From Rhodocyclaceae bacterium (GTDB lineage: Bacteria > Pseudomonadota > Gammaproteobacteria > Burkholderiales > Rhodocyclaceae), in contig VMSX01000021.1 of the NCBI GenBank assembly GCA_013791905.1, forward strand, positions 124,001 through 188,000: DNA of 64,000 bases. Reading direction: 5' to 3'. Position numbers and translations under genes: made by a program. This document shows, piece after piece, positions 1 through 64,000 of the stretch. The first letter of the stretch is position 1; every line of letters starts with the position of its first letter. Below the pieces are notes generated by a model. That model ran no database searches, was not told the DNA's origin, and saw nothing but the letters and a program-made list of their open reading frames with translations.

Positions 1-326
1 CGCCGAGCATGGATGCGGCCGCCAAGAGCCTCGGCTGCGCGCCGGGGGAAGCGCTGCGCCGCGTGCATCTGCCGCTCTTGCGCGGCAGCCTGTTTTCCGC
101 CGGCCTGCTGGTGTTCGTCGATGTGATGAAGGAACTGCCGGCCACGCTGGTGATGCGCCCCTTCAACTTCGATACGCTGGCGACACAGACCTTCACGCTG
201 GCGTCGGATGAACGGTTGGCGGAAGCCTCGACGGCAGCGCTGGCGATTGTCGCCGTCGGGCTCGTGCCGGTGTTTCTGCTGGCGCGACAGATTGCCGCCG
301 GGCGCGACGCGAAGACGGCTTGCTGA
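1..326 (+). CDS. Iron ABC transporter permease, C-terminal part
   Basis: The 3' end of an inner-membrane permease that begins before the window. The visible start carries the EAA loop of binding-protein-dependent permeases (DAAAKSLGCAPGEALRRVHL), which contacts the ATPase, followed by membrane segments and a final hydrophobic stretch. The segment MKELPATLVMRPFNFDTLAT is typical of FbpB/ThiP-type Fe(III) permeases. The iron-binding protein of the same system is probably the convergent gene at 512-1525, which has a Fur box. The stop codon overlaps the first bases of a dispersed repeat copy, so the repeat may have set the present C-terminus. The family is clear; the substrate is inferred from the neighbour. 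Confidence 0.85.
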   Translation, partial: PSMDAAAKSLGCAPGEALRRVHLPLLRGSLFSAGLLVFVDVMKELPATLVMRPFNFDTLATQTFTLASDERLAEASTAALAIVAVGLVPVFLLARQIAAGRDAKTAC

Positions 327-351
327 CGCCGTCCCGCCAGCGCCGACTTTT
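325..351 (-). repeat. Dispersed 25-bp repeat, copy 1
   Basis: Reverse-orientation copy of the repeat with core AGTCGGCGCTGGCGGGACGG. It begins on the permease stop codon and runs into the convergent intergenic space. Related copies lie near 18.06, 20.73, 22.48, 23.34, 28.19, 32.83, 33.18 and 38.55 kb. Confidence 0.75.
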
Positions 352-478
352 CACGTGAAAGACGTAGCGTTTGCGCCGGGCCGTCCCAAGCAAACGCGGC
401 ACGCGGCGCAGCCGCAATCCGCACCCAAGCCACAATAAGTGCGCCCCGTGATACACGAGCGCAGCGAACCGTCCAGAA

Positions 479-507
479 CCCCCCGAGAGGGGGGCAAAGG
501 GGGGCGG
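479..507. repeat. C6/G6 hairpin and G-rich run
   Basis: Six C, a GAGA loop and six G form a perfect hairpin, followed by further G runs (six G, then three G). It sits between the convergent permease and iron-binding-protein genes and could act as a terminator. A similar element lies at 17205-17236. There is no clear U-tract, so the terminator role is uncertain. Confidence 0.45.
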
Positions 508-511
508 GTGA

Positions 512-1525
512 CTATCTCCAGCCGACCCGGTCGTAAATCTTCTGGGCGAGGGTGGCGTTCTTCGCCAGCGTGCCGATCGGCAGAGCGTCGGCCTTGTACT
601 TGCCCAGCGCGTTGAGCGCCGTGTTGTTGGTTTTCACGGTCGGCACGACCGGCGTTTCGTTATTGCCATCGGCGAAATAGATCTGCGCTTCGTCCGAAGC
701 GAGATATTCGAGGAACTTCACTGCGGCCTCCTTATTCGGTGCGGTCTTCAGCATGCCGCCGCCGGAGATGTTGATGTGCACGCCCTGCGATTGCTGGTTC
801 GGCCAGATGACGCCGACCTTTTCCGCGATGGCGCGATCTTCCGGTTTGTCCGAACGCATCAGGCGTACCAGATAGTAGGTGTTGGAAATCGCCACGCCGC
901 ATTCGCCGGCCGCCACGGCCTTGATCTGGTCGGTATCGCCGCCCTTTGCCGGCCGTGCGAAGTTGGCGAATACGGCCCTGGCCCAGGCTTCGGCTTTCTG
1001 TTCGCCATGGTGCGCAATCAGCGAGGAAAGCAGTGAAAGATTGTATGGATGCGAGCCTGAACGGCTGCATACCTGGTCCTTGAATTTCGGCCCGGCCAGA
1101 TCCTCGTAATTGCGCAGGTCTTCCGGCTTCACGGTGCTCTTGTTGTAGATCAGCGTGCGTGCCCGCGTCGAAAAGGCGAACCAGTCATTGGTGCGCAGAT
1201 GGGCGGGGATGCGCGCTTCGAGTACTTTCGATTTCACCGACGCGAACAAACCCAGTTCGTCGGCCTTGGCGAGGCGCGCGGCATCGACAGTGAGGAACAC
1301 ATCGGCCGGGCTGTGGATGCCCTCGTTCTTGATGCGCTCCAGTAGTTCGTCTTCCTTCGCCTCGATGCGATTGATCTTGATGCCGGTCTGCTTGGTGAAA
1401 TTGGCGTATAGCGCCTCGTCGGTCTGATAGTGGCGCGCCGAGTAAAGGTTGAGTTCCTTGTCGGCAGCGTGGATGGCGGGGCTGACCAGAGCGGCCAGCA
1501 GCAGGGAAATTGCGGTGAGTTTCAT
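512..1525 (-). CDS. Fe(III) ABC transporter periplasmic substrate-binding protein
   Basis: Periplasmic iron-binding protein of the FutA/FbpA type, 337 residues. The chosen start gives a clean signal peptide (MKLTAISLLLAALVSPAIHA, cleavage after AHA/ADKE) and has GGAG upstream. The mature part starts with ELNLYSARHYQTDEALYANF, the usual opening of this family; the YY pair in SNTYYLVRL fits the tyrosines that bind ferric iron. A Fur-box-like palindrome lies about 60 bp upstream, so expression should be iron-repressed. The gene converges on the permease at the window start, an unusual arrangement because these genes are normally co-directional; the ATPase is not in view. Confidence 0.9.
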   Translation of the reverse strand: MKLTAISLLLAALVSPAIHAADKELNLYSARHYQTDEALYANFTKQTGIKINRIEAKEDELLERIKNEGIHSPADVFLTVDAARLAKADELGLFASVKSKVLEARIPAHLRTNDWFAFSTRARTLIYNKSTVKPEDLRNYEDLAGPKFKDQVCSRSGSHPYNLSLLSSLIAHHGEQKAEAWARAVFANFARPAKGGDTDQIKAVAAGECGVAISNTYYLVRLMRSDKPEDRAIAEKVGVIWPNQQSQGVHINISGGGMLKTAPNKEAAVKFLEYLASDEAQIYFADGNNETPVVPTVKTNNTALNALGKYKADALPIGTLAKNATLAQKIYDRVGWR

Positions 1526-1584
1526 TGAATGCTCCGATTGTGGGCAGGTGAGAAAAGTGGTTTGATGCCCGTATATTATCAGAA

Positions 1585-1599
1585 TAAGAATGATTCTCA
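1585..1599 (-). promoter_or_regulatory. Fur box
   Basis: TAAGAATGATTCTCA matches the 7-1-7 Fur consensus TGATAATnATTATCA at 11 of 14 positions. It lies about 60 bp upstream of the iron-binding-protein start and supports control by ferric-uptake regulator. Confidence 0.65.
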
Positions 1600-1696
1600 A
1601 TCACAAAAGTTCAGATAGTAATCCGGATGTAAGGTGGGCGTAATTCCCTTGGATATAATCAACTGAAATTAGAGGGTATTTAGCGAGGAGACACTG

Positions 1697-2686
1697 ATGA
1701 CTTTCAATGCTTACTTGATTCAGCAGGACGAGGGCAAGGTTTCCGCCGGTTTTGTCGATATGTCGGAAGACCAACTCGATCCCGGCGAAGTGACGATTGC
1801 GGTGGCGTATTCGGGCGTGAACTACAAGGATGCCTTGGCCGCCACCGGGGCTGGCCGCATCATCCGGCGTTTTCCTTGCGTCGGCGGGGTCGATCTGGCC
1901 GGCACGGTGGTCACTAGCACCGACCCGGCGTTTGCACCCGGCGACCAGGTGCTGGCGACCAGTTACGACATCGGCGTCGCGCATCACGGCGGCTTTGCCG
2001 AAACTGCGCGCGTGCCGGCAGCCTGGGCCATCAAGCTGCCACCCGGTCTGAGCCTGCGCGATGCCATGGCGATCGGCACAGCGGGCTTCACAGCCGGTCT
2101 GGCGGTCGTGCGCATGGAACATGATGGACTCAAGCCCGAGAATGGGCCGGTGGTGGTTTCCGGTGCGACCGGCGGGGTTGGCAGTATCGCCGTCGAGATT
2201 CTCGCCAAGCGCGGCTATCAGGTGCATGCGCTGACCGGCAAGGCCGACGCAAGCGACTACCTCAAACAGTTGGGCGCCAGCGAAGTAGTGCTGCGCTCCA
2301 GTCTCGATCTGGGCAAAATCAAGGCGCTCGACAAGGCGCTGTGGGCCGGCGCGGTCGATAACCTCGGCGGCGATGTACTGTCATGGATGACCAGTACCAT
2401 GCAGATCGGCGGCACGCTGGCCAGCATCGGCCTCGCCGCAAGCATGGACTACAAAACCACGGTGGCGCCTTTCATCCTGCGCGGAGTCTCGCTGCTCGGC
2501 ATTGATTCGGTCAATTGCCAGATGCCGGTGCGCGCCGAGGTATGGCGGCGTCTCGGCAGCGATCTCAAGCCTGACCATGTTATTGCGCAAGCACGCGAGA
2601 TTGCTTTCGGTGAATTGCCGGGAGTCTTCGATGATTTCCTGAAGGCGCGCGTCAAGGGTCGCGTCGTCGTCCGCATTAAGCCGTAA
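1697..2686 (+). CDS. acuI: Acrylyl-CoA reductase (YhdH/AcuI family)
   Basis: Cytoplasmic NADPH-dependent quinone-oxidoreductase-like enzyme of the medium-chain dehydrogenase superfamily, 329 residues, full length. The family reduces acryloyl-CoA to propionyl-CoA. Family signatures include AYSGVNYKDALAATG near the N-terminus, GGVDLAGTV, and the cofactor-binding loop VVVSGATGGVGSIAVEILAK near residues 152-171. The zinc-binding residues of true alcohol dehydrogenases are absent, as expected. A GAGGAG site precedes the ATG. The next gene, on the same strand, is a propionyl-CoA synthetase, so the two would meet at propionyl-CoA (3-hydroxypropionate, acrylate or DMSP-type carbon). Family assignment firm; the substrate is inferred. 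Confidence 0.92.
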   Translation: MTFNAYLIQQDEGKVSAGFVDMSEDQLDPGEVTIAVAYSGVNYKDALAATGAGRIIRRFPCVGGVDLAGTVVTSTDPAFAPGDQVLATSYDIGVAHHGGFAETARVPAAWAIKLPPGLSLRDAMAIGTAGFTAGLAVVRMEHDGLKPENGPVVVSGATGGVGSIAVEILAKRGYQVHALTGKADASDYLKQLGASEVVLRSSLDLGKIKALDKALWAGAVDNLGGDVLSWMTSTMQIGGTLASIGLAASMDYKTTVAPFILRGVSLLGIDSVNCQMPVRAEVWRRLGSDLKPDHVIAQAREIAFGELPGVFDDFLKARVKGRVVVRIKP

Positions 2687-2720
2687 TAAGCCCACCCCGC
2701 AAACCTCGCTACGCTCGGTT

Positions 2721-2775
2721 CTCCCCTCAAGGGGCCAAGAAACTCTTGGGGCGGCCCGGCGAGTTTCTTGAAAGG
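2721..2775 (+). repeat. Leader hairpin repeat, copy A (upstream of prpE)
   Basis: A 55-bp stretch identical, in reverse complement, to 39988-40042 upstream of pilC. It holds the palindrome CCCCTCAAGGGG and a 9-bp stem AAGAAACTC/GAGTTTCTT around GGGGCGGCCCGG, and ends about 10 bp before the prpE start codon. Confidence 0.8.
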
Positions 2776-2784
2776 AAAGCAAGC

Positions 2785-4677
2785 ATGACGAAGTACAGCG
2801 ATTTTTACCGCCGTTCGATTGATCAGCCCGATGCGTTCTGGGCGGAGCAGGCGCAACTCGTCGATTGGCAGACGCCGCCTTCGACCATCTGCGACTATTC
2901 GCGCCCCCCCTTCGTCAAGTGGTATTCCGGCGGCCGCACCAACCTGTGCCATAACGCCGTCGACCGCCACGCCGCGACACGCCCGGATGACCGCGCGCTG
3001 ATCTACATCTCGACGGAGACGAACGAAGAAAAGATCTACAGCTTCGCCGAACTCAAGGCCGAAGTGATGCGCATGGCCGCGATCATGCAGTCGCTGGGCG
3101 TGACCAAAGGCGACCGCGTGCTGATCTACATGCCGATGATCGCCGAAGCGGCTTTCGCCATGCTGGCCTGCGCACGCATCGGCGCCATCCACTCGGTGGT
3201 GTTCGGCGGCTTCGCCTCCGGTTCGCTGGCGACGCGCATCGACGATGCACAGCCGAAACTGGTGGTTTCCTCCGATGCCGGCATGCGCGGCGGCAAGGCC
3301 GTGCCGTACAAGCATTTGCTGGACGAGGCAATCAAGCTCGCCAAAGCCAAGCCCGAAAAAGTGCTGATGATCGACCGCGGCCTCGACAAGGGCTTCAGCA
3401 AGGTGGCGGGCCGCGATGTCGATTACGCCTCCCTGCGCGCCGAGCACATGAACGCCGAGGTGCCCTGCGAATGGCTGGAATCCTCCGAGCCGTCCTACAT
3501 CCTCTACACCTCCGGCACCACCGGCAAGCCCAAGGGCGTGCAGCGTGACACCGGCGGCTACTGCGTCGCGCTGGCGTCCTCAATGAAGCACATCTTTACC
3601 GGCTTTGCCGGCGAGACGATGTTCTCCACCTCGGACATCGGCTGGGTGGTGGGCCACAGCTATATCGTCTACGGTCCGCTGATCGCCGGCATGGCCACCA
3701 TCATGTATGAAGGCACCCCATTACGGCCCGATGCCGCCGTCTGGTGGAGCATCGTCGAAAAGTACAAGGTCAATGTGATGTTCTCGGCACCCACCGCCGT
3801 GCGCGTGCTCAAGAAACAAGATCCGGCCTTCCTCAAGAAGCACGACCTCTCATCCCTCAAGCATCTGTTCCTCGCCGGCGAACCGCTCGACCAGCCGACC
3901 CATGAATGGATCGCGAATGCACTGAACCTGCCGGTGATCGACAACTACTGGCAAACCGAAACCGGCTGGCCGATGCTGTCCACCGTGCGCGGAATTGAAG
4001 ACACCAAGATCAAGTTCGGTACGCCGGCCTTTCCGGTCTTTGGCTTCAACCTCAAGATTTTCCGCGAGGACGGCACTGAGTGCGCGGCTAACGAGAAGGG
4101 CATTGTCGGCGTCGTGCCGCCGCTACCACCCGGTTGCCTGTCGACCGTGTGGGGGCAGGACGAGCGTTTCGTCAGCACCTATTTCAGCCTGTTCAAGGAC
4201 CCGCTGGTCTATTCCTCGTTCGACTGGGGCATCCATGACGAGGAGGGGTACCACTACATCCTCGGCCGTACCGACGACGTCATCAACGTCGCCGGCCATC
4301 GTCTCGGTACGCGCGAAATCGAAGAAGCCATCCAGGCGCACCCGGCAATCGCTGAAGTCGCCGTGGTGGGCGTCGCCGACCAGCTGAAAGGGCAGGAGCC
4401 GATGGCCTTCGCCGTCGTCAAGGACCCGGCGAAGACCGCCACCCCCGAACTGCGCGCCGCCCTGGAAGCCGAGGTCAAGAAAACCGTTGACGGCATCCTC
4501 GGCGGCATCGCCCGGCCCAAGCATGTGCATTTCGTCACCAGCCTGCCCAAGACCCGCTCCGGAAAGATGCTGCGCCGTTCGATCCAGGCGCTCGCCGAAG
4601 GTCGCGATCCGGGTGACCTGACCACGCTTGACGATCCATCGACGCTGGAACAGGTCAGGGCGGCATTGAAGAAGTAA
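2785..4677 (+). CDS. prpE: Propionyl-CoA synthetase (propionate-CoA ligase)
   Basis: Cytoplasmic AMP-forming acyl-CoA synthetase, 630 residues, matching the usual PrpE length. It activates propionate with ATP and CoA. The phosphate-binding loop YTSGTTGKPKGVQRDTGG (near residue 250) has the PrpE-style ending; YWQTETGWPM, the hinge region GRTDDVINVAGHRLGTREIE and the C-terminal lysine context KTRSGKMLRRSI are all present. I chose the ATG at 2785, preceded by AAAGGA; an upstream in-frame ATG at 2746 lies inside the leader repeat and would add residues of no family similarity. It follows acuI on the same strand, consistent with propionate or acrylate use. An acetate or other short-chain preference cannot be excluded. 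Confidence 0.93.
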   Translation: MTKYSDFYRRSIDQPDAFWAEQAQLVDWQTPPSTICDYSRPPFVKWYSGGRTNLCHNAVDRHAATRPDDRALIYISTETNEEKIYSFAELKAEVMRMAAIMQSLGVTKGDRVLIYMPMIAEAAFAMLACARIGAIHSVVFGGFASGSLATRIDDAQPKLVVSSDAGMRGGKAVPYKHLLDEAIKLAKAKPEKVLMIDRGLDKGFSKVAGRDVDYASLRAEHMNAEVPCEWLESSEPSYILYTSGTTGKPKGVQRDTGGYCVALASSMKHIFTGFAGETMFSTSDIGWVVGHSYIVYGPLIAGMATIMYEGTPLRPDAAVWWSIVEKYKVNVMFSAPTAVRVLKKQDPAFLKKHDLSSLKHLFLAGEPLDQPTHEWIANALNLPVIDNYWQTETGWPMLSTVRGIEDTKIKFGTPAFPVFGFNLKIFREDGTECAANEKGIVGVVPPLPPGCLSTVWGQDERFVSTYFSLFKDPLVYSSFDWGIHDEEGYHYILGRTDDVINVAGHRLGTREIEEAIQAHPAIAEVAVVGVADQLKGQEPMAFAVVKDPAKTATPELRAALEAEVKKTVDGILGGIARPKHVHFVTSLPKTRSGKMLRRSIQALAEGRDPGDLTTLDDPSTLEQVRAALKK

Positions 4678-4760
4678 TTTCACCTCGCCAGAAGGAACAA
4701 AACTGATTCCGCGCGTGGACGCGGCGCAAGATTCGGGTAGAATGCGCCGCTTCAATTTGT

Positions 4761-4837
4761 AGGCGCGTAGCTCAGCTGGTTAGAGCACCACCTTGACATG
4801 GTGGGGGTCGTTGGTTCGAGTCCAATCGCGCCTACCA
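4761..4837 (+). tRNA. tRNA-Val (GAC)
   Basis: A 77-nt cloverleaf: acceptor arms AGGCGCG and CGCGCCT, D-arm GCTCAGCTGGTTAGAGC, anticodon stem CCACC/GGTGG with loop TTGACAT (anticodon GAC at 4795-4797), T-loop TTCGAGT and encoded CCA. Reads GUC/GUU valine codons. A terminator follows. Confidence 0.95.
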
Positions 4838-4872
4838 AATACCTTGGTAGAAGCAAACATTCTGCCTTCGAT

Positions 4873-4896
4873 GAAACCGCCCCCGGGCGGTTTTTT
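4873..4896 (+). terminator. Intrinsic terminator after tRNA-Val
   Basis: AACCGCCC/GGGCGGTT stem with a CC loop followed by six T, a textbook rho-independent terminator about 36 bp past the tRNA. Between here and the regulator at 5181 I see no other gene. Confidence 0.85.
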
Positions 4897-5180
4897 CGTT
4901 CACGCCAGCGGAACGAAAAAAAGACCCTGTGTTCGGCCAAACGCAAGATGGATAGTCCGTTTCGCAAACATTGATATTTTTGAGGCTCTGAAAGTCGGCA
5001 GCGGCCGTGCACATCTGCGCTGGATTAGTCATTCATATATATGTACGATATCCCTTGACCTGAATTTTGTGTGATCATAGGGGCGGCGCATACAAGACAT
5101 AATCAGCGCCCGGCCTAAGCCGCAAAGTGCTGCGCGGTGCGCGGACCAATAAGAATGTCTGGAGAGACGAGGAGACAGAT

Positions 5181-5954
5181 TTGCCCAAGGCGGTAGTTCC
5201 TTCCGTATTGAAGGGTGCGCGTTTGCTGGATGTGGTGGCCGCATCCCGCAATTCCCTTTCGCTAGCGGAACTCAGCCAGAGGCTCGATCTGCCCAAGAGC
5301 AGCGTATTGAGTTTGTGCACCAGCCTGACCCAAGTAGGGTTGCTGACCCGCTTCGACGATGGCAGCTATCATCTGGGTACGCATCTGGTCGATCTGGCGC
5401 ATGCTTATCTGTCGCGCACCGATTTGACCCAGGAGTTTGCCCGGGCCTGGGACTCTTTGCATTCGATGCCGGGAGAGTCGGCCGTGCTTGCCGTGCTCGA
5501 CGGCACCGATGTGGTGTATGTGGCCTGCCGGAACGGGAGCCAGCCATTTTCGCTGACCTACCGCATCGGCATGCGCCTGCCGGCCCACTGTACTGCTTCG
5601 GGAAAGGCCTTGTTGAGCACCATGTCCGACGAGCGCGTGCGCCAGTTGTATCGGGGCAAGAAGCTGGAACGCCTGACCAGCCATAGCCGTACCAGCCTCA
5701 AGACGCTGCTGGCCGATCTGGCATCCGTACGCGCCCATGGCTATGCTGTCGATGATGAAGAGACCCGCGAGGGCATGTGCTGTTACGGTGCACCGGTCTT
5801 CGACGCTACCGGGCGACAGGCTGTGGCCGCCGTGGCCCTCAGCATGATGAAGACGGCCAGTTCGCCGCGAGAAGGTGACCTCGCCGTCAAGACCGTGCAT
5901 GAACTGGCCGCACTGATGTCGCGTCGGTTGGGTATGATGTCCGACAGGAGTTGA
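5181..5954 (+). CDS. IclR-family transcriptional regulator
   Basis: About 257 residues: an N-terminal winged helix-turn-helix (LSLAELSQRLDLPKSSVLSL) and a C-terminal IclR effector domain with typical segments (YRIGMRLPAHCTASGKALLS, RAHGYAVDDEETREGMCCYG). I prefer the TTG at 5181 because GGAG lies about 6 bases upstream; a GTG at 5127 without a clear ribosome site would add 18 residues. It is followed on the same strand by the TRAP transporter, amidase and dehydrogenase genes, so it probably controls them in response to the transported acid or a breakdown product. Effector unknown. Confidence 0.9.
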   Translation: MPKAVVPSVLKGARLLDVVAASRNSLSLAELSQRLDLPKSSVLSLCTSLTQVGLLTRFDDGSYHLGTHLVDLAHAYLSRTDLTQEFARAWDSLHSMPGESAVLAVLDGTDVVYVACRNGSQPFSLTYRIGMRLPAHCTASGKALLSTMSDERVRQLYRGKKLERLTSHSRTSLKTLLADLASVRAHGYAVDDEETREGMCCYGAPVFDATGRQAVAAVALSMMKTASSPREGDLAVKTVHELAALMSRRLGMMSDRS

Positions 5955-6067
5955 AAATCCATTGTTCTGCAATAATGCCAATAAACAAATTCGTCAATCA
6001 GGATGCGGTTCACTATCCTGTACAGGTCGATAATCCCGCTTTACCCACAAACCATGAGGAGAGAAAC

Positions 6068-7219
6068 ATGGAGCTAGAAAAGCAAGCTAATCAACCAGTA
6101 GTCAAGGAAGAAGGGGCGGCACGCCGCAAGTTCCTCAAGGCGGCAGTCGGCGGTACCGCGGGCGCGGCAATTGCCGGCTTCCCGATGATCTCCGTCGCGC
6201 AATCTCCGATAGTATTCAAGATGCAAGGTGCCTGGGGTGCCAAGGACGTTTTCAACGAGATGGCCGAGGAATACGTCAAGCGCGTCAATGAAATGGCCGG
6301 CGGCCGTTTGCGCATCGACTATCTGATCGGCGGAGCGGTGGTGAAACCCTTCGAAGTGATGGAGGCGACGTCCAAGGGCGTGATCGATGGCGCGCACTCG
6401 GTTGCGGTCTATTGGTATGGCAAGAGCAAAGTGGCTTCGCTGTTCGGTTCTGGCCCGATCACCGGCTGCGACGCCGCCCAGAACCTGGCATGGATTCACA
6501 AGGAAGGGCAGCCTTTCTACGAAGAGTTGATGAAAAAACTCGGACTTGATGTGGTCGGCTTCTTCGCCATGCCGATGCCGACGCAACCGCTGGGCTGGTT
6601 CAAGAAGCCGATCAAGTCGGCTGCGGAACTGAAGGGCCTCAAGTACCGCACCGTGGGTCTGGCCGCCGACCTGATGCAGGAACTTGGCGCCAAGGTGACG
6701 CAGTTGCCGGGCGGCGAGATCGTGCCGGCGATGGAACGTGGCGTGATCGATGCCTTCGAGTTCAACAACCCGACCTCCGACCGTCGTTTCGGCGCTCAGG
6801 ACGTGGCCAAGAACTATATGATGGGCAGTTATCACCAGGCGATGGAGTTTTTCGAAATCATCTTCAACAAGAAGAAATACGACGCGCTGCCCAAGGATCT
6901 GCAGGCACTGTTGAAGTACTCGGCCGAGGCTGCGTCCACCTCCAATTTCGCGCTGGCGATGGACAACTACTCGCGGGACCTGCAGGAACTGAAGACCAAG
7001 GAGAAGGTGAATATCCTGCGCACGCCGCAAGATGTCTTCGACGTGCAGATCAAGGCCTGGGACAAGATCGTCGCGCGGCTTGAAGCCGAGGATCCCTTCT
7101 TCAAGAAGGTGTGGGAATCGCAGAAGGCGTGGGCCAAGCGAGTCGGCTACTATCACTTCTTCAACGAGGCCAACTACAAGTTGGCTTATGAGCATATCCA
7201 CGGCAAGCTCGGCTTCTGA
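6068..7219 (+). CDS. dctP: TRAP transporter substrate-binding protein (DctP type)
   Basis: Periplasmic receptor of a tripartite ATP-independent transporter, 383 residues. A twin-arginine signal is visible (RRKFLKAAVGGTAGAAIAG, near residues 18-37), suggesting folded export by Tat, seen in several DctP proteins. The DctP core includes the conserved arginine context GLKYRTVGLAADLMQELGAK and the helix AMERGVIDAFEFNNP, resembling the mannitol/chloroaromatic branch. The ATG at 6068 has AGGAG upstream; a longer frame from 5951 has no such site. First gene of dctP-dctQ-dctM, behind the IclR regulator. Substrate unknown; family ligands are usually organic acids. Confidence 0.93.
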   Translation: MELEKQANQPVVKEEGAARRKFLKAAVGGTAGAAIAGFPMISVAQSPIVFKMQGAWGAKDVFNEMAEEYVKRVNEMAGGRLRIDYLIGGAVVKPFEVMEATSKGVIDGAHSVAVYWYGKSKVASLFGSGPITGCDAAQNLAWIHKEGQPFYEELMKKLGLDVVGFFAMPMPTQPLGWFKKPIKSAAELKGLKYRTVGLAADLMQELGAKVTQLPGGEIVPAMERGVIDAFEFNNPTSDRRFGAQDVAKNYMMGSYHQAMEFFEIIFNKKKYDALPKDLQALLKYSAEAASTSNFALAMDNYSRDLQELKTKEKVNILRTPQDVFDVQIKAWDKIVARLEAEDPFFKKVWESQKAWAKRVGYYHFFNEANYKLAYEHIHGKLGF

Positions 7220-7306
7220 TCGGACGCCTTCACTTAATGTAGTTATGTAAAACCACGGCGGGTGGTGCTTCGGTACTCCCCGCCGCGATTCATAGAGCGG
7301 ATCCTT

Positions 7307-7924
7307 ATGTCCATTCAATCGCTGCTGCATGGTATCGATCAGTTGTCGAAATCGGTCGGCCATGCTTTCGCATGGTGCATCGTCGTCCTGACGCTGGGCA
7401 CCTGTTACGAAGTTTTTGTTCGCTACGTGTTGAACGACCCAACCAGTTGGGCCTTCGACATGAGCTATATCCTCTATGGCGGACTATTCCTGATGTCGGG
7501 CGCCTATGCCTTGTCGCGTGGCGCCCATGTGCGCGGTGACGTTTTCTACCGGCTGATGCCGCCCCGGGTACAGGGCAGACTGGAACTCGTACTCTATGTC
7601 ATCTTTTTTTTCCCCGGCATCATTGCCCTGATGTACTCGGGATGGACCTACGCCATGGATTCTTTCCGCATTGGCGAGGTGAGTGTCAATAGTCCGATCG
7701 GTGTGCCGATCTGGCAACTCAAAATGATTATTCCCGCTGCTGGCGCGCTGCTGGCCCTGCAGGGCGTGGCCGAGATGCTGCGCTGTATTGTCTGCATCCG
7801 GACCGGCGAATGGCCGGAGCGGCTGCACGATGTGGAAGAAATGGAAGCTGAAGTATTGCGCAAGGCCGCAGAGGCAGATGATCAATCGGATAACGACGCG
7901 GCTCAGCCGGGAGTAACGAAATGA
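7307..7924 (+). CDS. dctQ: TRAP transporter small permease (DctQ)
   Basis: Small inner-membrane subunit, 205 residues with four predicted membrane helices. The family pattern ILYGGLFLMSGAYALSRGAHVRGDVFY is clear near residues 50-75. The C-terminus is a long acidic cytoplasmic tail (EEMEAEVLRKAAEADDQSDN), longer than in many DctQ proteins. The ATG at 7307 has GAGCGGA upstream. The stop overlaps the dctM start (ATGA), so the two permease subunits are translationally coupled. Confidence 0.92.
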   Translation: MSIQSLLHGIDQLSKSVGHAFAWCIVVLTLGTCYEVFVRYVLNDPTSWAFDMSYILYGGLFLMSGAYALSRGAHVRGDVFYRLMPPRVQGRLELVLYVIFFFPGIIALMYSGWTYAMDSFRIGEVSVNSPIGVPIWQLKMIIPAAGALLALQGVAEMLRCIVCIRTGEWPERLHDVEEMEAEVLRKAAEADDQSDNDAAQPGVTK

Positions 7925-9270
7925 CGGACCCGCAAATTGCCCTGTTGATGCTGGGCTCATTCATTTTCGTCATTTTGCTGGGTTTCCCGATCGCCTTCAC
8001 GCTGATGGCGATGGGCGTCGGCTTCGGCTATTACGCCTACTTCCAACCCGATCAGGCCTTCTTCGACAGCCGGGTGTTCTACCTGCTGACGCAGAACACC
8101 TTCAGCGTCATGAACAATGATGTGCTGACGGCGATACCCCTATTCCTGTTCATGGGTTACATCGTCGAACGAGCGAACATCCTGGACCGCCTTTTCTACA
8201 GCCTGCAGGTTGCGTTTCGCGCGGTACCGGGCTCCATGGCGGTGGCGGCACTGATCACCTGCACGTTGTTCGCCACCGCGACCGGCATTGTCGGCGCCGT
8301 GGTGACGCTGATGGGCCTGCTCGCCTTGCCGGCCATGCTCAAGGCCGGCTATGACCAGAAACTTTCGACGGGCGTCATCGCCGCCGGCGGCACCCTGGGC
8401 ATCCTCATCCCGCCCTCGATCATGCTGATTGTCTATGGTGCTACTTCGGCGGTTTCGGTGGTCAAGCTCTATGCCGCCGCTTTGATTCCAGGCGTGCTGC
8501 TGGCCACCCTCTACATGGTTTATGTGGTGACGCGGGTGGTGATAAATCCCTCGCTGGCGCCAAAAGTGCCACGTTCGGAAATTGAGGGCATCACTCGGCT
8601 CCAAGTCGTCATGATGCTGCTCAAGGCTTTTGTGCCGCTGGCGGTACTGATTCTGTCGGTGCTGGGCGCCATCCTGTTCGGCCTGGCCACGCCGAGCGAA
8701 GCGGCGGCGATCGGCGCACTGGGCGGAACGCTGCTGGCGGCGGCCTATCGTGCCCTGACCTGGGGACGCCTCAAGGAAGCGGTGTTCCTGACGGCGCGGA
8801 CTACGGCCATGGTCTGCTGGCTGTTCGTCGGTTCCTGGACCTTCTCGTCGGTATTTTCCTACCTCGGTGGGGAAGGACTGATCAAGGATTTCGTGTTGAG
8901 CCTGGATCTGAACACCCTTACTTTCCTGCTCCTGACCCAGCTCATCATCTTCATACTCGGTTGGCCGCTCGAGTGGAGCGAGATCATCATCATCTTTGTG
9001 CCGATCTTCCTGCCGTTGCTGGGACACTTCGACGTCGATCCGCTTTTCTTCGGCATCCTGATTGCGCTCAACCTGCAGACCTCGTTCCTCACTCCACCCA
9101 TGGCAATGTCAGCCTTTTACCTGAAAGGCGTGGCGCCCAAGCACGTCCAACTGGTGACCATCTTCAAGGGCTGCCTGCCTTTCCTGGGTCTGGTGTTCGT
9201 AACTATGGCTGCTGTGTATATTTTCCCGCAGCTGGTCTATTGGCTGCCCGATCTGCTGTATGGCAACTGA
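7921..9270 (+). CDS. dctM: TRAP transporter large permease (DctM)
   Basis: Inner-membrane transport subunit, 449 residues, about 12 hydrophobic segments. DctM hallmarks include the start LLMLGSFIFVILLGFPIAFTL, the loop AAGGTLGILIPPSIMLIVYG near residues 156-175, and LATPSEAAAIGALGG. It uses an ion gradient to move the ligand delivered by DctP. It starts inside the dctQ stop codon, and the amidase gene starts about 20 bases after its end, supporting one transcript. Confidence 0.94.
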   Translation: MTDPQIALLMLGSFIFVILLGFPIAFTLMAMGVGFGYYAYFQPDQAFFDSRVFYLLTQNTFSVMNNDVLTAIPLFLFMGYIVERANILDRLFYSLQVAFRAVPGSMAVAALITCTLFATATGIVGAVVTLMGLLALPAMLKAGYDQKLSTGVIAAGGTLGILIPPSIMLIVYGATSAVSVVKLYAAALIPGVLLATLYMVYVVTRVVINPSLAPKVPRSEIEGITRLQVVMMLLKAFVPLAVLILSVLGAILFGLATPSEAAAIGALGGTLLAAAYRALTWGRLKEAVFLTARTTAMVCWLFVGSWTFSSVFSYLGGEGLIKDFVLSLDLNTLTFLLLTQLIIFILGWPLEWSEIIIIFVPIFLPLLGHFDVDPLFFGILIALNLQTSFLTPPMAMSAFYLKGVAPKHVQLVTIFKGCLPFLGLVFVTMAAVYIFPQLVYWLPDLLYGN

Positions 9271-9292
9271 TACACAGAGACACGGAAACGCC

Positions 9293-10618
9293 ATGGATAA
9301 ACTCAACTGGCTCGGCGCGCGGCAGGCGGCACAAGGGGTCCGGGACGGATTGTTTTCTTCCGAAGACCTGGTGCAGGCCTGTATCGATCACATCCAGGCC
9401 CGTGAACCCGAGGTGCAGGCCTGGGCATTTTTCGATCCGGAACATGCCATCGGGCAGGCGCGCAGAGCCGACGAATGGCGGGCTGCCGGCAAACCGCTGG
9501 GGCTGTTGCACGGTGTTCCGGTGGGCATCAAGGACATCATCGATACCGGCGACATGCCGACCGAGGACGGCACCCCCCTGCATGCCGGACGCACGCCGTG
9601 GCATGACGCCAAGGTGGTTGATCTCCTGCGTGCCGCCGGAGCGGTCATCATGGGCAAGACGGTGACCACCGAACTGGCGACCTATGCACCGGGCAAGACG
9701 CGCAACCCGCACAATCCAGAGCACACGCCCGGAGGGTCATCGAGCGGTTCTGCAGCGGCGGTGGCCGACGGCATGGTGCCGCTGGCATTGGGTACCCAGA
9801 CCAATGGTTCATTGATCCGGCCGGCCGCCTATTGCGGCGTGTTCGGCTTCAAACCCAGCCGTGGCCTGATCTCGCGGCAGGGCATCCTGTGCCAATCGGT
9901 TCATCTGGATCAGCCGGGTGGTTTTGCGCGCAGCGCCGAGGACCTGGCCTTGCTGGGTGAGGTGCTGTGTGTTTACGATGCCGATGAGCCGGGCATGGTG
10001 CCGCGCGCCAGTCTGCCCCTGCAACGGGTCTGCGATGAAGAGCCACCGTTGCCACCCAAGCTGGCGTTCATCAAGACGCCGTTGTGGCCGCAGGCTGACG
10101 CAGATGTGCAGGACGGCTTCGGCGAACTGGTGGAACATCTCGGCGAACATGTTGGCGAGTTCGTAATGCCCGACTCGGCCGCGAAGGCGCTTGACTGGCA
10201 CGTTACGATCATGGAGGCGGAGATCGCTTCCAACTACGCGGCCGACTATGAGCGCGGCGCCGCCCAGATGTCTGCCTCGCTACGTGAGCAGATAGTGCGC
10301 GGGCGTCGCATTACGGCGGTTGATTACCTGCAGGCCTTGGCGCGCATACCGCTGGTGACTGAGGCGCTTGACGAGGTCTTCGATCGTTACGATGCCATCC
10401 TGACCCCGGCGGTTGCCGGAGCCGCACCGCACGGGTTGGACTCCACGGGCAGCCCGATGTTCTGCACGCTCTGGAGCTATTGCGGCATGCCGGCCATCAG
10501 CCTGCCTCTGCTGCAAGCCGGCAACGGATTGCCGGTGGGTGTGCAACTGGTTGGTCGGGTCGGTGACGATGCCCGTCTGCTGAGAACGGCACGCTGGCTG
10601 GTCGGAATGGTCGCGTAA
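9293..10618 (+). CDS. Amidase (amidase-signature family)
   Basis: Cytoplasmic Ser-cisSer-Lys amidase, 441 residues. Catalytic elements are visible: Lys at residue 80 (VGIKDIIDT), the glycine/serine run GGSSSGSAAAVADG near 147-160, and the nucleophile context GTQTNGSLIRPAAY with Ser173. The family hydrolyses small amides; closest in style are AtzF/GatA-like enzymes, but no allophanate C-terminal domain is present. Start at 9293 (MDKLNW) is preferred; an ATG at 9260 inside the dctM end is possible but lacks a ribosome site. Its place directly after the TRAP genes suggests it acts on the imported compound, perhaps a half-amide of a dicarboxylate; this is inference. Confidence 0.9.
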   Translation: MDKLNWLGARQAAQGVRDGLFSSEDLVQACIDHIQAREPEVQAWAFFDPEHAIGQARRADEWRAAGKPLGLLHGVPVGIKDIIDTGDMPTEDGTPLHAGRTPWHDAKVVDLLRAAGAVIMGKTVTTELATYAPGKTRNPHNPEHTPGGSSSGSAAAVADGMVPLALGTQTNGSLIRPAAYCGVFGFKPSRGLISRQGILCQSVHLDQPGGFARSAEDLALLGEVLCVYDADEPGMVPRASLPLQRVCDEEPPLPPKLAFIKTPLWPQADADVQDGFGELVEHLGEHVGEFVMPDSAAKALDWHVTIMEAEIASNYAADYERGAAQMSASLREQIVRGRRITAVDYLQALARIPLVTEALDEVFDRYDAILTPAVAGAAPHGLDSTGSPMFCTLWSYCGMPAISLPLLQAGNGLPVGVQLVGRVGDDARLLRTARWLVGMVA

Positions 10619-10646
10619 CAATGAATGTGTGGAAAGTGAGGGTGCA

Positions 10647-10814
10647 ATGAACTTCAAAGCGTTTGCCGGATTAATCGGCTTGTTGTTGCTGTTGGGCTTC
10701 CTGCTGCCGCCAGTAATCAAGCTCAAGAATATTGCGCTGGGCGTGGTGGTATTGATCGGTGTGGGGATGGCCGTCTACGAATTCATCGAGACACTGCGTA
10801 GCCCGGACGACTGA
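10647..10814 (+). CDS. Small two-helix membrane protein
   Basis: A 55-residue hydrophobic protein with two membrane segments (AFAGLIGLLLLLGFLLPPVI and IALGVVVLIGVGMAVYEFI) and a short charged tail. GAGGGTG precedes the ATG. It lies 28 bp after the amidase and 12 bp before the dehydrogenase, so it is probably in the same operon. I do not recognise a named family with certainty; similar short proteins accompany transporters in other proteobacteria. Confidence 0.65.
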   Translation: MNFKAFAGLIGLLLLLGFLLPPVIKLKNIALGVVVLIGVGMAVYEFIETLRSPDD

Positions 10815-10825
10815 AAGGTATCCGC

Positions 10826-11806
10826 ATGAAAGACAAGATATTGGTTAGTCGGGCGGTTTTCCCGGAGGTGATCGAGCGGCTCGGCGCGCATTTCGAGGTC
10901 GATTATCACGACGCGGATGCAGCATTGCCGCCATCCCAGTTGGCGGCGCGCCTGGCTGACAAGCAGGGTGCCCTGACCCTGATCTCCGATCGCATCGATG
11001 CGGCAGTGCTGGCTGGTGCGCCTGGCCTCAAGGCCGTCTGCAACGTTGCCGTCGGTTACAACAACCTTGATCTGGCCGCACTCAGTCGGGCCGGCGTCAT
11101 GGCCACCAACACGCCCGGCGTGCTCGATGACACGACCGCCGACATTGCCTGGGCGCTGATTCTGTCATCGGCACGCCGTGTGGTTGCCGCCGATAAATGG
11201 GTGCGCGCCGGCCAGTGGGCCGGCTGGAAGTTTCACGACGATTGGCTCGGCAATGATGTGCATCACGCCACGCTGGGCATTCTTGGCATGGGTCGCATTG
11301 GCCAGGCCGTGGCGCGGCGTGCCTCTGGTTTCGAGATGCAGGTGATTTATCACAATCGCTCACGCTTGTCGGAAGCTGACGAGCGCGCCTGCAACGCCAA
11401 ATGGGTGGAGAAAGATGCCCTGCTCAAGCAGGCGGACTTTCTGGTGCTGATGTTGCCTTACTCGCCGGCAACGCATCATGCCATTGCAGCGCCTGAGCTG
11501 GCCTTGATGAAGCCGACCGCACACCTGATCAACGTCGCGCGCGGCGGCATCGTCGACGATGCGGCGCTGATCGAGGCCTTGCAGCAAAAGCGTATTGCCG
11601 GAGCCGGCCTGGACGTGTTCGAGAACGAGCCGGCCCTGGATAAGAGATTCTTTGCGCTCGATAACGTCGTGTTGACGCCGCATATCGGGTCGTCGTCGCG
11701 GGCAACGCGTATGCGCATGGCCATGCTTGCCGCCGATAACCTGATCGCTGCCCTGACCGGGCAGCGTCCCCCCAACCTGCTTAATCCGGAAGTGCTTGGC
11801 GCCTGA
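10826..11806 (+). CDS. D-2-hydroxyacid dehydrogenase (glyoxylate/hydroxypyruvate reductase type)
   Basis: Cytoplasmic NAD(P)-dependent enzyme, 326 residues, full length. Rossmann motif LGILGMGRIGQAVARRA near residues 150-166; catalytic Arg in NVARGGIVDD, Glu in GLDVFENEP and His in LTPHIGSSSRATR are all in place. The residues after the second beta strand (YHNRS) favour NADP use, as in GhrB-type reductases. It closes the TRAP/amidase cluster and could reduce a 2-oxo-acid such as glyoxylate released by the amidase route; the physiological substrate is not shown by the sequence. Confidence 0.92.
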   Translation: MKDKILVSRAVFPEVIERLGAHFEVDYHDADAALPPSQLAARLADKQGALTLISDRIDAAVLAGAPGLKAVCNVAVGYNNLDLAALSRAGVMATNTPGVLDDTTADIAWALILSSARRVVAADKWVRAGQWAGWKFHDDWLGNDVHHATLGILGMGRIGQAVARRASGFEMQVIYHNRSRLSEADERACNAKWVEKDALLKQADFLVLMLPYSPATHHAIAAPELALMKPTAHLINVARGGIVDDAALIEALQQKRIAGAGLDVFENEPALDKRFFALDNVVLTPHIGSSSRATRMRMAMLAADNLIAALTGQRPPNLLNPEVLGA

Positions 11807-11832
11807 GCGAAGCCCGCTGGGGCGCCGCCGGA

Positions 11833-13356
<1,524 letters not shown>

Positions 13357-13582
13357 CAGGTGTTCTCCTTGGGATGTCGTTTGCCGTGCCCGCATCGGTC
13401 GGTGCCGTGCGTTCGTAATGCTGAACGACGTGCAATGCTGTGCATCAATTCTTATTGGTGAAGAGCTTGCTGTCAAGCGGCGATTGGCAGTCAGGCCGGC
13501 GGTAGACTTGCATCCAGCGTGTGAAGCACGGAGAATCAGCGTACGCTTTCTGCATTGACGCGTTCATCGCCCGAGGTGTCCC

Positions 13583-15433
13583 ATGCCCGAACCGCACATG
13601 CTTGCCGTGCTTGCCCTGACCTTTGTGGCATTTGTCCTGTTCGCCTCGGAAAAGGTTTCGATCGAGTCCACCGCGCTGTTTATCATGGTGGCGCTGGTGG
13701 TCGGTTTCACCCTGTTCCCGCATGAGAACTTCCGGGCGGTGCAAGTATTTAGCGGTTTCGGTCACGAAGCGCTTGTCGCAATATCCAGTTTGATGATTCT
13801 CGGCCGCGGCCTGCTGATAACCGGGGCGCTCGAACCGGTGGCGCGGCGCATGGCGCAGCATTGGTCAAAGCGGCCGCGTCTGTCGATGTTGGTGATGCTG
13901 CTGGGCTGCGCGCTGGCGAGCGGCTTCCTCAACGACACGCCAATCGTTGTGGTGATGTTGCCGATCATTATCAGTATCGCTCTGCGCACCGGCGAATCGG
14001 CCTCGCGCCTGCTCATGCCGATGAACTATTCGGTGCTGGTCGGCGGCATGGGCACCACCATCGGCACCTCAACCAATCTGCTGGTCGTCTCGATCGCCGC
14101 CGATCTGGGCCTGCGTCGTTTTGAAATGCTCGATTTCTTTCACGTTGCGGCAATCGCCGCTGTGTTTGGCCTGCTGTACCTGTGGCTGGTCCTGCCGCAT
14201 TTGTTGCCCGAGCGCGGCAACCTGATGGCCGATACCAAGCCGCGGGTGTTCGATGCCTGGCTCTACGTTCCGGAAGAAGAGGAAGCGGATGTTGAGCGCC
14301 CGACGCTGTCTGACATCATCACCAAGGCGGGCGGACACCTGCGCGTCATCGATGTGCGCCGCGGCGAGGATCTGAGCCTGATGCGGCTGCCGACGCTGGT
14401 GCTCAAACCAGGTGACCGCCTGTTGGTCCAGGACACCCCGGCAAACCTTAAAGAGTTCGAGTCGGTATTGGGCTTCAGCCTGCACGGCCTGACGGATGAG
14501 AAGGATGCAGAGGAAGCGAAAGATGAGAAGGATGGAAAGGAAGGGAAGGCGGCGGATGACCAGGCCGGGCAGCACCTCGCTGAAGTGGTTGTGACGGAAT
14601 CTTCACCCCTCCACCAGCAAACCTTGCGCGAGCAGCGTTTCGCCGAGCGCTTCGGCCTGATCGTGCTGGGCTTGCGGCGCGCCGGGCAGGAACAATTGCG
14701 CGCGGCCGACGAGATTTCCGAAGTGCGTTTGCAGACCGGAGACATGCTGCTGGTGCAAGGCAATGCCGAGGCCCTCGACCAGGCCAAGCATGCTGACCTG
14801 CTGGTACTGGACGGCAGCCTCAACCTGCCGCGCAGCGATCGCGCCCCGATTGCGCTGGTCATCATGGCCTGTGTCGTGACTTTGGCGCTGACCAAACTCG
14901 TGCCGATTGCCATCAGCGCGCTGGGCGGCGTGATGCTGATGCTGGCGACGCGTTGCCTCGACTGGAAGGAGATCGGCCGGGCGCTCAGTTCGAAAGTGGT
15001 GCTGATCGTTGTCAGCAGTCTGGCGCTGGGCGCCTCACTGACGGCGACGGGGGGGACCGAGTTTCTGGCGCGCGGTTATCTGACTATGGTCGAGGGCATG
15101 TCGGCGGTCGTCGTGCTGTCTTCGCTCATGCTGCTGGTTGCACTGTTTACAAGTTTTGTTTCAAACAATGCCGCCGCCGCCATTGGCACGCCGATCGCCG
15201 CCAGCATTGCCGCGCAACTAGGGGTTTCACCGGAGCCCTTTGTGCTCGCCGTGCTGTTCGGCGCGAATTTCTCCTACGCCACGCCGATGGGCTACCAGAC
15301 CAACCTGCTTGTCATGAGTGCGGCCGGCTATCGTTTTTCCGATTTTCTCAGGGGCGGGGTGCCGCTGCTGATCATCATGTGGATCGCCTATTCAATACTG
15401 CTGCCGATTTTCTTTCCGTTGCAGGCGCTTTAA
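13583..15433 (+). CDS. SLC13-family anion permease with two RCK_C domains
   Basis: Inner-membrane carrier of the divalent-anion/sodium symporter superfamily, 616 residues. Two hydrophobic halves (about 1-215 and 420-616) flank a cytoplasmic segment with two TrkA-C/RCK_C-like domains (about 235-295 and 330-410, ending LKPGDRLLVQDTP and LQTGDMLLVQGNA). Such proteins carry sulfate, silicate, tellurite or organic diacids. Motif NDTPIVVVMLPI and the SNNAAAAIGTPIAASIA loop are typical. Between the two RCK_C domains lies a very charged linker rich in Asp, Glu and Lys (near residues 300-325). Stands alone; substrate not evident. Confidence 0.88.
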   Translation: MPEPHMLAVLALTFVAFVLFASEKVSIESTALFIMVALVVGFTLFPHENFRAVQVFSGFGHEALVAISSLMILGRGLLITGALEPVARRMAQHWSKRPRLSMLVMLLGCALASGFLNDTPIVVVMLPIIISIALRTGESASRLLMPMNYSVLVGGMGTTIGTSTNLLVVSIAADLGLRRFEMLDFFHVAAIAAVFGLLYLWLVLPHLLPERGNLMADTKPRVFDAWLYVPEEEEADVERPTLSDIITKAGGHLRVIDVRRGEDLSLMRLPTLVLKPGDRLLVQDTPANLKEFESVLGFSLHGLTDEKDAEEAKDEKDGKEGKAADDQAGQHLAEVVVTESSPLHQQTLREQRFAERFGLIVLGLRRAGQEQLRAADEISEVRLQTGDMLLVQGNAEALDQAKHADLLVLDGSLNLPRSDRAPIALVIMACVVTLALTKLVPIAISALGGVMLMLATRCLDWKEIGRALSSKVVLIVVSSLALGASLTATGGTEFLARGYLTMVEGMSAVVVLSSLMLLVALFTSFVSNNAAAAIGTPIAASIAAQLGVSPEPFVLAVLFGANFSYATPMGYQTNLLVMSAAGYRFSDFLRGGVPLLIIMWIAYSILLPIFFPLQAL

Positions 15434-15445
15434 CAACCCGCTGCG

Positions 15446-17128
15446 CTAGGCAGCCTCGAAGTGCTCCAGCACCAGTTGCACTTTTGCTTCGCCCTGCCAC
15501 TCGTTGATGTCGAGCCGGAAAGCAGCGTGGATGCGGTCGGGGGCGCTGTCGGGATGATTGAAGCGGATGGCATCGAGGCGCGTGTTGCCTTTTTTAAGCG
15601 TGAGCTTGAGGTGCTTGTCTTTTAGCAGGCGCTGTTGCACGACCTCGAACTGGTCGGCGAAAACCGGCGCGGGAAATCCCTGGCCCCAGACGGCATCCTG
15701 CAGTAGGCGGGCCGGTATCAGGCTGTAGTAACCGGCTTCGAGCGGGCCGTCGGTTTCGTAGGTGCGCGTGAGCGTGGCCGGGGCGAGCAGGGCGCGGGCA
15801 ATTTCCTCGAAGGCGACAGTGAAATCGCCCAGAGCGTCTTCCCGGATTGCCAGACCGGCGGCGGCGGCGTGACCGCCGAAGCGCATGATGAGCCCGGGAT
15901 GGCGCTTGGCGACCAGATCGAGCGCGTCGCGCAGATGCAGCCCGCCAATGGAACGGCCGGAACCACGCAGTTCGTCGCCGGCGCGGGCGAACACGATGGT
16001 GGGCCGGTGCAGCTTTTCCTTGACGCGGCCGGCGAGGATGCCAATCACGCCCTGATGCCAGTCCGGGTCGAACAGGGTGATGCTGGCGCGCTGGCCGGCG
16101 TCGAGGTCTTCGAGTTGAACCGCCGCCGCAGCCTGCATGTCGGCTTCGATGGCACGACGTTGATGGTTGATGGCATCGAGTTCCTGCGCAATGTTCATAG
16201 CGCGCCCCATGTCGTCGGTGACGAGACATTCGATGCCGAGGCTCATGTCGGCCAGTCGGCCGGCGGCATTCAGGCGCGGGCCGATGGCGAAGCCGAGGTC
16301 AAAGGTGCTGGCGCGTATCGCCTCGCGGCCGGCCACCTGCAGCAAGGCGGCGATGCCGGATTGCACTTTGCGCTGGCGGATGCGCGCCAGTCCCTGGGTG
16401 ACGAGGATGCGGTTGTTGCGGTCGAGTGCCACGACATCGGCGACGGTGCCCAGCGCGACAAGGTCGAGCAGGGCGGCGAGGTTGGGTTCGGCGCGGTCGG
16501 CAAAGGCGCCCCGGCGACGCAACTCCGCCCGCAGCGCGAGCATGACGTAGAACATCACGCCAACCCCGGCAATGCACTTGCTGGGAAAGCGGCAGCCCGG
16601 CTGGTTGGGGTTGACGATGGCATCAGCCGCTGGCAGCTCGTCGCCGGGCAGATGATGGTCGGTGACGATCACCGTCATGCCGAGTTGTTTGGCTGCAGCG
16701 ACACCGGCCACGCTGGCAATGCCGTTGTCGACGGTGATGAGCAGATCGGGCTGCATGGCAGCCGCAAGCTGTGCGACCTCGGGCGACAGCCCGTAACCGG
16801 TCTCGAAACGGTTGGGCACCAGGTAGTCGACAATTCCACCCATGGCGCGCAGTGCGCGCAGGCCGACGGCGCAGGCCGTGGCACCGTCGCAGTCATAGTC
16901 GGCGACGATGAGGATTTTCTGCTGTGCGGCGATGGCATCGGCCAGCAGGGTCGCGGCGGTGTCGATGCCTTTCAGTTGTTCTGGTGGCAACAGGCCGGTA
17001 AGACTGGTATCGAGCTCATCGGCAACTGAAACTCCGCGGGCTGCGTAGAGGCGTGCGAGCAATGGATGGATGCCCGCTTGTTCGAGCATCAGCCGCGCGC
17101 GTTGCGGCACGGGACGGATTGCAATCAT
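15446..17128 (-). CDS. recJ: Single-stranded-DNA-specific exonuclease RecJ
   Basis: 5'-3' exonuclease for recombination and mismatch repair, 560 residues. DHH phosphoesterase motifs are intact: ADYDCDGATA, VTDHHLPGDELP, and the DHHA1 half with RSIGGLHLRDALDL and MRFGGHAAAAGLAI. The ATG at 17128 fits the family start (MIAIRPVPQRA). In many betaproteobacteria recJ lies near the lolCD genes; here only a lolC fragment is found nearby at 20849-20965. Confidence 0.96.
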   Translation of the reverse strand: MIAIRPVPQRARLMLEQAGIHPLLARLYAARGVSVADELDTSLTGLLPPEQLKGIDTAATLLADAIAAQQKILIVADYDCDGATACAVGLRALRAMGGIVDYLVPNRFETGYGLSPEVAQLAAAMQPDLLITVDNGIASVAGVAAAKQLGMTVIVTDHHLPGDELPAADAIVNPNQPGCRFPSKCIAGVGVMFYVMLALRAELRRRGAFADRAEPNLAALLDLVALGTVADVVALDRNNRILVTQGLARIRQRKVQSGIAALLQVAGREAIRASTFDLGFAIGPRLNAAGRLADMSLGIECLVTDDMGRAMNIAQELDAINHQRRAIEADMQAAAAVQLEDLDAGQRASITLFDPDWHQGVIGILAGRVKEKLHRPTIVFARAGDELRGSGRSIGGLHLRDALDLVAKRHPGLIMRFGGHAAAAGLAIREDALGDFTVAFEEIARALLAPATLTRTYETDGPLEAGYYSLIPARLLQDAVWGQGFPAPVFADQFEVVQQRLLKDKHLKLTLKKGNTRLDAIRFNHPDSAPDRIHAAFRLDINEWQGEAKVQLVLEHFEAA

Positions 17129-17204
17129 GCTGCCTGTGCCGGGCCGCCCCAAGTAGGCAGCGAGTCAGCGACATGGAAGCCACGCAGTGGCTGAACACCC
17201 GTCA

Positions 17205-17236
17205 CCCCCCTTTCTCGGGAAGGGGGGCTGGGGGGA
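17205..17236. repeat. C-rich/G-rich hairpin between recJ and its upstream gene
   Basis: CCCCCCTT and AAGGGGGG form an 8-bp stem with a 7-base loop, followed by further G runs. It resembles the element at 479-507. Possible terminator or structural repeat; no U-tract on either side. Confidence 0.4.
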
Positions 17237-17252
17237 ATGGAGGGCATCATGG

Positions 17253-18266
17253 TCATGTTAGCGCTGTGAGAGGACGCGGCCGGCGCCAAATGCGCCAGAG
17301 TTCGTTCCAGGTGAGCGAAAATGCGGTTGTCCTTTGCGGGCCGGCAATACCCGCGATGCTGGTGCCGATCACCCGCAGTTCCCGGCATTCGCGCTTCTTC
17401 AGGCTTGCCAACGCTGGGGCGAGCCAGTCACGTTCAAGGGCCAACAGGGCCTCGCGCCAGGCTAGCGCGTCAAAGGTTCTGGCGGGGTGTTCCATGCACG
17501 TCATGACGGCGAGGACGCGGCCACTGGCGGGCTGAAAGCGTTCCGGTGGTTTCAGGCAGGGCAGGCCGCCGCCGGTTTGAACTGCGGCGCACAAACCGGC
17601 GAGCACCGGGTCGTCGCTCCAGGTCACATTGAAATATGCTTGCACCGCATCGGGCAGGCTGCCCAGGCCCCAGGCCCACAGGCTGTTGATGGTGGGCTGG
17701 CCGAGTCCGTCGCGGCTGCGGTTGACGGGGTGGGCGTGCATGAGCGTTTGCGCTTCGGCGATTAGCCGGCGCCAGGCACGGCCATCGGGGCCGCCGGGAA
17801 GACCAGGATCAACATTTTGGCCGATGGCGTCAGATAGGGGATGGGTGGTCAGGTCCACTGGCTTGTTCAGTTGCAGTTCCCAGCAAGAGGGAGACGAAGC
17901 GGACAGTGTTCCCCAGTCGGCAAACAGCGGGGCGACGACCTCGATCAGTGCGGCCGCTTCGGCCGCGGTCAACTTTAGCTGCGCCGGGTCGGCGAGCGAA
18001 ATTCCCTCGCGGGCAACCTGCAAATGCACGGGGTCAAGGCAGATCCAGCTTCCGGGCGCCGTCCCGCCAGCGCCGACTTTGCGCAGCGCCGCCGCTGGCA
18101 GGGGCGGGGAAAGTCCAAAGGCGCCAGGCAACCAATCGGGGGTGAGTTCGCGGCGTTGTCCGCGACCCAACAAAAGGGATAGCCTGGGCGCGGTCAGATC
18201 GAAGACGGTATCGGTGCGAATTTCGTCGGGCAGCAGCAGGCCGGGGACAAGCAGAGTGAGATGCAT
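17253..18266 (-). CDS. Conserved betaproteobacterial protein upstream of recJ (phosphoglycerate-mutase-like)
   Basis: A 337-residue cytoplasmic protein starting MHLTLLVPGLLLPDE. Homologues next to recJ in betaproteobacteria are often named cofactor-independent phosphoglycerate-mutase-like or regulatory protein; the central segment INSLWAWGLGS and the proline/leucine-rich N-terminus fit that group, but I see no catalytic metal-binding set, so the enzyme name is doubtful. Residues 62-71 (RKVGAGGTAP) are encoded by a copy of the dispersed repeat, meaning the repeat has entered the reading frame without breaking it. Same strand as recJ, 124 bp apart. Confidence 0.7.
   Translation of the reverse strand: MHLTLLVPGLLLPDEIRTDTVFDLTAPRLSLLLGRGQRRELTPDWLPGAFGLSPPLPAAALRKVGAGGTAPGSWICLDPVHLQVAREGISLADPAQLKLTAAEAAALIEVVAPLFADWGTLSASSPSCWELQLNKPVDLTTHPLSDAIGQNVDPGLPGGPDGRAWRRLIAEAQTLMHAHPVNRSRDGLGQPTINSLWAWGLGSLPDAVQAYFNVTWSDDPVLAGLCAAVQTGGGLPCLKPPERFQPASGRVLAVMTCMEHPARTFDALAWREALLALERDWLAPALASLKKRECRELRVIGTSIAGIAGPQRTTAFSLTWNELWRIWRRPRPLTALT
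18055..18080 (-). repeat. Dispersed 25-bp repeat, copy 2 (inside a gene)
   Basis: Near-consensus copy within the phosphoglycerate-mutase-like gene. In the gene's frame it reads KVGAGGTA. Confidence 0.75.
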
Positions 18267-18385
18267 TGCGGCATGTTAACACGCCGATTCCGATGAAACT
18301 TGCGGTAACCGGGGCTCTGTTGCGGCGCAACATAAAACCCCGTTCTTGTGCCATACTGACCCAATAAGTATTTGCGAGACGAATC

Positions 18386-20722
18386 ATGACTTCCAATGAA
18401 ATCAAGCAGTTCCTGATTGAGAAAGTGCGGCTGTTCGATGGCTACAGCCCGGAAAAGATTGACGGTATTCTGGCCGACAGCGAGGTGCGCACCTTCGAGG
18501 GCAAGGAAGCCATCATTTCTTGTGGCGAACCCGGACTGTTCCTCGGGGTGATGCTGTCTGGCCATGCCGATGTCTCGGTGGCCGGGCCGACCGGCGAGCG
18601 TGCCGTCATCGATGTCCTCGATGATGGCGCCGTCTTCGGTGAAATGGCGCTGCTGACCGGCGACCCGACGGTTACCGACATCATTGCCGGCAATCGCTGT
18701 TTTGTGCTGACGATTCCGCAGTCGATATTCAATCGAGATATCGTGACCCACCCGAAGGCGGTGATGTTTCTCTCGCGCCTGCTGGCCGAGCGCGTCAAGG
18801 CCAATGCCGCCAACCCGCTCAATCCGGGTGGCAGCATGGGCTATTCCCGCTCAGTGGCGAACGCAGCCGACCCGTACGCGCTCAGCCTCAAGTCGGAAAC
18901 GCCGGGGCGGGTTCTGGCGCTCAACGTCGGGCGCGCGCAGATCCGCTTTGGCATCTACGACACCGAGGATGAGAGCCGGGGCGTGCACGGCATTTTCCAG
19001 GACCTCGACGGCGACACGGTTGGCATACAGCTGAGCGCCGGAGGCAAGGTGATCGAACGCCGCCGGCCGCATTTCGAACTGGCCGAACTGTTCACGGTGA
19101 TTTTCGATGAAATCGGCAGCCTCGGTGGGCGCTTTGCCTTCATGCCGCAGGAAGTGGTCGTGGTTGGTCACCGTGTCGTGCATGGCGGCAGCAAGTACTA
19201 CAGTTCGACGCTGATCACCCCGGAGGTGATGCAGGACATCGAAGACCTGGCGGTCTTCGCGCCGTTCCACAATCCGGTGAATCTGGAAGGCATCCGCCTG
19301 GCGATGAAGTTTCTTCCCGCCGTGCCGCACATTGCGGTGTTCGACACGGCCTTTCACCAGACGTTGCCGACCTACGCCTACATGTACGGTCTGCCCTACG
19401 ACTACTACAAGAAGGATGGCATCCGCCGCTACGGCTTCCACGGCACCTCGCACCGTTACGTCTCCCTGAAGTCCGCCGAGGTGACCAAGCGGCCGCTGTC
19501 GGAACTCGAAATCGTCTCCTGCCATCTGGGCATCGGTTCGTCGATGTGCGCCATCGACCATGGCCGCTCGGTGGATACGACGATGGGCCTGACGCCTTCC
19601 GAGGGGCTGATCATGGCGAATCGCGCCGGCAACCTCGACCCGGCGGTGGTGATCCATCTGATGGAACACTACAAGATGTCACCCGCGGAGATCTCACACC
19701 TGATCAACGCGGAAAGCGGCCTCAAGGGCATTTCCGGCATTTCCGGCGATATCCGCGAAATCGAGGAGGCCGCCAACGAGGGGCACCACCGGGCACTGCT
19801 GGCCCACCGCGCCTATTCCTACCAAATTCGCAAGACCATCGGCGCCTACGTCGCGGCGATGGGCGGTATCGACGTGCTCGCCTTCACCGGCCGCATCGGC
19901 GAGACCAGTGCCGCCGTCAGGAGCCTGGCCTGTCAGGGCCTCGAATTCATCGGCATCAAGCTCGACGAGGAAAGGAACCGCACTCTCGGGCCGGTGGCTT
20001 CGCATGCGGTGATCTCCAGCGACGAATCGCCGGTCAAGATCATCGTCATTACCAGCAACGACGAACGGCTGGTGGCCTGGGAGGCGCTGCGCGCCACCGA
20101 ACGCTGCCAGATCGTGCGCGGCGCCGCTGCCGAAGCCGCCGAGCCGATCCCCATCGAAATCTCCGCGCACCACGTGCATCTGGCGCAGGCGGATGTCGAC
20201 AAGCTGTTTGGGGCCGGCCACCAACTGACCCCGGCGCACGAACTGTCGCAGCCGGGCCAGTACGCCTGCGCCGAAAAAGTTCATCTGATCGGCCCCAAGG
20301 GCCGGATCGACAACGTGCGCGTGCTCGGGCCGACGCGCAAGGAAACCCAGGTCGAAATCGCCATGACCGAGCAGTTCAAGCTCGGCATCCAGCCGCCGAT
20401 CCGCGAATCCGGCGACCTCGCCAATACGCCGGGTCTGACGCTCGAAGGCAAACATGGCTCGACCACCATCACGCAGGGCGTGATCTGCGCTCAACGCCAC
20501 ATTCACATGTCGCCCGAGGACGCGATGCGCCGTGGCCTGCGCGACCGCTATGTGGTGCGCGTGCGCATCGAAGGCGACCGCGAGCTGATCTACGGCGACG
20601 TGGTGGTGCGGGTCAACCCGAATTTCCGCCTTGCCATGCACATCGATACCGACGAAGGCAATGCCGCCAGCATCCGCACCGGGATGATCGGCTACATCGA
20701 CGAAATCCAGATGCGGCGCTGA
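18386..20722 (+). CDS. Fusion of cyclic-nucleotide-binding, acetate/propionate kinase and PduL phosphotransacylase domains
   Basis: A 778-residue cytoplasmic protein with three parts. Residues 15-140 are a cyclic-nucleotide-binding fold (VFGEMALLTGDPTVTD, but the phosphate-binding Arg of the usual FGE-ALL-PR motif is Thr95). Residues 174-575 are an AckA-type kinase: Arg263 (GHRVVHGG), His295, Asp320, His352 (RYGFHGTSH), Arg413 and Glu506 are kept, but the phosphate loop reads NVGRAQIR, HLGNG is HLGIG and GGIGEN is GRIGET. Residues 587-775 are PduL-type phosphate acyltransferase with metal-ligand motifs EISAHHVHLA, CAQRHIHMS and MHIDTDE. Together they could convert acyl-CoA through acyl-phosphate to acid, or the reverse, under nucleotide control; the kinase may be altered or inactive. 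The ATG at 18386 gives the whole first domain. Confidence 0.92.
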   Translation: MTSNEIKQFLIEKVRLFDGYSPEKIDGILADSEVRTFEGKEAIISCGEPGLFLGVMLSGHADVSVAGPTGERAVIDVLDDGAVFGEMALLTGDPTVTDIIAGNRCFVLTIPQSIFNRDIVTHPKAVMFLSRLLAERVKANAANPLNPGGSMGYSRSVANAADPYALSLKSETPGRVLALNVGRAQIRFGIYDTEDESRGVHGIFQDLDGDTVGIQLSAGGKVIERRRPHFELAELFTVIFDEIGSLGGRFAFMPQEVVVVGHRVVHGGSKYYSSTLITPEVMQDIEDLAVFAPFHNPVNLEGIRLAMKFLPAVPHIAVFDTAFHQTLPTYAYMYGLPYDYYKKDGIRRYGFHGTSHRYVSLKSAEVTKRPLSELEIVSCHLGIGSSMCAIDHGRSVDTTMGLTPSEGLIMANRAGNLDPAVVIHLMEHYKMSPAEISHLINAESGLKGISGISGDIREIEEAANEGHHRALLAHRAYSYQIRKTIGAYVAAMGGIDVLAFTGRIGETSAAVRSLACQGLEFIGIKLDEERNRTLGPVASHAVISSDESPVKIIVITSNDERLVAWEALRATERCQIVRGAAAEAAEPIPIEISAHHVHLAQADVDKLFGAGHQLTPAHELSQPGQYACAEKVHLIGPKGRIDNVRVLGPTRKETQVEIAMTEQFKLGIQPPIRESGDLANTPGLTLEGKHGSTTITQGVICAQRHIHMSPEDAMRRGLRDRYVVRVRIEGDRELIYGDVVVRVNPNFRLAMHIDTDEGNAASIRTGMIGYIDEIQMRR

Positions 20723-20726
20723 CTTT

Positions 20727-20780
20727 GAAAGTCGGCGTGCCCATAGGGAATTCCCTTTTCGGGACTGGCGGTACGGCGTC
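20727..20780 (+). repeat. Dispersed 25-bp repeat, interrupted copy
   Basis: The repeat's left half (GAAAGTCGGCG, 20727-20737) and right half (CTGGCGGTACGGCGTC, 20765-20780) are separated by 27 bases that contain GGGAATTCCC. It starts five bases after the stop codon of the kinase fusion. Confidence 0.55.
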
Positions 20781-20848
20781 CCCCGCCTGGGGTATGGGGT
20801 AAAGCGCGGGGCGTCTGTGTCCGCAGGTGGCATGCCGCCACCCGGTCT

Positions 20849-20965
20849 TTTGAAATCCTCATCGGTCTGCGCTACACGGCCGCCCGCAAGCCGGGCGGCG
20901 GCATCCGCTTCATTTCCTTCCTCGCGCTGATTTCCATGCTGGGCCTGGCGCTTGGCGTAGCGGCG
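20849..20965 (+). pseudogene. lolC/lolE N-terminal fragment
   Basis: Translates as FEILIGLRYTAARKPGGG followed by IRFISFLALISMLGLALGVAA, which is the N-terminus of the lipoprotein-releasing permease LolC/LolE. Similarity stops abruptly after 39 codons; the frame then runs through unrelated sequence to a stop near 21053. No start codon is found in frame just upstream. The rest of 20781-21186 shows no gene. A working lolC must be elsewhere, as it is normally essential. Confidence 0.75.
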
Positions 20966-21186
20966 CCGATCGATCGGCATGGCGAATCTGGACAACGGTC
21001 GCCAATACTGGAGCGATGGGTCCAGGATCGCGCCAAGCCGCAAGCATACTCATAGCGACTGCACTAACTGCAGGCAATGCGCGCTACCGCACAGAGGGAA
21101 TTCCGGATTTAGGAAATGATGACGTCAATGGCTAATCATTCTTCGATGGCCGCAACTGACGTACCTCCTATAGATCGGAAAATATC

Positions 21187-21873
21187 ATGACTTATGCATT
21201 GACCAAGAAGCAAATGGCGTTGGCCGTATCGTGTGCACTGGCACTGGGCCTTGTTTCGGGCGCGGCAACGGCGCAAACCAATCCGACCAAGGAAGGATAT
21301 GTTGTTGATCAGCGTGGCGAGGTTGCCAAGAGTGGCACCGGTCTGTGCTGGCGCACCGGTTACTGGACACCGGCGCTGGCGATCGAAGAATGCGATCCCG
21401 ACCTGGTGAAAAAGCCGCAGCTCGCGGTTGCACCGGCACCGATGCCGATGGCTGCTGTAACGCCGACCCCGGCACCGAAGCCGGCAGCCCAACGCGTGCA
21501 ACTCAATGCCGATACGCTGTTTGACTTCAACAAAGCAGTTTTGCGTCCCGCCGGTCGCGAAGCGCTGGATGATTTCGTCAGCAAGAGCAAGGATATCAAT
21601 CTGGAAGTGATCACGGCGGTCGGACATGCCGACCGCTTTGGTTCGGACAGCTACAACCAGAAACTCTCGGAGCAGCGCGCAGCAGCGGTCAAGGCCTATC
21701 TGCTGAGCAAGGGCATCGAAGCGAATCGCATCCAAACCGAAGGCAAGGGTGAAACGCAGCCTGTTACGAAGGCCGGTGATTGCCGCGGCGCCAAGAGCGC
21801 CAAGGTAATCGCCTGTCTGCAACCCGATCGCCGTGTCGATATCGAAATAATCGGCACCCGGCCTGCCAAGTAA
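21187..21873 (+). CDS. OmpA-family peptidoglycan-associated protein
   Basis: A 228-residue outer-envelope protein with signal peptide (cleavage after GAATA/Q) and a C-terminal OmpA domain. The short N-terminal part (GLCWRTGYWTPALAIEECDPDLV) is the pattern of betaproteobacterial OmpA proteins that lack a full barrel. A proline/alanine hinge (near 95-105) leads to the OmpA-C domain: LFDFNKAVLRPAGREALDDF, GHADRFGSDSYNQKLSEQRA and RRVDIEI, with the Asp/Arg positions that hold meso-diaminopimelate. First gene of the small envelope gene array. Confidence 0.92.
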   Translation: MTYALTKKQMALAVSCALALGLVSGAATAQTNPTKEGYVVDQRGEVAKSGTGLCWRTGYWTPALAIEECDPDLVKKPQLAVAPAPMPMAAVTPTPAPKPAAQRVQLNADTLFDFNKAVLRPAGREALDDFVSKSKDINLEVITAVGHADRFGSDSYNQKLSEQRAAAVKAYLLSKGIEANRIQTEGKGETQPVTKAGDCRGAKSAKVIACLQPDRRVDIEIIGTRPAK

Positions 21874-21965
21874 GCGATTCGCCGGGCACTCGCGAGGGTG
21901 CCCGACAGGTCACGCTTGAATGGCAGGTAAGCCCGTTACACCATATTTTTGATAGAGGTAATCCC

Positions 21966-22184
21966 ATGAAAACGATACAAAGATTCGCACTTAATGCAGT
22001 TACCGCAGTAATGCTGGTTGGTCTGGTGGGTTGTGCCGGCATGACGCAGCAGGAAAAAAACACCGCCATCGGCGCTGGCGTCGGTGCTGTCGGCGGTGCC
22101 GTTCTGACCGGCGGTAGCGCGGTTGGCACCGTTGGCGGTGCTGCTGTTGGCGGCGTTATCGGTCACGAAGTCGGTAAAAAATAA
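21966..22184 (+). CDS. Glycine-zipper lipoprotein (OsmB-like)
   Basis: A 72-residue lipoprotein: signal peptide with lipobox LVGC, then a glycine-zipper segment (GAGVGAVGGAVLTGGSAVG, GGAAVGGVIGHEVG) expected to insert in a membrane. Similar to osmotically induced OsmB proteins. GAGGTAATCCC precedes the ATG. Short and self-contained, one of several small stress-type envelope genes here. Confidence 0.82.
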   Translation: MKTIQRFALNAVTAVMLVGLVGCAGMTQQEKNTAIGAGVGAVGGAVLTGGSAVGTVGGAAVGGVIGHEVGKK

Positions 22185-22259
22185 TTGAGATGCGATGCGC
22201 CTGGCCTACCTGGCAGGTGCGTGGTACTCGCTCGTAACCTTGATTCAGGAGATATAACG

Positions 22260-22457
22260 ATGAAACTCAATAATTCCGTCAGTGCAGCTTTGATCATGAG
22301 TGCGTTGCTTATTGCACTTTCCGGTTGCCAGAAGCAGGAAGGCCCGGCTGAGCGGGCCGGCAAGAGTGTCGACCAGGCAGTCGATAAGGCCGGACAGCAG
22401 ATCGAGAAGGCGGGTGAAAAAATCCAGGACGCAGCAAAGGGCGACGAGAAAAAGTGA
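22260..22457 (+). CDS. Small lysine-rich lipoprotein (copy 1 of 2)
   Basis: A 65-residue lipoprotein with lipobox LSGC followed by a charged amphipathic helix built of repeats (VDQAVDKAGQQIEKAGEKIQ). It is close to the product at 25527-25721, and even the upstream 50 bases match (GGCAGGTGCGT, CAGGAGATA-AACGATGAAACT), so one arose by duplication. No named family recognised. Possibly a coiled-coil spacer between outer membrane and cell wall; that is inference. Confidence 0.78.
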   Translation: MKLNNSVSAALIMSALLIALSGCQKQEGPAERAGKSVDQAVDKAGQQIEKAGEKIQDAAKGDEKK

Positions 22458-22476
22458 TGGTTGCACCGCGCGCCGA

Positions 22477-22502
22477 CAAAAAGTCGGCGCTGGCAAGGCG
22501 GC
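22477..22502 (+). repeat. Dispersed 25-bp repeat, copy in a hairpin
   Basis: AAAAAGTCGGCGCTGGC copy. With the preceding bases it forms GCGCCGAC-AAAAA-GTCGGCGC, an 8-bp perfect stem just after the lipoprotein gene, so this copy may serve as a terminator. Confidence 0.65.
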
Positions 22503-22645
22503 GATTACCGATTCTTAGGTGAATGGTCGTCGCTGTAATTTTGGATCCGGGCAGGATGTAACGCCTGCACCGAATCAATCAACGACTTGCACATCCAGTC
22601 GCACCCTCAACCCCACTACACCACAAAACAAAAAAAGGAATCATC

Positions 22646-23260
22646 ATGAACAAACTCAACTTCAATGTCATCGCGCTGGCGCTTGGTTTCGCGTTCAGTG
22701 CGGGTGCAATGGCACAAGGCATGTCGAAAACTGACTACAAGGCCGGCAAGGACAAGATATCCGCCGAGTACAAGGTTGCCAAGGACAGTTGCGCCGCGTT
22801 GTCCGGCAACGCGAAGGATATCTGCGTGGTCGATGCCAAGGGCAAGGACAAGGTCGCCCGGGCAGAACTTGAAGCTGGCTACAAACCGTCTCAGAAAGCC
22901 CAATACGAGGTTCGCGTCGCCAGGGCGGAAGCCGACTATGCGGTGGCCAAGGAGAAATGCGACGACCTGTCCGGCAATGTCAAAGATGTCTGCGTGAAGG
23001 AAGCGCAGGCCGTGCAGATTGCTGCCAAAGCTGATGCCAAGGCGCAGTTGAAGACTATCGATGCAAATGTTAAGGCCAACGAGAAGTCTGCCGCTGCGCG
23101 CAGCACAGCTAATGAAAAATCCACTGACGCTCGCAAAGAAGCCACCGAGGACAAGGTCGACGCCGGATACGCAGTGGCGAAGGAAAAGTGCGACACCTAC
23201 GCGGGTGCCGCCAAGGATCACTGCTTGAACCAGGCGAAGGTGAATTTCGGCAAGCAGTAA
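22646..23260 (+). CDS. Periplasmic protein with cysteine-bearing helical repeats
   Basis: A 204-residue exported protein (signal peptide ending GAMAQ). The mature part has three related units of the form Y-VAK-(D/E)-x-C-(D/A)-x-L/Y-(S/A)G-(N/A)-(A/V)KD-x-C, around residues 45-70, 92-118 and 175-195, joined by long Lys/Ala-rich helices. The six cysteines are in pairs about 13-16 residues apart and could form disulfides in the periplasm. Members occur in betaproteobacteria as hypothetical proteins; no function is known to me. Confidence 0.8.
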   Translation: MNKLNFNVIALALGFAFSAGAMAQGMSKTDYKAGKDKISAEYKVAKDSCAALSGNAKDICVVDAKGKDKVARAELEAGYKPSQKAQYEVRVARAEADYAVAKEKCDDLSGNVKDVCVKEAQAVQIAAKADAKAQLKTIDANVKANEKSAAARSTANEKSTDARKEATEDKVDAGYAVAKEKCDTYAGAAKDHCLNQAKVNFGKQ

Positions 23261-23341
23261 GGCGCCCAATCGACCTCGCGGTTGATAAACACTAAACAGA
23301 GACCAACAGGCGATGCGTCTCGCTTGCGACACACCAGCAAC

Positions 23342-23365
23342 AAAAGTCGGCGCTGGTGGGACGGC
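23342..23365 (+). repeat. Dispersed 25-bp repeat copy
   Basis: AAAAGTCGGCGCTGGTGGGA followed by CGGC; upstream of the CsbD gene, intergenic. Confidence 0.7.
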
Positions 23366-23423
23366 AAATAATGGTGCTCAAAAGCAATTCCGCCTGTTGG
23401 GTTTCGCACAAAAGGAGTTTGAT

Positions 23424-24018
<595 letters not shown>

Positions 24019-24186
24019 TCCGCAGCTAGTTTGCCTTGTCCGCAGCGATGGCCATCTTGAGGGTAGCCATCGCCGCTGACCGGGTGACTTGAAGAAAATC
24101 AGCACGGCACGTCAGCCTTCGTCCCTCACAAATGGTCGGTGGCTAGGGGTTATGACCCCATAACTTTCTGTACGGAGGATGCTCAC

Positions 24187-24765
24187 ATGAAAACCCGCCT
24201 TGAATCGCTAGTTTTGAGTACGACGCTTGCCGGTGTGCTGGCAGTCTTGATTGTCGGCTGCAGCAAACCCCCGGAGCCGATAGCCGTGCCGCCGCCGAGC
24301 ATGACGGTGGGGACGGTGATTGACGACAGCGTGATTACCGCCAGTGTCAAGTCGGCGTTACTTGCCGACCCGGATGTAAAGAGTTTCGATTTAAAGGTCG
24401 AAACCCGCAAGGGAGAAGTTCTGTTGAGCGGCTTCGTCGACAACCAGATGCAAATCGACCACGCGATCATCGTCACCCGCGGGGTGTCGGGCGTCACCAA
24501 CATCGACAACAAGATGAGTCTGAAGGGTGCGGCGACGACAGTGGGCAACAAAATCGATGACGGGATTGTGACGACCCGGGTCAAGGCCGCGCTGCTTGCC
24601 GATGAGAATGTCAAGAGCCTCGACATCGCTGTCGTAACGCGTAAAGGCGAAGTCCAGCTCAGCGGTTTTGTCGACAATCAGAGCCAGATCGAGCGCGTCC
24701 TCGCAGTGGCCCGCGGCATCGAGGGTGTAAGCAGCGTCAGCAATGAAATGAGCCTTAAAAAATAG
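24187..24765 (+). CDS. Lipoprotein with two BON domains
   Basis: A 192-residue lipoprotein (lipobox LIVGC) with two tandem BON domains (about 45-110 and 120-190). Each has the pattern DD-x-I(T/V)T-x-VK(S/A)ALLAD-x-(D/N)VKS, then (E/V)TRKGEV-LSGFVDNQ-Q, and ends with SGV(T/S)N-I/S-N-(K/E)MSLK. The domains are about 60% alike, indicating internal duplication. BON domains bind phospholipid or peptidoglycan near the outer membrane (as in OsmY/DolP) and are osmotically regulated. GGAGG precedes the ATG. Confidence 0.92.
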   Translation: MKTRLESLVLSTTLAGVLAVLIVGCSKPPEPIAVPPPSMTVGTVIDDSVITASVKSALLADPDVKSFDLKVETRKGEVLLSGFVDNQMQIDHAIIVTRGVSGVTNIDNKMSLKGAATTVGNKIDDGIVTTRVKAALLADENVKSLDIAVVTRKGEVQLSGFVDNQSQIERVLAVARGIEGVSSVSNEMSLKK

Positions 24766-24845
24766 GGTGGAACTAGCGGCCTGCTGAGGCGCGGCCACTT
24801 TCACCCCTAAGCCCATGCACCATTTTTCGTTTCAGGAGACACATC

Positions 24846-25328
24846 ATGATCACCATGAATAAATATGGATCAGTACTTGGTTTGGCTGTTGTGCTCGCGC
24901 TCGGCGGCTGCGGAACCATGAATCCCCCCGCCGGGTCATCGAGTGTCTATCCGCAATCCACCTCTTCGGGCGGCATTCGCTCGGGATATGGCGTGGTGCA
25001 GTCCATCGAACTTGTCAGGCAGGAAAGTACCGGCATCGGTGGCAGTGGCATCGGCATCGGCACGGTCGCGGGTGCGGTGGTGGGCGGCGTTGTCGGCAGC
25101 CAGATAGGCAAGGGCAGTGGCAATACCGCGGCGACCGTTCTCGGCGTTGCCGGCGGCGCCTATGCCGGACACGAACTGGAAAAACGCAGCCAGCAGCAAG
25201 CCGATGCCTACAAATTCACGATTCGCATGAGCGATGGTTCCTATCAAACCTTGATGCAAAACACCAACCCAGATATTCGGGTGGGTGATCGCGTGCAGAT
25301 CGACAACGGCGTTGCGCGGCGGTATTGA
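24846..25328 (+). CDS. Glycine-zipper 2TM lipoprotein (SlyB/PcpY-like)
   Basis: A 160-residue outer-membrane lipoprotein (lipobox ALGGC) with the segment GVVQSIELV typical of SlyB/PcpY proteins, a glycine-zipper pair (GTVAGAVVGGVVGSQIGKG, TVLGVAGGAYAGHELEK) and a C-terminal small beta domain (YKFTIRMSDGSYQTLMQ, VGDRVQIDNG). SlyB proteins form barrier nanodomains under envelope stress. AGGAG lies 7 bases before the ATG. Confidence 0.9.
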   Translation: MITMNKYGSVLGLAVVLALGGCGTMNPPAGSSSVYPQSTSSGGIRSGYGVVQSIELVRQESTGIGGSGIGIGTVAGAVVGGVVGSQIGKGSGNTAATVLGVAGGAYAGHELEKRSQQQADAYKFTIRMSDGSYQTLMQNTNPDIRVGDRVQIDNGVARRY

Positions 25329-25526
25329 TTCCATACCGCAGCGATCAAGCGGTGCCGTCTGTGACTGAAACCACCAGTGCAGCCTGCTCTGAGCGCGTTG
25401 CCGACGTGACGGCTGCTGCTGTTGCGGCGGCGCAAAACCGCTGTACACGCACCCCGTATTGCCCGCCTGAGTGTACCCGGCAGGTGCGTCGCGGTCGCTG
25501 ATTTTCCTTATCCAGGAGATAAAACG

Positions 25527-25721
25527 ATGAAACTACGTGAAATCCTCAGCGCAGCCTTGGTCATGAGTGCATTGCTGGTTGCATTACCCGGCTGCCAGAA
25601 GCAGGAAGGCCCGGTGGAGAAGGCCGGCAAGCAGGTCGATCAAGCGGTGGAGAAGGCCGGACAGCAGATTGAAAAAGCCGGTGAAAATATCCAGGATGCG
25701 GCAAAGGGCGACAAAAAGTAG
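25527..25721 (+). CDS. Small lysine-rich lipoprotein (copy 2 of 2)
   Basis: A 64-residue lipoprotein with lipobox LPGC and the same helical repeats as the product at 22260-22457 (about 80% identical; VDQAVEKAGQQIEKAGENIQ). The preceding 45 bases also match. AGGAG lies upstream. A terminator follows at 25795. Confidence 0.78.
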   Translation: MKLREILSAALVMSALLVALPGCQKQEGPVEKAGKQVDQAVEKAGQQIEKAGENIQDAAKGDKK

Positions 25722-25794
25722 TCTTTGCACCAGCTTCGTGCAGTGACAGGCGGGGCAGCTTTATAGTGCTCCCGTCTCTTTGTTGTACCCCTAG

Positions 25795-25830
25795 AGCACG
25801 TTCCGCGATACCGGGAACGTGCTTGTTCTT
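25795..25830 (+). terminator. Intrinsic terminator
   Basis: AGCACGTTCC and GGAACGTGCT form a 10-bp stem, followed by TGTTCTT. It closes the rightward small-gene array before the leftward DUF1328 group. Confidence 0.7.
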
Positions 25831-25899
25831 GCGCGCCTTCGTGTAACTGACCGGCGCCAGTCACCGACCTTGCCGAAGCCGGTGAAGCCTTGCCCCTGA

Positions 25900-26061
25900 T
25901 TAGCGACGCCTCAGCCCCATGATGAGGGAGACGACAAACAGGACAAGAAAAATGAAGAACAGGACCTTGGCGATCTCGACGGCGCCGGCCGCGATGCCGG
26001 TAAAACCGAACAGCGCGGCGACCAGGGCGATGACAAAAAACACAACAGCATAATGTAGCAT
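25900..26061 (-). CDS. DUF1328 (YtjA-like) small membrane protein
   Basis: A 53-residue protein: [20 protein letters not shown], then [20 protein letters not shown] and the ending [13 protein letters not shown], the exact DUF1328 pattern with two membrane helices. AAAGGA lies 6 bases before the ATG at 26061; an in-frame ATG at 26067 overlaps that site. The family is widespread in proteobacteria near general-stress genes; function unknown. Confidence 0.9.
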
Positions 26062-26115
26062 TTCCATTCCTTTCATAGACGGTCAGTTAAGCAAAGGCTA
26101 AATAGTGGCAACACG

Positions 26116-26274
26116 CTATATTTTGCCCAGCAGCCACAGAATGAGCAGGACCATCAGTACCAGTCCAAGGCCACCGCTGGGCGCATAACCCCATTCCCGG
26201 CTGTGGGGCCAGGTTGGGATGGCGCCAATCAACAGCAGAATCAGCACGATCAACAGAATTGTTCCTAAGGTCAT
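26116..26274 (-). CDS. DUF3309 small membrane protein
   Basis: A 52-residue protein: [52 protein letters not shown]. This is the DUF3309 pattern with two helices around a WPHS-x-WGY-PSGG loop. Its ATG overlaps the stop of the ice-binding-type gene (ATGA), so it is translationally coupled to it. GGAGAA precedes the start. Function unknown. Confidence 0.88.
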
Positions 26275-27152
26275 TTCATTTCTCCTAACAGGCGGCGGCG
26301 ACTCATGCCAAGTCCCAGGAGTCCGAGTCCCAGCAACGCCAGCGTGGCCGGCTCGGGTACGGTGCCGTTACCGCCACCGTTGGTGCTTATCCCGTCACCG
26401 CTGAAGCCGACGCTGCCGTAGTCGCTTGGCCCGCCGGCGATGTTGTCAGCGATGCAATCGTTGGAGATGGTGTTGGTATCCATGGTCACCGCAGCATTCA
26501 GCGCGATGGCCCGGCCGCAGAGAATGCTTGCGGTGGTATTCAGGGTGATGCTTTGATCCGCAAGAATATTTCCTGCAAAAACCGTGCTGGTGCCCAGCGT
26601 CGCGGAGCTGCCGACCTGCCAATACACACCGTAATCCCCTCCGCTGAGAAGACCATTGATGACGTTGACAGTCGAGGCGCTTGCGGTGGTGAGCGCGCTC
26701 CCGATCTGAAACACCCAGAGTGCAGCGGGATTGTTTAGGGCGTCGAGAGTGAGCGCACCAGTCAACTGAGCCGTCGTATCAAAATGATAGACGCCCGGTA
26801 GGAGTGTGAGTCCGCCCAAATCCTGCCCCGTCAAATTGAAAGTGGATGTCAGGCCAAAAAGAGTGGTGTACGCCGTAAGGGCGTCAATCCGGGCCTGCTG
26901 CGCAACCCCGTCAGTTAGATGAACCATTCCTGTCTGGGTGACGGTCCCCGAGCCAGTGTACGAAGTGCCAGGATAGAGACCGAGATCTCCCCAGAGGGTG
27001 GTCGAGCCGGTGTTGGTCACCGTCGAGGCACCCAGCACCGCGAAGCTCTGCGCCGTACCCAGAGTTATTGGCGTCGCCCATGCCGGGGAGGCACTGCAAA
27101 GCACACCGATCACTGCCAATGACAATAGCGACAAGGTTTTTGGATTTTTCAT
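26271..27152 (-). CDS. Ice-binding-type (DUF3494) exported protein with PEP-CTERM anchor
   Basis: A 293-residue protein. Residues 1-26 form a signal peptide (ending AWA). Residues about 28-235 are the DUF3494 ice-binding-like beta helix: [83 protein letters not shown]. The C-terminus [20 protein letters not shown] followed by RRR is a PEP-CTERM sorting signal, so the protein should be processed by an exosortase encoded elsewhere. True ice binding is not shown; the fold is also used in surface adhesion. Confidence 0.9.
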
Positions 27153-27293
27153 CACATGCACTCCTGAATTATTATGCGATATGCAGCTTTGATGTTTCGT
27201 ACGCGCCAGCGTTGCTGAACTGCTACCTTGCAACGGCTTTCCAAGATCCTCCTGCAGTGGATCAAACAGTAACCATCACCCTCATGCTACTCA

Positions 27294-27419
27294 CGCGCCG
27301 AACGCGTGGTCTGTGCGCCAGCGCACCCTGCCCGAGGTATTGCCCGAGCTGTTCCTGACGTTCTTGAGGGAAGGCGCGTGCGTTGAGTGCGCTGGCGTAC
27401 AGACCACGCGTTCGGCGCG
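27294..27419. repeat. Long inverted repeat, 32-bp arms
   Basis: Arms 27294-27325 and 27388-27419 are reverse complements with one mismatch (each includes CGAACGCGTGGTCTGT or its complement), separated by 62 bases. A transcript could form a long hairpin. The rest of 27153-27584 shows no gene; weak frames on both strands merely mirror the repeat. Confidence 0.8.
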
Positions 27420-27584
27420 GAGCAGGATGCGCAGTAGGGGAACGCCTGAACGCGTCTGTATGTGGCTCGCCATCAGGATTGACGTGCGCATCAGTTGAGC
27501 GTGGCAAGTCGCTTCCTTGCCAAAGGCAATGACGCGGAGTTGGCCCCGGCCGCTCACTATCTATCATTCACACCAGGAGGCATG

Positions 27585-27917
27585 ATGACTACCGAACTGA
27601 TCGCAAGCCATGGGACTGTCCAGGGCAGCAAGGAAAACCTCGTGAAGGATCTCAAAAGCGTTGTCGGCGATGCCGACGACCTGCTGAAGGCGGCGGTTAA
27701 TTCGACTGCCGAAGAATTCACCACAGCGCGCACGAAAATCGAAGCCAAGCTCGGCGCGGCCAAGTCCAGACTCAACGATGCGCGAAGCGCAGTTGCCAAA
27801 AAGGCCGGCAGCGCCGCAAATGCGACCAATGAGTACGTCAGGGAAAACCCCTGGAAGGTCGTCGTGGGCGCCGCCGCGGTCGGACTCATCACCGCTTTCT
27901 TGATCCGCCGCCGCTGA
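27585..27917 (+). CDS. DUF883 (ElaB/YqjD-like) membrane-anchored protein
   Basis: A 110-residue protein: long amphipathic helix (SKENLVKDLKSVVGDADDLL, ARTKIEAKLGAAKSRLNDAR) then the family ending ENPWKVVVGAAAVGLITAFL followed by basic residues, a C-tail membrane anchor. ElaB/YqjD bind ribosomes at the inner membrane in stationary phase. AGGAGG lies upstream of two adjacent ATG codons (27582, 27585); the second has the better spacing. Confidence 0.92.
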   Translation: MTTELIASHGTVQGSKENLVKDLKSVVGDADDLLKAAVNSTAEEFTTARTKIEAKLGAAKSRLNDARSAVAKKAGSAANATNEYVRENPWKVVVGAAAVGLITAFLIRRR

Positions 27918-27965
27918 TACAAACGACGTAACTCGCGGCGTTGTGCCAGCGCCACCGCGCCGTGA

Positions 27966-28170
27966 GTGAACGTCATCGCCAATCCGCACTTCGGGACGAG
28001 CGTTTCGGAGAGCGGTGCCGCCTACACCTGGAGCGAGAATGCGCACGAATTCCATCTCACGCCCTGACACAACGACCCGGTGAGCGATGCGAGCGGAGAA
28101 GTCATCTACCTCCGCAACGAAGCGACCGGACGGTTTGCCTGGTCGATGATCATCGCGAACACTCGGTTGA
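27966..28170 (+). pseudogene. Fragment of a cyclic beta-glucan synthase (NdvB-like, GH94 part)
   Basis: Translation gives NPHFGTSVSESGAAYTWSEN, AHEFHLTP, a stop (28065-28067, where Trp is expected), then HNDPVSDASGEVIYLRNEAT and GRF. This is a conserved stretch near the glucoside-phosphorylase-like region of cyclic beta-1,2-glucan synthases. No other part of the gene is present. A dispersed repeat copy ends the fragment. The rest of 28171-28296 shows nothing. Confidence 0.7.
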
Positions 28171-28190
28171 AGTATGGGTGCATGCGCAAT

Positions 28191-28219
28191 GACGCGCCGT
28201 CTCGCCAGCGCCGACTTTT
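28191..28219 (-). repeat. Dispersed 25-bp repeat copy
   Basis: GACGCGCCGTCTCGCCAGCG followed by CCGACTTTT; reverse orientation, in the decayed region. Confidence 0.7.
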
Positions 28220-28296
28220 GCGCGGGACATCGACGACGCTTGACTTGAAACGCACTGCGGTGGCAGTTCCGCTCAGCCGGAGCAGGCGCTGAGCTG

Positions 28297-28924
28297 TCAT
28301 GGCTTTGGCAAGCGCTTGCGATAATGCCAAAAGCGACTCATCAACGGCTTGACGCTGGTGCCGTGGACGAGAATGGAGAGCGCAACTGCAATAAGCGTCA
28401 ACTGAATAAGCTCCATGGCCAGCGTTTCGGGGAGCCCATGCTGGATGGCATACATCAGGTAATACAGCGAACCGATGCCGCGTACCCCGAACCAGCCGAC
28501 CATGCCGCGTATCGGCCATGACGTGCGGGTGATCAGCAGGCTGGCGAGGACGCTGACCGGCCGCGCAACCACAAACAGAAACAGCGCGAACCCCACCGCC
28601 CGCCAACTCCAGGAATCGAGAAACAGTGTGCCGCCGATCAGCAAGACGAGCATCAATTCCGAGAGGCGCTCCAGATGTTCCTTGAATACCAGCGAGCCGC
28701 CGCTGACGGTCGGCGGAAGTTCGTTATTGGGGCCTGCCTTTTCGGCTTGCGACCGATTTGGGGAATCCTGACCCGCACCGGCAAGTTTGAGCTCGGTCTG
28801 GCGCAGCGCGACAGCAGCGAAAAATACCGCCAAAAATCCCCACGCCTCCACTAGCAAGCTCAAGCCGTACACCACACCGATCAGGCCAAGTCCAAGGAAG
28901 TCATCCATCAGCGTGTGCTCGTTA
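28297..28924 (-). pseudogene. Cation/proton antiporter, C-terminal half cut off by an insertion sequence
   Basis: About 209 codons of a CPA-type sodium (or potassium)/proton antiporter with several membrane helices (DDFLGLGLIGVVYGLSLLVE, LERLSELMLVLLIGGTLF, WFGVRGIGSLYYLMYAI) and a charged C-terminus. The conserved WFGVRGIGSLYYL segment is the C-terminal transport-domain signature of NhaP-like proteins. The reading frame ends exactly at the left end of the IS element at 28925; the N-terminal half is not found on the other side. Non-functional as it stands. Confidence 0.82.
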
Positions 28925-29831
28925 GGGTCTGTTCTCAATCAAGCAAATAGCGTTATGCCATATGCAACTTCTGCCGAATAAATCGTTCACGGTCAATGAC
29001 ATGGCGAGGGGCTGTTCACAGGAAGTGAAATATGGTCATATCCTGACTTTTCGGCAGGAGTCAGGATGGATCGGACAATGTTACGAGATGACCAGTGGGA
29101 GCGCATTGAACAGCTATTGCCAGGCAAGAAGAGTGATCCCGGCTGCACCGCCAAGGACAACCGGCGCTTTGTCGAAGCTGTCCTGTGGGTCATGCGCACC
29201 GGCAGTCCGTGGCGCGACCTGCCGCCGGAACTTGGCCATTGGCACCGGACCTTTGTGCGCTTCTCGCGCTGGCGCGAAAAAGGCGTCTGGGAGCGCATGG
29301 CGACTGCTTTGCGTGGAGATGCCGACATGGAGCATCTGTTCATCGACTCAACGATTGTCCGTGCACACCAGCACTCCGCCGGCGCCCAAAAAAAGCTGGG
29401 GCTCAGGAAATCGGCCGCTCGCGGGGCGGGCTGACCACCAAACTGCACGTTGCCGTCGATGCCTTGGGCAATCCGCTGCGCGTGATTCTCTCTGCCGGCC
29501 AGATTGCCGACATCGAGCAGGCGACGGCGCTGATCAAGGATCAGCCGGCCGAGTTCATCGTGGCCGACAAGGGCTACGACGCGGATGCTTTCGTGACGGC
29601 GATTACGGAGCAAGGCAGTCAGGCAGTCATCCCGCCACGTTCCAACCGACTCACCCAACGTACGTTCGACAGGCATATCTACAAGAGTCGCAATCTGGTC
29701 GAGCGTTTCTTCAGTCGCATCAAACAATTCAGACGCATCGCCACCCGCTACGACAAGCTCGCCAAGTCTTTCCTGTCGTTCGTTCATCTGGCTTGTGCTT
29801 TCGTCTGGTTGGCTTGATTGAGAACACACCC
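28925..29831 (+). mobile_element. IS5-family (IS427-like) insertion sequence
   Basis: A 907-bp element. Ends GGGTCTGTTCTCAATCAAGC (left) and its near complement at the right (one mismatch; imperfect match extends outward as TTA/TAA). TA lies at both junctions and may be the target duplication, but flanking gene content does not match, suggesting a later deletion. It carries one transposase in two frames. The right end lies 7 bp from the hvfA start codon. Confidence 0.85.
29066..29817 (+). CDS. IS5-family transposase, two frames joined by -1 frameshift
   Basis: Frame one (from ATG 29066) has the N-terminal DUF4096-like part (LRDDQWERIEQLLPG, GSPWRDLPPELGHW) and the first catalytic Asp (FIDSTIVRAHQHSAGA). 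At A7 (29388-29394) a -1 shift joins the frame AGAQEIGRSRGGLTTKLHVA, with the second Asp in VADKGYDAD and the Glu in RNLVERFFSRIKQFRRIATR. This is the usual OrfA/OrfB programmed frameshift of IS427-type elements; the DDE set is intact. The start codon lies in a hairpin (ATCCTGAC 29040-29047 with GTCAGGAT 29060-29067), a feature that limits translation from read-through transcripts. Confidence 0.88.
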
Positions 29832-29838
29832 TAACCAT

Positions 29839-30183
29839 ATGAAAACAAATAAAACTACCCTCGCCCTTGCTACCAGTGCCGTTTTTGCTGCCTCGGCCGC
29901 CCTCGCACCCGCCGCCTTTGCCGCCGACAGCCCGTTCGGCATGCAGAAGCTCGATAGCGGCTACCAACTCGCCCAGGCTGACAAGAAAGCCGACGGCAAG
30001 TGTGGCGAAGGCAAGTGTGGTGGAGACAAGAAGCCGGTCAGCAAGAAGGCCGACGGTTCGTGCGGCGGTGACAAGAAGGCTGACGGCACCTGCGGCGCCA
30101 ACAAGAAAGCGGCCGAGAAGAAGCCTGCCGAGAAGAAGGTGGATGGCAAGTGCGGCGAAGGCAAGTGCGGGAGCATGAAGTAA
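29839..30183 (+). CDS. hvfA: HvfA-type RiPP metallophore precursor
   Basis: A 114-residue exported precursor: signal peptide (ends APAAFA), a short leader-like stretch (DSPFGMQKLDSGYQLAQADK) and a low-complexity Lys/Gly/Cys core. The core has six xGxCG motifs: DGKCG (Cys55), EGKCG (Cys60), DGSCG (74), DGTCG (84), DGKCG (105), EGKCG (110). In the Haemophilus HvfABC system the EGKCG cysteines are converted to copper-binding oxazolone/thioamide groups by HvfB with HvfC; the same two genes follow here. Start at 29839 gives the signal peptide. No Shine-Dalgarno is visible because the IS end lies only 7 bp upstream, so expression may be changed. Confidence 0.88.
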   Translation: MKTNKTTLALATSAVFAASAALAPAAFAADSPFGMQKLDSGYQLAQADKKADGKCGEGKCGGDKKPVSKKADGSCGGDKKADGTCGANKKAAEKKPAEKKVDGKCGEGKCGSMK

Positions 30184-30186
30184 ACA

Positions 30187-31050
30187 ATGCTCACCCAGTC
30201 CTCACTGTTGACCGGTGCCGGACTTGGCTTCAGGCGGGAGCTCATCCCCGACCTGAATGCCGCTCTGTCGGGTGAGTGGCCGACAGCTGTTAGCTTCTTT
30301 GAACTGGCTCCGGAGAACTGGCTCGGCATGGGTGGTCGTTCGGCAAAGGACCTGCGTGCCTTCACCGAGCGTTTTCCCTTCGTCTGCCACGGCCTGTCGC
30401 TCGACCTCGGCGGCCCCTCGCCGCTCGACGAGGCGTTGTTACGCCGAACCAAGCGATTCATGCATGAGCATGACATTTCCCTCTACACCGAACATCTCTC
30501 GTGGTGCGGCGACGACGGCCACCTGTATGACCTGTTGCCCATCCCGCTTACCGGCGACGCCGTGCATTGGGTCGCCGAGCGCATCCGCCGCGCGCAGGAC
30601 ATACTCGAAATGCGCATCGGCATCGAAAACGCCTCCTACTACGTCGCCCCTCCAGGTGCCGAGATGAGCGAACCGGAATTCATCCGCGCCGTCGTCGAAG
30701 AGGCCGACTGCCTGTTGCACCTCGACGTGAACAATGTCTATGTCAACAGCCGCAACTTCGGCTTCGACCCGGTGGACTTCATGGCTGCGCTGCCCCTCGA
30801 GCGCACCTGTTACCTGCACACGGCCGGCCACTTCGTCGAGTCGGACGGCATTCTGGTGGATACCCACGGCGCCGCCGTCATCGACCCGGTGTGGGCCTTG
30901 CTCGATGCGGCGTATGCCCGTGTCGGCCCCTTGCCCACCTGCCTCGAGCGCGATTTCAACATTCCGCCGCTGGCGGAGCTGATTGGCGAAGTGGCGCAGA
31001 TCGCCGCCGCCCAGGCGCGCTTTTCCCTGCCCGCCGAGCGAGCCGCCTGA
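30187..31050 (+). CDS. hvfB: MNIO-family maturase (DUF692; HvfB/BufB)
   Basis: Multinuclear non-haem iron-dependent oxidative enzyme, 287 residues, TIM-barrel. Family motifs: GLGFRRELIPDL, ELAPENWLGMGG, CHGLSLDLGGPSPLD, SLYTEHLSWCG, RIGIENASYYVAP, LHLDVNNVYVNSRNFGFDP, YLHTAGHF and LERDFNIPPLAEL; the His, Asp, Asn and Glu residues in these bind two or three iron atoms. It modifies precursor cysteines using oxygen. Three bases separate it from hvfA and it overlaps hvfC (TGATG), so it is a single operon. Full length and apparently intact. Confidence 0.94.
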   Translation: MLTQSSLLTGAGLGFRRELIPDLNAALSGEWPTAVSFFELAPENWLGMGGRSAKDLRAFTERFPFVCHGLSLDLGGPSPLDEALLRRTKRFMHEHDISLYTEHLSWCGDDGHLYDLLPIPLTGDAVHWVAERIRRAQDILEMRIGIENASYYVAPPGAEMSEPEFIRAVVEEADCLLHLDVNNVYVNSRNFGFDPVDFMAALPLERTCYLHTAGHFVESDGILVDTHGAAVIDPVWALLDAAYARVGPLPTCLERDFNIPPLAELIGEVAQIAAAQARFSLPAERAA

Positions 31051-31808
31051 TGGACGCTTTCCAGCAATTCCAGATCGATTTCGGCCGCCATGTGCGCGAT
31101 CCGCGTGCCCACCCGCGCCCGACTGGCGTGTCGGCCCGCCGCGCCGGCATCTACAGCGAGCTGCTCTACAACAACCTTGAGGGTTTTCTGCTCGCTTGTT
31201 TTCCAATCAGTCATGAGCTGCTCGGCCAGCGGCGCTGGCCGAAGCTGGTGCGCGCTTTCTTGCGCGATGCACGCTGCCACACCCCGTACTTCCGCGAGAT
31301 TCCGCGCGAATTTCTGCGCTGGCTGTCGCAAGCCGAAACCTTGCCCGTGAAACTGCCGCCATGGCTCGGTGAACTGGCACATTACGAATGGGTGGAGCTG
31401 GCGCTGGACGTGATGGAAACCAAAACGCCCGCGCACGATCCGACCGGTGACCTGCTGGCGGGCGTGCCGGTGCTGGCGCCGGCCATGATGAACCTCGCCT
31501 ATTCATGGCCGGTGCAGCGCATCGGACCAGACTACCGGCCGAGAAAACCGCAGGTCACCCATCTGCTAGTGTACCGCGACCGCGCGGATGAGGTCCAGTT
31601 CATTGAACAGAACCCCGTCAGCGCCCGGCTGCTCGCCCTGCTGCAAGAAGGGCAACGTAACGGTCGTGAAGCCTGCCTGGCCATCGCCACAGAATTGCAG
31701 CACCCGCAACCGGAGGCCGTTGTTGCGCATGGCGCCCGCCTGCTCGAAGAGTTGCGCGTGGCCGGCGCCATATTCGGTGCAGCACCTACACCCGCAACGA
31801 CCGGCTGA
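31050..31808 (+). CDS. hvfC: DUF2063 partner of the MNIO maturase (HvfC/BufC)
   Basis: A 252-residue protein starting MDAFQQFQIDFGRHVRDPRA, with the DUF2063 helical domain (RRAGIYSELLYNNLEGFLLA, CFPISHELLG) and a C-terminal winged-helix-like part. Sometimes called putative DNA-binding, it acts as the precursor-recognition partner of HvfB in the known systems. Start ATG overlaps the hvfB stop by one base. Length is typical. Confidence 0.92.
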   Translation: MDAFQQFQIDFGRHVRDPRAHPRPTGVSARRAGIYSELLYNNLEGFLLACFPISHELLGQRRWPKLVRAFLRDARCHTPYFREIPREFLRWLSQAETLPVKLPPWLGELAHYEWVELALDVMETKTPAHDPTGDLLAGVPVLAPAMMNLAYSWPVQRIGPDYRPRKPQVTHLLVYRDRADEVQFIEQNPVSARLLALLQEGQRNGREACLAIATELQHPQPEAVVAHGARLLEELRVAGAIFGAAPTPATTG

Positions 31809-31843
31809 AACTTCCCCCGACAAACGAAAGAAGGAGAACCAGA

Positions 31844-32287
31844 ATGAAAAATTTCCTGCTGGCAATATCCCTGCTGTTCATCTTTTCTGCCAACGCCATG
31901 GCGAACGACGCCGGTCTGGTTTCGAAACCCAGCAAATACTCGGTTGCCGAAACGCTGGACCGCCTGGAAGCCGTGGTCAAAGCCAAGGGCATTACCGTAT
32001 TCGCGCGCGTGGATCACAGCGGCGACGCGGAAAAGGTCGGCCTGAAGCTGCGCCCGACGCAGTTGCTCATTTTTGGCCATCCGAAGGCCGGCACGCCCCT
32101 GATGATCTCCGCGCAGTCCGTTGCTATTGACCTGCCGCTCAAGGCACTCGCCTGGGAAGACGAAAACGGCAAGGTCTGGCTCAGCTACAACAGCCCGGCC
32201 TATCTCCAGCAGCGCCATGGCTTCAAGGAAGAACTGATCAAGAATGTCGCCGTGATCGGTGGCCTCGTTGATCAGGCGCTGGAGTAA
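31844..32287 (+). CDS. Periplasmic DUF302 protein
   Basis: A 147-residue exported protein (signal peptide ends NAMA/ND). The DUF302 pattern is clear: SVAETLDRLEAVVKAKGITV, FARVDHSGDAEKVGL, LRPTQLLIFGHPKAGTPLM, LPLKALAWEDENGKVWLSYN. DUF302 proteins are found near copper and other metal genes and bind small ligands at a dimer interface. AAGGAG precedes the ATG. It lies 35 bp after hvfC in the same direction, suggesting a role in the metal response. Confidence 0.92.
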   Translation: MKNFLLAISLLFIFSANAMANDAGLVSKPSKYSVAETLDRLEAVVKAKGITVFARVDHSGDAEKVGLKLRPTQLLIFGHPKAGTPLMISAQSVAIDLPLKALAWEDENGKVWLSYNSPAYLQQRHGFKEELIKNVAVIGGLVDQALE

Positions 32288-32312
32288 TCGCTCACTTTCC
32301 GGAAAACATTCC

Positions 32313-32816
32313 ATGAAGCAGATATTGCGTAAAGCCTTCGCGGGCATTGACTGGGCCGGCCTCTGGCTCGGCATGCTGGCCCTGCGCCTGCTGCTCGGCT
32401 GGGAATTTTTCGAGGCGGGATTGGAGAAATTCCGCGGTGCCAACTGGTTCGCCGACATCCAGGACAGCTTTCCCTTCCCCTTCAACATCGTGCCTCCGGA
32501 GATCAGCTGGCAGATGGCGACCTGGTTCGAGCTGGTGGGCGGTCTGGCCCTGATCATTGGCCTGGGCACCCGCTTCTTTGCCATCTCGCTCTTCATCCTG
32601 ACCGTCGTCGCCACGGCTGCGGTGCATTGGCCGGCTGAATGGACCACCCTGGCGGAGCTGCTGCAGGGTTATGCCATCACCGACAAGGGCTACGGCAACT
32701 TCAAGCTGCCGGTGATTTTCATGGCGATGTTCGTGCCGCTGATCCTTTCCGGCCCCGGCAAGCTGTCGCTGGACCAGTGGATCGCCCCGCGCCTGATTGG
32801 CGGGTCGCGTGCCTGA
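32313..32816 (+). CDS. DoxX-family membrane protein (HvfD-like)
   Basis: A 167-residue inner-membrane protein with four helices and the DoxX features RLLLGWEFFEAGLEKF and GGLALIIGLGTRFFAISLFI. DoxX genes are a constant companion of bufferin/Hvf operons, where a link to redox or quinone handling at the membrane is suspected. Start at 32313 (MKQILRK) follows TCCGGAAAAC; a longer frame from 32259 overlaps the DUF302 gene. Confidence 0.9.
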   Translation: MKQILRKAFAGIDWAGLWLGMLALRLLLGWEFFEAGLEKFRGANWFADIQDSFPFPFNIVPPEISWQMATWFELVGGLALIIGLGTRFFAISLFILTVVATAAVHWPAEWTTLAELLQGYAITDKGYGNFKLPVIFMAMFVPLILSGPGKLSLDQWIAPRLIGGSRA

Positions 32817-32820
32817 TCGC

Positions 32821-33048
32821 GTGCCTGAACAAAAGTCGGCGCTGGCGGAACGGCGTCCGGGCGAAAATGTCTGTCCGGCTTGCGGCAGCATTTTCACCTG
32901 CGGCATGGCGGCAGGCGAAGAACGCTGCTGGTGCGCCGACCTGCCGCCGCTCCCCAAGGAATCGCTGGACTCAGCCACCCCTGGCTGCTTCTGCCCGAAA
33001 TGCCTCGAATTACGCAGCAAATCTCTCACCGGCGCGCAGCAGGACTAA
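32821..33048 (+). CDS. Cysteine-rich CWC-family protein
   Basis: About 75 residues with the CWC pattern CPACGSIFTCGMAAGEERCW, then CADLPPLP and CFCPKCLE: nine cysteines suited to zinc or iron binding. The N-terminal residues (EQKSALAERRPGENV) are encoded by a copy of the dispersed repeat, so the original start may have been overwritten; present candidates are GTG 32821, GTG 32809 and TTG 32797, none with a good ribosome site, and coupling to the DoxX stop at 32816 is likely. CWC proteins are often next to DoxX or thioredoxin-like genes. Function unknown. Confidence 0.75.
   Translation: MPEQKSALAERRPGENVCPACGSIFTCGMAAGEERCWCADLPPLPKESLDSATPGCFCPKCLELRSKSLTGAQQD
32831..32857 (+). repeat. Dispersed 25-bp repeat copy (at the CWC gene start)
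   Basis: AAAAGTCGGCGCTGGCGGAA followed by CGGCGTC; within the coding frame of the CWC protein. Confidence 0.75.
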
Positions 33049-33094
33049 CAAGCTGCCGGGAAGCTGCAACCTCTCACCAACAAGGAGAACACAC

Positions 33095-33644
33095 CATGAC
33101 CACCAGTTTGCTGATCCCCCGCCAGCCCGTCCCCGCCCTTTCGGTGCCACTGATCGATGGCAGCCAGTACACGCTCGGCGTACCGCCAGCGCCGACTTTC
33201 GACATGGTGGTCTTCTACCGTGGCCTGCATTGCCCCGTGTGTGCCAAGTATCTGACCGAGTTGGAGCGCCTCCACGAGGAATTTGTGAAGCGTGGCGTGC
33301 GGCCCGTGGCCATCAGTTCCGATAACCAGGAGCGTGCGAATTCGATGGCGACCAAGGTCAAGGCCGAGCGCCTGGCCTTCGGCTACGACCTGCCGCTGCC
33401 AGTGGCGCACCAGTGGGGCCTGACGATCTCGACCTCGCGGGGCAAGACCTCCCTTGGCATCGACGAGCCAGCGCTGTTCGCAGAACCCGGTCTGTTTCTG
33501 GTGCGTCCGGACGGTACCTTGTACTGGGGCTCGACCCAGACCATGCCGTTCGCCCGCCCACACTTCGACGAGATCATCGCGGCCATCGATTTCGTGGTGA
33601 AGAACGACTATCCGGCGCGTGGCGAATACACCGGCAAACTCTGA
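33095..33644 (+). CDS. Peroxiredoxin-like protein (AhpC/TSA fold)
   Basis: A 182-residue thioredoxin-fold protein with the active-site segment VVFYRGLHCPVCAKYLTELE (Cys46, Cys49). It belongs to the peroxiredoxin-like group with CxxC instead of the usual peroxidatic TxxC; conserved ISSDNQERANSM and GLFLVRPDGTLYW follow. Residues 29-35 (VPPAPTF) are encoded by a dispersed repeat copy, which replaced part of the loop before the beta strand that leads to the CxxC motif. AAGGAG precedes the ATG. It ends the metallophore-linked gene group and may protect against thiol or peroxide stress from copper. Confidence 0.9.
33176..33199 (-). repeat. Dispersed 25-bp repeat copy (inside the peroxiredoxin gene)
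   Basis: CGGCGTACCGCCAGCGCCGA followed by CTTT; read in the gene's frame as VPPAPTF. Confidence 0.75.
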
Positions 33645-34100
33645 TCAGAGTGGCGCTTTCCCGCTGGCGAGACCGAGCATCAGGATGGCGTCGCGGTTGG
33701 TCCAGGAAAAGCAGGCAGCAGCAGCGGCACGCCACGGCAGCCAGCGATAGGCACAGTGCTCGTCGGCGGCCAGCGTGACCGGGGTTTCCGCCGGTACGCA
33801 GAGGCTGAAGAAATGCTCGGCGTTGTGGGTCACGCCTGTCGGGTAACGGTCGCGCCATTCCGAAAATATCTCGAAGCGGCTGGACAGTTGCCAGTCGACG
33901 AGGTCAGAGGCGCAGCAAGCTATCCCGGTTTCCTCGAACACCTCGCGTACCGCTGCGTCAATATGCACTTCGTCGCCTTCCAGACTGCCGGTGACCGACT
34001 GCCAGTAACCCGGATGAGCCGCTCGCTCCAGCAGCAAAACATTGCGTGCGGCATCGTGAATCACCACCAGGACGGACAGCGGTTGTTTCGTGCCGGGCAC
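33645..34100 (-). CDS. nudB: Dihydroneopterin triphosphate diphosphatase (Nudix)
   Basis: A 151-residue Nudix hydrolase of folate synthesis. The Nudix box is complete (GSLEGDEVHIDAAVREVFEE then TGI), and WQSVTGSLEGDE plus NAEHFFSLCVP are NudB features. In betaproteobacteria nudB follows aspS, as here, but with an RNase/barstar pair between them. Its stop codon abuts the convergent peroxiredoxin gene with no gap. Confidence 0.92.
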   Translation of the reverse strand: MPGTKQPLSVLVVIHDAARNVLLLERAAHPGYWQSVTGSLEGDEVHIDAAVREVFEETGIACCASDLVDWQLSSRFEIFSEWRDRYPTGVTHNAEHFFSLCVPAETPVTLAADEHCAYRWLPWRAAAAACFSWTNRDAILMLGLASGKAPL

Positions 34101-34104
34101 GGTT

Positions 34105-34548
34105 TCAGCCGATATCCGAGAGCCAGCTGATGCCGTCAGCCATCATGTCGACGAAACACCAGAAGGCGATGCCCTGCTCGCGCCATTCATTGGCGGCGGC
34201 TTCGAACACCTGCAAGGCGGCCACGAAATCTTCCTCCGCATCGCCATGGAGGCCATCGCAATGCTCGAGGATCACGACATAACCATCGGCGCGTTGCCAG
34301 CTGAGGTCGGCCAGGCAATCGAGCAGCGCGTCCCAGTTGTGGCCATACCAGTCGGGAAAAGCGAGGGCATCGCCGACACTCTTCAGCAACCCGGCCTTGT
34401 CGCGAACGCCGGCAAGATCGACACGAAACACCGCAAAACTGTTTTGCTCGGCAGCGTCGATCAGCCCGGCTTCGCCGTCGATCGGCATGTGAAAGACACC
34501 GGCATGATCGAGGCTGGCAAGGGTGGCCGCATAGCGGTTGGGGTTCAT
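34105..34548 (-). CDS. Barstar-family RNase inhibitor
   Basis: A 147-residue barstar-like protein. The barstar core is visible: FRVDLAGVRDKAGLLKSVGD, ALAFPDWYGHNWDALLDCLA, DLSW and YVVILEH. Barstar blocks the active site of barnase-type RNases. Its ATG overlaps the stop of the RNase gene (ATGA), so inhibitor follows nuclease in translation. It ends 4 bp before the nudB start. Confidence 0.92.
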   Translation of the reverse strand: MNPNRYAATLASLDHAGVFHMPIDGEAGLIDAAEQNSFAVFRVDLAGVRDKAGLLKSVGDALAFPDWYGHNWDALLDCLADLSWQRADGYVVILEHCDGLHGDAEEDFVAALQVFEAAANEWREQGIAFWCFVDMMADGISWLSDIG

Positions 34549-34886
34549 TCGATGATTTTCCTGAAGCTGCGATAGTGGTCGGCCGTGTAGTAACACGCCG
34601 CAGGCTGCTGCCGCGCCGCGCCACCGCAGACGATGCGTCGCGCACCGCGGTGCTTCACGCCCGGCGTGCTCACCGTGTATTCATGGTAGTAAGCGCGTGG
34701 CTGGAGCGGTAGCAGTTTCTCGCGATTCTGGAACACGACGCCGTCGCGCGGGTAGGGAAACGGCCCGCCCTGGGCGATGAGTTGCAAGGTTTCGCGCGCC
34801 TCACCAGGCAGATCGGCGCGGGCAATCTCCTGCGCCTGCGCCAGCCCCAGAAAACCGGCCAGCAACAGGGCAAGGAGCAGACGCAT
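34545..34886 (-). CDS. Secreted barnase-type ribonuclease (N1/T1 family)
   Basis: A 113-residue protein: signal peptide (MRLLLALLLAGFLGLAQA) then a short microbial-RNase fold. Family motifs: GPFPYPRDGVVFQNREKLLP, RAYYHEYTVSTPGVKHRGAR, RIVCGG and YYTADHYRSF; the Glu of HEYTV, the Arg of RGARR and the His of ADHYRSF fit the catalytic set. Immediately followed by its barstar. Immunity in the cytoplasm with export of the nuclease suggests a role in nucleic-acid scavenging or competition. Five bases separate it from aspS. Confidence 0.9.
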   Translation of the reverse strand: MRLLLALLLAGFLGLAQAQEIARADLPGEARETLQLIAQGGPFPYPRDGVVFQNREKLLPLQPRAYYHEYTVSTPGVKHRGARRIVCGGAARQQPAACYYTADHYRSFRKIIE

Positions 34887-34891
34887 CCGGC

Positions 34892-36691
34892 TTATCCCTT
34901 GCCGACTTCGACCTGCGTCTCGACCTTCTGCCGCAGGCGGATGTGCAACTCGCGCAACTGTTTCTCGTCGACGCTGGAGGGCGCGTCGGTCAGCAGGCAC
35001 TGGGCACGTTGCGTCTTCGGGAAGGCGATGACGTCACGGATCGACTCGGCACCAGTCATCATGGCAACGATGCGGTCGAGGCCGAAGGCCAAGCCACCGT
35101 GCGGCGGCGCGCCGTACTTGAGGGCGTCGAGCAGGAAACCAAACTTGAGTTGCGCCTCCTCGGCACCGATGCCAAGCGCGCGGAAGACCTTCGACTGTAC
35201 CTCTTCGCGGTGGATACGCACCGATCCGCCGCCGATCTCCGAGCCGTTCAGCGCCAGATCGTAGGCCTTGGCGAGGCATTCGGCGGGATTGCTTTCCATC
35301 AGCGCCTCGTGGCCGTCCTTGGGCGCGGTGAAGGGATGGTGGCAGGCGGTCCAGCGCTTGTCTTCCTCGCTGTATTCGAACATCGGAAAGTCGATTATCC
35401 AGACCGGCGCCCAGGCCTGGCCATTGAGGTAGTTCTTTTCGTGGCCGATCTTGCTGCGCAGCGCGCCAAGTGCGTCATTGACCACCTTGGTCTTGTCGGC
35501 GCCGAAGAAGATCAGGTCGCCCGACTGCGCGCCGGTGCGCTCGACGATGGTCTTCAGCGCTGCGGCATGGATGTTCTTGACGATGGGCGACTGCAGGCCC
35601 TCTTCATTCAGCTTGGTCGCGTCATTGACCTTGATGTAGGCCAGACCCCGGGCGCCATAGATCTTGACGAACTCGGTGTAACCGTCGATCTCGCCGCGCG
35701 TCAGTGCCGCGCCGCCAGGAATGCGCAGCGCCGCGACGCGGCCGCCGGTCGTGGCCGGGCCGCTGAATACCTTGAAGGCGACATCCTGGACAGCGTCGGT
35801 GACATCGGTGAGTTCGAGCGTCACGCGCAGGTCGGGCTTGTCGGAACCGAAGCGGCGCATGGCTTCCGCATAGCTCATGCGCGGGAAAGGGTCGGGCAAG
35901 TCGACGTCGATGGCATCCTTGAAAACGTAGCGGATCAACTGCTCGATGATGCCGGTGATCGCCGTCTCGTCCATGAACGAGGTCTCGATATCGACCTGGG
36001 TGAATTCGGGCTGGCGGTCGGCGCGCAGGTCTTCGTCGCGGAAGCACTTGATGATCTGATAGTAGCGGTCGAAGCCGGCAACCATCAGCAGTTGCTTGAA
36101 GAGCTGGGGCGACTGCGGCAGCGCGAAGAACTGGCCGGGATGGACGCGCGAGGGCACGAGGTAGTCGCGGGCGCCTTCCGGTGTCGACTTGGTCAGCATC
36201 GGCGTCTCGATGTCGATGAAGCCATTGTCGTCGAGGAAGCGGCGGAAGGCGCGCGCCGTCTTGTAGCGCAACATCATGTTCTTCTGCATCTGCGGGCGGC
36301 GCAGGTCGATGACGCGGTGCGTGAGGCGCACGTTCTCGGAGAGGTTGTCTTCGTCGAGCTGGAAAGGCGGCGTGACGGCCGGGTTGAGAATTTCCAACTC
36401 GTGGCAGAGGATCTCGATCTCGCCGGAGGGCATGTTGGGATTCTCGGTACCCATGGGCCTGCGGCGCACCTTGCCGGTAATCTTCAGCACGAACTCGTTG
36501 CGCACGGACTCGGCCAGCTTGAACATGTCGGCGCGATCGGGATCGCAGACGATCTGCGCGAGGCCTTCGCGGTCGCGCAGATCGATGAAGATCACCCCGC
36601 CATGGTCGCGGCGGCGATGGTTCCAACCGCACAGGGTGACGATCTGGTCGACATGACCGGCGTTGAGTTGTCCGCAATAATGAGTTCGCAT
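34892..36691 (-). CDS. aspS: Aspartyl-tRNA synthetase
   Basis: Class II synthetase, 599 residues, bacterial length. N-terminal anticodon-binding domain ([20 protein letters not shown]), motif 2 [20 protein letters not shown], the GAD insertion domain, and motif 3 [13 protein letters not shown]. Charges tRNA-Asp, and in lineages without AsnRS also tRNA-Asn. Start at 36691 (MRTHYCGQ) is standard. Same strand and order as DUF502 and fmdB upstream. Confidence 0.97.
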
Positions 36692-36760
36692 GAAAATTCC
36701 GTGGATAAATGGGGCAGCCCCGGGGGCGGGGCCTGAAAAGACTATGGGCTATGCGCGCAT

Positions 36761-37396
36761 TTACTCGTTCTGCGCGCGGCCGACCAGGTTGGGGTGGCGC
36801 CGCTGGGGTGGAACGACACCCATCGAAACAATGTATTTCAGCGCATCATCGACGCTGATGTCGAGTTCGATGGTCTCGCTTTTCTTGACGAAAAAGAAAA
36901 AGCCGTTGACCGGACTGGGCGCGGTGGGGATGAAGACGCTGACGTGCTCTTCATTCAGCAATTCACTGATCTGGCGCGCCGGGGTACTGGTCTGAAAGGC
37001 CACAGCCCAAGCCTGCGGGTGTGGGTAGCGCACCAGCAACACCTTGCGGAACGCTTCGCCGCTACCGGAAAACAGCGTGTCGCTGACCTGCTTGACGCTG
37101 TAATAGATCGACTTGACGATCGGGATGCGGGCGAGGATGGCCTCCCAGAAGCGCACCAGCTTCTGGCCGATAATGTTGGCCGTCACCAGACCGGTGAAGA
37201 AGATCACCAACAGGGTCAGAACGGTGCCTGCCCCAGGAATATGAAAGCCCAGCAACTTGTCCGGATGAATCGATTGCGGCAACAAGTGCAGTGACTGATC
37301 CATGGTGCCGACGATCGCCGACACCACCCAGACCGTGATCACGAGCGGGATCCAGATCAGCAGACCCGTGATGAAATACTTTTTGAATGCCTTCAC
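36761..37396 (-). CDS. DUF502 family membrane protein
   Basis: A 211-residue inner-membrane protein with two N-terminal helices (YFITGLLIWIPLVITVWVVS, GTVLTLLVIFFTGLVTANII) and the conserved stretch RIPIVKSIYYSVKQVSDTL, then a soluble beta-rich domain. The family lies between fmdB and aspS in many betaproteobacteria; function unknown. I chose the GTG at 37396 (VKAFKKYFITG), 13 bp after the fmdB stop; the frame stays open upstream inside fmdB. Confidence 0.9.
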   Translation of the reverse strand: MKAFKKYFITGLLIWIPLVITVWVVSAIVGTMDQSLHLLPQSIHPDKLLGFHIPGAGTVLTLLVIFFTGLVTANIIGQKLVRFWEAILARIPIVKSIYYSVKQVSDTLFSGSGEAFRKVLLVRYPHPQAWAVAFQTSTPARQISELLNEEHVSVFIPTAPSPVNGFFFFVKKSETIELDISVDDALKYIVSMGVVPPQRRHPNLVGRAQNE

Positions 37397-37409
37397 GAAG
37401 CGCGATCGA

Positions 37410-37664
37410 TCAGTTGCAGGCGCAGGAGCCCGTCCCGCCTTGGCATGGCGGCGGGCTGTCAGCCTTGGCCGCAGGCTTTGCGCCACCTTTGAAGTCGGTC
37501 TGATACCAGCCACTGCCCTTCAACTGGAAACCGGCGGCAGTCAGCTGCTTGGCGAAGTTTTCGGTATTGCACTCCGGGCACACGGTCAGCGGGGCATCGG
37601 ACATCTTGCGCAGAACATCCTGCTCGAAACCACATTGATTGCAACGATAGGCATAAATAGGCAT
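37410..37664 (-). CDS. FmdB-family zinc-ribbon protein
   Basis: An 84-residue protein: MPIYAYRCNQCGFEQDVLRK and VCPECN form a CxxC/CxxC zinc ribbon, followed by FAKQLTAAGFQLKGSGWYQTDF and a Cys-containing tail. The family is often called a regulatory FmdB protein, although its role is unproved. Start of the fmdB-DUF502-aspS group; GGAGAGATTC precedes the ATG. Confidence 0.93.
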   Translation of the reverse strand: MPIYAYRCNQCGFEQDVLRKMSDAPLTVCPECNTENFAKQLTAAGFQLKGSGWYQTDFKGGAKPAAKADSPPPCQGGTGSCACN

Positions 37665-37788
37665 GAATCTCTCCGAGGATTTTCGCAAATTATACAAGCG
37701 CTTGGGTGCCTGGGCGCAAAGGGTTCATCACTGGCTAGATGGGTACATGGGGTCGCTTAGTCAAGTCCCGACCAAGCGCGACAAGTGA

Positions 37789-38748
37789 CTAGCTCACGCC
37801 CAGATAAGTTTGGTTGAGCGCTTTTCCCCAGAACAGTGCGATCAAACCGGCAGCGACCAGATAGGGGCCGAAGGGTATTGGCACATTGCGTCCATGACGC
37901 GCCAGCGCGATCAGGGCAATCCCGACAATCGCCCCGACCAGCGAGGACAGCAGAATGACCAGCGGCAGCAACTGCCAGCCCAGCCAGGCGCCGATGGCTG
38001 CCAGTAGCTTGAAATCGCCATAACCCATGCCTTCCTTGCCGGTGGCGAGCTTGAACAGCCAATACACCAACCACAGCACCAGATAACCAACCGCCGCGCC
38101 GATCACGGCATTCGGCAGGGTGGTGAAGGTATTGCCGACGTTCACCAGCAACCCCGCCCAGAGCAGGGGCAGGGTGATGTCGTCGGGCAGCAACTGGGTA
38201 TCGAGGTCGATGAAGGTCAGGGCGATCATGGCGGCGACGAAGAACAGGGCGCTTGCCGTCGCGAACGTCGCACCATAACGCCAGGCGACATAGCCAAACA
38301 GCAAACCCGTCAGCGCTTCAACCAGCGGATAACGCAGACTGATTGCCTTTCCGCAGCCCTTGCAGCGCCCCTTTAGCAGCAGGTAACTGAGGATGGGGAT
38401 ATTCTCCAGCGCCCGCACCGGCCGGCTGCAATGCGGACAACGCGAACGCGGCGAGACCAGGGACAGCGGCTCAATAGTGTGGGGCGTTGCCCCATCCCTC
38501 GCGTTGCTCGGGACCACCACTTCGTGGTGTCCTGCGCCCTGCGGGCTGGTCGGCGCTGGCGGGACGGTGTCAGCCGCGCCCGCCGCGTTGACGGGGACAG
38601 CGTCAGCCGCAAATTCCGCACATTGTGCCCGCCAGTCACGTTCCATCATGATCGGCAGCCGATGGATGACCACATTCAGAAAGCTGCCGATCATGAGGCC
38701 CAGCAGGGTACAGACGACAATGAGCGTCGTCGGGTCATTAAGCAGCAT
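37789..38748 (-). CDS. pilD: Prepilin peptidase / N-methyltransferase
   Basis: Inner-membrane aspartic protease, 319 residues, that cleaves and methylates type IV prepilins. Catalytic Asp residues lie in FIDLDTQLLPDDIT and GYGDFKLLAAIGAW. The cytoplasmic CxxC pairs (RSRCPHC near residue 104 and GRCKGCG) are present. Residues about 45-92 form an unusual Ala/Pro/Gly-rich insert between the N-terminal helix and the first CxxC; it contains TVPPAPTS, encoded by a dispersed repeat copy. Transcribed after pilC; coaE and zapD, common next genes, are absent. Confidence 0.94.
   Translation of the reverse strand: MLLNDPTTLIVVCTLLGLMIGSFLNVVIHRLPIMMERDWRAQCAEFAADAVPVNAAGAADTVPPAPTSPQGAGHHEVVVPSNARDGATPHTIEPLSLVSPRSRCPHCSRPVRALENIPILSYLLLKGRCKGCGKAISLRYPLVEALTGLLFGYVAWRYGATFATASALFFVAAMIALTFIDLDTQLLPDDITLPLLWAGLLVNVGNTFTTLPNAVIGAAVGYLVLWLVYWLFKLATGKEGMGYGDFKLLAAIGAWLGWQLLPLVILLSSLVGAIVGIALIALARHGRNVPIPFGPYLVAAGLIALFWGKALNQTYLGVS
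38548..38572 (+). repeat. Dispersed 25-bp repeat copy (inside pilD)
   Basis: GGTCGGCGCTGGCGGGACGG followed by TGTCA; a second partial copy (GGGGACAGCGTCAGCC) lies 24 bp further right. Read in pilD as DTVPPAPT. Confidence 0.72.
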
Positions 38749-38760
38749 GGCTGATCTCTC

Positions 38761-39975
38761 TTACACCACAGCGCCGAGCTTGAAGATCGGCAGGTACATG
38801 GCGACGATAATGCCGCCGATAACGACGCCCAGCACCACCATGATGATGGGTTCCATCAGGCTGGAGAGCGCATCCACCGCATCGTCCACCTCCGCCTCGA
38901 AGAAATCGGCGACCTTGCTGCACATGGCGTCCAGCTGGCCGGATTCCTCGCCGATGGACACCATCTGCAGCACCATGTTGGGGAACACATTGGCATTCTG
39001 CATGGCGACCGTCAGGCTCGAACCGGTGCTGATCTCGGCCTTGATCTGTTTCGTGGCCTCGCGGTAGATGTAATTGCCCGACGCCCCGCCGACCGAATCC
39101 AGCGCCTCGACCAGGGGCACGCCGGCGGCGAACATCGTCGATAGCGTGCGTGTCCAGCGCGCAATCGTCGCCTTGCGGATGACCGCACCGAAAATCGGCA
39201 GACGCAAGGCCAGCCGGTCCATGACGATCTGCATGGCCAGCGAACGTTTCCATGTATAAAAGAACGCATACAGCCCGGCGCCAAGGATGCCGAAAATGAA
39301 ATACCAGTTGGCAACAAAAAAATCGGAAATGGCAATGACCACGAGGGTCGGGCCGGGCAGGTCGGCGCCGAAACTACTGAACACCTGCTTGAACTGTGGC
39401 ACGACGAAAATCATGATCACGGCAGTGACGATGAAGGCCACCACCAGCACGGAAATCGGATAAAACAAAGCGCTTTTGATCTTGCCGATAATCGCCTGGG
39501 TCTTTTCCTTGTAAATGGCCAGGCGGTCAAGTAATTCATCAAGAATACCCGCCTGCTCGCCAGCCTCAACCAGGTTGCAATACAACTGGTCAAAGTGCAG
39601 CGGATACTTGCGGAACGCCTGATTGAGAGCGGAACCGGTCTCGACCTCCATCTTGATGTCCGCGATCAGCTTGCCGACTGCGGGATTGGAGGCGCCCTTG
39701 CTGACGATGTCGAAGGATTGCAGCAGCGGCACCCCGGATTTCATCATGGTCGCCAGTTGGCGCGTAAACAAGGTGATGTCCTTGTCGGTAATCCTGCCGC
39801 CGCGCTTGAAACGCTGCTTTTTGACCTTGGTGACCAGCAGCCCCTGCCGCCGCAGGGTGGTGCGCACGACGGTCTCGGTCGCCCCGCGCATTTCGCCGCG
39901 TACGATCTTGCCGCTCTTGTCCTTGCCCTCCCAGGTAAAGATGGCCTGTGAGTCGCTTGTTTTCTGGATCGCCAT
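38761..39975 (-). CDS. pilC: Type IV pilus inner-membrane platform protein PilC
   Basis: A 404-residue GspF/PilC protein with two homologous cytoplasmic four-helix domains and three membrane helices. Features: FTWEGKDKSGKIVRGEM at the start, LFTRQLATMMKSGVPLLQSF, LYCNLVEAGEQAGILDELLD, and in the second half WTRTLSTMFAAGVPLVEALD and VSIGEESGQLDAM. It anchors the assembly ATPases. AAGGAG precedes the ATG at 39975; an upstream in-frame ATG lies in the leader repeat. pilB, its usual upstream neighbour, is not in the window. Confidence 0.95.
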   Translation of the reverse strand: MAIQKTSDSQAIFTWEGKDKSGKIVRGEMRGATETVVRTTLRRQGLLVTKVKKQRFKRGGRITDKDITLFTRQLATMMKSGVPLLQSFDIVSKGASNPAVGKLIADIKMEVETGSALNQAFRKYPLHFDQLYCNLVEAGEQAGILDELLDRLAIYKEKTQAIIGKIKSALFYPISVLVVAFIVTAVIMIFVVPQFKQVFSSFGADLPGPTLVVIAISDFFVANWYFIFGILGAGLYAFFYTWKRSLAMQIVMDRLALRLPIFGAVIRKATIARWTRTLSTMFAAGVPLVEALDSVGGASGNYIYREATKQIKAEISTGSSLTVAMQNANVFPNMVLQMVSIGEESGQLDAMCSKVADFFEAEVDDAVDALSSLMEPIIMVVLGVVIGGIIVAMYLPIFKLGAVV

Positions 39976-39987
39976 GCCTGCTCCTTG

Positions 39988-40042
39988 CCTTTCAAGAAAC
40001 TCGCCGGGCCGCCCCAAGAGTTTCTTGGCCCCTTGAGGGGAG
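39988..40042 (-). repeat. Leader hairpin repeat, copy B (upstream of pilC)
   Basis: Reverse complement of 2721-2775 over 55 bp, with the same AAGAAACTC/GAGTTTCTT stem and the CCCCTTGAGGGG palindrome. It ends about 12 bp before the pilC start codon, matching the position of copy A before prpE. Confidence 0.8.
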
Positions 40043-40161
40043 CGCTGCGAAGCAGTGCTTGCGGGGGTGGGCTTGTTATGCGTCAGTGATAATGCCTTGC
40101 CTGCCGATCCTTGTAAAGGCGTAATACCCGGAGCTTTACCCCGGATTCAAGCGATTACCGA

Positions 40162-41424
40162 CTAAGGGCGATAAATCTTGACGATCTTGACACGCCGGTC
40201 TTCAGTTTGAACGATCTCCATCGCCACGCCGCCGATACGCAGCCCAACCCCGATTTCAGGAATATCGCGCAGGTGTTCGAGGATCAGGCCATTGAGCGTC
40301 TTGGGTCCGTCAAGCGGCAGGCAGAGGCCGAGCAGGCGATTGATTTCGCGCAGGCTGTTTGCCCCGTCAACCATGGCAACGCCTGAATCGTTCCAACTAA
40401 AGGCGGCCACGCTACCCGGCATGCTGGTGGTGAATTTGCCGACCATTTCTTCGATGATGTCCTCAATGGTGACCAGGCCCAACAACTCACCGTATTCATC
40501 GACCACCAGGCCGAAGCGCTGGCGGTTTTCCCGGAAAAAACGCAGCTGGGCATAAGCAAGCGTTTCGGCAGGAATGAAGTAGGGTTGTGTCAGCTCCTGA
40601 CGCAACAGCGCATGGCTAAGCGTGCCGCCGAGGGCGCCGGCCAACAGCCGGCGCAAATGCAGAATCCCGATGATGTTGCCCGGCTCTTGCTCATATACGG
40701 GTAGCCGGGTGTGAAAGCTGGTAGCCAGCTTGTCTGCAATTTCGTCGATGGGTGCCGTCAGATCAATGCTTTCGATTTCACCACGTGGCGTCATGATGTC
40801 TTCGACGGTGACATGTTCAAGGTCGAACAGCTTGACGAGAATGGCGCGATGCTCGGCGGGAATGAACTTGCCGGACTCGAGCACGACCGAACGCAATTCG
40901 TCGGCCGTCAGGTGCGGTGCATCGGCGAGACCCTTGGGCTTGATGCGCATCAACACAAGCAGACCGCGGGAAAACAGGTTGACGAACCAGACCACCGGAT
41001 AGACCGCGCGCAGCAAGGGCCACAGCAGAAAAGCCAACACCGGCGTCAGCCGATCGGCATAGTTGGCGGCAATCACCTTGGGCGTAATTTCCGAGCAGAC
41101 GAGAATGATGAAAGTGGTAAACAGCGTGGCGGCGCCGAGCGCCCACTCGCCCTCCCCCACAAATTCGATGGCGATCACACTGATCAGCGTGGCGATACCC
41201 GCATTGACGAGGTTGTTGCCGAGCAGAATCACGCCAAGCAATTTGTCGGCGCTCTCCAGCAGTGAAAGCGCCATGCGGGCACCGCGATGACCCTGGCTGG
41301 CTTTGTGCCGCAACCGGTAGCGGTTGGCTGCCATCATGCTGGTCTCGGACATTGAGAAAAAAGCCGAGAGCACCAGCAGGATAATCAGCGCGATGGATAA
41401 CGCGGATAGTGGAATGTCTAGCAA
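40162..41424 (-). CDS. CNNM/CorC-HlyC family transporter-like protein
   Basis: A 420-residue membrane protein: N-terminal DUF21 membrane domain (SAFFSMSETSMMAANRYRLR, ILLGNNLVNAGIATLIS, VCSEITPKVIA), a CBS pair (VEDIMTPRGEIESIDL; FGLVVDEYGELLGLVTIEDI) and a C-terminal CorC/HlyC domain (LREINRLLGLCLPLDGPKTL). The family is implicated in magnesium or cobalt homeostasis. It lies 2 bp after the cytochrome-assembly gene, same strand. Confidence 0.92.
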   Translation of the reverse strand: MLDIPLSALSIALIILLVLSAFFSMSETSMMAANRYRLRHKASQGHRGARMALSLLESADKLLGVILLGNNLVNAGIATLISVIAIEFVGEGEWALGAATLFTTFIILVCSEITPKVIAANYADRLTPVLAFLLWPLLRAVYPVVWFVNLFSRGLLVLMRIKPKGLADAPHLTADELRSVVLESGKFIPAEHRAILVKLFDLEHVTVEDIMTPRGEIESIDLTAPIDEIADKLATSFHTRLPVYEQEPGNIIGILHLRRLLAGALGGTLSHALLRQELTQPYFIPAETLAYAQLRFFRENRQRFGLVVDEYGELLGLVTIEDIIEEMVGKFTTSMPGSVAAFSWNDSGVAMVDGANSLREINRLLGLCLPLDGPKTLNGLILEHLRDIPEIGVGLRIGGVAMEIVQTEDRRVKIVKIYRP

Positions 41425-41426
41425 AA

Positions 41427-42275
41427 TCAGGGCCGCCCGAGCACCACTTCCAGCACGAAGCGACTACCCACATAGGCCAGCAGCAGCACCGCGAAACCGG
41501 TGAGTGTCCAGCGCAAGGCGATGCGCCCGCGCCAGCCGTAGCGATGGCGCCCGAACAGCAGTGCCGCAAAAATCAGCCAGGACAGCATGGCAAATACCGT
41601 CTTGTGGTTGAACTGCAGCGCCTTGCCAAAGATATGCTCGGAAAACGCCGCACCCGAGATCAGGGTCAGGGTCAGCAGCCCGAAGGCAATGTGGATCAGC
41701 CGGAACAACAGGGCCTCCATTGTCAGCAGCGGCGGCAAACCGGCAAACAATGGAGTCAGGCGACCGCGATGCAGGCGGCGTTCGGCAACTGCCATCAGGA
41801 TGGCATGCAGGGCGGCGAGGGTGAACAGGCTATAGGCCAGCATCGCCATCAGCAGATGCACCCGAAAGGTCAACGAGCCGGCGTTGGCAAGTACATGCTG
41901 CCCCGGCAACACCCACGGCAACAACACACAGACCGCTGCAAGGGGCAGGCCCAGCATCTGCAAGCCTTCCATGCGGGCATAGAAGCTCTCGATCCAGTAC
42001 AGCACCACGGCCAGCCACGTCATCACCGACAGGGCTACGGCAAAGCCGAAACGCAGCTCCGCGCCACCACCCGGGGCAATGTCCATGCACAGCGCGAAGC
42101 CGTGAAAAATCAGCGCGACCAACAACAGTGCGTGCTCCCATCCGGCTACACCCTTGATCGGCTGATTGAGCACCGCGCCGCGCCAGCGCGTACGCCAGAA
42201 ATGCACTGCCAGCCCTAGATAGAGCACGGCAGCCAAAAAATGCGGGGTGGGCGAATGCAGTAGAATCGACAACAT
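41427..42275 (-). CDS. Cytochrome c assembly protein (CcsA/HemX-like, YpjD type)
   Basis: A 282-residue inner-membrane protein with eight helices; it belongs to the CcsA/CcmC haem-handling superfamily. Motifs include LTFRVHLLMAMLAYSLFTLA and HKTVFAMLSWLIFAALLFGR, with the conserved His residues that bind haem. In proteobacteria this gene is always divergent from ffh, as here. Its role in haem transfer is inferred from the family. Confidence 0.88.
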   Translation of the reverse strand: MLSILLHSPTPHFLAAVLYLGLAVHFWRTRWRGAVLNQPIKGVAGWEHALLLVALIFHGFALCMDIAPGGGAELRFGFAVALSVMTWLAVVLYWIESFYARMEGLQMLGLPLAAVCVLLPWVLPGQHVLANAGSLTFRVHLLMAMLAYSLFTLAALHAILMAVAERRLHRGRLTPLFAGLPPLLTMEALLFRLIHIAFGLLTLTLISGAAFSEHIFGKALQFNHKTVFAMLSWLIFAALLFGRHRYGWRGRIALRWTLTGFAVLLLAYVGSRFVLEVVLGRP

Positions 42276-42350
42276 GTCTGGAGTCTACACGCAAGCCGAC
42301 CCAGCCGGAACAACAGCCGAAACTCCGGCCCCCCTTTTTACCCAAATACC

Positions 42351-43724
42351 ATGCTCGACAATCTGACCCAACGACTCGCCAAAGTTGTCAAAACGCTGCG
42401 CGGCCAGGCCCGCCTGACCGAGGACAATATCGCCGACATGCTGCGCGAGGTGCGCATGGCGCTCCTCGAAGCCGATGTGGCCCTGCCGGTGGTCAAGGAA
42501 TTCATCGCCCGCGTCAAGGAAAAGGCGGTCGGCCAGGAGGTGATCGGTTCGCTGTCCCCCGGGCAGGCGCTGGTCGGCGTGGTGCATCGCGAGCTGACCG
42601 AACTGATGGGCGGGGCAAAGGCCGAATTGAATTTCGCCACCCAGCCGCCGGCAATCATCCTGATGGCCGGCCTGCAGGGCGCAGGCAAGACGACGACGAC
42701 CGCCAAGCTGGGCAAGTGGCTGAAGGAGCGCCAGAAAAAGAAAGTGCTGGCGGTCAGCTGTGACGTCTATCGTCCTGCAGCCATCGAGCAGCTGAAGGCC
42801 GTGTCGGCACAAGCCGGCATCGATTTTTTCCCCTCTGCGGTCGGCGAGAAACCCGCCGATATTGCTGCCGCAGCACTGGATTACGCCAAGCGCCACTTCC
42901 ATGACGTACTGCTGGTGGACACCGCCGGCCGGCTCGCCATTGATGAAGCCATGATGGCGGAGATTCGCGAGCTGCATGCGCAACTCAAGCCGATCGAGAC
43001 CCTGTTCATCGTTGATGCGATGCTGGGCCAGGACGCGGTGAACACGGCCAAGGCTTTCAGCGAGGCACTACCACTGACCGGGGTGATCCTCACCAAGCTG
43101 GACGGCGATGCGCGCGGCGGCGCGGCACTGTCGGTGAGGCATGTCACCGGCAAACCGCTGAAATTTGCCGGTGTCGGCGAAAAACTGACTGGTCTGGAGG
43201 AATTTCATCCCGAACGCATGGCCAGCCGGATTCTCGGCATGGGCGATATCCTTGGTTTGGTCGAGGATGCACAGCGCGGCGTCGACCAGGAAAAGGCTCA
43301 GGACTTCGTCAAGAAAATGAAGTCCGGCAAGGGCTTCGACCTCAACGACTTCAAGGAGCAAATCGGCCAGATGCGCAAGATGGGCGGCATCGGTTCACTA
43401 CTCGACAAGCTCCCGGCGCAGCTCGGTGCCATGGCACAGCAGGCCGGCGGTCAGCTGGAGGACAAGGCGACGCGCCGCATCGAAGGCATCATCAATTCGA
43501 TGACCCCGACCGAGCGCAGCAAACCCGAACTCATCAAGGCCAGCCGCAAGCGCCGCATCGCCACGGGTGCCGGCGTCCAGGTGCAGGAAGTCAATCGGAT
43601 GCTCAACCAGTTCGAGCAATCACAGAAGATGATGAAGCAGTTCTCCAAAGGCGGCATGGCGAAAATGATGCGCGGCATGAAGGGATTGATGGGCGGCGGT
43701 GGATTATCCGGTCCGCCCCGCTAG
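42351..43724 (+). CDS. ffh: Signal recognition particle protein Ffh
   Basis: A 457-residue SRP GTPase. N domain, G domain with GLQGAGKTTTTAKLGKWL, DTAGRLAIDE and TKLDGDARGG, and the Met-rich M domain that binds 4.5S RNA and signal sequences (MRKMGGIGSLLDKLP, RGMKGLMGGGGL). Works with FtsY in membrane protein targeting. Confidence 0.98.
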   Translation: MLDNLTQRLAKVVKTLRGQARLTEDNIADMLREVRMALLEADVALPVVKEFIARVKEKAVGQEVIGSLSPGQALVGVVHRELTELMGGAKAELNFATQPPAIILMAGLQGAGKTTTTAKLGKWLKERQKKKVLAVSCDVYRPAAIEQLKAVSAQAGIDFFPSAVGEKPADIAAAALDYAKRHFHDVLLVDTAGRLAIDEAMMAEIRELHAQLKPIETLFIVDAMLGQDAVNTAKAFSEALPLTGVILTKLDGDARGGAALSVRHVTGKPLKFAGVGEKLTGLEEFHPERMASRILGMGDILGLVEDAQRGVDQEKAQDFVKKMKSGKGFDLNDFKEQIGQMRKMGGIGSLLDKLPAQLGAMAQQAGGQLEDKATRRIEGIINSMTPTERSKPELIKASRKRRIATGAGVQVQEVNRMLNQFEQSQKMMKQFSKGGMAKMMRGMKGLMGGGGLSGPPR

Positions 43725-43806
43725 CCACCACCAGGCCGTAGGCGAATTCATTCTGGCAAAGCACGGTAAAATAGTTTCCGCTTTCTGTTAAGCAGTACCC
43801 CAAAAC

Positions 43807-43883
43807 GCGCCTGTAGCTCAGCTGGATAGAGTACTGCCCTCCGAAGGCAGGGGTCGCACGTTCGAATCGTGTCAGGCGCGCCA
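43807..43883 (+). tRNA. tRNA-Arg (CCG)
   Basis: A 77-nt cloverleaf: acceptor arms GCGCCTG and CAGGCGC, anticodon stem CTGCC/GGCAG with loop CTCCGAA (anticodon CCG at 43841-43843), T-loop TTCGAAT and encoded CCA. Reads CGG. Confidence 0.95.
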
Positions 43884-43961
43884 CCCCCCGGTTGGCCAAG
43901 GGAGCAACACTGACCAGGCTTGGCCTTGGTTTGATTGAGATAAACAACGAGGGAACACGTG

Positions 43962-44402
43962 ATGAGCAAGAAGCTTCCGCGCGTACTGGCGATATCCAGC
44001 CTGCTTGTTCTGGTGCCTGTCTTGGCGTCGGCCATGGGCAGTCAGCCCAAGGAAAAAGATTTCGAGGCGGCAAACGCCCGCATTCTGCCACTGGCCAAGG
44101 TCAAGCTGGCGCCGCCGGCCGCCGCGACAGGTGCCGCCAAGGGCAGTCGCTCGGGTGAAGAACTCTACAAGGCGGTCTGCGGGGCTTGCCACGAAACCGG
44201 GGTTGCCGGTGCGCCCAAGACCGGTGACCAGGCAGCCTGGGGGCCCCGCATCGGCCCTGGCTTGGCGACATTGACCAAGACATCGATAACCGGCAAGGGT
44301 GCAATGCCCCCGAGGGGCGGTTCCGATGCCACCGACGAGGAGCTGGCCCGGGCCATCGCTTTCATGGCCAACAAGGCGGGCGCCAACTTCAAGGCACCCT
44401 GA
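43962..44402 (+). CDS. Class I c-type cytochrome (cytochrome c5 family)
   Basis: A 146-residue periplasmic electron carrier: signal peptide (VPVLASA), Ala/Pro linker, then a single haem domain with CGACH (near residue 73) and the Met ligand in GAMPPRGG. The pattern YKAVCGACHETGVAGAPKTG followed by WGPRI is that of cytochrome c5. GAGGGA precedes a GTG-ATG pair; I chose the ATG. Confidence 0.93.
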   Translation: MSKKLPRVLAISSLLVLVPVLASAMGSQPKEKDFEAANARILPLAKVKLAPPAAATGAAKGSRSGEELYKAVCGACHETGVAGAPKTGDQAAWGPRIGPGLATLTKTSITGKGAMPPRGGSDATDEELARAIAFMANKAGANFKAP

Positions 44403-44444
44403 ATCCTGAGCCAAGCCAGCCGATAGCGCTGGCCAGAACAAAAT

Positions 44445-44465
44445 ACCGCCCCGGATCGGGGCGGT
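44445..44465 (-). terminator. Terminator between convergent genes
   Basis: ACCGCCCC/GGGGCGGT stem. On the reverse strand it is followed by ATTTTG, fitting termination of the leftward dehydrogenase gene; on the forward strand the T-run is weak. Confidence 0.65.
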
Positions 44466-44487
44466 TCATGGGTTGCTGGATAGTGGC

Positions 44488-45570
44488 TTAGCGGATGGCG
44501 TCCGCCACTGCCTTGCCACACACACCCGTATCCGCCTGACCGCCCAGGTCACGAGTGCGCAGTTGCGGGTCAGCCAGCACCGCCTCGATGGCCTTGAGCA
44601 TGGCGGCTGCGGCCGCAGGCTCTCCCAAATGATCAAGCATCATGGCACCCGCCCAGATCTGGCCAATCGGATTGGCAATGTACTGTCCGGCGATATCCGG
44701 CGCCGATCCATGCACCGGCTCGAACAATGACGGGAACTTGCGCTCCGGATTGATATTGCCCGAAGGCGCGATGCCGATGGTACCGGTACAGGCCGGGCCG
44801 AGGTCGGACAGAATGTCACCGAACAGGTTGGACGCCACCACCACATCGAAGCGATCCGGGTGGAGGACGAAGTGTGCGGTGAGGATGTCGATGTGGTACT
44901 TGTCCCAGGTGACATCGGAATATTGTTGGGCGATCTCCTCCACCCGCTCATCCCAGTAGGGCATGGTGAAGCAGATGCCGTTGGACTTGGTCGCAGAAGT
45001 CAGGTGCTTGCGCTCGCGCCGGCGTGCCAGTTCGAAAGCGTATTTGACGATGCGATCCACGCCGACGCGCGTCATCACCGTTTCCTGCAACACGACTTCG
45101 CGCTCGGTATCCGGAAAAATCTTGCCGCCCACCGAGGAATATTCGCCCTCGGTATTCTCGCGCACGACGAGGAAATCGATGTCACCCGGCTTGCGGTCGG
45201 CCAGCGGCGAGCGCACGCCGGGCATCAGGCGCACCGGTCGCAAATTCACGTAAAGGTCGAATTCACGGCGGAACTGGATCAGCGAACCCCACAACGAAAT
45301 GTGATCGGGCACCTTGTCTGGCCAGCCCACCGCACCGAAAAAGATCGCGTCATGCTTGCCGACCAGATCTTTCCAGTTGTCCGGCATCATCTTGCCGTGC
45401 TGCAGATAATAATCGCAGGAGGCAAAGTCGAAATGGTCGTACTGCAGTTCGAAGCCGTATTTTGCGGCCGCCACATCGAGCACGCGCAGGCCTTCCGGCA
45501 CCACCTCCGTGCCAATACCGTCGCCGGGAATGACCGCGATCCGGTAAATTCTTTTCTTCTGTTCAATCAT
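44488..45570 (-). CDS. Tartrate/D-malate-type dehydrogenase, paralogue 1
   Basis: A 360-residue NAD-dependent beta-decarboxylating dehydrogenase. Family motifs: AVIPGDGIGTEVVPEGLRVL, the substrate loop SLWGSLIQFRREFDLYVNLRP, VRENTEGEYSSVGGKI and SNLFGDILSDLGPACTGTIG. This is the TtuC/DmlA branch (tartrate dehydrogenase / D-malate dehydrogenase) rather than LeuB. Catalytic Tyr/Lys contexts are preserved. It adjoins a second, distinct paralogue and a tricarboxylate transporter, pointing to growth on tartrate, malate or similar acids. Confidence 0.9.
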   Translation of the reverse strand: MIEQKKRIYRIAVIPGDGIGTEVVPEGLRVLDVAAAKYGFELQYDHFDFASCDYYLQHGKMMPDNWKDLVGKHDAIFFGAVGWPDKVPDHISLWGSLIQFRREFDLYVNLRPVRLMPGVRSPLADRKPGDIDFLVVRENTEGEYSSVGGKIFPDTEREVVLQETVMTRVGVDRIVKYAFELARRRERKHLTSATKSNGICFTMPYWDERVEEIAQQYSDVTWDKYHIDILTAHFVLHPDRFDVVVASNLFGDILSDLGPACTGTIGIAPSGNINPERKFPSLFEPVHGSAPDIAGQYIANPIGQIWAGAMMLDHLGEPAAAAAMLKAIEAVLADPQLRTRDLGGQADTGVCGKAVADAIR

Positions 45571-45624
45571 GGTAGGTAGTTCCGTTAATCAATTTGTTGG
45601 GTTATGCGGTGGGCACCACGTTCC

Positions 45625-46704
45625 TCAGTGCGAGCAAGCAACGCGGATCGCAGCGATCGCGGCCGCGGTAACGCTACGCGTCGTGGCCTTGCCGCCGAGA
45701 TCCGGGGTGTGGCAGGCCGGATCGGCCGTTACTCGCTCGATCGCCTGCATCAGCCGTGCCGCAGTACCCATCTCGCCGAGATGCTCCAGCAGCATCGCGC
45801 CGCTCCAGAACGTTCCCACCGGATTGGCGATGCCCTTACCAGTGATGTCGAAGGCCGAACCATGGATCGGCTCGAACATCGAAGGGAAGGTCCGCTCGGG
45901 ATTGAGGTTCGCCGTGGGGGCGATGCCGATCGAGCCGGCGAGTGCCGCGGCCAGGTCGGAGAGGATGTCGGCATGCAGGTTGGTGGCGACGATGGTATCC
46001 AGCGACCGGGGATTAAGCGTCATGCGCACGGTCATGGCGTCGACCAGCATCTTGTCCCAAGTGACGTCGGGGAACTCGGCGGCGACCTCGCGCGCTATTT
46101 CGTCCCACAGCACCATGCCATTGCGCTGCGCATTCGATTTCGTCACTACGGTCAGCAGTTTGCGCGGGCGCGACTGCGCCAGCCGGAAGGCGAAACGCAT
46201 GATGCGGGTCACGCCGGCGCGGGTAAAGATCGAGGTTTCCGTCGCCACTTCCTCCGGCAAGCCGCGATGCGTACGTCCGCCCTGGCCGGAATACTCCCCC
46301 TCGGTGTTTTCGCGGACGATGACCCAATCCAGATCACCGGCCTTGACGCCCGCCAGCGGACTGCGAATGCCCGGCAGGATGCGCGTCGGCCGCACGTTTG
46401 CATACTGATCCATCGGCTGGCAGATCGCCAGGCGCAGACCCCACAGGCTCAGGTTATCAGGGACATCCGGTGCGCCAACGGCACCGAACAGGATCGCATC
46501 GTAGTGTTTGAGCTGTTCTACGCCATCTGCCGGCATGAAGCTGCCGGAGGCTTTGTAACGATCCGAGCCCCAGTCGAAGTGATCGAATTCGAGCTTGAAG
46601 CCCTGATCCATTTCCGCCAGCGCCTGGAGAACTTCAACGCCGGCTGACACGACTTCCTTACCTATGCCATCGCCGGGAATGGCTGCAATTTTGTAGGTTT
46701 TCAT
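45625..46704 (-). CDS. Tartrate/isocitrate-type dehydrogenase, paralogue 2
   Basis: A 359-residue enzyme of the same family, roughly 45% like its neighbour by eye. Motifs: AAIPGDGIGKEVVSAGVEVL, SLWGLRLAICQPMDQYANVR, VRENTEGEYSGQGGRTHRGL, TNLHADILSDLAAALAGSIG. The substrate loop differs (LRLAICQPMDQ versus SLIQFRREFD), suggesting a different C4/C6 hydroxyacid. It lies 12 bp from the transporter gene upstream, so it is probably co-transcribed. Confidence 0.9.
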   Translation of the reverse strand: MKTYKIAAIPGDGIGKEVVSAGVEVLQALAEMDQGFKLEFDHFDWGSDRYKASGSFMPADGVEQLKHYDAILFGAVGAPDVPDNLSLWGLRLAICQPMDQYANVRPTRILPGIRSPLAGVKAGDLDWVIVRENTEGEYSGQGGRTHRGLPEEVATETSIFTRAGVTRIMRFAFRLAQSRPRKLLTVVTKSNAQRNGMVLWDEIAREVAAEFPDVTWDKMLVDAMTVRMTLNPRSLDTIVATNLHADILSDLAAALAGSIGIAPTANLNPERTFPSMFEPIHGSAFDITGKGIANPVGTFWSGAMLLEHLGEMGTAARLMQAIERVTADPACHTPDLGGKATTRSVTAAAIAAIRVACSH

Positions 46705-46716
46705 TGTGATATCCGA

Positions 46717-48723
46717 TCAAAAAAGAAGGCCTGCCGGCATGCGCAACAGCAGGACATTGGCCATCAACACCTGGAAGGTGCCAACGATTGCTGTGGCAAC
46801 GAGCGCGTAGGTGATGATAGTGCGTGCCTTGGGCCATTCAAAGCTGGCGACGGCCGTCAGACAGAAGAAAGCAGCCAGGCTGGTGACGAAGAAGCCGATC
46901 ATCGGTAATAGCACGACCCAGAGCGCCATGATCACAATCGCTGCGAAGCGCCGCGGATTGGATGGCTTTATTTCAGCAACATCAGCCGGCTTTTTCCGCG
47001 CGACAGGTCGGCCGATCTGAAAAGCGATAAGAATGACCGAAAACAGGACCAGCGCCGCCGACAGGGTTTGCGGGAACACCGCACCCATCGGCGACAAGTC
47101 CTTCGTTTCCATATATGCCAGCACACCGAGCCCGATGAACAGTACACCGAAGATGATCGCTGGGACATCCCGATAATTCTCGCGCGTCGCCTTGGCCGCC
47201 TTGACCACGATGTCAGTTGCTTCTGTGGGCAGTGCCTTGCGGCGACGGCGCAGACTTGTAATCAATGGGTAGAACAGCGTCAGCAAGGCAAAGAAGATAA
47301 TGGCCATGCTGAGCGGCCGGCCGAAGAACATCTCGACAATGGCATTTTGGGCGTTGCCGATCAGGTAGGACTGTACGAAGCCCTGCTCGGCGATCTGGCC
47401 AAGCACCAGACCCAGCACGATCGGCGACGGTGCAAAACCATAGCGTTCCAGTATCCAGGCCAGGACACCGAGAGCGAACATCATCTGCATGTCGCTGGGG
47501 TTGCTGTGGATGGCGAAACTGCCCAGGATGGTCAGGAACGCCACCGTCGGCACCAGCAGGGATTTCGGAACGCGGACAATGAACTTGTAGGCATAGCGAC
47601 CCAGGATCAGGCCGACCGGCAGCATCAGGATGGTGGCGATCAACAGACCGAACATGAACGTATAGACAATATCGGCCTGATCGTTGAACAAGGTGGGACC
47701 GATCTTGATGCCCTGTACCAACAAGGCGCCGAGGATGATGGCGTCAGGCGGGGTGCCTGGAATTCCGAGCACCAAGGTGGGGATGAAACCGCCGCCGACC
47801 GTGGCATTGTTCGCCGCTTCGGTGGCGATGACGCCATCCGGTTCGCCCGTACCAAAACGCTCCGGATGTTTCGCGGTGCGCCGCGCCTCCGAATAGGCAA
47901 TCAAGCCGGCGATGGAGCCGCCCGCACCCGGCAGGATGCCGACCGCCGTGCCAATCACCGAACTGCGCAACAGGTTGAGCTTGCGCGTCATGCTCAGGCG
48001 CAGTGCTTCGAAAAAACGCATCCCCTGTTCGACCTCAATTGCCTTCAGGTGCGGCGCTTTGGTAGCGACGAGATCGATAATCACGGGAACGCAATACAGC
48101 CCGATCAGTGCCGAAGTGATGTCGATACCCCCAAGCAACATCTGCGAGTTGAGGGTGTAACGCACATCTCCGCCCACAACAGCGACCCCGATGGCCGACA
48201 ACAATAGGCCGAGGCAAGCGCCGATCAAGCCCTTCACCGTGTTACCGGCGGATAACGCTGAAATCAATGTCAGACCGAATACTGCCAGCCAGAAGTATTC
48301 GGTTGGACCAAAAGCCAGTGCCACATTGGCCAGCGGCGGCGCCAGCAATATCAGACTGACGGCACCGACCAGTCCGCCAAACACTGACGCAAACGTCGCC
48401 AATGTCACCGCCAGGCCGCCGTCGCCCCGTTTGGCCATCGGATAGCCGTCAAAGGTGGTGGCAATCGACGATGGCGTGCCAGGGGTATTGACCAGAATCG
48501 CGGCAAAGGCACCGCCGTAGATGGCTCCGGTGTAGATGGCGCCGAGGGCAATCAGCCCCGAAGCCGGCGCCATGGCAAAGGTGAAGGGCACCAGGACGGC
48601 CACCGCCATCGTCGCCGACAGCCCCGGCAAGGCACCGATTATGGTGCCCAGCACAACACCAGCCAACGCGAGTGCGAGGTTGAACGGCGTCAGGGCATCA
48701 GCGAAGTAGCCGAGAACCTCCAT
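46717..48723 (-). CDS. Tripartite tricarboxylate transporter, fused TctA-TctB
   Basis: A 668-residue inner-membrane protein. Residues 1-500 are the large TctA permease (YFADALTPFNLALALAGVVL, GALPGLSATMAVAVLVPFTF, GILPGAGGSIAGLIAYSEA, GIPGTPPDAIILGALLVQGI). Residues about 515-665 are the small TctB permease (IIFGVLFIGLGVLAYMETKD; VVLLPMIGFFVTSLAAFF). The two are usually separate genes; the fusion fixes their ratio. TctC follows upstream on the same strand. Imports citrate or another carboxylate. Confidence 0.92.
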   Translation of the reverse strand: MEVLGYFADALTPFNLALALAGVVLGTIIGALPGLSATMAVAVLVPFTFAMAPASGLIALGAIYTGAIYGGAFAAILVNTPGTPSSIATTFDGYPMAKRGDGGLAVTLATFASVFGGLVGAVSLILLAPPLANVALAFGPTEYFWLAVFGLTLISALSAGNTVKGLIGACLGLLLSAIGVAVVGGDVRYTLNSQMLLGGIDITSALIGLYCVPVIIDLVATKAPHLKAIEVEQGMRFFEALRLSMTRKLNLLRSSVIGTAVGILPGAGGSIAGLIAYSEARRTAKHPERFGTGEPDGVIATEAANNATVGGGFIPTLVLGIPGTPPDAIILGALLVQGIKIGPTLFNDQADIVYTFMFGLLIATILMLPVGLILGRYAYKFIVRVPKSLLVPTVAFLTILGSFAIHSNPSDMQMMFALGVLAWILERYGFAPSPIVLGLVLGQIAEQGFVQSYLIGNAQNAIVEMFFGRPLSMAIIFFALLTLFYPLITSLRRRRKALPTEATDIVVKAAKATRENYRDVPAIIFGVLFIGLGVLAYMETKDLSPMGAVFPQTLSAALVLFSVILIAFQIGRPVARKKPADVAEIKPSNPRRFAAIVIMALWVVLLPMIGFFVTSLAAFFCLTAVASFEWPKARTIITYALVATAIVGTFQVLMANVLLLRMPAGLLF

Positions 48724-48741
48724 GATTGTGGGCCAGCCCGG

Positions 48742-49722
48742 TTACTGTTTCTTGATGCCGAGCTTTTCGGCCAATGCGCCGTATTCCTTTTTCTTTTCTG
48801 CCATGAACTTTGGCATGTCTTTATAGGTGATGTCCGTCAGTACGAAGCCGCCGTCTTCCATCTTCTTCTTGAACTCCGGCTCGGCGTTGATCTTGCTGAT
48901 AATGTCCGAGACCTTTTGCCGGATGTCTTCTGGCGTGGTGTTCGGCACGGACAGGCCGCGATAAGCCCCGCCGACCAAGTCAAAACCCAGTTCGCGGAAA
49001 GTAGGCACGTCCGGGAAGGCCGGCATGCGCTTTTCGGCAGCAACGGCCAGCATACGCATCTTGTCGCCATGCGTGATCGCGGAGGGAGCGTAGTTGAAGC
49101 CTGCGACAGTCTGCTTGCCGAGAATCGCCGTTACCGCCGGTCCGGTGCCGCTGAACGGTACGTAAGTGGTCTTGATGCCGGCGAGCTCATCGAAGCGCAC
49201 TTGGGCCAGGTTGTTCGAGGAATTCGAGCCGGAGCCACTGAAGGTCACCATGCCCGGGTTCTTCTTTGCGTGGTCGATCAGATCCTTGAGCGTCTTGAAC
49301 AGACTGTCCTTGTGTACAAAAATCGCATCGGGCGTGTAGTGGAAGTAGTTCACGGGCGTCAGATCGTCGGTCTTGTAGCCGACATCCTTTTGCATCGGCT
49401 GCAAGACGGTATGCGGCAAATTGATACCCATGATGGTGTAACCATCGCCATGCATGGAGTTGAGCTGCGACCAAGCTTGCGCGCCGCCGGCACCCGCCAT
49501 GTACTGAATGACCGCATCGACGCCGGCAATCTTCTTGAAAACCATCTGCTGAAAGCGTGCCGAGACATCGGACTCACCACCCGGATTGAATGGGAGGATG
49601 TAGCTGATCGGCTTGTTGGGATAGCTCTGTGCTGCTGCTGTACCGGTAAAGACGAGGCCGGCGACCAAGGTGCTGCCGATCACTGCCGTGGAAAGTATTC
49701 CCTTCAGAATCAATCTGCGCAT
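48742..49722 (-). CDS. tctC: Tricarboxylate transporter substrate-binding protein (TctC/Bug)
   Basis: A 326-residue periplasmic receptor of the Bug family, with signal peptide (ends TAAAQ). Pattern: YPNKPISYILPFNPGGESDV, AGAGGAQAWSQLNSMHGDGY, KNPGMVTFSGSGSNSSNNLA, VAAEKRMPAFPDVPTFRELG. The family is greatly expanded in betaproteobacteria. Divergent from the LysR gene with 109 bp between, which must hold both promoters. Confidence 0.93.
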   Translation of the reverse strand: MRRLILKGILSTAVIGSTLVAGLVFTGTAAAQSYPNKPISYILPFNPGGESDVSARFQQMVFKKIAGVDAVIQYMAGAGGAQAWSQLNSMHGDGYTIMGINLPHTVLQPMQKDVGYKTDDLTPVNYFHYTPDAIFVHKDSLFKTLKDLIDHAKKNPGMVTFSGSGSNSSNNLAQVRFDELAGIKTTYVPFSGTGPAVTAILGKQTVAGFNYAPSAITHGDKMRMLAVAAEKRMPAFPDVPTFRELGFDLVGGAYRGLSVPNTTPEDIRQKVSDIISKINAEPEFKKKMEDGGFVLTDITYKDMPKFMAEKKKEYGALAEKLGIKKQ

Positions 49723-49831
49723 GACTTCCTCCTGTCGCGTTACGTTTATTTTGGGTGGGAAGAGACTTTATAGGTAAACCGCAGAGAAATAAGGTCTAAT
49801 ATTTCAATTCATTATTTCTCTGTAGTTAACA

Positions 49832-50737
49832 ATGTCTACTGACAGCGATCTCGCCTTTTTTGTGCTGCTCGCCCGCAAGGAAAGCTTTTCCGCCGCTGCG
49901 CTCGCCATGGGCATATCGACGCCAGCCGTCAGCAAGCGACTGGCCAAACTGGAAAACCGCCTCGGGGTGCGCCTGATGAACCGCACCACGCGGCGCGTCA
50001 GCCTCACCAGCGAGGGCGAGGCCTATTCCAGAAATGCCGAACGCATTCTGCGCGATATCCAGGACCTGGAGCAGCACGTCTCCAGCGCAACAGAAACACC
50101 ACAAGGCCTGCTCCGCATCAATGCCACCTTCGGTTTCGGCCGCGAACATGTCGCCAGCGTCGTGTCGGAATTTGCGGCGCGCTACCCGGCGGTCGAGGTA
50201 CAACTCATCCTCAGCGATGCGCCGCTGAACCTGGTCGAAGAAGGTCTCGATCTGGGCATCCGTTTCGGCACCCCGCCGAATTCCCGGCTGGTCTCGCGGC
50301 GCATCCAGGTGAACCGCCGCTTTCTTTGCGCCACCCCCGCCTATCTTGACCGTTGTGGTACGCCATGCAAGCTCACCGACCTGGCTAACCACAACTGCAT
50401 CATTCTGCGCCAGGATTTCGATACCTATGATATCTGGAAATTACAGCATGGCCAGGAGACGGCCTCGATCAAGGTCCGCGGCAGCCTGAGCAGCAACGAC
50501 GGAGAAATTGCCATGAAATGGGTGCTCGACGGACACGGCATCACGCTCCGGTCGGAATGGGATATCTGCCGGCATGTCGCGGCCGGTCGCCTGCGGCTGG
50601 TGCTGCCAAAATACTCTCAGATAGATGCCGACATCTACGTCGTGTACCCGCCGCGCCACAACCTGTCAGCGCGCATCAGCGTTTTCGTCGAATTTCTCTC
50701 CAAGCGCCTGGCTGCACCGGCTGCGAAGCAGCGCTGA
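49832..50737 (+). CDS. LysR-family transcriptional regulator
   Basis: A 301-residue LTTR: winged HTH (FSAAALAMGISTPAVSKRLA KLE) and substrate-binding domain (TPQGLLRINATFGFGREHVA onwards). The sequence is of the DmlR/CrgA branch; DmlR controls a D-malate dehydrogenase, which fits the divergent tct-dehydrogenase unit. It likely senses the imported hydroxyacid. Confidence 0.93.
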   Translation: MSTDSDLAFFVLLARKESFSAAALAMGISTPAVSKRLAKLENRLGVRLMNRTTRRVSLTSEGEAYSRNAERILRDIQDLEQHVSSATETPQGLLRINATFGFGREHVASVVSEFAARYPAVEVQLILSDAPLNLVEEGLDLGIRFGTPPNSRLVSRRIQVNRRFLCATPAYLDRCGTPCKLTDLANHNCIILRQDFDTYDIWKLQHGQETASIKVRGSLSSNDGEIAMKWVLDGHGITLRSEWDICRHVAAGRLRLVLPKYSQIDADIYVVYPPRHNLSARISVFVEFLSKRLAAPAAKQR

Positions 50738-50910
50738 GCCTGCACCACAATTACTCAAAAACGGTCTGTAGGGTCCGGTTAGATCACAGCCTTGGTGGTC
50801 AAGAAAATCAATGACGCTCCAAACTTGGTTAGGATCATTTGACTGCACCTTTCCAAGATTATTAGATTTCCCTACATTTCTCAGCTCACAACCTTCTCGA
50901 GGTGAGTCAG

Positions 50911-52237
50911 ATGATGCCGGAAGACGAAAGCAGTGATTTATCAGACGCACAGGCCGACACAGCCGACACCGCAGGAAAGCTGCCAGTAACCAGGGAACAA
51001 CTCTACGACTACGTCTGGGCTGAGCCCATGCTGAAAGTGGCCGCTCGATACAAGGTCTCGTCGAGTTTTCTCGCCCGTGTCTGCACACAACTCAACGTGC
51101 CCCGTCCTGCCAGAGGCTATTGGGCAAAGCTCGCCGTGGGTATCCAGTCGCCACGCCCGCCATTGTCGGAGACCAGGCCGGGTGACTTACTGGAGTGGTC
51201 ACGTGATGGCAATCCGAAGCGGGTGGCCGCGGCACTTCCCAAGCCGCCGGTCAGACGCCGAAAATCGCGGATCCGCCCTCCCGAGGAGCGTCCTTCCAGT
51301 CACTCTCTATTACGCCCGGCTACTGTTTGAAGTCGGACGGGAATCGGATGTTGGTTACCTGAAGCCAAACAAGCGACTTCTGCCCGACATTATCGTGACG
51401 AAAGATGCGCTACCGAGAGCCCTCGACGTCGCCAACGAACTGTTCCTCCTGTTCGAGGATCGTGGTCACCAGGTTGTGTTTGCCCCGAACGAAAGCCAGT
51501 TTCACAGACAGGAATTTGACGAACGCGAGAAGGGCGGACAGCAGAGGCATTACTCCAATCTGTGGCGTCCTCATCGTCCGACAATTGTTTATCTGGGTTC
51601 GGTTGCGATCGGGCTGACCATTTTCGAGATGACGGAGAAGGTGGAAGCCCGCTGGGAGAAGGGAAAATATGTTCGCATCGCTCCTGCCGCCACAACCGGG
51701 AGAAGGCGCAACACGCATCACTCGTGGACCACCGATCATGACCTGCCCAGTGGCAGGCTCTGCGTTCAGGCCTATTCACCCTACCCGCGGGTTGATTGGC
51801 ATCGCCAGTGGCAAGAGGTTCGGGCCGGTGAGTTCCCGGAAGGGTTTTCTGCACTTGTTAGAGCCCTCGAAAGGGAAGCCACCGACATTGCGAATCAGGT
51901 CGAAGCGGCCAGGAAGCAAGAGGAGATAGAACACCAACAATGGAGGGAAAAATGGCGGCTCTATGAAATCGAGGAGGCGAAGCGAAAACGTGCCGCTGCG
52001 ATCAAGGCAAGTCGCGAGGAACTGATAGCCTTTATGAAGGACTGGGCTGCTGCAAAGGAAATCGAAAGTTTCCTGCTCGAGGTGGAGGAAAGGCTTGTCA
52101 GCCTGGATGATCAAGAACGTACAGCGGGACTTGAGCGCCTGCAAAAGGCTCGTGATCTTCTGGGAAACGTTGATGCGCTTAACCTCTTATGGTCATGGCG
52201 ATCACCTGAGGAACGCCTGTCTTCCACTGCCTATTAG
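50911..52237 (+). pseudogene. Large conserved hypothetical gene broken by a frameshift
   Basis: Two overlapping frames make up one protein of about 440 residues. The first half (VTREQLYDYVWAEPMLKVAA, RYKVSSSFLARVCTQLNVPR, PARGYWAKLAVG) has an HTH-like part seen in a family of long hypothetical proteins; the second, in the +1 frame, starts near 51310 (YYARLLFEVGRESDVGYLKP, NKRLLPDIIVTK) and ends with a long charged coiled coil (QQWREKWRLYEIEEAKRKRA). A single-base change near 51280-51320 joins them. Either the gene is dead or the base is a sequencing error. ATG at 50911 follows GAGGTGAG. Confidence 0.75.
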
Positions 52238-52247
52238 GTCAGCTTGA

Positions 52248-53160
52248 CCTAGCCCGGATATTTCATGAGCAGGTATCGGCGGAACGGCCGAAAGGCGCTC
52301 TAATACAGGTATCGAAGCCGTATTGAGAGGAGTTCCGCCGATGCCAGATTGTACCGGTCAAGAGATGCTGTTTGGGCGCGTTGGGCGCCGCGCGATCGAA
52401 GCGGATTTCACGGGTGGTGCGCTCAGTTCCGACGGGGGTTTGCTGCTGGTACGGCAGGTTGATCGGAAGATCGGCTTGTCGGCAGCGGTCGCCAGAGCGT
52501 TGAGCGACCCGCGCGATCCGGAACGGATCACCCATCCGCTGCGCGACCTGGTTGCCCAGCGGCTGTACGGGCTGTGCTGCGGCTATGAGGACCTGAACGA
52601 TCACGACGTACTGCGCCATGATCCGCTGATGCAGACGGCGGTGGGCAAAGTCGAGGAATTGGCCAGCTCTCCGACCTTCTCGCGGTTGGAAACGCGCGCG
52701 ACACGGGCCGATATCGTGGCCCTGAACAAGGTGCTGGTCGAGCAGTTCATCGCCGCGCAAGGGAAGATGCCGCGCGAACTGATCCTCGACGTCGATGCCT
52801 CCGATGTGCCACTGCACGGCAATCAGGAACGCTCGCAGTTCCACGGCTACTACGATCACTACTGCTACCTGCCGCTGTATGTGTTCTGCGGCCAGGCGAT
52901 GCTCGCCTGCCTGTTGCGGCCCTCCCGCATCGACGGGGCCCGGCATGCGGCTGCCGTCATCAAACTGATCGTTACCCGGTTGCGCCAAGCCTGGCCGGAG
53001 GTCAAGATCATCGTGCGCGGCGATTCCGGCTTCTGCCGCCAGCGGCTGATCCGCTGGTGCGAACGCCGCCAGGTCGGTTACGTCATCGGCGTGGCCAGAA
53101 ATACGCGCCTGCACAAGGTGGTCACGGTGTGGGAGGCGGAGCTTGAAGCCGCTTTCGCCG
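52248..53160 (+). mobile_element. IS1380-family element, 3' end missing
   Basis: The left end CCTAGCCCGGATATTTCATG matches IS1380-type terminal repeats and a transposase follows. No right end is found: the transposase frame runs straight into hsdR sequence near 53130-53165. The element is therefore truncated. Confidence 0.8.
52341..53160 (+). pseudogene. IS1380-family transposase, truncated
   Basis: About 273 codons of the IS1380 DDE transposase (FGRVGRRAIEADFTGGALSS, DGGLLLVRQVDRKIG, LCCGYEDLNDHDVLRHDPLM, LILDVDASDVPLHG, VIVRGDSGFCRQRLIRWCER). The C-terminal third, including the last catalytic Glu region, is lost. ATG 52341 follows GAGAGGAG; an earlier in-frame ATG at 52323 is unlikely. Confidence 0.85.
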
Positions 53161-55401
53161 CCACGGGTGCATGGCCTGAAGCTCGCCGCCGAAAGCATGT
53201 TGCGGCCGCATGTGGTGCTGGATATCCTCTCCAGTTTCACCCTGTTCGCCACCGACAAGAAGCAGCGCCGCATCAAGATCATCTGCCGCTACCAGCAATA
53301 CGAGGCCGCGAACAAGATTGTCGAGCGGGTGCTGGCCGGCTACCCAAAGAAGGGTTTGATCTGGCATTTCCAGGGCTCGGGTAAATCGCTGCTGATGGTG
53401 TTCGCGGCGCAGAAGCTGCGGCTGCACGCTGGCCTAAAGAATCCGACGGTGCTGATCGTGGTGGATCGCATCGACCTCGATACCCAGATCACCGGCACCT
53501 TCACCGGGGCCGATATCCCGAATCTGGAGAAGGCCGAGACACGCGACAAGCTGCAACAACTGCTGGCGCAAGATGTACGCAAGATCATCATCACGACGAT
53601 CTTCAAGTTCGGCGAAGCCGATGGAGCTTTGAACGAGCGCAGCAACATCATTGCCCTGGTGGATGAGGCACATCGTACCCAGGAAGGCGATCTTGGCCGC
53701 AAGATGCGCGATGCCCTGCCGAATGCATTTCTCTTCGGCCTGACCGGTACGCCGATCAATCGCTTCGACAAAAACACCTTCTACGCCTTCGGCGCTGACG
53801 AGGATGCCAAGGGCTACATGAGCCGCTACGGCTTCGAGGAGTCGATTCGCGACGGAGCGACACTGAAGCTGCACTTCGAGCCGCGTCTGGTAGATATGCA
53901 TATCGACAAGGCCGCCATCGATGCCGCATTCAAAGAAATGACCGGCGGCCTTTCCGACCTGGACAAGGACAACCTCGGCAAGACCGCCGCCAAGATGGCA
54001 GTGCTGGTCAAGACGCCGGAGCGCATCCGGCACGTGTGCGAGGACATCGTCCAGCACTTCCAGAACAAGGTGGAGCCGAACGGATTCAAGGGTCAAATCG
54101 TCACCTTCGACCGTGAATCCTGCCTGCTCTACAAAACCGAACTGGACAAGCTGTTACCGCCCGAGGCCAGCGATGTCGTGATGACGGTGAATGCCAACGA
54201 GCCGCAGTACAAGGTGTTCAATCGCGGCCGGGATGAGGAGGAGCGCTTGCTCGACCGCTTCCGTGACCCGAATGACCCGTTGAAGCTACTGATCGTCACC
54301 TCGAAGCTGCTAACTGGCTTCGATGCGCCGATTCTGCAGGCTATGTATCTCGATAAACCGCTGCGCGACCATACGCTGTTGCAGGCGATCTGTCGGGTGA
54401 ACCGCACCTACTCTGAACAGAAGACGCACGGACTGATTGTCGATTACCTCGGCATCTTCGACGACGTGGCCAAGGCGCTGGAGTTCGACGAGAAGGGAAT
54501 TACCGCCGTCGTCTCGAATATCCAGGAGCTCAAGGACCGGCTTCCGGAGGCCGTGCAGAAGTGCCTGGCGTTCTTCGCCGGCGTGGATCGCACGGTAGAG
54601 GGCTACGAGGGCCTGATCGCCGCCCAGCAATGTCTGCCCAACAATACAGTGCGCGACAATTTCGCCGGCGAGTACAGCCTGCTCGGCAAGCTTTGGGAGG
54701 CGATTTCGCCCGATCCGATCCTCGGCCAGTATGAGAAGGACTACAAGTGGCTGTCGCAGGTGTATCAGTCGGTTCAGCCATCCAGCGGCCACGGCAAGCT
54801 GGTCTGGCATTCCCTCGGCGCCAAGACCATTGAGCTGATCCATCAAAATGTGCATGTCGACGCCGTGCGCGACGATCTCGATACACTGGTGCTGGACGCC
54901 GACCTGCTGGAGGCGGTGCTCTCCAATCCCGATCCGAAGAAGGCCAAGGAAATCGAGATCAAGGTGGCGCGGCGATTGCGCAAGCATCTCGGCAATCCTA
55001 AATTCAAGGCGCTATCGGAACGGCTGGATGCCCTGCGGGACCGGTTTGAGTCCGGCGTGCTGAACAGCGTTGAATTTCTCAAGCAACTGCTCCAGATCGC
55101 CAAGGAGGTGTTGCAGGCCGAAAAGGAAATCCCGCCCGAGGAAGACGAGGATCGCGGCAAGGCAGCGCTGACTGAATTGTTCGCCGAGGTGAAAACCGCC
55201 GAGACGCCGATTATGGTCGAGCGGGTGGTGACGGATATCGATGAGATCGTGCGCCTGGTGCGCTTCCCCGGCTGGCAGGACACGCTGGCTGGCGAGCGGG
55301 AGATCAAGAAGGCGCTCCGGAAGGCACTGTTCAAGTACAAGCTACATGCCGACGAGGAATTGTTTGAGAAGGCTTACAGCTACATTCGACAGTATTACTG
55401 A
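53161..55401 (+). pseudogene. Type I restriction enzyme R subunit, N-terminal nuclease part lost
   Basis: About 745 codons of HsdR: Walker A QGSGKSLLMVFAAQKL, VVDRIDLDTQ, the DEAH-like box VDEAHRTQEGDLG, motif TGTPINRFD, helicase C-terminal QAICRVNRTY, and the C-terminal helical domain. The usual N-terminal endonuclease domain (about 200-300 residues) is absent; the reading frame begins within the truncated IS1380. hsdM and hsdS are not in the window. The remaining motor frame is open to its end, so the damage seems recent. Restriction activity is lost without the nuclease. Confidence 0.88.
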
Positions 55402-55452
55402 TCTTCAGTAGGTTGGCGTGTAAGTTGTATCCATAGTTCGAGCCGGGGTGAT

Positions 55453-56313
55453 TCACATTGCGCCGGCATTCAACCGATAGAAGGTACTCTCAACTTGATG
55501 CCACCATGCCGGTGGAGATTCATCCTTGACAACCAACTCCCCATTCTCAAAGAAGGCAATGTCCCAGTAGGTATCCATGCCGTCCTCTCTGCGATCCTCG
55601 CTGTTGTCGAAGAAGATCGCCAGCGAGGCCGCGCGGGCACCGTATGCGAAATTCTCCAGCACGCGCCCGTAACGACTCTCGAGCTTGTCCGGGCGAACAT
55701 CGTGGCCCCCCTTGGCGTGCCGGATGGCTACGCGCGCCTTTGACTTGTCGATCGAATCGAGGCCGACAGCGAAGAGCACCACCAGATAGCCGCGCCGGCG
55801 GGCTTCCACCATGAAGCGCACTTTGTCCTGCACGGGATCGGAAAACACCGTCTCGAAGCTGAAGCTGGTTTCCCGGTCAAGATATTGAAGGCGCCGGCGA
55901 GATCCTTCCTTCGCGGCCAGTTCCTCGAACTCTTTTTTGGTATGACTGCCCGCACCCAGATCGGTGATGATGGCACGCTCGACCTCATCCGGGTTGATAT
56001 GTTCCTCCAGCTCACCGGCAAGGGCGGCAGCAAGTCTCTCGTCGGAAATCGTGGTTTTGCCGGCCCCGTTGTGACCGGCAATCACCACCAGCAGGCGTCG
56101 GTCCTCTTCGGGGATCTCTTGCAATCGCTCCTGCAATCGCTCCAGAAAGACTTTGGCTGGACTCAGATCATCCCTTTCGAGACTTGCGCCCGGAACCGAG
56201 ACCTGCGAAAGCGCCCGCCAGCGCGGTGGCGGCCCGGGTTGCGCGCTCACCCTCCTCGCGTCGTCTTTCCGTCGTGGTGACCGCGAGTGCCTGGTAGGCG
56301 GCCTGCATGGCAT
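55453..56313 (-). CDS. Zeta-toxin-like kinase (P-loop)
   Basis: Up to 286 residues. From about residue 75 it is a zeta/AAA-type kinase: Walker A VVIAGHNGAGKTTISDERLA, HINPDEVERAIITDLGAGS, SFSFETVFSDPVQDKVRFMV, RRRGYLVVLFAVGLDSIDKS, VAIRHAKGGHDVRPDKLESR. The motifs follow zeta/PezT toxins, which phosphorylate UDP-N-acetylglucosamine or related substrates. The start is uncertain: ATG 56313 overlaps the upstream gene by 146 bases; GTG 56250 and internal TTG codons near 56140-56125 are other options. Third gene of a leftward unit with an HTH protein and a TIGR04255 protein. Confidence 0.82.
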   Translation of the reverse strand: MPCRPPTRHSRSPRRKDDARRVSAQPGPPPRWRALSQVSVPGASLERDDLSPAKVFLERLQERLQEIPEEDRRLLVVIAGHNGAGKTTISDERLAAALAGELEEHINPDEVERAIITDLGAGSHTKKEFEELAAKEGSRRRLQYLDRETSFSFETVFSDPVQDKVRFMVEARRRGYLVVLFAVGLDSIDKSKARVAIRHAKGGHDVRPDKLESRYGRVLENFAYGARAASLAIFFDNSEDRREDGMDTYWDIAFFENGELVVKDESPPAWWHQVESTFYRLNAGAM

Positions 56314-56887
56314 CGAGATCGATTTTGGGGGCTTTTAGAAGGTCGAACACGGTGTTGCCGGCGGGAAGAAGCGCATGGAGCCAGCGCCCTTTGAGCGGCG
56401 GGTGGCTATACCATGCTTGTGCTGCGCTGTAGACCTGCTTGATGCGGTCGCGATTTTCGTGAGCGCGTACCTGCTCCATGTCGGTGAGTTTCATCCATTG
56501 GTAAGCCGTTTGCCGCGTGATGCCGCAGATCTCGGCGGTCTCGCTGATGTTCAGACCGAAGACGGCACGCACTCCGTCCAGAACAGACGACGGCGAGAGT
56601 GCGACGGTTGGCAGCGAGACGTTTGGGTTGGGTTCCAGTGCTTCCGGGATTTCAGAGAGAGCGATGCGGTTTTTGATTACAACGAAGAAAGCGCCAGTCG
56701 CCGCATGCAATCCCTGCGAATGTATAGCGACAGGGTTCAACAAATCCCAGTCGCACAGGGCAGCTTGATAAGACGCGGACTGCGCCTCGTCGATGACGCT
56801 TCCAGTTCCTGCCTTGCCATAGAAGCGGCCCATGGCACCCTGACGGATTGCGAACTCGCGCCTAGTCTGCGCTGGTGAATTGTGCAT
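56168..56887 (-). CDS. HTH protein paired with the zeta-like kinase (probable antitoxin/regulator)
   Basis: A 239-residue protein with a central helix-turn-helix (VRAVFGLNISETAEICGITR QTAYQW, near residues 120-145). N-terminal residues 30-105 resemble no family known to me; the C-terminus is Ala/Glu/Arg-rich. AAGGAGGAG precedes the ATG at 56887. Place and overlap with the kinase suggest it neutralises or regulates it, as antitoxins do, but it differs from classical epsilon or PezA. It lies 10 bp after the TIGR04255 gene. Confidence 0.7.
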   Translation of the reverse strand: MHNSPAQTRREFAIRQGAMGRFYGKAGTGSVIDEAQSASYQAALCDWDLLNPVAIHSQGLHAATGAFFVVIKNRIALSEIPEALEPNPNVSLPTVALSPSSVLDGVRAVFGLNISETAEICGITRQTAYQWMKLTDMEQVRAHENRDRIKQVYSAAQAWYSHPPLKGRWLHALLPAGNTVFDLLKAPKIDLDAMQAAYQALAVTTTERRREEGERATRAATALAGAFAGLGSGRKSRKG

Positions 56888-56897
56888 TCTCTCCTCC

Positions 56898-57722
56898 TTA
56901 TGCCGGCTGGCCAGTCCACTCGGCCACGGCTTCAGGCTTAATGATACGTCGAAATGCCATGGAGATATCGTCGCGAAGACGCTGAAATTCCCCGGCGATA
57001 TCTTCCGCCTGTAACCGGCGGGAATCCACGCGCCAGCGGTCGATGTCCAGAACCGCCGATGGCCCATCGGTATATTTCTTCAACAAGGCGGGAGGGATCT
57101 GAACAGAACCATCATCGAGATCCGGCGGCAGGGAGGGGAGCGCGAAGCCTCGTCCATACTGGACGCGCATCGCCCCATCGCCCCCTCTGGGGTATTCGTG
57201 GCTTATGAAGGTGGTTTGGGCGACTTCGCCTAAGACGCCGGTCGAGTGACTGAAGCCGTCCTTGAAGTAGTCCTCGGGCACCTTGCCGGCATTTGGAATG
57301 ATGAAGTCGACGTAGCGCAGGCCGAGCCGAAGCACCTTGACACCGCCTGCGGCGCACAGGCAATCCAGCATCGATCGCCATTCCGCGAGGAATTGTGGCG
57401 AATCCTTGTAGAGGGAGGTGGTGTAGGTCATCACCCCATCCTGAACACGCAAGGCGCTGCGATTGTCGTCGCTACGCAGCTCGCGGCCAACCTCGCCTTC
57501 GTTCGCCTTAGATTCCTCTGCCGGGACAGGCGCGTTACCGAATACAAGCGTCACTTGTCGCACCGCCTTCATGGCGGGAAAGCGTTCTCCCAGCGCTGAC
57601 TTGAGGCGCGCAGCAACCTCCTTGTACTCGGTATCGACTTCGGGATCAAAACGGATTTGCGCCAGCACAAGGGCCAACGGCGCATTGGGCCACTTGCCCA
57701 GCGCCTGGTCGTGATTGCTCAC
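56898..57722 (-). CDS. TIGR04255 family protein
   Basis: A 274-residue protein of the sporadically distributed TIGR04255 family: start KWPNAPLALVLAQIRFDPEV, middle LRLGLRYVDFIIPNAG and end DDISMAFRRIIKPEAVAEW. Such genes are scattered in accessory regions and are suspected of defence or stress roles. The GTG at 57722 has AGGAGG 8 bases upstream. Probably first in the three-gene unit. Divergent from the ubiquitin-like operon. Confidence 0.82.
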   Translation of the reverse strand: MSNHDQALGKWPNAPLALVLAQIRFDPEVDTEYKEVAARLKSALGERFPAMKAVRQVTLVFGNAPVPAEESKANEGEVGRELRSDDNRSALRVQDGVMTYTTSLYKDSPQFLAEWRSMLDCLCAAGGVKVLRLGLRYVDFIIPNAGKVPEDYFKDGFSHSTGVLGEVAQTTFISHEYPRGGDGAMRVQYGRGFALPSLPPDLDDGSVQIPPALLKKYTDGPSAVLDIDRWRVDSRRLQAEDIAGEFQRLRDDISMAFRRIIKPEAVAEWTGQPA

Positions 57723-57737
57723 GGTTATACCTCCTGT

Positions 57738-57832
57738 TGTATGAGTGGGGTGCTGTTTCTATTTACGTCAATCATACACATTACTTGACAACTTTGGAAA
57801 TTCAAGCGTACTATTAGACGCGCTATCATACA
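57738..57832. promoter_or_regulatory. Candidate operator: three TCATACA sites
   Basis: TGTATGA at 57738-57744 and TCATACA at 57772-57778 and 57826-57832 lie in the divergent spacer between the TIGR04255 and ubiquitin-like genes, one on each side of the predicted promoter. Could bind the HTH protein of the left unit; tentative. Confidence 0.35.
57785..57814 (+). promoter_or_regulatory. Candidate sigma-70 promoter of the ubiquitin-like operon
   Basis: TTGACA (57785-57790), 18 bases, TACTAT (57809-57814). The -35 is perfect, the -10 matches 4 of 6. Followed by an 80-base leader to the start codon at 57894. Confidence 0.5.
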
Positions 57833-57893
57833 TACCATGGAGAAACGGCAATGCATGCGAGCGACAACCCTTCATCAAATAAGGAGAATTGAA

Positions 57894-58163
57894 ATGAGCA
57901 ACTCCAACAGCAGTCAGGCTCCCGGTCACAACAAGACCGTCACCATCATCGTCAATGGCCGCAAACGCGAGGTAACTGGCAAAACGGTTTCCTATGAGGA
58001 GATCGTCAAGCTGGCCTTCCCGGACGAACCATCCAATCAGGACACCGACTTCACGGTCGCCTATGCCAACCCCCACGGGAAGGACGGCGAACTGATCGCA
58101 GGGCAGGAAGTCCATGTGAAAGAAGGGATGGTGTTCAATGTCACAAAGACCAATCGTTCTTGA
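57894..58163 (+). CDS. Multiubiquitin-type ubiquitin-like protein
   Basis: An 89-residue protein with one beta-grasp domain: KTVTIIVNGRKREVTGKTVS, YEEIVKLAFP, FTVAYANPHGKDGELIAGQE, VHVKEGMVFNVTKTNRS. This is the bacterial multiubiquitin domain in single copy. The C-terminus is TNRS, with no Gly-Gly, as usual for this family, so attachment, if any, would need trimming or a different chemistry. AAGGAG lies 8 bases before the ATG. The E1-like gene starts 26 bases inside its end. Confidence 0.88.
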   Translation: MSNSNSSQAPGHNKTVTIIVNGRKREVTGKTVSYEEIVKLAFPDEPSNQDTDFTVAYANPHGKDGELIAGQEVHVKEGMVFNVTKTNRS

Positions 58164-59364
58164 TCCTGACATCCAGTCCTTGCAGGACGATGGGCTGAGC
58201 GTCGAGGTGGTGCAGGGGCACCTGCTGGTTCATCAGGTGCCCTACGTCAATGCGAACGGGAAGGTGGCACGCGGCATTATGGTCACTGACCTGCCCGGCA
58301 ACGTCGGCGCTCTGGGCAAGCCGCGCGACCATCAGATCTGGTTCGTCGGCGAGACTCCCTGTTACACCAATGGCAAGCCGATCCGATCGCTCAACCGCAC
58401 CGAAGGCCGGCGCGACCTCTGGCACGGGTTTGCCGTAGATCACCGCTTCTCCTGCAAACCCACAGGGCAACCGGACTTTCCGCTGACGCACTCGGACAAA
58501 ATCCGCCACTATCTTGCGTTGATCGCCCCGGAGGCCAAAGCCGTCGAACCGGAAGCGACGCCCTATCTGTTTGAACCCGTGGTTTCCTTCGACCCTGAAA
58601 GCGTGTTCAAGTATTGGGACTATGCTTCGACGCGCGCCGGTATCTTGGCCGTGACCGCAAAGCTCGAGCAATCCCGGGTGGCCATCGTCGGTTTAGGCGG
58701 CACGGGCAGCTACGTGCTCGACTTGGTGGCCAAGACGCCCGTGCGCGAACTACATCTCTTCGATGGCGATCAGTTCGAGCAGCACAGCGCCTTCCGCACC
58801 CCCGGTGCCGCGTCGATAAAGGACATCGACGCCAAAATGCCGAAGGTTGAATACTTCGCCTCCATCTACGCCAGAATGCGCAAGGGAATCCATCCGCATC
58901 CCGTGTATGTCGAAGAAGCAAACCTGTCCGAACTGGACAACTTCGACTTCGTGTTCCTGTGCGTCGACAAAGGTGGTGTGCGCAGGATGCTGGGCGAATA
59001 CCTCATTGCACGCGACATCCCGTTTGTCGATACAGGGATGGAGCTGACCATGTTGCCCGAGGCGAATGCCCTTCTGGGCACCTGCCGGGCCACCCTCTGC
59101 ACAGCGGGGAAGTCCGACCATTTCAGCCGGTGCGCGCCGCAAAGCGATGCGCTAGGGGATGATCTTTACCGCAGTAACATTCAGGTGGCGGACATGAACA
59201 TGCTCAATGCCGTCCTCGCGGTCCATCTGTGGAAGAAGCACTGCACGTTCTACCTCGACCACTGGCAGCCCCACCACCACACTTACTCAATCGACTCCGC
59301 GTCCCTGACACGCAGCGAAGCGCTCAACCTCCCCCTCCATGAAGATCAAGCAGATCAGACCTGA
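58138..59364 (+). CDS. ThiF/E1-like adenylyltransferase with N-terminal DUF6791-type domain
   Basis: A 408-residue protein. Residues 1-150 form an N-terminal domain (VHQVPYVNANGKVARGIMV, HQIWFVGETPCYTNGKPI, WHGFAVDHRFS) typical of this bacterial E1 group. Residues 155-375 are the ThiF/E1 adenylation fold: nucleotide loop VAIVGLGGTGSYVLDLVAKT, LFDGDQFEQHSAFRTPGA (Asp209, Asp211, Arg220), and Cys316, Cys321 and Cys332, of which one may take the thioester role. It should adenylate the C-terminus of the ubiquitin-like partner. The ATG at 58138 overlaps the upstream gene by 26 bases and the next gene overlaps this one by 26 bases. Confidence 0.88.
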   Translation: MSQRPIVLDPDIQSLQDDGLSVEVVQGHLLVHQVPYVNANGKVARGIMVTDLPGNVGALGKPRDHQIWFVGETPCYTNGKPIRSLNRTEGRRDLWHGFAVDHRFSCKPTGQPDFPLTHSDKIRHYLALIAPEAKAVEPEATPYLFEPVVSFDPESVFKYWDYASTRAGILAVTAKLEQSRVAIVGLGGTGSYVLDLVAKTPVRELHLFDGDQFEQHSAFRTPGAASIKDIDAKMPKVEYFASIYARMRKGIHPHPVYVEEANLSELDNFDFVFLCVDKGGVRRMLGEYLIARDIPFVDTGMELTMLPEANALLGTCRATLCTAGKSDHFSRCAPQSDALGDDLYRSNIQVADMNMLNAVLAVHLWKKHCTFYLDHWQPHHHTYSIDSASLTRSEALNLPLHEDQADQT

Positions 59365-59806
59365 ATACGTCGAATACATCCCGGAGCGACTCGAGGAGGG
59401 TGCGCTATACATCAGCGAGCGATACCGCACAGCGGTGCATAAGTGTTGTTGCGGCTGCGGGCAGGAAGTGGTGACGCCGCTGTCGCCGGCGGAATGGTCG
59501 GTCAGACGTAACGGCAACCAGGTGTCGCTGTGGCCGTCGATCGGCAACTGGAGCTACCCTTGCCGCTCGCACTACGTTATCCGGGACAACTATGTGCTGG
59601 AAGCCAAGGCGATGACGGATCGGCAGATTCAGCAGGTGAAAGTGAATGATCGCGCCGACAAGGCCGCTCAAATCCGCCGTACGAATCACGCCAATGAGAT
59701 GGCCGCGCTAGCCCCAAAACCGAGCGCCCAAATTACATCTCTTCAAGAATGGCAACCGCGTATGAGTTGGCTGCAGCACCTGATTCACTGGTGGAAGTCA
59801 CTTTAG
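59339..59806 (+). CDS. DUF6527 family protein of the ubiquitin-like operon
   Basis: A 155-residue protein with a Cys/His cluster (HKCCCGCGQEVVTPLSPAEW, YPCRSHYVIRDN) that could bind zinc, followed by a charged helix and a Trp-rich tail (SWLQHLIHWWKSL). This family (DUF6527) is found almost only beside multiubiquitin and ThiF genes; no function is known to me. Possible roles are target recognition, a ligase-like helper or a peptidase. Its coding region starts inside the E1-like gene. Confidence 0.85.
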   Translation: MKIKQIRPEYVEYIPERLEEGALYISERYRTAVHKCCCGCGQEVVTPLSPAEWSVRRNGNQVSLWPSIGNWSYPCRSHYVIRDNYVLEAKAMTDRQIQQVKVNDRADKAAQIRRTNHANEMAALAPKPSAQITSLQEWQPRMSWLQHLIHWWKSL

Positions 59807-59926
59807 TGAATCGCCCCGACTATTGTAGATATGTCTGAAGATTGCTTCGATCTCCAGAGCGGTCGGTGTCCTAAATCGAATCGAACGTCCGCACCTATCA
59901 AGAGACAATTTGAAATGCAAAATGAA

Positions 59927-59949
59927 AACGGCTCTGTTGAGGAGCCGTT
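59927..59949 (+). terminator. Terminator after the ubiquitin-like operon
   Basis: AACGGCTC/GAGCCGTT stem with a TGTTGAG loop, followed by ATTCAATT. The A-run before it allows use in the opposite direction too (end of the gyrB transcript). Confidence 0.6.
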
Positions 59950-59957
59950 ATTCAATT

Positions 59958-60001
59958 CCCACGAAATCTAAACATTTGGGAAATATCTAAATGTTCGTGG
60001 G
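59958..60001. repeat. Inverted repeat CCCACGAA/TTCGTGGG next to gyrB
   Basis: CCCACGAA (59958-59965) and TTCGTGGG (59994-60001) frame a 28-base AT-rich centre that contains ACATTT and AAATGT. It lies exactly between the island and the gyrB stop. Could be a gyrB terminator or a trace of integration. Confidence 0.5.
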
Positions 60002-60012
60002 ATCCTACACGG

Positions 60013-62508
<2,496 letters not shown>

Positions 62509-63624
62509 CTAGATGCGCATTGGCATCACGACATATTTGAAACGGTCATTCCCCGGCAGCATCATCAGCGCACTGGAATTGCTGTCGGCGAGGCGTATTT
62601 CGATGGTCTCGACGTTAATGTTGTTGAGTACGTCGAGCAGATAATTGACATTGAACCCGACATCGAGTTCTTCCCCGGAATATTCAATTTCAATTTCTTC
62701 CCGGGCTTCCTCGTTCTCCGCATTGGTCGACAGGATCTTCAGGCTACCCGCTCCCAGGACCAGACGCACGCCGCGGAACTTTTCGTTGGTCAGAATCGCG
62801 GCGCGCTGCAGGGAGTGCTGCAAGGTGGCACGGTCGAGAGGAATGATCTTGCTCTGGTGCTGCGGGATGACGCGCTCGTAGTCGGGAAACTTGCCATCGA
62901 TCAGCTTGCTGACGAATTCTACGTTACCGAAGCTGAAACGGGCCTGGGTAGCCGCCAGGGAAATTTCCAGCGGGTCGTCATTGTCGGCCAGCTGGCGCGA
63001 CAATTCCAGCACCGTCTTGCGCGGCAGGATCACTTCGATGCGCTCCGGCTGGTCAGCGTTTTGTCCGCCGATATCCTCACTGGCATAGGCCAGCCGATGA
63101 CCATCGGTTGCGACTAGCCTTAATTCCCCTTTTTGCGCAACCAGCAACAATCCGTTGAGGTAATAGCGAATGTCCTGCTGGGCCATGGCGTACTGCACCA
63201 AAGCCAGTTGCCGCTTGAACTGCCGCTGGGTAAGCTTCAACACGGCAGCCTGTCCGGTTGCCTCTGTCATGCGCGGAAAGTCCTCGGCCGGCAATGTCTG
63301 CAGGTTGAAGCGACTCTTGCCGGACTTGAGCTGCAGACGCCGCTCGTCGAGGGTCAGGCTGACTTCCGCGGATTCCGACAAGGAACGCAGGATGTCCTGC
63401 AGCTTGCGCGCCGCAACCGTAATGGCAACGTTTTCCGGGCCGCTGGATACCGTACCGGTGCGAATTTGCATCTCGATGTCGGTTGCCAGCAGCGTCAGGT
63501 GTTCGCCCGCTTTTTCGATCAGTACGTTCGACAGAATCGGCAGGGTATGTCGTTTTTCAACGATACCGCACACCGACTGCAGTGGCGTCAGAAACTGATC
63601 ACGAGGTCCTTTAAATAGGAGCAT
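62509..63624 (-). CDS. dnaN: DNA polymerase III beta sliding clamp
   Basis: A 371-residue clamp protein, three domains: QTLPAEDFPRMTEATG, ATDGHRLAYASEDI, VIPQHQSKIIPLDRATLQHS, and the C-terminal end YVVMPMRI. Tethers polymerase III to DNA. AAGGAG precedes the ATG. Between dnaA and gyrB. Confidence 0.98.
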   Translation of the reverse strand: MLLFKGPRDQFLTPLQSVCGIVEKRHTLPILSNVLIEKAGEHLTLLATDIEMQIRTGTVSSGPENVAITVAARKLQDILRSLSESAEVSLTLDERRLQLKSGKSRFNLQTLPAEDFPRMTEATGQAAVLKLTQRQFKRQLALVQYAMAQQDIRYYLNGLLLVAQKGELRLVATDGHRLAYASEDIGGQNADQPERIEVILPRKTVLELSRQLADNDDPLEISLAATQARFSFGNVEFVSKLIDGKFPDYERVIPQHQSKIIPLDRATLQHSLQRAAILTNEKFRGVRLVLGAGSLKILSTNAENEEAREEIEIEYSGEELDVGFNVNYLLDVLNNINVETIEIRLADSNSSALMMLPGNDRFKYVVMPMRI

Positions 63625-63666
63625 CTTTAAAAACTCCTTACGATGATGATGAGGGGCAAGGTTTTA

Positions 63667-63816
63667 TGTGGATAACAGCTTAAAGACTAACAAAAACAAT
63701 AAACTGGACTATTGAAAACGTGTTGCGCAACTGCTGCCGGGCATTGTGGATGATTGGGGGCAACTCTGATCCTGAAGAGTGAAGTGAAACTTATCCACAT
63801 TTTCTCCCGTGGATAC
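63667..63816. promoter_or_regulatory. DnaA-box cluster between dnaA and dnaN (possible oriC part)
   Basis: Perfect boxes TGTGGATAA (63667-63675) and TTATCCACA (63791-63799), near matches TGTGGATGA (63745-63753) and CGTGGATAC (63808-63816), with AT-rich DNA around 63676-63715. Four boxes in 150 bp fit an origin element or DnaA regulation of dnaN; the main oriC may lie upstream of dnaA, outside the window. Confidence 0.65.
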
Positions 63817-63840
63817 TAAGAGCCTTGTTTATGGATATTT

Positions 63841-64000
63841 TTAACCCTTGATGGTTTGTGAAAGTACCAGCACATCGTTGTTCAGGTGGTTGTCCTTGCT
63901 ACGCAGATCGACAATGGTACGGCAGGCATGCAATACGGTCGTGTGATCGCGGCCACCGAAGGCATCGCCGATTTCCGGCAGGCTGTGCGGCGTCAGATCA
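63841..64000 (-). CDS. dnaA: Chromosomal replication initiator DnaA, C-terminal end
   Basis: The last 53 codons of DnaA; the rest lies beyond the window. The DNA-binding domain IV signature [20 protein letters not shown] is present, ending [10 protein letters not shown]. First gene of the dnaA-dnaN-gyrB block. Confidence 0.97.

Follow-up and report, generated by a model that had tools for sequence, protein, structure and literature searches.

The window, a 64,000-nucleotide stretch of contig VMSX01000021.1 from a Rhodocyclaceae bacterium, contains a minimal ubiquitin-like operon of three genes that is genuine and stands above chance. We give a probability of roughly one half to the reading that this trio is a Bub-like ubiquitin-like conjugation cassette of a DUF6791 subtype, without a conserved E1 cysteine, in which the C-terminal serine of the ubiquitin-like protein (Ubl) would be activated and the DUF6791 domain would serve as the E2. 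All three genes lie on the forward strand. The Ubl gene (57,894–58,163) encodes an 89-residue protein with one Multi_ubiq domain (PF14452, 1.1e-19; PDB 9cd2 is a further match) and the C-terminal sequence FNVTKTNRS. It is followed by the gene for a 408-residue E1-like protein (58,138–59,364), identified by Pfam, PDB sequence match, Foldseek and HHalign, in which an N-terminal DUF6791 domain (residues 10–161, 58,165–58,620; PF20590, 5.1e-41, and residue conservation) precedes a ThiF adenylation domain with a Pfam-matched core at residues 173–302 (58,654–59,043; PF00899, 8.8e-17). The last gene (59,339–59,806) encodes a 155-residue DUF6527 protein with a predicted metal site, supported by PF20137 (2.4e-23), alignments and a structural model. 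Each of the four domains scores above its Pfam curated cut-off.

A first-pass annotation of this DNA had proposed three genes on one strand with successive overlaps of 26 bases, and the open reading frames and both overlaps (58,138–58,163 and 59,339–59,364) were found exactly as described. Across the loci compared, the length of the Ubl/E1 overlap is conserved and that of the E1/DUF6527 overlap varies. The good promoter claimed in the same annotation fared less well: a sigma-70-like TTGACA-18-TACTAT sequence is present at 57,785–57,814 on the forward strand, but the scan picked up 2 promoter-like sites where shuffled sequence gave 1.1 on average, and is suggestive only. The ATG start codon of the Ubl gene has AAGGAG 7 bases upstream. 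The E1 is 84% identical to that of a Ferrovum myxofaciens locus (L002), and the dN/dS values between the two loci are low (0.11 for the Ubl, 0.136 for the E1 and 0.125 for DUF6527), from which we conclude that all three genes have been kept as proteins.

Activation of ubiquitin-type modifiers usually takes place at a glycine that ends the chain. The window Ubl ends in TNRS without Gly-Gly, as had been noticed at first sight, and this proves to be a family trait: in 30/30 loci the last residue is serine followed directly by the stop codon, both encoded in the Ubl frame of the overlap at an identical distance into the E1 gene. The 30 loci comprise the window, L002, 18 plasmid loci, seven genome loci and three viral contigs, and span Pseudomonadota, Bacteroidota, Cyanobacteriota, Actinomycetota and Bacillota. 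They were located through the E1, with the exception of L038, which was located through DUF6527, so the serine end was not selected for in sampling. Both this set and the 31-sequence E1 set discussed below contain close pairs (window/L002, L008/L017 and L005/L006), and contigs fetched more than once (L029/L042/L101, L030/L037/L097 and L038/L098) were counted once; in L025 the annotated E1 start lies 15 bases farther upstream. Bases 21–24 of the overlap read TCNT in 30/30 loci, and codon 8 of the E1 gene is accordingly CNT in all of them, with all four CNT options in use (Arg in 12, His in 8, Leu in 7 and Pro in 3). The Ubl residue is thus constantly serine while the E1 residue shifts, which points to selection acting through the Ubl frame in the overlap.

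None of the 30 Ubls extends beyond the terminal serine, so trimming by a JAB protease is not called for. Among 11 comparator Ubls from operons of the E2/JAB type, three end in Gly (TTTEG) and eight continue past a Gly, four of the latter running on into the E2; such extensions would fit trimming by JAB, and across the two operon types the absence of a JAB and the absence of a Ubl extension coincide. These comparators were picked through PF14462, which they therefore contain by construction. The terminal or internal processing glycine that we infer from them is missing from the trio Ubls, all 30 of which have the serine end. PDB 9cd2, the multi-ubiquitin domain protein ZDHYS365, matches the window Ubl over its residues 145–222 (1.4e-8), and the alignment continues up to its last residues, TDKS, an end like that of the family members. 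It differs in being a 222-residue construct. Since its chain ends in TDKS, a deposited structure of this Ubl subtype seems to exist already.

The E1-like protein retains the residues of its ATP site. In 31 sequences (a 27-sequence alignment and four from viral contigs), G185, G187, G188, G190, D209, D211, R220 and K236 are invariant and D277 is present in 30/31; a lack of ATP binding, named at the outset as grounds for rejecting a ubiquitin-like pathway, is thus not what these residues predict. In CBASS Cap2/Cap3 and Bil systems a ThiF-type E1 with a catalytic cysteine acts on a protein C-terminus, and these systems also possess a JAB and an E2, either as a domain or as a separate protein. The best-conserved cysteine column of the trio ThiF domain, position 275, holds Cys in 16/31 sequences, in contrast to the conserved catalytic E1 cysteine of Bil, which is Cys417 in BilD (PMC11354881, available portion). 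Cys316, Cys321 and Cys332, which the first pass had put forward as active cysteines, occur in just 7, 3 and 4 of the 31 sequences and are poor candidates. The residues that are invariant (31/31) are H65, S105 and Y125 in the DUF6791 domain and Y344, which directly precedes the C-terminal helix; K107 and K121 are present in 30/31 each.

The nearest solved relative of this E1 is BubCD. A structural model built from six sequences is weak (mean pLDDT 66.5, with values below 50 at residues 54–62, 88–97, 110–114, 143–169 and 339–341), and its top eight Foldseek rows are all BubCD (E = 4.8e-10 to 1.1e-8). BubCD is also the best PDB match by sequence, and HHalign aligned the ThiF part with BubD at E = 7.3e-26. 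By comparison, 22 PADLOC E1–E2 models match the E1 with no more than 30 bits, their best stretches falling within residues 162–302, and the E2 domain of the CBASS Cap2/Cap3 E1–E2 fusion has no matched counterpart in the trio E1.

This relationship draws attention to Tyr344 (codon at 59,167–59,169, forward strand). Nine BubD sequences share one invariant tyrosine (9/9), which we take to be Tyr370 by applying a numbering offset of two, obtained by setting D104A against the JAMM motif. The title of PDB 9eav, BubCD(D104A/Y370F) with BubB and BubA, suggests a role for Tyr370 of BubCD, and Tyr344 of the trio E1 may by analogy be its counterpart. HHalign and three modes of MAFFT alike set the two tyrosines eight columns apart, beside a gap of 13 columns that makes the placement of Tyr344 relative to the BubD tyrosine uncertain. 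BubD also has conserved cysteine columns in an FxCxD stretch, one in 9/9 and one in 8/9 sequences, and its tyrosine is therefore not its sole conserved candidate.

In the E1 model, the DUF6791 part comprises a helix (residues 10–17), strands at 21–25, 28–37, 43–51 and 66–70, short strands at 93–95, 98–100 and 102–105, and a helix at 118–136. Helix, four strands and helix is the element order of E2 and RWD domains. On this predicted order we put about even odds on an E2/RWD-like fold for DUF6791; the best 50 Foldseek rows of the E1 model are all E1-like ThiF folds and leave DUF6791 itself unplaced by fold. Sequence kinship with the Bub E2 was considered and found no support: HHalign gave a probability of 0.06, the observed scores were reached by 47 and 50 of 60 column shuffles in two modes, and a resemblance seen by eye between H-x-F-S-x-K and QRWSRH gained no support from profile comparison. 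A scan of 28 DUF6791 domains for E2 families gave no match at E up to 5. When DUF6791 was compared with DUF6527, 2 of 60 shuffles attained the observed local score; as one of eight comparisons this is not taken as kinship.

The first-pass annotation had regarded the pathway as undescribed. This claim does not stand, since the trio, judged by its domain content, fits a subset of operon type 6e in the available portion of Iyer, Burroughs and Aravind (2006; PMC1779556). In type 6e the E1-like enzyme is usually fused to a JAB; in the sporadically distributed subset an uncharacterized N-terminal domain replaces the JAB, and the partners are a protein with 1–3 Ubl repeats and one that is predicted to carry a zinc finger, C-x3-C-x(35–38)-H-x2-C, and was suggested to be a target selector. 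The window trio is alike in its non-JAB E1 N-terminal domain (PF20590 with PF00899) and in its Ubl, which has one repeat. That portion of the paper contains no mention of the serine end, the fixed overlap or the missing E1 cysteine. In the texts consulted we found no description of the serine end with selection through the Ubl frame of the overlap, of the lack of a conserved ThiF-domain cysteine, of the kept ATP-site residues with invariant H65, S105, Y125 and Y344, of the missing E2 and JAB annotations, or of the joint absence of a JAB and a Ubl extension, and a literature search for DUF6791 and DUF6527 by name found no paper.

The predicted metal site of the window DUF6527 protein, C36-x3-C40-x34-C75-x2-H78, differs from the printed zinc-finger pattern in a spacing one residue short and in the exchange of the last two ligands. 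Strands make up most of its model (mean pLDDT 86.5), which also has two helices at the C-terminus, and Foldseek against the PDB returned no match at E up to 0.001, the best being 0.12. In a profile search extending up to 4 kb to each side, 55 of 60 DUF6527 loci on viral contigs, some of them near-duplicates, had no E1, which indicates that DUF6527 also occurs outside this operon.

The trio is widely but thinly distributed. The E1 matched 132 of 72,556 plasmid records, 108 of them over at least 80% of its length, and the weakest matches include E2-type operons that align over the ThiF part only (for example in Synechocystis). A search of 398 genomes from the phylum found DUF6791 in 8, including the window's own, with the trio adjacent in 8/8. 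The E1 had no match in a phage collection, and PHROGs yielded two weak ThiF matches only. Eighteen DUF6791-type plasmid loci picked for diversity, together with one E2-type comparator, were examined for gene content. The trio is annotated by family name in 15 of the 18; in L023 it appears as three hypothetical proteins alignable with the families, L013 has no annotated DUF6527 and is adjoined by an insertion-sequence gene, and L020 has no annotated Ubl, yet a serine codon followed by a stop stands at the expected position in its DNA. In none of the 18 loci do the annotations show an E2 or JAB in the surrounding 4.5–6 kb; they come from a gene table with gaps, and the record of L012 breaks off within this stretch. 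This agrees with the original observation that no separate E2 or JAB accompanies the window trio: neither PF14462 (Prok-E2_E) nor JAB matched the trio or its four scanned neighbours. Elsewhere in the same genome there is one Prok-JAB above the cut-off and one below it; the absence of a PF14462 match there is uninformative, as control genomes are equally without one.

Upstream regulators accompany 10 of the 18 plasmid loci (HTH with ImmA/IrrE in six, ImmA/IrrE alone in one, WYL in two and an ATP-binding protein with a MarR-type regulator in one), and from the product names we read the HTH and ImmA/IrrE pair as CapH and CapP, the WYL protein as CapW and the ATP-binding and MarR-type pair as CapK and CapS. 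The DUF6791 and E2 types have Multi_ubiq, ThiF and DUF6527 genes and HTH with ImmA/IrrE neighbours in common, DUF6527 being annotated in 7 of 11 E2-type loci. Compared with Bub (Citrobacter BubA, BubB and BubCD; PDB 9ea4, 9ea5, 9ea8, 9eae and 9eav), the trio likewise has a PF14452 Ubl, a BubD-like ThiF domain and DUF6527, and HTH with ImmA/IrrE neighbours in many relatives, but it lacks the PF14462 E2 and the JAB, and its Ubl is unextended and ends in Ser. An E2-containing relative was described in 2016 on a Synechocystis plasmid (PMC4963859, available portion). According to the accessible part of PMC13373217, many of 544 Bub operons adjoin DNA-damage-responsive regulators and protection from phage by Bub operons has not been demonstrated.

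In the window itself, no such regulator pair was found among the four scanned neighbours, the matches of the one HTH protein being weak. Three genes on the reverse strand travel with the trio: a divergent TIGR04255 family protein (56,898–57,722; NCBIfam 9.9e-30, 83% identical in L002), an HTH protein (56,168–57,067; HTH below curated cut-offs, 62% identical in L002) whose true start is probably further in, and a zeta-toxin-like P-loop kinase (55,453–56,313; PF06414 4.8e-8, 74% identical in L002). They form part of a block common to the window and Ferrovum L002 (55,450–59,893) that is collinear and 81% identical over 4,470 columns, and among the fetched loci the three proteins were matched only in L002 and the window's own locus, L001 (E 1e-4). 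A Rhizobium locus (L028) whose neighbours are TIGR04255 and two hypothetical proteins was considered as a second instance of this module and rejected, with no match at E 1e-4. Eighteen further genomes from the genus, several of them incomplete, contained no full-length E1 match, and two gave weak ThiF matches. Genus-conserved DNA resumes at 59,911 in a relative with only 52 more bases before its contig ends, and at 59,999 and 60,013 in two others, where it continues into gyrB. From the lack of a full-length E1 in those 18 genomes and the resumption of conserved DNA past the block, the cassette was probably acquired beside gyrB, with its right end near 59,893–59,911.

For the Bub-like conjugation cassette we propose that the E1 would adenylate the C-terminal Ser carboxylate of the Ubl, and that the acyl group would then pass to Tyr344 (by analogy with BubCD Tyr370), to Ser105 or to Cys75, or directly to an amine on the target. 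DUF6791 would perform the work of an E2 within the same chain as the E1, and DUF6527, a predicted zinc protein, would select targets as Iyer et al. proposed for their zinc-finger protein. The early suggestion that the missing step may be supplied by DUF6527 or by the N-terminal domain of the E1 retains its place as a possibility only. The stricter version, in which conjugation is free of cysteine, the activated Ubl is passed through tyrosine and serine oxyesters at Y344 and S105, a single enzyme combines the functions of E1 and E2, and a JAB is dispensable, is tentative and on balance doubtful. A thioester relay with Cys75 as the E2-like cysteine appears unlikely. Cys75 follows the fourth predicted strand and is common (28/31); however, His takes its place in L025 and L026 and Tyr does so in L024, each with a complete trio, and the E1 has no conserved ThiF cysteine that could pass the Ubl on.

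MccB is a ThiF-type enzyme that acts on a short peptide with a non-Gly C-terminus. It appears among both the sequence and the structure matches of the trio E1, with which it shares the ThiF type and a non-Gly target end, and, like the trio E1, it is not known to have a conserved ThiF-domain cysteine; the E1 could by this likeness adenylate the Ubl serine to give a stable Ubl-nucleotide or sulfur-carrier product without any protein target. This is a rather weak contender: the sequence match with MccB leaves out DUF6791, the nearest solved relative is BubCD rather than MccB, DUF6527 and the operon layout are common to the trio and the E2/JAB type, and among the 18 plasmid loci a sulfurtransferase is annotated near none and a transporter near one (an MFS gene in L018, two genes downstream on the opposite strand). 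That the serine is a recognition signal from which a host protease trims the tail ahead of activation would accord with the extra residues in 8 of 11 E2/JAB-type loci, but the invariant residue is the very last one in an unextended Ubl, and we regard this as very unlikely. The least probable reading has the Ubl serve chiefly as a scaffold that assembles itself, with an E1 that regulates and does not conjugate. Nine of 18 Ubls exceed 100 residues and by eye contain two or more repeats, and Gong et al. (2025) name oligomerization in their title (listed among the references in the accessible part of PMC13373217); against it, the ATP-site residues are kept and the window Ubl has a single domain, which was correctly recognized from the start and is ordinary here, the other nine Ubls being shorter than 100 residues.

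Many relatives of the trio adjoin the kinds of regulator tied to the control of Bub by DNA damage, and a role in phage defence or a stress response is therefore likely by analogy. The operon of three genes is small enough for direct testing. A family of serine-ended Ubls, each paired with an E1 in which no ThiF-domain cysteine is conserved, would broaden the chemistry known for ubiquitin-type systems.

The ubiquitin-like (Ubl) operon (57894-59806, + strand), which comprises the genes for the Ubl protein, a DUF6791-ThiF E1-like protein and a DUF6527 protein, has moved together with a divergent three-gene module at 55453-57722 of the window that encodes a TIGR04255 protein, an HTH protein and a zeta-toxin-like kinase. 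The longest frames of this module overlap by 170 and 146 bases, and the true starts are therefore probably further in. At 52323-55401, a frame judged by eye to be transposase-like runs into a 752-residue frame that matches type I restriction R-subunits and SWI2/SNF2 proteins and whose own N-terminal part seems to be missing. The right boundary of the acquired cassette is probably located at 59893-60013, just past the end of gyrB.

The only Prok-JAB domain above the cut-off in the same genome is encoded on a different contig from the operon (C19, 40485-40784), while a second, below the cut-off, is on the operon's contig at a distance of ∼155 kb. A plasmid of Acinetobacter johnsonii (NZ_CP010358.1; match H26, locus L112) and one of Mesorhizobium (NZ_CP033363.1; matches H21 and H159) each carry matches to the E1 of the DUF6791 type as well as to the E2-type protein, and hence the two types can share one plasmid.

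DUF6527 matches are also present in three named phage records. Among viral-contig DUF6527 loci (L036-L095), some of which are near-duplicates, a profile search of up to 4 kb of DNA on either side detected no E1 in 55 of 60. One such locus, L041, has a capsid-like gene, as judged by eye, close by. We speculate that DUF6527 in phages might serve as a decoy or in counter-defence.
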